Source of the DNA: a virus
Reading direction: 5' to 3' (one strand)
IMG/VR virus record: IMGVR_UViG_3300045933_000157
Span: 1-29,228 of that record
DNA: 29,228 nucleotides
Shown here: positions 1 through 29,228 of the stretch, piece after piece
Layout of the letters: each line of letters begins with the position of its first letter
Numbering within the stretch: the stretch's first letter is position 1
The notes under the pieces: model-generated
What the model was told of the DNA's origin: nothing
The model's database searches: none
The model's input: the letters and a program-made list of their open reading frames with translations, nothing else
Translations under genes and position numbers: made by a program

Positions 1-24
1 CGCGACGGGACGATCAGGTCGGAC

Positions 25-615
25 ATGGGCCGCTCGGATGTCAGCAAGGAGCTACGCCTCGCTCGCGTCAAAGCCGACGAGGAGCGCGTGCTCAAGCTGG
101 TGCCGAAGCCGGGCATATATCGCACGCTCGTGATCGACCCGGCGTGGGAGTACGACTGGCTCTCAATTGCTGGCCGCGCGAAGCCCGGCTACGCCATGCA
201 GTCGCTCGACCAATTGCGCGCGCTCGACCTCAAGCAATGGTGCGACCATGAGAGCGGCACGCATCTCTATTGCTGGGTGACCAACAATTTCATGTACGAG
301 GCTGGCAAGCTGATCGAGGGTTGGGGCTTTCAGCATCGCACAATTCTGACATGGCATAAGCCGCCGCCGTTCGGGCTGGGCTCCTATTTCCGCAACGATA
401 CCGAGCACGTCATTTTTGCGACGTTCGGCGAGACGACGACGCGCCCGGCCGCTTCGAGCATTGCGACATGGTTCGAGGCGCCGCGCGGAGCGCATAGCGA
501 GAAGCCCGACAAGTTCTATGAGATCGTTCGCGCCGCCTCCTATCCTCCGTACGGCGAAGGGAATCAGCGCGAGAAGCGCGAGGGCTTCGCTCCGCTATGG
601 GTGGAGGAGCCATGA
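25..615 (+). CDS. MT-A70-type DNA N6-adenine methyltransferase
   Basis: Predicted SAM-dependent adenine-N6 methyltransferase of the MT-A70 family, which in phages methylates the viral DNA and can shield it from host restriction. The catalytic motif reads DPAW (residues 38-41) instead of the canonical DPPW; it is followed by the family pattern of a YDWLSIAGRA segment, a WGF..RTILTWHK strand near the middle and a HSEKPDKFYEIV motif near the C-terminus, which is very characteristic. The frame is open back to base 1 with no stop, so the true start may lie upstream and the annotated ATG at 25 is only the first one in view. The stop overlaps the next gene's start (ATGA), indicating coupled translation. 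Family assignment is firm; N-terminus and target sequence are unknown. Confidence 0.88.
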   Translation: MGRSDVSKELRLARVKADEERVLKLVPKPGIYRTLVIDPAWEYDWLSIAGRAKPGYAMQSLDQLRALDLKQWCDHESGTHLYCWVTNNFMYEAGKLIEGWGFQHRTILTWHKPPPFGLGSYFRNDTEHVIFATFGETTTRPAASSIATWFEAPRGAHSEKPDKFYEIVRAASYPPYGEGNQREKREGFAPLWVEEP

Positions 616-1508
616 GCCAATTCCAGCGCGACGATGAATGGCAAGAGGAACAGCGGGCGCGGCTCCTCGCGCCGATCTACGAGCGGATATTCCGCGCCGG
701 GCTCATCAAGGCATATCGCAAGTCGAAGAAGGAGGTCGGGCCGGAGCAAACGCGCGGCGATACGCTGGTCTGGCGGCATAGCGGAGACGTGATCGGCATC
801 GAAGAGAAAATCGTCCGTCCGCGCCATCGCAACCCGCACGATCCTTACACTGCGCTCACGCTCGAAACCGAATCATGCGTGGTCGAAGGATATGAGCGGA
901 ACGGCTGGATGTGGACCGGCGACTATGACTTGCTGCTGTATGTCCATTGCGCGCTCGGCGAGGCGGCGCGCGGATACCTGTTCAATTTCCAGCGGCTGCG
1001 AAGCTGGTTCGTTCGCCATGTCGAGGAATTCCCGGCGACGTTCACCGAGCAGCGCAACCGCTCGCGTTGCCGCGTTGTGCCTTTGCAAGCCATGCGCGAC
1101 GGCGACGTGCATTTCGATTCGCTGATATGGCCGGGCGAGAATGACGCGGTGCTTGCCGAGCGCATTACCTCCGCGCCTCGGCGGCTCGCGGAATATATTT
1201 GCGAAGCGTATTCGTGCGGAAAGGTGGCCGCCTTCGGCTTCGGCGACCGGCATTTCTGTTTCGCCCATCTACCGCGAAAGCAAGTGGAGGAGCATCGAAG
1301 GCGTGGCGAGCCGGAGCCCACCACGCCTCATGTCGATGTCGGTCAAAGGAATCAGACTTTAGCAAGCCAACGGAAAAAGGAGCAGGGAGACGATTATGGT
1401 AGCCTCTTCGATGCGCGACTACCAATCCGCAATGCTGCAACAGACGAGGGAGAAGCTGGCGGAGGGATATCGGAGGATCATGCTCACGAGCCCGACCGGC
1501 GCCGGTAA
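612..1508 (+). CDS. Hypothetical protein with possible PD-(D/E)XK nuclease motif
   Basis: Start chosen at the ATG overlapping the upstream stop (ATGA), with GGAGG just upstream. The 298-residue product carries Asp50 followed by a strand ending in GDVIGIEEK (residues 58-66), i.e. a D-x13-E-x-K arrangement that resembles the active site of the PD-(D/E)XK nuclease superfamily. A hydrophobic strand DYDLLLYVHCA and an aromatic-rich segment follow. The last ~37 codons overlap the helicase start by 113 nt and look low in quality (Arg/Glu/Gly-rich), so the C-terminus may be a read-through tail or the result of a frameshift. A nuclease next to an SF2 helicase would make sense in recombination or DNA processing, but the nuclease call is inference from one motif. 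Confidence 0.65.
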   Translation: MSQFQRDDEWQEEQRARLLAPIYERIFRAGLIKAYRKSKKEVGPEQTRGDTLVWRHSGDVIGIEEKIVRPRHRNPHDPYTALTLETESCVVEGYERNGWMWTGDYDLLLYVHCALGEAARGYLFNFQRLRSWFVRHVEEFPATFTEQRNRSRCRVVPLQAMRDGDVHFDSLIWPGENDAVLAERITSAPRRLAEYICEAYSCGKVAAFGFGDRHFCFAHLPRKQVEEHRRRGEPEPTTPHVDVGQRNQTLASQRKKEQGDDYGSLFDARLPIRNAATDEGEAGGGISEDHAHEPDRRR

Positions 1509-3024
1509 GACGCTGATCGCGGCGCACATTGCGCTCGGCGCGCGGGCAAAATCCAAGCGACTGATTTTTGAGGTGAGTAGCATCAGTCTTATTGACCAAA
1601 CGCGGGACGCCTTCTTGCGCGAAGGCTTGAGCGCCAACGAGATCGGCATCGTGCAAGGCAAGCGCGGCGACGGCGCCGATGCACTCAAGCCGATCCAGAT
1701 TTGCTCGGTGCAAACGCTCGAGTCGCGCGACTTCATTCCGCGAGCCGATGTTGTAATCCGCGACGAGGCGCACAAGCTTTTCAAATTCGACATTCGCTGG
1801 ATGACCGACCCCGAATGGCGGAGCGTTCCACAAATCGGCTTGAGCGCGACGCCATGGTCGCGCGGGCTCGCGCGGGTCTATCAAACGCTGGTGCAAACGG
1901 TGTGCGCCGAGGATTTGATGAAGCGCGGCGTGCTCTCGCCGGGCGTGGTGTTCGCGCCGACCTCGCCCGACCTCAAGGACGTGCGGAGCGTCGGCGGAGA
2001 GTTCGTGCAAACCGATCTCGCCGAGGCCATGAACCAAAGCAAGCTGGTCGCGGATATCGTGCAAACGTGGCTGGCGAAGGCGGAGCGTAAGCCGACCATA
2101 TGCTTCGCGGTGGATCGCAACCATGCGAAGGCATTGCAAGCGCGCTTTATCGAGGCGGGCGTGCGCACTGGCTATATGGACTGCCGCACGCCGCTCAATG
2201 AGCGGGCGGAACTCTACGAGCAATTCAAGAGCCGCGCCGTCGAGGTCGTGTGCAATGTCGATGTGATCGGCGTCGGCATTGACTGGCCCGAGATCGAGGT
2301 CATCAGCTATGCGCGGCCGACGAAAAGCGAGATCAGGTTCGTGCAAAATATCGGGCGCGGGCTCCGCATATCGAAGGGCAAGGAGCGGCTCCTCGTGCTT
2401 GACCATAGCGATACGCACACCCGGCTCGGCTTCGCTTGGCAAATTGTCCATGACGGCTTGCATGGCGGGCGCTTCGCCGTGAGCGCGCCAGCGACGGTGC
2501 AATTGCCGCGCGTTTGTCCGAAGTGCAAATTTGTCAAAGGCTATAGCGTCGTCGAGTGCCCCAACTGCGGCTTTAGGACCAAGCCGCCGCCGCCGCCGAA
2601 GGAATTTACCGGCGCGGAGCTAGCCGCGTTCCAAGGCAAAGCGAAGCGCGGCAAATATGACGAGAAGGGCAGGCGGCAAAAGGAGTTTACGCCAGCCGAG
2701 AAGGCGATTTTCTACGCGGAGCTAAAGGGCTACGCGATCATGAAGGGATACAAGGAGGGCTGGGCGGCGCACAAATTCAAGGAGCGGCTAGAGCACTGGC
2801 CCGTGAACAAGGATGTGGCGCCAATTATGAACATGAGCCCGGCGACTGGACAATGGCTGCGGTCGCGCTGGATCGCCGAGAGCAGATCGAGAGCTAACCA
2901 AGCGGCCGAAAGCGAGGTGATGCGCGCCATACGGGCACCAGTCGCCCCACGCAATAACGCCGAACGAAATGGACTGGTGCCCGGCACGCTTTGCTCCGAG
3001 GAGGATTTGGAGGACTTCAAATGA
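1396..3024 (+). CDS. SF2 DEAD/DEAH-box helicase with C-terminal zinc ribbon
   Basis: ATP-dependent DNA/RNA helicase of superfamily 2 (type III restriction subunit / UvrB-like fold). RecA-like domain 1 has a Q-like DYQ at 8-10, Walker A TSPTGAGKT at 31-39, Walker B DEAH at 123-126 and SAT at 150-152; domain 2 ends in QNIGRGLR (317-324), motif VI. A two-CxxC zinc ribbon (CPKC 374-377, CPNC 388-391) is followed by a Pro run and a basic C-terminal domain with a GW-AHKFKERL-W-P segment that I associate with phage replication helicases. AGGGAG sits six bases upstream of the ATG. At 542 residues it looks complete. Likely role is phage replication or recombination, perhaps with the possible nuclease encoded immediately upstream. 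Its stop overlaps the following ATG. Confidence 0.93.
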   Translation: MVASSMRDYQSAMLQQTREKLAEGYRRIMLTSPTGAGKTLIAAHIALGARAKSKRLIFEVSSISLIDQTRDAFLREGLSANEIGIVQGKRGDGADALKPIQICSVQTLESRDFIPRADVVIRDEAHKLFKFDIRWMTDPEWRSVPQIGLSATPWSRGLARVYQTLVQTVCAEDLMKRGVLSPGVVFAPTSPDLKDVRSVGGEFVQTDLAEAMNQSKLVADIVQTWLAKAERKPTICFAVDRNHAKALQARFIEAGVRTGYMDCRTPLNERAELYEQFKSRAVEVVCNVDVIGVGIDWPEIEVISYARPTKSEIRFVQNIGRGLRISKGKERLLVLDHSDTHTRLGFAWQIVHDGLHGGRFAVSAPATVQLPRVCPKCKFVKGYSVVECPNCGFRTKPPPPPKEFTGAELAAFQGKAKRGKYDEKGRRQKEFTPAEKAIFYAELKGYAIMKGYKEGWAAHKFKERLEHWPVNKDVAPIMNMSPATGQWLRSRWIAESRSRANQAAESEVMRAIRAPVAPRNNAERNGLVPGTLCSEEDLEDFK

Positions 3025-3224
3025 GAAAGCGAATCCACCTGACGCTCGCCAGCGGCGGCCCGGTGATCGTCACAACTTCGGCGATAATTTTTCTCGAACG
3101 AAGTGGGCAAACGTCCGCCACGCGCATCGCGCTCGTTGATGGCTCGGTCATCACCGTGCGCGAGAGCATGGAGCAAATCGACTTGGACTTGGAGCTAGTA
3201 GAGGAGACAGCGACCAATGGATGA
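3021..3224 (+). CDS. FlbD-like small protein (copy 1)
   Basis: A 67-residue protein starting at the ATG that overlaps the helicase stop, with GGAGG upstream. It has the strand pattern of FlbD-family miniproteins: an N-terminal I-x-L-T strand, an I-I-F/L centre, then IALVDGS-VITVRES and an acidic helix (EQIDLDLEL). A second protein of the same build is encoded at 3847. FlbD proteins are known from flagellar operons of other bacteria, where their molecular role is poorly defined; nothing here indicates flagella, so I call only the fold. The last 8 bases overlap the next micropeptide gene. Confidence 0.7.
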   Translation: MRKRIHLTLASGGPVIVTTSAIIFLERSGQTSATRIALVDGSVITVRESMEQIDLDLELVEETATNG

Positions 3225-3312
3225 GTGGCTCATTTTTTTGATCTTCGCCGTGCCGGTGCTCGGCTTGGTATTCGGCATGCTCTCCGGCTTGCGCGCGGGG
3301 CGATACCGATGA
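3217..3312 (+). CDS. 31-residue single-span membrane micropeptide
   Basis: Short frame MDEWLIFLIFAVPVLGLVFG... ending in a basic RAGRYR tail: one transmembrane helix (about residues 4-24) with an acidic N-terminus and positive C-terminus. It begins inside the end of the preceding gene (8-base overlap), has GAGGAG upstream at 3201-3206, and ends in an ATGA overlap with the next gene, so it is locked into the coupled array on both sides. Function unknown; single-span phage miniproteins can be lysis-, inhibition- or membrane-targeting factors, but no such role can be assigned. Confidence 0.6.
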   Translation: MDEWLIFLIFAVPVLGLVFGMLSGLRAGRYR

Positions 3313-3497
3313 GCGCGCTCCGCAAGTTCGTCGAAGGCATTGCGGCCATGAGCAAGGCGTCGGATCGGGGGCTCGTCGAGGAGGACGTGCGCGCGCCCGA
3401 TCACCGCAAATATTTTTTCGCCTTTCATGAGCGCGTCATCGAGGAGGCGCGCAAGGCGCTCGCCGCGAGCGCGGAGGAGGAGGAGCGGGCCGCATGA
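3309..3497 (+). CDS. Hypothetical small acidic helical protein
   Basis: A 62-residue product (MSALRKFVEGIAAM...) starting at the ATG that overlaps the micropeptide stop. It is predicted mostly helical, with an Ala/Glu-rich C-terminus (ARKALAASAEEEERAA). No recognised domain. Its stop overlaps the start of the lipoprotein-like gene by four bases, so it belongs to the same tightly coupled run of small genes. Confidence 0.6.
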   Translation: MSALRKFVEGIAAMSKASDRGLVEEDVRAPDHRKYFFAFHERVIEEARKALAASAEEEERAA

Positions 3498-3838
3498 TCA
3501 CGCGCAGGGGTTTGTTGGCGGCGCCAGCGGTGGTCGCGGCGTGCTCATTGATGCCGGTGCGGAGCCTCGACTGGCTTCGCACTTATCGCGTCTCGCCGGG
3601 CCAGCATCATGTCAGCATGGAATGGTCGGCCGGGCGCTTGACGTGCTTCATTGACGGCACGATGCGCGGCGTCAGCGCGGCGCGCGACGGCTTGCTGTTC
3701 AAGTGCGGGGGTGGGTCGCTCGACCTTAGCCTCGGCGACGCCGTCAAGTTCGATGGCACCGCATCGTTGTGGCTCGCGCTTTCCGGCACGCATGTATCGC
3801 AGATCGACTTCGGCGGCTATTTGCGCAAGCAGACTTAG
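3494..3838 (+). CDS. Exported hypothetical protein, twin-Arg/lipobox-like N-terminus
   Basis: The 114-residue product begins MITRRGLLAAPAVVAACSL: a twin arginine followed by a hydrophobic stretch and a VAAC segment that resembles a lipobox, so it is probably exported, perhaps as a lipoprotein. The mature part is beta-rich (TCFIDGTMRG, LLFKCGGGSLDLSLGDAV, ASLWLALSGTHVSQIDFGGYL). No enzyme motif. Phage-encoded exported small proteins can act in lysis or superinfection exclusion; that is context-based speculation. Start overlaps the preceding stop by four bases. Confidence 0.62.
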   Translation: MITRRGLLAAPAVVAACSLMPVRSLDWLRTYRVSPGQHHVSMEWSAGRLTCFIDGTMRGVSAARDGLLFKCGGGSLDLSLGDAVKFDGTASLWLALSGTHVSQIDFGGYLRKQT

Positions 3839-3846
3839 ACGGGCGG

Positions 3847-4038
3847 ATGATAAAAGTCACCATGAAGGACGGCCATGCGCGCTGGGTCAATGTCGACCAT
3901 ATCATTTCGTTCGGCGGCGTGCCGGTTACGATCTTCACTTCTGCAGGCACCATTTTGACGGTACGCGATACGGCCGAGGAACTGATCGACAAGATCGAGG
4001 CCGCGAGCGAAAGCAAAGGTCGGCCGCCATGGGGATGA
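3847..4038 (+). CDS. FlbD-like small protein (copy 2)
   Basis: A 63-residue protein beginning MIKVTMKDGHARWVNVDHI. Its layout (I-K-V-T strand, VNVDHIISFG, then TSAGTILTVRDTAEELIDKI) matches the FlbD family more closely than copy 1 at 3021: a beta hairpin, a Val-Arg turn and a C-terminal helix. The shared V-R-E/D-S/T-x-E-x-I/L motif in the two copies suggests ancient duplication. The ribosome binding site is weak (GGGCGG). Function in phage is unknown. Confidence 0.68.
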   Translation: MIKVTMKDGHARWVNVDHIISFGGVPVTIFTSAGTILTVRDTAEELIDKIEAASESKGRPPWG

Positions 4039-4090
4039 TGACGGTGCAAAGGTTGGGGAGGTTTAATTTGAGCAAGCGAAGGAGAACAGC

Positions 4091-4288
4091 ATGTCAGCAG
4101 GCGAGGAGATCACCGCGCACAAAAAGCTGGAATGTGCCCGGCGCGAGCTAAAGCTGCGGCGCAAGCATTACCCAAAGTGGGTCAGCATGGGCACCATGCG
4201 ACAAGAGCAAGCCGACCGCGAGCTAAGGCTCATGGAGGCCATTGTCCACGACTACGAGGTTCAAGCGAAGGAGTGCCTACCGTTATGA
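4091..4288 (+). CDS. Hypothetical small helical phage protein
   Basis: A 65-residue charged helical protein with the segment RKHYPKWVSMGTMRQEQADRE, a pattern I know from short uncharacterised phage proteins in which an (R)HYPRWV...G.M...KA-RE helix precedes MEAI..DY. AAGGAG lies upstream at proper spacing. Its stop overlaps the next ATG (TTATGA). No function assigned. Confidence 0.68.
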   Translation: MSAGEEITAHKKLECARRELKLRRKHYPKWVSMGTMRQEQADRELRLMEAIVHDYEVQAKECLPL

Positions 4289-4362
4289 CGGTGCGCGAGT
4301 TTCAATTGTCGCTGATCTTCGCGCTCTCGCTCGGCGCGCTCGCGATCTATTTCGGCTGGTGA
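4285..4362 (+). CDS. 25-residue single-span membrane micropeptide
   Basis: MTVREFQLSLIFALSLGALA followed by IYFGW: a single hydrophobic helix with a short charged N-terminus. The frame overlaps the preceding stop by four bases and the following start by one (TGATG), so position rather than length argues that it is translated. It is the second membrane micropeptide in this operon. No homologue recognised. Confidence 0.5.
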   Translation: MTVREFQLSLIFALSLGALAIYFGW

Positions 4363-4829
4363 TGAGCCGGGCGCTCCTCGCGCGTGAGCGAATCCTGTTG
4401 GCACTAGAAGCGTGGGGACCGGGCGTTCTCTATGAGCACGCCAGCCTTGTGCGCTGGCTCCGGCGCCGCGATCCGCAAGCGGTGCGGCATATCAAGGAAG
4501 CGCTGATCGGAGCCGGGCTCTCGCGGCCCGAGGCCGACGCATTGCTCGACGGCGGCAAGGCGCACGGCGCGCATTGCGCGTGCTGGCGCTGCGTCTTGCG
4601 CTTGCAAGCGTGGCTCCTCCGTTCGGCCGCCCGGCGCATGCAAGCGGAGAAGCGCTACGGCTTGCTGATATGCGAAATGTGCGACGGGCTCGGCTATAGC
4701 TATGACGGGCCGATCCATGATCGCCGCTCGAAAATTACCGGCATATGCACCGACTGTTTCGGGAGCGGTTGCCACAGCGTCGAGTTGCGGGGCGACGCGG
4801 CGGCGGCGCATTTGCGTAAGGGCGGCTGA
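4362..4829 (+). CDS. Cys-rich, probable zinc-binding hypothetical protein
   Basis: A 155-residue protein starting at the ATG overlapping the micropeptide stop (TGATG). The N-terminal half is helical and Arg-rich. The C-terminal half holds a CACWRC cluster and then CEMCDGLGYSYDG ... CTDCFGSGC, the CxxCxGxG-type knuckles seen in DnaJ-class zinc fingers and in some phage regulators. The spacing suggests at least one, possibly two, zinc sites. A nucleic-acid or protein-binding regulatory role is plausible (antitermination-type small zinc proteins of lambdoid phages have comparable modules), but this is inference. Confidence 0.72.
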   Translation: MSRALLARERILLALEAWGPGVLYEHASLVRWLRRRDPQAVRHIKEALIGAGLSRPEADALLDGGKAHGAHCACWRCVLRLQAWLLRSAARRMQAEKRYGLLICEMCDGLGYSYDGPIHDRRSKITGICTDCFGSGCHSVELRGDAAAAHLRKGG

Positions 4830-4830
4830 C

Positions 4831-5025
4831 ATGGCAAGCTTCGCCGTGGGAGAGCACAGCGCTTTGAGGAATGTTAAGAGGTCGATCTTACGGGGTCCCC
4901 TCCTTCTGGAGCCTTGGAGCGCTGCCGAAGTGCCGCTAGCAAACCCCGCCAGCACGTCACCCGGCATGTTGGCCTGCCACCAGCGCTTCTGCTCTCCCGC
5001 CTTCTCCTCGGAGCACCGCTCATGA
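4831..5025 (+). CDS. Possible small hypothetical protein
   Basis: A 64-codon frame from the ATG one base after the preceding stop to a TGA overlapping the ParB-domain start (ATGA). The spacing on both sides fits coupled translation, but the composition (Ser/Pro/Ala-rich, no clear secondary structure, MLACHQRFCSPAF near the end) is unconvincing and no good Shine-Dalgarno is seen. Without it, 4830-5021 would be a 192-base non-coding leader for the modification genes. Confidence 0.35.
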   Translation: MASFAVGEHSALRNVKRSILRGPLLLEPWSAAEVPLANPASTSPGMLACHQRFCSPAFSSEHRS

Positions 5026-5738
5026 GCACGGCCACTGAATTGCGGCCTTGGCCCGCCGACAAGGTCGAGCGGCGCCCGCTCGAAAGCCTCACGCCCTACG
5101 ACAAGAACCCGCGCGCGCACAGCGAGGAGCAAGTCGGCAAGATCGCCGAGAGCATTGCGCGCTACGGCTTTGCCTCGCCGCTCCTCGCCGACGAGCTAGG
5201 CGTGCTGATCTATGGGCACGGCCGATTCCTCGCCGCGCAGCGCCTCGGGCTCAAGTCGGTTCCGGTGTGTATTGCCGAGGGTTGGTCGGAGGAGGAGAAG
5301 TCCAGCTACCGCATTATCGACAACCAGTATGCGTTGATGAGCGACTGGGACATTCCGATGTTGAGCGCCGAGCTCGGCAAGCTGGCGCTGGCCGAGTTCG
5401 ACATGATGGCGCTCGGCTTCACCGAGCAAGCGCTCGCCGCCTTCGTTGCTGGGCACAGCCAAGACCCGGCCGAGCCGGTGACGCCCGAGCAAGCGCGCAA
5501 GAAGCTGGCGGAGAGTTTCGGCGGCGTGCCCTTCTCGGTGTTCAATGCGCGCGACGGCTGGTGGCAAGATCGCAAGCGCGCATGGCTCGCGCTCGGCATT
5601 CAGAGCGAGCTAGGGCGCGGCGAAAACCTCTTGAAGTTTTCCGATAGCGTGAGGCTCGACGGCGAAGCCTACAACGAGCGGTTCAAGCGCCATGCCAAAA
5701 GGACTAAAGACAAAACACAAAACGCTCGGCCCGCGTAA
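5022..5738 (+). CDS. ParB/Srx-domain protein, partner of the DNA methyltransferase
   Basis: A 238-residue protein with a ParB N-terminal (sulfiredoxin-like) domain: LTPYDKNPRAHSEEQVGKIA, then IYGHGRFLAAQRLG, with the G-H-x-R core of the ParB nucleotide pocket. The C-terminal part contains FNARDGWWQDRKRAWLALG and SELGRGENLL, a conserved linker that in many phages joins the ParB domain to a DNA methylase in one polypeptide. Here the methylase is a separate, overlapping frame (47 nt overlap, +1 relative frame). Role: recognition or regulatory half of a phage DNA-methylation unit (family knowledge), possibly CTP-dependent as in ParB (inference). Confidence 0.88.
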   Translation: MSTATELRPWPADKVERRPLESLTPYDKNPRAHSEEQVGKIAESIARYGFASPLLADELGVLIYGHGRFLAAQRLGLKSVPVCIAEGWSEEEKSSYRIIDNQYALMSDWDIPMLSAELGKLALAEFDMMALGFTEQALAAFVAGHSQDPAEPVTPEQARKKLAESFGGVPFSVFNARDGWWQDRKRAWLALGIQSELGRGENLLKFSDSVRLDGEAYNERFKRHAKRTKDKTQNARPA

Positions 5739-6714
5739 GAAGGGCGCGACGTTTTTCAACGTCGAGCCGAAGAAGGGCAAGAAGCGGAGCCGCCAAGCGA
5801 ACGCCAAGCCAGCGGGCGGCGGCGGCGGAATCTGGCAGCAGAAGAACGAAGAGATGGCGCGCAATCGAGCGCGGCTACAGCAAAGCGCATCACTTAACGG
5901 TGGGCTCGCGCTCGGCACGACAATCCACCCGTATGACGGAAGCGACCCGCAAACCACAGCGAGCGCCTCGGGCACGTCGATCTTTGATCCAGTGCTGTGT
6001 GAACTTATGTGCCGCTGGTTTAGTCCGCCCGGCGGGCTGGTCCTCGATCCCTTCGCTGGCGGCTCCGTGCGCGGCATTGTCGCGAGCAAGCTTGGTCGCC
6101 GCTATCTCGGTGTCGATCTCCGCGAGGAGCAATGTGAAGCTAACCGGCGCCAAGCGCGGGTAATCTGCGGCGAGGAGAAGCATCAGCCCGAGTGGATAAG
6201 CGGCGACAGCCTTCATCTAAAGGCCCTTACGAAGAATGCCCGCGCCGACTTCGTGTTCTCATGCCCGCCCTATGCGGATCTTGAAGTCTACAGCGACGAC
6301 CCGCGCGATATCAGCACCATGGAGTATCCGCGGTTTCGCGAAGTGCTCGGGCAAATCATTGCCAACGCTTGCGCGCAATTGCGCGACGATCGTTTCGCAT
6401 GCTTCGTGGTCGGCGATGCGCGCGACGCCGACGGCTTCTATTACGGGATACCGGAGCATACATGCGTCGCTTTCAAGGCGGCCGGGCTCAAGCTTTACAA
6501 CGAGGCGATCCTCGTCACAGCCGCCGGGTCGTTGCCGTTCCGCGTGCGCAAGCAATTCGAGACTTCGCGCAAGCTGGGTAAGACGCATCAGAATGTCTTG
6601 ATCTTCGCGAAGGGCGACCCGCGCAAGGCGGCGGATAATATCGGCCCGGTCGAAATGGGCACGGGCGAGCCGGAGCATCCGGCGATCCTCATGATGCAAG
6701 GAGGCGCGGTATGA
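5692..6714 (+). CDS. Phage DNA methyltransferase (amino-methylase type)
   Basis: A 340-residue SAM-dependent DNA methylase. After a basic N-terminal extension (KGLKTKHKTLGPRKKG), SAM-binding motif I appears as VLDPFAGGSVRGIVASKLG and catalytic motif IV as FSCPPYADLE, an S/D-PPY variant typical of phage N4-cytosine/N6-adenine methylases fused to or paired with ParB domains. The order motif I before motif IV is that of gamma/alpha-class amino-methyltransferases. It is coupled upstream to the ParB-domain gene and downstream (ATGA) to the hydroxylase-like gene. Likely function is marking phage DNA against restriction; the target site cannot be read from sequence. Confidence 0.9.
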   Translation: MPKGLKTKHKTLGPRKKGATFFNVEPKKGKKRSRQANAKPAGGGGGIWQQKNEEMARNRARLQQSASLNGGLALGTTIHPYDGSDPQTTASASGTSIFDPVLCELMCRWFSPPGGLVLDPFAGGSVRGIVASKLGRRYLGVDLREEQCEANRRQARVICGEEKHQPEWISGDSLHLKALTKNARADFVFSCPPYADLEVYSDDPRDISTMEYPRFREVLGQIIANACAQLRDDRFACFVVGDARDADGFYYGIPEHTCVAFKAAGLKLYNEAILVTAAGSLPFRVRKQFETSRKLGKTHQNVLIFAKGDPRKAADNIGPVEMGTGEPEHPAILMMQGGAV

Positions 6715-12728: not shown

Positions 12729-14387
12729 ATGTCGCCCGCGCGTCCGAAATGGCTCGATGCGCTCTCGCGCAACCCCGTGCACAAATGGGTCGAAGGCGAA
12801 TGGCTCCGCGCCGTGAGCCAGCCCGGCGTTTGGTATGACGAGCGCGCCGCCAAGATCGCCGTGCAATTCTTTCCGAATTATTTGCGCATGACGACCGGGC
12901 GCTGGACGAAGAAAAAGTTTGTGCTTCGCGACTGGCAGGCGGCCATTGTCTCGATGCTCTTCGGCCTCAAGCGCAAGGACGGCACGCGGCTTTATCGGCG
13001 CGTGCTGATCTGGATGGGCCGCAAGAATGGCAAGAGCGAGTTTGCCGCCGGGCTGATGCTCCTCGCTTGGCTATTCGACGGCGAGCTCGGCGGCGAGGCT
13101 TACATCATTGCCTCGACCGAGAAGCAAGCGCAGATCGTCTTTCAGCGCGCCGTGCGTATGGTGCAATTCTCGCCGTCGCTCCCGAAATATGTCGACGCGC
13201 TCAAGACCTCGCTTTATTGCACGGCGCTCGGCGCGGTGATCCGCCCGCTCACTGGCGCGAGCGAGGGCAAGCACGGGCTCTCGTGCTCCATTCTCGTCGG
13301 CGACGAAATGCACGAGTGGCGGAACGGCGATCTCTATGAGTTCGTGCACCAGTCCGAGCTATCGCGGGAGGAGCCGCTCGACATTCTCATCAGCACGGCC
13401 GGGCAAGCGCGTAAGAGCCATGGGTGGGTGCTGTGGGAGGAATCGCTTAAGATCGCGGACGGCACTTTCGATATTCCGAATACGCTGGTGGTGATCTATG
13501 CGCCCGACGCCGAGGACGACTGGCGCGAGCCGACGACATGGGCGAAGGCAAATCCGAACCTCGGGCATTCGATCAAGCTTGCGGATTTGCGCGAGGAGTA
13601 TGCGAAGGCGATCAACAGCCCGCGCGTGGAGAACAATTTCAAGCGCTATCATTTGAACCTATGGGTCGGGCAAGACCAGCGCTGGCTATCGGTCGAGCAA
13701 TGGCGCGTCGGCTCCGGCCGCCCTTCGCTCGGGGCGGACGCGCGCTGGCGCTCCTTCGCCGAGGCGCTTCGCGGGCGCGAATGCTATGGCGCAATTGACT
13801 TGTCGAGCGTCTCGGATTTGACGTGCGTGCTCTGGCTCTTTCCGCCGCGCTCGGAGGAGGAGAAGTGGCTCGTGCTCCCGCGCTTTTGGGTGCCCGCCGA
13901 GAATATCGAGACGCGCTCGCGGCGCGACCGCGTGCCCTACGATATTTGGCGGGAGCGCAAGGCGGTCGAGCCGACGCACGGAAATGTTGTGGACTATGAC
14001 GCTGTGATCGAGGCGGTCCATCAGGGCGTCGAGGCATTCTCGGTCAAGCAAATCGGTTACGACCCCTACAATGCAACCGCGACCGTGAACACGCTCATGA
14101 AGGACGGCGTGCCCTTGATGCTGATGCGGCAGGGGGTGCAAACCTTGAGCGGGGCGTCGAAGCAATTGGAGCGGCTCTGCGCCTCGGCCCGCATTGACGC
14201 GGGCGGGCACCCGGTCATGGACTGGATGGTGTCGAACGTCGCCAAGCTTGAGGACTCGAACGGAAATATAAAACCTGATAAGGCTAGGTCGTCGGAGAAG
14301 ATCGACGGCATATCTTGCCTCGTCATGGCGCTCGCGCTAGCGGACGGACAGCAACAAGAAAAACTGTACCAAGTGATCGTTGTCTGA
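12729..14387 (+). CDS. Phage terminase large subunit (HK97/P27-partner type)
   Basis: A 552-residue packaging motor and nuclease. Walker A is GRKNGKS (residues 97-103), Walker B VGDEMHEW with Asp192-Glu193, and a C-motif-like STAGQA follows. The RNase-H-like nuclease domain supplies acidic residues at Asp357 (AIDLSSVSDLT), Asp445 (GYDPYNA) and Asp526 (EKIDGISCLVMALAL). Length is typical of the Terminase_1 family. It pumps DNA into the procapsid and cuts the concatemer. No frame disruption seen. Confidence 0.95.
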   Translation: MSPARPKWLDALSRNPVHKWVEGEWLRAVSQPGVWYDERAAKIAVQFFPNYLRMTTGRWTKKKFVLRDWQAAIVSMLFGLKRKDGTRLYRRVLIWMGRKNGKSEFAAGLMLLAWLFDGELGGEAYIIASTEKQAQIVFQRAVRMVQFSPSLPKYVDALKTSLYCTALGAVIRPLTGASEGKHGLSCSILVGDEMHEWRNGDLYEFVHQSELSREEPLDILISTAGQARKSHGWVLWEESLKIADGTFDIPNTLVVIYAPDAEDDWREPTTWAKANPNLGHSIKLADLREEYAKAINSPRVENNFKRYHLNLWVGQDQRWLSVEQWRVGSGRPSLGADARWRSFAEALRGRECYGAIDLSSVSDLTCVLWLFPPRSEEEKWLVLPRFWVPAENIETRSRRDRVPYDIWRERKAVEPTHGNVVDYDAVIEAVHQGVEAFSVKQIGYDPYNATATVNTLMKDGVPLMLMRQGVQTLSGASKQLERLCASARIDAGGHPVMDWMVSNVAKLEDSNGNIKPDKARSSEKIDGISCLVMALALADGQQQEKLYQVIVV

Positions 14388-14401
14388 CAGAGGGGTCGTC
14401 C

Positions 14402-16354
14402 ATGGACATGCAGCGGGCCTATGCGTTCCTCGAATGCAAGGCGGTCGATGAGGACCAGCGAATCATCACCGGCATTGCCACGACGCCGACGCCTGATCGA
14501 GCGGGCGACATCATCGAGCCGCTCGGCGTCACCTTCAAAAATCCTTTGCCGCTTCTTTGGCAGCACCGGCACGCGGAGCCGATAGGGCAGACGCGCTTCA
14601 AGAAGCCGACGAAGCAGGGCATCGAATTCGAGGCGCGGATTCCGAAAGTCACGGAGCCGGGCAAGCTAAAGGATCGCGTGGACGAAGCTTGGCAGTCGCT
14701 CAAGCATGGCCTTGTGCGCGCGGTCTCAATCGGCTTTCTGCCGAAAGAATTGTCGTTCATGGAGGACGGCGGTATCCACTTCATCGAAAGTGAAGTGCTG
14801 GAATTGTCGCTCGTTACGATCCCGATGAATGCTGACGCGCGGATCGAAACGATCAAAGCAATCGACGCCCCGCTGCTGGCCGCGTCTGGCATGTCGGCGG
14901 GCGCTCGTCCCCAACCACCCGGCGTCGCGGGAAAATCGAAAGCACAACCCATGAAGACGATTCAAGAGCAGATCCAAGGCTTCGAGGCTTCGCGCGCCGC
15001 CAAGGTGGCTCGCATGGCTTCGATCATGTCATCGGAGGAGGGCGCGACGCTCAATGCGGAGCAAGCCACCGAGTATGACGATATCGAGCGGGAGGTCGGC
15101 GCTATCGACGCGCATCTTGTTCGCTTGCGCAAGCAAGAAGAGTTGAACAAGACCAAGGCCGCTCCGGTCGTCGCTCCTCCGGCCGTTCCGGCTATCGAGG
15201 CGGCGAGCGCCGCGCGCGCTGGCACCATTGTGCAAGTGCTCCCGAAGAAGCTGCCGCCCGGCATTCCCTTCGTGCGCATGGTCGGCGCGCTGGCAATGAC
15301 GCGCGGCAACCGGCACGAGGCGGCGGAGATCGCGAAGCGATGGTCCGACTCCTCGCCGGAAGTCGAGGCGATCCTCCGCACGCCGATGGACGTTATCGAG
15401 CGCGTGGCGGTCTCGCCGGGCACGACCACCAACCCGACGTGGGCGCAGCCGCTCGTCAACTATCAGATCATGGCCTCGGAGTTCATCGAGTATCTCCGGC
15501 CGCTGACCGTGATCGGGCGCATCCAAGGCTTCCGCCGCGTGCCCTTCAATATCAAGGTGCCGCGCCAGACGGCGGGCGCCGCGGTCAACTGGGTCGGCGA
15601 GACGAAGGTCAAGCCGCTGTCCAGCTTGGCGTTCGATACGCTCACTCTCGACTGGTACAAGATCGCGGGCATCGTTCCGCTCTCGGAGGAATTGGTGAGG
15701 TTCTCCTCGCCGTCCGCCGAGCTGCTGGTGCGCGACGACCTTGCCGCCGCCATTGTTCAGTTCATGGATTCGGAATTCCTCGACCCGACCAAGGCGGTCG
15801 CGGCGGGCGTCTCTCCGGCTTCCGTGACCAATGGCGTGACGCCAACGCCAGCCTCGGGCACCACGGCGGCGGCGTTCCGGACTGACGTCAAGAATATGAT
15901 GGCGTCGTTCATCACGGCGGGCTTGCCGGTGTCCAGCGGCGTTTGGATCATGAAGCAGTCGCGCGCAATGGCGCTTTCGCTCATGAACAATGCGCTGGGT
16001 CAAAGCGAGTTCGGCAATATCACCATGACGGGCGGCACGCTCCTCGGCTTCCCAGTGGTGACCTCGGAAGCGGTGCAAGCGACTGGCGGCTCGCCCGCGA
16101 ACGGCGACAACATCATTTTCCTCATCCCGAGCGAGATCATGTTGGCCGACGAGGGCGGCATCAATATCGACGTCAGCCGCGAGGCTTCGCTGCAAATGGA
16201 GTCGACTCCCGACTCGCCGCCGGTTGCGGGGACGGTGCTCGTCTCGCTCTGGCAGCATAACCTCATCGCCGTCAAAGCCGAGCGTTATATCAACTGGCAA
16301 AAGCGGCGCGCGGGAGCCGTCGCCTACATCTCCTTCGCGAAGTATTCACCATAA
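14402..16354 (+). CDS. Fused prohead protease and HK97-type major capsid protein
   Basis: A 650-residue fusion. Residues 1-~165 are an HK97-type prohead protease: IITGIATTPTPDRAGDII, catalytic His55 in LLWQHRHAEPIG, Ser109 in AVSIGFLP, then VLELSLVTIPMNADA. A Ser/Ala/Pro linker leads to a coiled scaffold-like delta domain (MKTIQEQIQGFEASRAAKVA from residue 184, then a Glu-rich helix) and an HK97 coat domain (TTTNPTWAQPLVNYQIMASE, PRQTAGAAVNWVGETK, WYKIAGIVPLSEELVRFSSP, GVWIMKQSRAMALSLMNNAL). In HK97 these are separate genes; fusions are known in some phages. Cleavage at the delta/coat boundary is expected. The start follows AGAGGGG; an in-frame ATG at 14951 could give a capsid-only product. 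Confidence 0.93.
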   Translation: MDMQRAYAFLECKAVDEDQRIITGIATTPTPDRAGDIIEPLGVTFKNPLPLLWQHRHAEPIGQTRFKKPTKQGIEFEARIPKVTEPGKLKDRVDEAWQSLKHGLVRAVSIGFLPKELSFMEDGGIHFIESEVLELSLVTIPMNADARIETIKAIDAPLLAASGMSAGARPQPPGVAGKSKAQPMKTIQEQIQGFEASRAAKVARMASIMSSEEGATLNAEQATEYDDIEREVGAIDAHLVRLRKQEELNKTKAAPVVAPPAVPAIEAASAARAGTIVQVLPKKLPPGIPFVRMVGALAMTRGNRHEAAEIAKRWSDSSPEVEAILRTPMDVIERVAVSPGTTTNPTWAQPLVNYQIMASEFIEYLRPLTVIGRIQGFRRVPFNIKVPRQTAGAAVNWVGETKVKPLSSLAFDTLTLDWYKIAGIVPLSEELVRFSSPSAELLVRDDLAAAIVQFMDSEFLDPTKAVAAGVSPASVTNGVTPTPASGTTAAAFRTDVKNMMASFITAGLPVSSGVWIMKQSRAMALSLMNNALGQSEFGNITMTGGTLLGFPVVTSEAVQATGGSPANGDNIIFLIPSEIMLADEGGINIDVSREASLQMESTPDSPPVAGTVLVSLWQHNLIAVKAERYINWQKRRAGAVAYISFAKYSP

Positions 16355-16368
16355 GCGAAGTAGAGCGC

Positions 16369-16400
16369 GCGAGGATCGGTCAGCGGTGCCCGATCCTCGC
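16369..16400 (+). other. Strong hairpin after the capsid gene
   Basis: Perfect 11-base inverted repeat GCGAGGATCGG (16369-16379) / CCGATCCTCGC (16390-16400) with a ten-base loop, just after the capsid stop. No T run follows, so it is more likely a stability, processing or partial attenuation element that separates capsid expression from the genes downstream than a full terminator. Confidence 0.72.
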
Positions 16401-16426
16401 ATCGCGACTCTTCAAGGAGGTTGGGC

Positions 16427-16747
16427 ATGGCGCGTCGCATGAAGCTTACAGCGAAGGAATTCCACTACCTCAAGACGCTGTATGAGGGCGACGAATTCGA
16501 ACTTGAGCGCGACGACCATGGCATTGTGCTTGAGGCGCTCGGCGTCGCGAAATTCGCCGAGGAGCAAGCGCCGCCCGCGCAAGCGAAGCTGGCCGCCGCT
16601 GTGCTGGCGCCAGCGTCGGAGCCCGCCGCTCCTCCGGCCGAGCCGCCGATCCCTATCCTGACCACCGAGTCAGCGGCGCCGTTGCTGGGCCGCGACGCTC
16701 CCGAGGAGAAGAAGCGATACCCTCGCCGCGATCTGCCGCGCAAATGA
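16427..16747 (+). CDS. Hypothetical small head-region protein
   Basis: A 106-residue protein starting MARRMKLTAKEFHYLKTLYE with AAGGAGG six bases upstream; a TTG two codons earlier is rejected because it abuts the ribosome binding site. The N-terminal 40 residues look folded (KEFHYLKTLYEGDEFELERD, IVLEALGVAKF); the rest is an Ala/Pro-rich linker ending in a basic RYPRRDLPRK. Its place between capsid and portal suggests a head accessory or assembly role, but no family is recognised. Confidence 0.7.
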   Translation: MARRMKLTAKEFHYLKTLYEGDEFELERDDHGIVLEALGVAKFAEEQAPPAQAKLAAAVLAPASEPAAPPAEPPIPILTTESAAPLLGRDAPEEKKRYPRRDLPRK

Positions 16748-16757
16748 GGCTGGTAAG

Positions 16758-18215
16758 GTGCGACTCTTCGGCTTCGAGATCACCAAGGCGGTCCCCACAG
16801 ACGCCTCAAGCGTTCCGGTAACAATTCCCGGCGACCGTGGCTCATGGTGGTGGCCGATAGTGCGCGAGCCCTATACCGGCGCATGGCAACGCAACGACGA
16901 ATTGCGGCTTGAGACAATTCTCGTCTACAGCACGGTGTTCGCTTGCGTGACGCTCATTGCGAGCGATGTCGGCAAGATCGGCTTGCGGCTGGTCGAGGAG
17001 GACAGCAATGGGATATGGGTGCCGAAGAATGTGCCCGCCTTCTCGCCGGTCCTTCGCAAGCCGAATCGTTATCAGACGCGAATCAAGTTCATCGAAAGCT
17101 GGGTTAGCTCGAAGCTGATCCATGGCAATACCTATGTGCTCAAGGAGCGCGATGATCGCGGCGTCGTGGTCGCGCTCTATGTGCTCGACCCGACGCGGGT
17201 GAAGGTGCTGGTCGCTCCGGACGGCGCGGTCTATTACGACCTCTATACCGACAACCTCGCGGGCATTGAGGTTGACAAGGTCGCGGTTCCGGCGAGCGAG
17301 ATCATTCACGACACCATGATCTGTCTCTATCACCCGCTGGTCGGCGTATCGCCCATGACGGCGTGCGCTATCGCGGCGACGCAAGGGCTGGCGATCCAGC
17401 GCTCCTCCGCCAAGCTGTTTCGCAATGGCGCGGTGCCCGGCGGCATTATCTCGGCGCCCGGCCCGATCAAGGACGACCAAGCGCAACGGATCAAAGACTA
17501 TTGGGAACGCAACTACACCGGCGAGAATGTCGGCAAGGTCGCGGTGCTCGGCGACGGCTTGACCTATTCACAAATTGCGATCAAGGCCGAAGAGGCGCAA
17601 CTGATCGAGCAATTGAAGTGGACGAGCGAGAGCGTGTGTTCGGTCTTTCATGTGCCGCCCTTCATGGTCGGCGTCGGGCCAATGCCGAGCTACAACAATG
17701 TGGAAGCGCTCAACCAACAATACTATTCGCAATGCTTGCAGACCTTCATCGAGAGCATCGAGCTCTCGCTCGACGAAGGGCTCGGGCTCACCGCCGTGCA
17801 AGGCAAGACCTACGGCACAGAGTTCGATCTCGAAGACCTGTTGCGCATGGATACCGCGACCAAAGTGAAGTCGTGGAGCGATCTCGTCAAAGGCGCCATC
17901 GCTTCGCCGAACGAGGCGCGGTTCGCTTTTAACCTTGCGCCGGTCGCTGGCGGCGAGACGCCGCTCGCGCAGCAACAGAACTATTCGCTCGAAGCGCTGG
18001 CGAAGCGCGACGCGCGCGACGATCCTTTCGGCACGGCGGCGCCCGAGCCGGAGAGCGAGCCGGAGCCGGAGCCCGACGAAGAAGAGGAGCCCGACGAGGA
18101 CGAGGAGAAGGACAAGGAGGAGGGTGAGGACGAGAAAAGCGTGCTCGCCGATCTCGTTGCTATCGCGGCGGCGGAGCTACGCTTGCGGCTCTTTCAACCG
18201 GGCATCATGCAATGA
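16758..18215 (+). CDS. HK97-family portal protein
   Basis: A 485-residue portal forming the dodecameric DNA channel at one capsid vertex. Recognisable elements: VYSTVFACVTLIASDVGKIG near the N-terminus, VSSKLIHGNTYVLKERD, LVGVSPMTACAIAATQGLAI, LFRNGAVPGGIISAPGPIKD, GKVAVLGDGLTYSQIAIKAE, and FHVPPFMVGV. The C-terminus is an unusual Glu/Asp/Pro-rich tail of about 30 residues (EPEPEPDEEEEP..) before a final hydrophobic helix. GTG start with a weak ribosome binding site. In most HK97-type phages the portal precedes protease and capsid; here it follows them. Confidence 0.94.
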   Translation: MRLFGFEITKAVPTDASSVPVTIPGDRGSWWWPIVREPYTGAWQRNDELRLETILVYSTVFACVTLIASDVGKIGLRLVEEDSNGIWVPKNVPAFSPVLRKPNRYQTRIKFIESWVSSKLIHGNTYVLKERDDRGVVVALYVLDPTRVKVLVAPDGAVYYDLYTDNLAGIEVDKVAVPASEIIHDTMICLYHPLVGVSPMTACAIAATQGLAIQRSSAKLFRNGAVPGGIISAPGPIKDDQAQRIKDYWERNYTGENVGKVAVLGDGLTYSQIAIKAEEAQLIEQLKWTSESVCSVFHVPPFMVGVGPMPSYNNVEALNQQYYSQCLQTFIESIELSLDEGLGLTAVQGKTYGTEFDLEDLLRMDTATKVKSWSDLVKGAIASPNEARFAFNLAPVAGGETPLAQQQNYSLEALAKRDARDDPFGTAAPEPESEPEPEPDEEEEPDEDEEKDKEEGEDEKSVLADLVAIAAAELRLRLFQPGIMQ

Positions 18216-19228
18216 TGAAGCACCGCGAGGTCTCGGCGTTGATGGCTGGCATCGCGCCGGTCATTCACAAATTCGTCGAGGCCGCGGTCGAGCGCATTGC
18301 CGCGCCGATCCTCGTGCGCCTCGAAGCGCTTGAGAAGCGCCCGGCGCCGGAGCGCGGCGAGCAAGGCCCGCCCGGCCCGCAAGGCGAGGCTGGCCCGCAA
18401 GGCCAGCCCGGCGAGCGCGGGGAGCCCGGCATGGATGGCGTGCAAGGCCCGCCGGGGCCTTTCGGCTCGGCTGGCGCGCAAGGCTTGCAAGGCTTGCCCG
18501 GCCCGCCCGGCGAGCGCGGCGAGAAGGGCGAGCGCGGCGAGAAGGGTGAACCCGGCTGGGATGGCATCAGGGGCGAGAAGGGCGAGCAAGGAGCGAGCGG
18601 CCCGCAAGGAGAGCGCGGGGAGCAAGGCCCGCAAGGAGAGCGCGGTGCGCTGGGCGTGCAAGGCGCGGTTGGCGCGCCCGGCGCCGATGGTGCTCCCGGC
18701 CCGCAAGGAGCGCCCGGCGCTCCCGGCGCTCCCGGCGCTCCCGGCGAGCAAGGCCCGCCCGGCGAAATGGGACCACAGGGCTTGCCCGGCGCTTGCGGCT
18801 TGCCGGGTCTTGACGGCGCGCATGGCAAAGATGGCCGCGACGGCTTGCCGGGCCTGCCCGGTCGCGACGGCAAGGACGGCGCGCCCGGTGCTCGCGGCGA
18901 GGATGGGTTCGGCTTCGACGAATTCGAGGCCGAGTATGATGGTGAGCGCGCGTTCAAGTTTATTTTCATTCGCGGCGAGCGGCGCAAGGAGTTCGCGTTC
19001 AATTTCCCAGTGCCTATCGAGCGCGGCGTCTATGAGGGCGGGCGGCTTTATCAGCGCGGCGACATTGTCTCGTTCGGCGGCTCCTTCTGGATCGCGCAGC
19101 GCGACACCAAGGCTTATCCCGAAACCAACAAGGACTGGCGGCTGGCGGTGAAGCGCGGGCGCGACGGCAAGGATGGCAAGGACGGCCGGGCTGGCGAGCG
19201 CGGAGCGCCGGGCAAGGATGCGCGCTAA
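18212..19228 (+). CDS. Collagen-like fibre protein with carbohydrate-binding-like C-terminus
   Basis: A 338-residue protein overlapping the portal stop by four bases. After a helical N-terminus (FVEAAVERIAAPILVRLEAL) comes a Gly-X-Y triple-helix region from about residue 49 to 232 (GEQGPPGPQGEAGPQGQPG ... GAPGAPGAPGAPGEQGPPG), which should form a collagen-like trimer. A short globular region (FEAEYDGERAFKFIFIRGER) leads to a chitin-binding/CBM5-12-like module near 273-315 (VYEGGRLYQRGDIVSFGGSF, W, KDWRLAVKRG), then a second short Gly-X-Y tail. Position beside portal and connector suggests a head or neck fibre that binds surface glycans; the sugar target is unknown. Confidence 0.88.
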   Translation: MMKHREVSALMAGIAPVIHKFVEAAVERIAAPILVRLEALEKRPAPERGEQGPPGPQGEAGPQGQPGERGEPGMDGVQGPPGPFGSAGAQGLQGLPGPPGERGEKGERGEKGEPGWDGIRGEKGEQGASGPQGERGEQGPQGERGALGVQGAVGAPGADGAPGPQGAPGAPGAPGAPGEQGPPGEMGPQGLPGACGLPGLDGAHGKDGRDGLPGLPGRDGKDGAPGARGEDGFGFDEFEAEYDGERAFKFIFIRGERRKEFAFNFPVPIERGVYEGGRLYQRGDIVSFGGSFWIAQRDTKAYPETNKDWRLAVKRGRDGKDGKDGRAGERGAPGKDAR

Positions 19229-19821
19229 TGGCGGTGCGTGTGATCACTCCTCCCGCGACTCTCCCGCTCACGCTGGCGGAGGCCAAGGCGCATTTGCGAG
19301 TCGACCATGACGACGAGGACGCGCTGATCTCGACTTACCTCGCGGCGGCGACCAAGCATGCGGAGGAGTTCACCGGCCGGGCCTTCATCACGCAAACGCT
19401 CGAGCTTGTGCTCGATGAGTTCAAGCCGCAAATTTTCATCCCGCGCCCGCCGCTGCAATATGTCATGAGCGTGCTCTATGCCGACGAGCCGAGCGGGGCC
19501 GAGCAATTGCTCACGGAGAACACCGACTATGTGGTCGATACCGCGAACGAGCCGGGCTGGGTGGTGGCGGTTGGCGGAGAGTGGCCGCCTACGCGCGATG
19601 TGGTCAACGCGGTTCGCATCCGCTATGTCGCGGGCTACATCAGTGGCGACTCGCCGCCAGTCGCGTCGGTCCCGGAGGATATCAAAGCGGCGATCCTCCT
19701 GATGACCGGGTCGCTGTATTCGCATCGCGAGAGCGTGGTGGTCGGAACGATCGCGGGGCAGCTACCGTGGAACGCCGAGCAATTGCTGCGGCCGAAGCGG
19801 GTTGAATTGTCGATGGCGTAA
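19228..19821 (+). CDS. Head-tail connector protein (phiE125 gp8 / HK97 gp6-like)
   Basis: A 197-residue protein with the diagnostic N-terminus VITPPATLPLTLAEAKAHLR and DHDDEDALISTYLAAATKHA, a small helical domain that forms the first ring below the portal. The central beta domain (LVLDEFKPQIFIPRPPLQYV ... VRIRYVAGYI) and C-terminal helical segment (VPEDIKAAILLMTGSLYSHR) fit the family length. Its start overlaps the collagen stop by one base (TAATG). Confidence 0.88.
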   Translation: MAVRVITPPATLPLTLAEAKAHLRVDHDDEDALISTYLAAATKHAEEFTGRAFITQTLELVLDEFKPQIFIPRPPLQYVMSVLYADEPSGAEQLLTENTDYVVDTANEPGWVVAVGGEWPPTRDVVNAVRIRYVAGYISGDSPPVASVPEDIKAAILLMTGSLYSHRESVVVGTIAGQLPWNAEQLLRPKRVELSMA

Positions 19822-19846
19822 CCAAAAAAACGAGCGAGGACAGATC

Positions 19847-20113
19847 ATGAGTAATCAGCAATTGCTAGACGCGCACGTTCATGAGATCGAGACGGCGATC
19901 CGCGACATGGTGGTGCAAGCCATGGGAAAGCCGGAGGCCGAAGCGATAGCGCTCCGCCGCGAGGCGCTCTCGCGCTTGCGCGATACGCTCGGCGAGCAGG
20001 ACCGGGCGCTTGCGCACATGCTGGGCCAGCACGAGCCGAAGGTGCACTTCGCCGAATGTGAGCTCGAAGCGCGCTTCGGCGACTTTGCTCCGCCGGAGGA
20101 GCCAAGGCCGTGA
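19847..20113 (+). CDS. Hypothetical small helical protein
   Basis: An 88-residue protein starting MSNQQLLDAHVHEIETAIRD with GCGAGGA upstream; an upstream in-frame start is less likely. Helical, with a repeated charge pattern (IALRREALSRLRDTLGEQDR) suggesting a coiled-coil. No family recognised; in this position it could be a neck or stopper protein. Its stop overlaps the GTG start of the glycosyltransferase (GTGA). Confidence 0.68.
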   Translation: MSNQQLLDAHVHEIETAIRDMVVQAMGKPEAEAIALRREALSRLRDTLGEQDRALAHMLGQHEPKVHFAECELEARFGDFAPPEEPRP

Positions 20114-21156
20114 AGCGCTGGGCGGGCCTCGCGCGCTTCGGCGGCGTGGGCGACAACCTCATCAGCGCGAGCGTGCTGCGTCCCTTGAAGCGGCTCGGCT
20201 ATATGACCGAGGTCATCACTTCGGCGACCAATGCCTCGGTCTTTTTCAACAACCCGTTTCTGGACAAGCTGTCCATTAAGGATGACGTCAAGGACTTGCC
20301 GCAGGGCGACGCCAATGCGTGGCAGCGCTGGTTCGATAGCCGCGCGAAGGAGTACGATCTATTCCTCCACGCCTCGCATTCATGCGAGGGGCGGCATGCG
20401 CTGTTCACGCACATGACCGGCTTTTGGTGGCCGGAGGATTATCGCCGCAGAATGTGCGGCGGGAGCTACCTCGAAACGGTGCACGATATCATCGGCGTGC
20501 CGCATGAGTTTGGCCCGCTATTCTTTCCGACCGACGAAGAGATGGAGTTCGCCGCGCGTATCAAGAGCAAGGTCGGGCGCTGCATTGTCTGGATCGTGAG
20601 CGGCACGCGCATCGACAAAATCTATCCCTACGCGACCTTCGCCATTGCGCGGGTGGTCAAGGAGCTAGGTATTCCGGTTGTGGTCATGGGCGGCCCGAGC
20701 GACCGCGAAATGGAAATGGTGATGACCATTCGCGAGACGGTCAGGCTGACCAACGGCTCGCTCGATGGTTTGCTGTGCGCTGTGCCGGAAAAGAGCGGCG
20801 AGAAGTGCTGGCCGCTCCGCTCGGCGCTCACCTTCGCGGTCAATGCGGACATGCTAGTCTCGCCGGATACCGGACCCGCATGGGCGTGCGCCTTCGTGCC
20901 GATGCCCAAAATTATCATGGTGTCCCATGCCAGCGCCGAGAATATTACAAAGCATTGGATCAATACGACGACGCTTCACGCAGATCCGCAACGCGTGCCT
21001 TGCTGGCCTTGCCATCGCTTGCACAACGATCAAAGCACATGCGTGCCGAATAAAGAAAATACCGGCGCGGCTTGTATCAGCGACATCAGCGTGGAGCGCA
21101 TGGTGCAAGCGGTGTCGGAGAAATGGCAAAGGCCCGCCGCCGCCGCCGCCGCGTAA
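20110..21156 (+). CDS. Glycosyltransferase family 9-like protein
   Basis: A 348-residue protein with the fold of ADP-heptose-type glycosyltransferases: FGGVGDNLISASVLRPLKRL in the N-terminal Rossmann domain and, in the second domain, IPVVVMGGPSDREMEMVMTI and a nucleotide-sugar site DMLVSPDTGPAWACAFVPMP, close to the conserved DTGP-hydrophobic motif of GT9. A Cys-rich stretch follows (CWPCHRLHNDQSTC). It begins with GTG overlapping the preceding stop. It would transfer a sugar to a phage structural protein or to host lipopolysaccharide; acceptor and donor are unknown. Confidence 0.85.
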   Translation: MKRWAGLARFGGVGDNLISASVLRPLKRLGYMTEVITSATNASVFFNNPFLDKLSIKDDVKDLPQGDANAWQRWFDSRAKEYDLFLHASHSCEGRHALFTHMTGFWWPEDYRRRMCGGSYLETVHDIIGVPHEFGPLFFPTDEEMEFAARIKSKVGRCIVWIVSGTRIDKIYPYATFAIARVVKELGIPVVVMGGPSDREMEMVMTIRETVRLTNGSLDGLLCAVPEKSGEKCWPLRSALTFAVNADMLVSPDTGPAWACAFVPMPKIIMVSHASAENITKHWINTTTLHADPQRVPCWPCHRLHNDQSTCVPNKENTGAACISDISVERMVQAVSEKWQRPAAAAAA

Positions 21157-21191
21157 CTACGACGAGTGGCTAGAGTATCGGAGCCGAGGTG

Positions 21192-21506
21192 ATGAAAATT
21201 GGTCTGATCGGGGAGATCGGCCGGGAAATATCGGGTGAGGGCTACGAGCGAATCGACGGGAGTAATATTCCGTTCCGAGTCGCCGAACTCGGCGACTTTC
21301 CGATCACCTTCGTCAATGTGATGTCGGTCTATTGGCGGCCAGCGCGCGCGGCATGGGGCAAGATCAGAGCCATTGCATGTTATCGCGACGGCGCGCACGA
21401 GCCCTTCCTATGCTGCGAGCTAGAGGCGCCGGTCGATCTCAAAGCGCGCGAGACATTCTCGCTCGCGCCCGGCAAGCTAAGGTTTGGGATGAGGTTCAAC
21501 GCATGA
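21192..21506 (+). CDS. Hypothetical small beta-rich protein
   Basis: A 104-residue protein, MKIGLIGEIGREISGEGYER; a GTG one codon earlier (21189) is an equally good start. Beta-rich (ITFVNVMSVYWRPARAAWGK, FLCCELEAPVDLKARETFSL, KLRFGMRF). It is set between two glycosyltransferases and may be a structural or accessory protein; no family recognised. Stop overlaps the next ATG by four bases. Confidence 0.65.
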   Translation: MKIGLIGEIGREISGEGYERIDGSNIPFRVAELGDFPITFVNVMSVYWRPARAAWGKIRAIACYRDGAHEPFLCCELEAPVDLKARETFSLAPGKLRFGMRFNA

Positions 21507-22240
21507 GCGGGCTTCTTGAGCTACCGAACGTCACGCTGATTATGATCGAGACGCGAGAGCATAAGCTTGCGCGGCTCGCGCTCGATGCGTGCGTGTCAAA
21601 GGTTTTCTTCGGCGACGTGATCACCTTCACCGACCGGCCGGGCATGTTCCATGACATCAGCCGCGTGGTTAAGGTCGAGGACTGGCCGACCAAGGAGGGC
21701 TGGTCGCGCTTCCTCTGGAACGAGGTGCCGCTCCATGTCCGGACCTCGCACATGCTGGTGATCCAGTGGGATTCGTGGGTGGTCGATCCCGGCATGTGGC
21801 GCGCGGACTTCGAGCGCTACGACTATATCGGCGCGCCATGGTGGTACACCGACGGCTTGAATGTCGGTAACGGCGGCTTCTCCTTGCGCTCGACGGCGCT
21901 TATGCGCTTCGTGCGAGATCGGCGCGCGATATTCCCGTGCGTCAATGCTTGGGACGACGACCAGCTATGCCGGAAGTATCGGCCGACCTTGCAAGAGCGC
22001 TACGGCTTCGTGTGGGCGCCGGGCGATGTCGCCAGCGCTTTTAGTTTCGAGTGTGTGCCGCCGAAGCCGGAGGAGCGACAGTTCGGATTTCACGGAATAT
22101 TCAACTGGCCGAAGGTGATCAACGGCGACGATATCGGGCGGCGCGTGCGGCTGGCTTCCGAGTCGCGCTATATCCGGGGCACAAAGAATATGTGGGACCA
22201 ATTGGTCAAAGCCTATCCCGAGGCGGGCAAGTATGAGTGA
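21503..22240 (+). CDS. DUF5672-type glycosyltransferase
   Basis: A 245-residue protein with the DUF5672 signature: MLVIQWDSWVVDPGMWRADF, RYDYIGAPWWYTDG, VGNGGFSLRSTALMRF, DDQLCRKYRPTL and a final HGIFNWP-like segment. The fold is a nucleotide-diphospho-sugar transferase of the GT-A kind, with an IQWDSW acidic residue in place of a typical DXD. The DUF is commonly found in capsule or polysaccharide loci and in some phages. It probably acts with the GT9-type enzyme upstream. Start at ATG overlapping the preceding stop. Confidence 0.85.
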   Translation: MSGLLELPNVTLIMIETREHKLARLALDACVSKVFFGDVITFTDRPGMFHDISRVVKVEDWPTKEGWSRFLWNEVPLHVRTSHMLVIQWDSWVVDPGMWRADFERYDYIGAPWWYTDGLNVGNGGFSLRSTALMRFVRDRRAIFPCVNAWDDDQLCRKYRPTLQERYGFVWAPGDVASAFSFECVPPKPEERQFGFHGIFNWPKVINGDDIGRRVRLASESRYIRGTKNMWDQLVKAYPEAGKYE

Positions 22241-22943
22241 AGCGCCGAGCGTTGCCGAGCGGGTGAACGGCAAGATCGGAGCCATGCTCAAGGATACCGT
22301 CGCGGCCGGGCCGTTCGCCGGTATGAAAATGCGGGACAATGCCGTGTGGAAGGACGGCAATTATGCGACCAAGCTGACCGGGAGCTACGAGCGGGAATTG
22401 CACCCGTATCTCGAAATGGCCGCCGCTCGGCGCCCGCGAACCATCATCAACGTCGGTTGCTCGGACGGCTTCTATGCGGTCGGGATGGCCCGCATGATGC
22501 CGGAAGCGCGCATTGTCGCGGCCGATATCGACCCACGCTCGCTCCGGCTTTGCCTTGAGAATGCGCACATCAACGGCGTCGCCGAGCGCGTGGCCGTGCT
22601 GGTTGGTTGCCGCAAGCCGGAGGAGCTCGACCGCGGCGAGCCTCGGCGGCTCTACATTGTCGATGTCGAAGGCGGCGAAGTGGAGTTGCTCGACCCGGCG
22701 CGCTGTCCCGCGCTGGCGAAAAGCGATCTGATCGTCGAATGTCACGACTTTTTTAATCCAGCAATTCACAATATAGTCGCGTCGCGATTCAAGGAGACGC
22801 ATCACTTGAGTCTGATCCAGCCAGCACCGCCAGACCCGAAGGATTTTCCGTTCTTGTTCGCGTTGCCTATGGGTGTGCTACTGTTAGCGATCACCGAGAA
22901 CCGCCCGCAGCCGACGACATGGCTAGTGGGTTGGGCAAAGTAG
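22233..22943 (+). CDS. Class I SAM-dependent methyltransferase
   Basis: A 236-residue methyltransferase: motif I IINVGCSDGFYAVGMARMMP, motif II IVAADIDPRSL, a DVEGGEVELL segment resembling the FkbM-type DVEG motif, then a small C-terminal region with FALPMGVLLLA. Overlaps the DUF5672 stop by eight bases. With two glycosyltransferases it may cap a glycan by O-methylation; the substrate is inference. Confidence 0.85.
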   Translation: MSEAPSVAERVNGKIGAMLKDTVAAGPFAGMKMRDNAVWKDGNYATKLTGSYERELHPYLEMAAARRPRTIINVGCSDGFYAVGMARMMPEARIVAADIDPRSLRLCLENAHINGVAERVAVLVGCRKPEELDRGEPRRLYIVDVEGGEVELLDPARCPALAKSDLIVECHDFFNPAIHNIVASRFKETHHLSLIQPAPPDPKDFPFLFALPMGVLLLAITENRPQPTTWLVGWAK

Positions 22944-22965
22944 GAAAGAGGGAAAGGGCAAGGTC

Positions 22966-23364
22966 ATGGCAAATATCGGCGCGCCAAATATGAAGTTGAT
23001 GTTGGACTGGAACCTCGGTGGTGCGGCGGCGACGCAACCGCCCGGTCGCTTCGCGGCCTTGTGCCTCGGGACGCCGACCAGCATTACCGGGTCGCCGGAA
23101 GTGCAAGCCAACTCCGGCTATCTCCGGCAAACCGCACTCTTCGGAGCGGCGGCCTCCCCGGCGGGCTCCGCCTCCAATACGGCGGCGATGACGTTCGGGC
23201 CTTTCTCCTCTTCGGCCGCGATCCAAGGGCTCATGCTTTACGACACGGCCTCGATCAATTCCGGCACACTGCTTTGGTACGGCACGCTCCTCACGGCGCG
23301 CACTGTGCTTACGGGCGATACGCTGGTGATCGGCGCGGGCTCGTTGCTCATAACGCTGTTCTAA
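22966..23364 (+). CDS. Putative virion structural protein
   Basis: A 132-residue protein starting MANIGAPNMKLMLDWNLGGA with an AAGGG ribosome binding site. Gly/Ala/Ser/Thr-rich and beta-strand-dominated (ARTVLTGDTLVIGAGSLLIT) like tail or fibre adaptor proteins. No catalytic motif. Placed between the enzyme island and the fibre proteins, so it is probably part of the virion. Confidence 0.7.
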   Translation: MANIGAPNMKLMLDWNLGGAAATQPPGRFAALCLGTPTSITGSPEVQANSGYLRQTALFGAAASPAGSASNTAAMTFGPFSSSAAIQGLMLYDTASINSGTLLWYGTLLTARTVLTGDTLVIGAGSLLITLF

Positions 23365-23409
23365 AGTTTGCGGCGCGGGCTCGTTGCGTGAAGAGCGCGG
23401 GAGGGTGCC

Positions 23410-24585
23410 GTGACACTGGTCATCAAGGATCGCGTTCGCGATAGCACGACCTCGACTGGAACTGGTCCGATCACCCTGAGCGGTGTTGCGCCACAGGGCT
23501 ATCGGACGTTTTCGGCGGTCTGTGTGAGCGGTAGCACGGTCTGGTACTGCATCCAGCACCGCACGGCGAATGAGTGGGAAATAGGCGTCGCCACAAGCGA
23601 CGGCGCAAACACTCTCACCCGCACGCAGGTGCTTTCATCCTCGAATGCGGACGCGCTGGTCAGCTTCTCTGCTGGCACCAAGGATGTCTTCCTCACACAG
23701 CCAGCGGACAGGATCGCGTGGGCGGATCAGACATCGCAGCTTCGGCGCACGCTCACCGCCGACGAGCAGTTCTACGTCTCGGGGAGCGGCAATGATGTGA
23801 CGGGTGACGGATCGAGCGCGACGCCGTGGCAAACGCTGACGCGGGCGAACAACTACATCCGCGACTTCCTGAATTTCGGCGGCTTCCGCGTAGACCTCAT
23901 CATGAAGGATGCGGGCACCTATGCAGGTGTGCTCAATCTCGGCGGCTATTTCGGTGGCGGCTTGTTCGTCATTCGCGGCAACACCACGACCAAGACCGAC
24001 TTTGTTATTACTGAAGTGAATTTCCCGGCACTCATGTGGGTGACGCTGGCGACCAGCACTGGAATTATCTTCGATCAATGCACTTTCAAAAACACTGCGT
24101 CGGCAGTCGGCCTCGACTGCGTGAAGGTCTCAACGCAAGCAGAGGTTTTTGTCGCGGCGTATGGCGGCATCGGTTTGGCGCAATCCGTTCACCTCGACTT
24201 CTCGTCAAACCCGACAAACCCGCACGGCTTTGTCTGCCAGAACGGCGGCTTGATGCGGGTGGCCGGAAGCAACACCATCGCAGTCGGCGCGACGGGTATG
24301 CGCGCGATGTATCTTGCCATCGGTCCAGACGACAATTGGCCGGGCGCATCCTTCCTTTATGGCGAAGGGACATGGGCTCTGAGCGCGGCGCTCAATTTCA
24401 CCAGCGCTGGCGCGGTGGCAGGTGATGGTTGCACCGTTTGGTATTTCGACTCGTTCACGGGCTTTGCGGTGACCGGGAAGCGCTTCCGCGCATACACAAA
24501 TGGCGTCATCGGTGCGTTTACCGCGCCGAGCAATTTGCCCGGCAGTACACCCGGCACGCTTGAAACCGGGGGGCAATTCCTATGA
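23410..24585 (+). CDS. Beta-helical tail fibre/spike protein
   Basis: A 391-residue protein with a GTG start behind GGGAGGG. The N-terminal ~95 residues (VIKDRVRDSTTSTGTGPITL ... VSFSAGTKDVFLTQPADR) match the virion-anchor module that starts many phage fibres. The rest, with FYVSGSGNDVTGDGSSATPW and DFVITEVNFPALMWVTLATS, has the repeating strand-turn pattern of a right-handed beta helix, typical of receptor-binding or depolymerase spikes. Catalytic residues cannot be assigned. Its stop overlaps the next ATG by four bases. Confidence 0.85.
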   Translation: MTLVIKDRVRDSTTSTGTGPITLSGVAPQGYRTFSAVCVSGSTVWYCIQHRTANEWEIGVATSDGANTLTRTQVLSSSNADALVSFSAGTKDVFLTQPADRIAWADQTSQLRRTLTADEQFYVSGSGNDVTGDGSSATPWQTLTRANNYIRDFLNFGGFRVDLIMKDAGTYAGVLNLGGYFGGGLFVIRGNTTTKTDFVITEVNFPALMWVTLATSTGIIFDQCTFKNTASAVGLDCVKVSTQAEVFVAAYGGIGLAQSVHLDFSSNPTNPHGFVCQNGGLMRVAGSNTIAVGATGMRAMYLAIGPDDNWPGASFLYGEGTWALSAALNFTSAGAVAGDGCTVWYFDSFTGFAVTGKRFRAYTNGVIGAFTAPSNLPGSTPGTLETGGQFL

Positions 24586-25244
24586 CGCAGGGTCTCACCG
24601 GCGCAATTATCAACGAAAACTATAGCTATCAGACGCCAACGACCGGCGGCACGGTGGTGCTGGCGAACAGTGACTGGAATGTCGTCATCAATCCGGCAAC
24701 GACGCTCGCGGCGCTCACCGTGCAAATGTGCGCCGATCCTTTCGACGGGCAAATTGTCGATATCAAATTTCAGCGCGCGATCATTGCGCTGACCATTTCG
24801 CCGAACACCGGACAGAGCGTTGGCGCGAATGCTCCCGCGACCATGGTGGCGGGCAAGACATTTCAGGCGATCTACCGGCTGGCGACCACAACTTGGTACA
24901 TCAGTTATGACGATGCGACGTTCGACAATGTGGTGACGCTGACCGATGGGGCGACACCGGCACTCGATGCGAGCGCGGGCGGGCAATTCATCCTGAGCGC
25001 GGCGGGGGATCGCACCATCGCCCAACCGACAAATCCAGTGAACGGCCAGAAAATTATCATCAGGCATTTCGCGAGCGGCGGCGCACGCACGCTGTCGCTC
25101 AACACCGGCACGGGAGGCTTTCGTTTCGGGAGCGACATCACCGCCTTGACGCAGACGGTGAGCGGCAAGACCGATTACATCGGTTGCATCTACAACGCGA
25201 CCGACAACAAGTGGGACGTGGTGGCCTACTCCAAGGGGTACTGA
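24582..25244 (+). CDS. Beta-rich tail/fibre protein
   Basis: A 220-residue protein overlapping the spike stop by four bases. Two similar beta-sandwich-like halves: SYQTPTTGGTVVLANSDWNV with LTVQMCADPFDGQIVDIKFQ, and LDASAGGQFILSAAGDRTIA with PTNPVNGQKIIIRHFASGGA. Both halves carry a G-x-x-V/I-x-I-x-F/H pattern, suggesting an internal duplication of a small fibre-type domain. A tail or fibre tip role is inferred from composition and position. Confidence 0.72.
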   Translation: MTQGLTGAIINENYSYQTPTTGGTVVLANSDWNVVINPATTLAALTVQMCADPFDGQIVDIKFQRAIIALTISPNTGQSVGANAPATMVAGKTFQAIYRLATTTWYISYDDATFDNVVTLTDGATPALDASAGGQFILSAAGDRTIAQPTNPVNGQKIIIRHFASGGARTLSLNTGTGGFRFGSDITALTQTVSGKTDYIGCIYNATDNKWDVVAYSKGY

Positions 25245-25247
25245 TGA

Positions 25248-25946
25248 ATGGCCTTCGGTGCTCTCAAGGGAGTTCTGACCGGGGCTGCCGGGTCGATCAC
25301 AAACCCGTTCAATGCAACGGGCTCGGTGTCGGTGGCTGTTGGCGATCTGATCTTTGTCTGTGTTGCCGAACGCAACACAATGACGGCAACAGGCGTCACC
25401 GATAACCTCGGACATACCTACAACGCACTGGATGCCGACGACGCTGGCAATGCGACTGCCGCAACTTTCTGGGTCGTCGCGACATCTGCTGGAACGCTGA
25501 CGCAGGTTTCCGCTGCGGTAACTGCGAGCGGCGCGGACGTTGCAATGTTCGCGGCGGTCTATGAAGGTGTGTTCGCGGCCTCGCCGCTGGACGTAAATCC
25601 AACGACCGTGCTTAACGATATTGCCACGCCGTTTGTTGGGCCTGCCAGCGGCACACTCGCACAAGCCGACGAGTTGGTGCTTGCTTGGTTTGCGCTGACG
25701 AACGGCAGCACGACCATCGGCGTGGGTTCGCCGTTTACGCTCGACAGCAATCCAGCGAGCGGCACAGCGACTAATACAATTGGCGTCGGACTGGCATCGG
25801 ACCTCGTGGCGTCAACCGCCTCGGTACAGCCAAGCTGGACGACATCCACTGGCGGGGCATCGACGGTTCTGGGCTTGGCCTCCTTCAAGAAGGATACCGG
25901 TGGCGGCCCACCGTCAGCGACACATCGAATGTTCGCGGTGTTCTAA
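25248..25946 (+). CDS. Putative tail protein
   Basis: A 232-residue Ala/Gly/Thr-rich, beta-strand protein (SVAVGDLIFVCVAERN, VSAAVTASGADVAMFAAVYE, ADELVLAWFALTNGSTT) ending in SATHRMFAVF. This alternation resembles a common phage or exopolysaccharide-associated surface module, but no motif is definitive. Start immediately after the preceding stop; stop overlaps the next ATG (TAATG). Confidence 0.68.
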   Translation: MAFGALKGVLTGAAGSITNPFNATGSVSVAVGDLIFVCVAERNTMTATGVTDNLGHTYNALDADDAGNATAATFWVVATSAGTLTQVSAAVTASGADVAMFAAVYEGVFAASPLDVNPTTVLNDIATPFVGPASGTLAQADELVLAWFALTNGSTTIGVGSPFTLDSNPASGTATNTIGVGLASDLVASTASVQPSWTTSTGGASTVLGLASFKKDTGGGPPSATHRMFAVF

Positions 25947-26362
25947 TGAACATGCGCTTTCGCCCCGACTGTCCCGCATGCGAGGGAAAGGTCGAGTGCA
26001 AGGGCGGCGGAAACCAGCGTTGCATTCAGCGCGATCCGAAGCCGAGCCGGATCGGCGGAATCCTCGACAGCTATGGCGGCGTGCGAGTGGTGGTGACGCA
26101 TCGAAGCCGCTTCAAGCATCATGTGCGCGCGGGTGAGTTTCTCTGCCTTGTGCCCGGCATCGACAAGCGCGTGCATGAGCCTATCGCGTGGAATGATATC
26201 CCGTTCGTGATCCGCCTCGGCGAGATCGCGGTCGAGGAATTCGTCAAGGCCAACGAGAGCAGCAACGATCCTGAAAAGCGGGAGGCCATTCGCGCGTGGC
26301 GATCACGCCAGACTTGGAATAGACCTAGAGCACTCGACCTCGAAGCGATCTGCTACACATGA
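25946..26362 (+). CDS. Hypothetical protein with N-terminal Cys cluster
   Basis: A 138-residue protein starting MNMRFRPDCPACEGKVECKG, with cysteines at positions 9, 12 and 18 and another at about 26 that could bind zinc. Then an alpha/beta body (GVRVVVTHRSRFKHHVRAGE, EIAVEEFVKANESSNDPEKR). Unknown function; it lies between tail proteins and overlaps the long repeat protein gene by four bases. Confidence 0.68.
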   Translation: MNMRFRPDCPACEGKVECKGGGNQRCIQRDPKPSRIGGILDSYGGVRVVVTHRSRFKHHVRAGEFLCLVPGIDKRVHEPIAWNDIPFVIRLGEIAVEEFVKANESSNDPEKREAIRAWRSRQTWNRPRALDLEAICYT

Positions 26363-29228
26363 CAACCGTCTTTCTTATCGCTTCAAGCACCTCGCCGTGG
26401 AGTCGTCCCGGCGACTGGGCCGATGCTGGGCATCAGGTCGAGTTGGTCGGTGCGGGCGGTGAAGGTGGGCCGGGCGCAACTGGTGCAAGCAACAAGGCGG
26501 GCAGCGGCGGCGGCGCTGGTGGTTATTCCGCACTCACGAATCCTTCCGGCTCGCTTGGATCGACAACGCCGTTCGAGGTTTTCGCAAATTGCACGAGCAC
26601 ATCGAGTGCGGTGGCGTTCTCGACCTACTGGCTCAACACCACAAACACAAATTCCTATCAGGCAACGGCCGGACTCAAGGGCACGGTTAACCCGGGCGCT
26701 GTCGGCACCGGCGGCACTGGCGCGACGAATGGTTCGCCCTCGCCTGTTACTTACACGCGCACAACAAACGCGGGCGGCAACGGCGGCAACAGCGGCGCAG
26801 CCAACGGAGGAGGCGGAGGCGGAGGCGGAGCGGGCGGCCCGACAGGCGCGGGGCAACGCGGCGGCAACGGCTCGGGGGCCACCGGCGTAGCTGGTGGTTG
26901 CGGCGGCGGCGGAAGCAACGGCGGATCATCAACGGCGGGCGGCGATGTTGTCGGCAACGCGGGCGGTGGCGATGGCGGCCACGGCACAGGCGGCACCGGC
27001 GGCGGCACCGGAGGCGGCGCAACTGGCAACCCCGGATCAGTGGGCGGCGGCGGCCAAGGCTCGGGTTCGAGTGCAACGACGGGCGTGCTTGTGCTGGCCG
27101 GTGGCGCGGGCGGCGACCTCGGCAATGTCTCGAGTTGGGTGCAGACATCCGATAGCGCGCAAGCGGGAGCGGGTGGCGGCGGTGGTGCATCGGGTGGAAC
27201 GTCAGGCACGACAACGCCGCAAACTGGCACCGGCGGCGCGGGCGGAAACTACGGCGGCGGTGGCGGCAGTGTTTCGGGACAACGCGCAAACGGCGCGGTA
27301 CTGACACCGGGGCAAGGCGCTGGCGGACTGATCGTTATTTTCTACACGGTCAGCGGGCCGACCGGACAAGCCACGCTGGAAGGTGTCGGATCGCTCTCCG
27401 CCCTCTCGCGGCAAAACCAAACGGGAAGTTCGCGCCTCAACGGCGTTGGCGCTCTCTCCGCAAGCGCGGCACAGCGGCAAGTCATTGCCGCTCGGTTCAA
27501 TGGCGCTGGCTCGCTCTCCGGCATGTGGCTTGCGCCGCAGAAGCAAGGAGCGGCGACGTTCACTGGCGTCGGTAGCCTGAGCGCAAACGTCACGATCAAG
27601 TTCAAGCTTGGCATTGCCGACCTCGATGGCGTCGGTTCGCTGCGCGCGCTCGCAACGCAAAGGCAATTGGCAGTCGCAGACTTCGACGGCGTTGGCTCGC
27701 TGCGATGCAATGCGGCCATTGGTGCCGCGCCTGAGATCACCACCGACGACTGGGGCGGCATCGGCGGCTATCCCATCGGCTCGCTCCCGATAGCGGGAAC
27801 GGAAAAGCCACCAGTTGCACAGATCGTAATCCTCACCGGCGCTGGCTCGCTCTCCATTCAAGCGGTCGTGGTGACCGGCGGCGTGCAAACCGGGCAAGCG
27901 ACATTCGCTGGCGTCGGCTCCTTGCGCGCGAGCGCGGCGCTACGCATGGTCGCTGTTGCCGACTTCGATGGCGTCGGCGCGCTCTCGGTTCAAACACAAA
28001 AGTCGAAGACAGCCACCGCCACCTTCAATGGCACCGGCTCGCTTTCCGCGCTAGCGAATCTCCGGCAAGTCGCGGTCGCTGACTTTGATGGCGTCGGCTC
28101 GCTCTCGGCGCTGGCAACGGCGGCGCAGTCCGCGCGCGCTGAATTGCTCGACGCGGTCGGAAGCCTATCGGCGTCGGCGTCGCTCGCGCAAAGCGCGGCG
28201 GCCGACTTCGATGGCGTCGGCTCGCTCTCGGCGCTTGCCATTGTTGTTGGTGGCGTCACCGCATGGCCCGGCGAGGCCAAGCTCGAGGGCGTGGGCTCGC
28301 TCTCCGCGCTGGCCTCCTCCGCCATGCAGGCGTTCGCCCGCTTCGATGGCGTCGGCTCGCTTTCCATTCAGGCGCGGCAAGCGCAAACGGCGGCGGCCGA
28401 GCTGCTCGATGCGGTCGGCGGCATGTCGGTGTCGGCCAAGGTCGGCCATGGCGCGCGGGCGACCTTCGGCGGCGTCGGCTCCTTCTCGGCGCTCGCTGTT
28501 GCGCGGCGCGGTGCGGTCGCCGACTTCGACGGCGTCGGCAGTCTATCGACCGCGGCCTCGCTGAATCAGAGCGCGCGGGCGACGTTCAATGGCGTCGGCT
28601 CCTTGAGCGCCGAGGCGATCCAAGCCAGCACCGCGAGCGGCGCGGCGACCTTCAATGGCGAGGGCTCGCTCGCCGCGCTCATGACGGCGAACCAGCAAGC
28701 GGTCGCCGACTTCGACGGCGCGGGCTCCTTGGCGGCGCTGGCGACGGCGGTGCTCCCGGCGGTCGCCGACTTCGATGGAGTCGGCTCGCTCGCCGCGCTG
28801 GCGCAGATCCGCACAACGGGGGCGGTTCGCTTCAACGGCGTGGGTTCGCTCGCCGCCAGCGCCCGGCAAGCGCTCCCGGCGACGGCACGCTTCAATGGCG
28901 TCGGCTCCTTCTCGGCGGCGGTGGTGCTCCGAGCGGCAGGCATTGCCGACTTCGATGGCGCGGGCTCGCTCGCGGCGGCGGTGGTCAACCGGACGGTCGC
29001 CTCGGCCCGCTTCTCGGGCGCGGGCTCACTCTTCGCCACCACCACCAGCGTCCAGCAAGCCTCGGCCCGCTTCAATGGCGTCGGCGATCTCTCAGTCGAG
29101 GCGGTGCAAGCGGGCATCGCTATCGGCGCCGCGCGCTTCACCGGCGTGGGCTCCTTGTTCGCGACGACCACCTCGGCGCAGCAAGCGGCGGCCGAATTGC
29201 TCGACGCGCGAGGCGGGCTGGCCGCGAG
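26359..29228 (+). CDS. Glycine-rich tail protein with tandem 20-residue repeats, 3' end outside window
   Basis: The frame starts at the ATG overlapping the preceding stop and stays open to the end of the window (956 codons seen). Residues 1-~90 begin MTTVFLIASSTSPWSRPGDW and give way to a very Gly-rich region (about residues 130-330: GGGGGGGGAGGPTGAG, TGGGTGGGATGNPG). From about residue 335 the protein is a tandem array of ~20-residue units with consensus A-D/R-F-D/N-G-V-G-S-L-S-A-L-A. The Gly-rich part could form a polyglycine-II-type sandwich as in some phage adhesins, and the repeats could form a regular beta solenoid; both are structural inference. It is the last and largest gene in view, typical of a long fibre or adhesin. 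Confidence 0.87.
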   Translation, partial: MTTVFLIASSTSPWSRPGDWADAGHQVELVGAGGEGGPGATGASNKAGSGGGAGGYSALTNPSGSLGSTTPFEVFANCTSTSSAVAFSTYWLNTTNTNSYQATAGLKGTVNPGAVGTGGTGATNGSPSPVTYTRTTNAGGNGGNSGAANGGGGGGGGAGGPTGAGQRGGNGSGATGVAGGCGGGGSNGGSSTAGGDVVGNAGGGDGGHGTGGTGGGTGGGATGNPGSVGGGGQGSGSSATTGVLVLAGGAGGDLGNVSSWVQTSDSAQAGAGGGGGASGGTSGTTTPQTGTGGAGGNYGGGGGSVSGQRANGAVLTPGQGAGGLIVIFYTVSGPTGQATLEGVGSLSALSRQNQTGSSRLNGVGALSASAAQRQVIAARFNGAGSLSGMWLAPQKQGAATFTGVGSLSANVTIKFKLGIADLDGVGSLRALATQRQLAVADFDGVGSLRCNAAIGAAPEITTDDWGGIGGYPIGSLPIAGTEKPPVAQIVILTGAGSLSIQAVVVTGGVQTGQATFAGVGSLRASAALRMVAVADFDGVGALSVQTQKSKTATATFNGTGSLSALANLRQVAVADFDGVGSLSALATAAQSARAELLDAVGSLSASASLAQSAAADFDGVGSLSALAIVVGGVTAWPGEAKLEGVGSLSALASSAMQAFARFDGVGSLSIQARQAQTAAAELLDAVGGMSVSAKVGHGARATFGGVGSFSALAVARRGAVADFDGVGSLSTAASLNQSARATFNGVGSLSAEAIQASTASGAATFNGEGSLAALMTANQQAVADFDGAGSLAALATAVLPAVADFDGVGSLAALAQIRTTGAVRFNGVGSLAASARQALPATARFNGVGSFSAAVVLRAAGIADFDGAGSLAAAVVNRTVASARFSGAGSLFATTTSVQQASARFNGVGDLSVEAVQAGIAIGAARFTGVGSLFATTTSAQQAAAELLDARGGLAA
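27361..29228 (+). repeat. About 30 tandem ~60-bp coding repeats
   Basis: Units are usually 60 bp and always in whole codons (20 residues, occasionally 19-26), each containing a GGCGTCGGCTCGCTC-like core encoding GVGSLS. Sites of the core include 28028, 28088, 28208, 28346, 28466, 28526, 28586, 28712, 28772, 28832, 28892, 28952 and 29012. The nucleotide copies are diverged while the protein motif is kept, so the array is under selection at protein level. It continues beyond the window. Confidence 0.88.

Follow-up and report, generated by a model that had tools for sequence, protein, structure and literature searches.

The DNA analyzed here (the window) spans 29,228 bases and constitutes the record of an uncultured bacterial virus. 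Its last gene is an ORF on the + strand that starts with an ATG at 26359, shares 4 bases with the 3' end of the ORF before it (25946..26362), and stays open up to the window end (26359..29226; 956 codons). As originally predicted, the encoded protein is larger than 956 residues, because the IMG/VR contig 3300049730_000010 (L005), which is identical to the last 838 bases of the window, completes the gene to give a protein of 1305 aa; a second contig (L012) carries an identical 3' end of the gene. The completed protein begins with a glycine-rich head of 335 residues, continues with 44 repeat units, and ends in a basic tail of 37 residues, and the number of units was the same in a motif search and with a retrained profile. 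Its Ala content is 23%. Within the window, the head (residues 1-335; 33% Gly) maps to 26359..27363 (+), and the array of 20-residue GVGSLSA-type units maps to 27367..29228 (+) and comprises 28 complete units and a 29th that is cut at the window end, in agreement with the glycine-rich head and the roughly 30 units initially recognized there. The array contains a 30-residue non-repeat insert (residues 459-488; 27733..27822, +), and the units at residues 439 and 489 are accordingly spaced by 50. We also considered a conserved basic C-terminal tail as a rule for the family and rejected it; most of 25 repeat proteins have such a tail, but in 4 the last 40 residues are net negative.

Genes of four families, F1 to F4, lie upstream of the repeat gene on the + strand. 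F1 (22966..23364; 132 aa) belongs to PF23140, the 'Podophage GP4 fiber I protein gp80' family (72.7 bits; cut-off 27), matches PHROG 240 'head protein', and in a comparison with the PDB matches 8jou, which has 10 gp80 chains, with an E of 0.0013. The F2 protein (20110..21156) is glycosyltransferase family 9 (GT9)-like with a match to PF01075 just under the cut-off (E 0.00037), and the F2 member in the contig L011 exceeds this cut-off. The F3 protein (21404..22240; start codon uncertain) is a DUF5672 protein (PF18922, 60.4 bits; cut-off 24.4), and the F4 protein (22233..22943) is methyltransferase-like (PF06325, 26.4 bits; cut-off 22). Four ORFs of 391, 220, 232, and 138 aa (23410..26362, +), two of which have weak PHROG matches, separate F1 from the repeat gene. 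Downstream of the repeat gene, L005 carries further glycan-type genes, i.e., GT9, TylF, and another methyltransferase.

The original prediction did not assign the repeat to a named family. In agreement with this, no family in Pfam (E up to 1), PHROGs, or NCBIfam matched the whole repeat protein; the repeat is nevertheless found widely among uncultured phages and occurs in cultured ones, too. A phmmer search of the PDB and a search of a plasmid collection with the repeat protein gave no match, and scans of bacterial genome contigs with repeat and F1 queries (134 and 596 pattern stretches, respectively) detected no relatives, and hence pointed to no host or prophage, at that sensitivity. A literature search, conducted largely outside subscription journals and covering PMC13252515 by term, returned no description of the repeat or of a link to gp80.

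The repeat proteins form a modular phage family, in which the same kind of units is joined to heads that differ greatly. The head in the window and that in L011 are homologues (phmmer 3e-40), and the window head has no Pfam match, including to Gly_rich_2 (PF21722); the related head in L015 scores 17.2 bits with PF21722, below the cut-off of 24.3. In L030, the head is a LamG domain (78.2 bits; cut-off 27.6), the protein in L014 has a SPRY-like insert that scores below its cut-off, and gp27 of the Microbacterium phage Magritte has a phosphodiesterase-family domain. A low-confidence model of the window head (pLDDT 57.8, pTM 0.65) aligned with the tail fibre of cyanophage Pam3 (7ypx) with a Z of 16.2 over 190 residues (rmsd 2.6) and with a tail-tip chain of mycobacteriophage Bxb1 (9d93, Qa) with a Z of 12.4, while the next unrelated structure had a Z of 6.2. 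The fold of this model thus resembles the glycine-rich domain of Pam3 gp24. In the passages that describe Pam3, the fibre is a trimer with this domain at its C-terminal end, and the authors assigned the domain to receptor recognition; in the window protein, by contrast, the domain is N-terminal.

Period, divergence, and predicted fold of the repeat unit

Across the repeats of the completed protein, residue autocorrelation was highest at lag 20 with 27.2% identity; 1000 shuffles yielded no more than 15.4%, whichever lag was considered. Among 722 units from 25 proteins, the consensus is A-A-T-F-x-G-A-G-S-L-S-A-x-A-x-x-x-x-x-A, and 488 of 697 unit spacings are exactly 20. Spacing in the window protein is mainly 20, and values of 18-25 are also seen. 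Thus, the 20-residue period noted at the outset is genuine, but its description as very regular has to be qualified in view of these spacings and the 30-residue insert.

At the DNA level, the units are on average ~50% identical, the best pair is 75% identical, and Tandem Repeats Finder detected the array in fragments only. Codon positions 1, 2, and 3 agree between units in 54%, 53%, and 41% of cases, respectively; with synonymous codons drawn at random for these residues, 37 ± 1% agreement would be expected at position 3. Because third codon positions are near saturation, these data support that the 20-residue period is maintained by selection acting on the protein, as had been suggested based on the divergent codons, with a small residual signal of common descent left in the unit DNA.

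A change of protein length by gain or loss of units had also been envisaged, and a comparison of related proteins bears this out. Gaps of at least 5 residues inside the repeats are mostly of 20 or 40 residues, while gaps in the heads are of irregular lengths. Specifically, the two L028/L030 gene pairs have repeat gaps of 20, 20, and 20 in the first gene and of 20 and 61 in the second, and the L013/L015 pair has a repeat gap of 20, in addition to gaps of 38 (near column 565), 8, and 6 residues at the head-repeat border. Between the BcepIL02 and BcepMigl proteins, gaps of 20, 40, and 25 are accompanied by gaps of 14, 9, and 26 toward the C-terminal end, and the weakly periodic CRP-5/CRP-4 pair has gaps of 15, 22, 9, and 9. 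The MEP401/MEP402 pair (241 of 271 residues identical) aligned without gaps, and no length change was seen between contigs of the same virus.

In unit positions 1-14, even positions carry small or hydrophobic residues (6% polar), and 58% of the residues at odd positions are polar (Ser/Thr 40%). On the sequence level, such an alternation is typical of beta strands that have one buried face. Consistently, an AlphaFold2 model of 8 units, built with 39 aligned sequences (pLDDT 78.8, pTM 0.68), has one 5-residue and one 10-residue strand in every unit. A pentapeptide-repeat fold, which also has a 20-residue coil, was dropped as a candidate, as the conserved positions alternate by two and not by five. 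Using the unit profile against the PDB, we obtained matches to 3jx8 (E 8.4e-8) and to 3ljy, 3pet, 3lyc, and 4opw (E ≤5e-4), and the first match outside this adhesin-like group that is not recognizably related had an E of 0.24 or weaker, with an E of 0.31 for the next unrelated structure. In structural realignment of the unit model, 3pet was the top match (Z 14.6, 146 aligned, rmsd 2.4), and many unrelated beta-helices also aligned with a Z of 12-13; composition bias may contribute to these adhesin-like profile and fold matches. Foldseek found no match to the unit model in the PDB at E 0.001 or below, and in a viral library it retrieved uncharacterized phage proteins only (best TM 0.73, E 0.0075). 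The adhesin-like proteins 3jx8, 3ljy, 3pet, 3lyc, and 4ygu, which we take to have the GIN/DUF2807 fold, are similar to the array in unit profile and predicted fold but are not labelled as phage proteins, and a search of the window protein for the GIN/DUF2807 Pfam model, as for any Pfam family, gave no match at E up to 1. The solenoid or fibrous stalk proposed originally fits the 8-unit model and the adhesin-like profile match; an extended, bead-carrying rope is also conceivable.

Linkage of the repeat gene to the gp80 family

The main new result from the genome comparisons is a strong genomic linkage of the repeat protein to the gp80 family. Gene clustering around 20 repeat loci identified F1 in 16, GT9-like F2 in 11, DUF5672 F3 in 10, and methyltransferase-like F4 in 7 of the loci, and L013 also carries F1. 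Scanning viral contigs with F1 alone, we identified 51 loci. A downstream repeat ORF on the same strand was present in 32 of the 41 F1 loci with at least 3 kb of downstream sequence and in 1 of the 10 loci with less than 3 kb. After leaving out 9 contigs previously found by repeat queries, a downstream repeat ORF was present in 23 of 32 F1 loci, and with one F1 locus per near-identical group, it was present in 19 of 28. GT9-like genes were present in 35 of 42 independent F1 loci. In a control, 78 portal-relative loci (788 kb) contained no repeat ORF, no F1, and a GT9-like gene in 7 cases; these loci have a median length of only 8.9 kb, with 32 of 78 reaching at least 10 kb, and are thus shorter than the F1 loci, which somewhat favours the linkage reading.

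Nine of the 41 F1 loci with at least 3 kb downstream lack a downstream GVGSLSA-type ORF. Five of these have an ORF with a 20-residue period of other sequence; in L073, L095, and L097, it is among the next genes, and in L077 and L094, it lies farther downstream. No ORF with a 20-residue period was found in L072, L090, L092, and L096. Conversely, repeat proteins without F1 occur in Magritte (12.6 kb searched), L028, L019, L025, L027, and L037, and most of these contigs end close by.

Together with the repeat gene, F1 to F4 make up a gene cassette, the position of which varies: it is found before the portal gene, before a capsid gene, or before a head-tail connector gene. The phages that carry it differ in core genes; for instance, the portal gene adjoining the repeat gene is of PHROG 156 in L011 but of PHROG 2271 and 12 in L026. 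The cassette is absent from portal relatives of the window phage, and it therefore seems to move between phages as a unit.

Next, cultured phages were analyzed based on gp80 homologues in 11 named phage records, including ctvy9321, which has no clear period; the F1 profile did not confirm Mvi-JY20, a tblastn match to gp80, and we removed it before counting. In 10 of the 11 records, the gene after the gp80 homologue had its strongest period near 20 or 40, and in 6 of 11, it had a lag-20 z of at least 4, compared to 1 of 80 other ORFs. De novo counting gave 11 units in BcepIL02, Itty13, and POI1126, 10 in ctjtQ328, 12 in MEP401, 16 in Rumpelstiltskin, and, with scores only modestly above those of shuffles, 6 in BcepMigl and PBC5 and 7 in phiM5 and CRP-5. 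The counter includes flanking segments that are not unit-like, such as the first and last in MEP401, for which we count 10 units by eye.

The same type of 20-residue units as in the window protein is present in Magritte gp27, which differs in its phosphodiesterase-family domain and in having no F1 within 12.6 kb, and in gp59 of MEP401 and gp62 of MEP402 (Methylophilales phages), which differ in being short (271 aa) and lacking a separate head. Mycobacterium phage Rumpelstiltskin gp24, a minor tail protein encoded directly after a gp80 homologue, has a Gly_rich_2 domain (PF21722, 81.3 bits) followed by 20-residue repeats; here, the unit sequence is distinct and there are no GVGSLSA units.

A candidate fibre backbone and its alternatives

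Fiber I of the Ralstonia podophage GP4 reportedly consists of five gp80 dimers joined by an elongated rope protein. If so, the simplest reading is that a protein with a 20-residue period encoded beside gp80 would be the rope, and the window protein may be a much enlarged rope with an added receptor-binding-type head. The window locus resembles the GP4 system in that a gp80-family protein (PF23140; 8jou) is encoded upstream in the cluster and in that the gene after gp80 in cultured relatives has a 20-residue period; it differs in having 44 units compared to ~10-12 in several cultured phages and in the glycine-rich head and the glycan genes. We consider it rather probable that the repeat protein is the backbone partner of a GP4 fiber I-type virion fibre and acts together with F1. 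Several lines of evidence argue for this: F1 belongs to PF23140 and is linked to the repeat gene; a 20-residue period follows gp80 in cultured phages; BcepIL02 gp55 and gp56 are both annotated as virion-associated, and particles of phiM5 were found to contain its gp80 homologue; 8jou contains 10 gp80 chains, and several of the next genes have 10-12 units; repeat genes adjoin portal, capsid, or head-tail connector genes; the head fold resembles the Pam3 domain; and gaps between relatives are quantized.

In such a fibre, the N-terminal head would be a receptor-binding-type domain, and the array would make up a long stalk or rope of beta structure, cooperating with F1 and probably carrying F1 subunits. 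Phage lineages would alter fibre length in whole units and exchange heads, and the fibre may be a substrate for the products of the adjacent glycosyltransferase-like and methyltransferase-like genes. Whole-step gain and loss beside a known fibre protein suggests a built-in way of setting fibre length. The sequences show the architecture, the period, the whole-unit indels, the gene linkage, and the family of F1; location in the virion, binding of F1, length control, and glycosylation by the linked transferases are what we infer. Several observations count against the fibre backbone: the F1 loci without a repeat ORF, the repeat proteins without F1, and the four ORFs between the two genes in the window. 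PDB searches with A6, BcepIL02 gp56, and BcepMigl gp57 matched no rope-like chain, and gp57 of BcepMigl, the phage with the F1 nearest to that of GP4, has a weak period (z 3.5) and no clear units. Moreover, the AlphaFold2 solenoid, if right, spaces its rungs too closely for one F1 each.

The closest competitor, to which we give somewhat less than an even chance, is a free-standing beta-solenoid stalk in which each unit is a rung of a single-chain helix that displays the head, while the cassette additionally encodes F1 as a virion protein in its own right. Beta-solenoids rise by ~0.48 nm per rung, and 44 rungs would therefore span ~21 nm. The AlphaFold2 model with its two strands in every unit, the profile matches to 3jx8 and related structures with 3pet as the best structural match, and the strict in/out alternation favour this stalk. 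However, Foldseek found no PDB match at its threshold, many unrelated beta-helices reach a Z of 12-13, monomer prediction of repeats can collapse to a solenoid, and the tight linkage to F1 would be left unexplained.

A more specific form of the fibre backbone, which we regard as possible but doubtful, is that the array is a molecular ruler on which one gp80-type subunit per unit would set the number of beads and thereby the fibre length, which phages would adjust in whole units; outward-facing Ser/Thr residues would be glycosylated by the linked transferases, and this coated fibre with its exchangeable heads would spread among unrelated phages as a single cassette. The solenoid and the one-unit-one-bead arrangement are mutually exclusive, because a rise of ~0.5 nm is too small for one F1 subunit. 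Bead chains are known from the neck fibres of Anabaena phage A-1(L), the length of which comes from many copies of the bead protein; the likeness we propose is to a bead-chain virion fibre, and the passages on A-1(L) describe no repeat backbone. The background passages were drawn from PMC10966104, PMC9608196, PMC10491603, and PMC13033339, with a reference entry from PMC11966396.

We conclude from the sequences that this is a real, widespread, modular repeat protein and probably a variant form of a fibre component of known type. The tie to the GP4 fibre type provides a partner and a testable role for giant phage proteins that are widespread but lack annotation, and the range of repeat numbers that occurs naturally (~6 to 54 units by scan) could be used for a direct test of the control of virion fibre length.

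It is improbable, in our estimate, that the protein is a head or capsid decoration fibre with a mechanism unrelated to that of GP4 fiber I and serving mainly in attachment to surfaces or mucus-like matrices. The proximity to a portal or capsid gene seen in L011 and L026, the position of the Magritte repeat gene between capsid and tail genes, the PHROG 240 match of F1, and the LamG head and SPRY-like insert are in agreement with such a fibre; gene position differs among phages and is thus weak evidence, and PF23140 is named after a fibre protein. Finally, a low-complexity tract that arose by slippage and has no specific function, as its Ala-rich and repetitive composition might suggest, is very hard to reconcile with unit DNA that is ~50% different while core positions are kept, with a 20-residue spacing retained across distant phages, and with the linkage to F1.

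Virion hint and unit period

In one related repeat protein (L033:3704-6577), the C-terminal part matches PHROG 384, a virion structural protein (E 1.2e-28), which is a direct hint that this relative may be located in the virion. Close to the gene for F1, the PF23140 family protein, we found ORFs in the viral loci L073, L077, L094, L095, and L097 that have a 20-residue period but a sequence that is not of the GVGSLSA type. At these loci, then, the 20-residue period is retained even without the GVGSLSA sequence.

Paired and largest repeat-protein genes

Two adjacent repeat-protein genes, both with 20-residue units, are present in L028:6846-13100 and in L030:7209-12716, and L014 also has two repeat-protein genes. 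The biggest member seen is an ORF of 2555 residues directly following F1 (L074:2685-10349), with 16 recognised units.

Other genes and frames in the window

A single ORF (14315..16354) is a fusion of prohead protease and major capsid protein (PF04586 and PF05065). The ORF at 18212..19228, which encodes a collagen-like Gly-X-Y protein (PF01391, 122 bits), lies immediately downstream of the portal gene and upstream of the head-tail connector gene. On the minus strand, a long candidate ORF rich in Ala/Lys (9017..10243) faces a long open frame on the plus strand (9158..10597); both are candidate coding frames.
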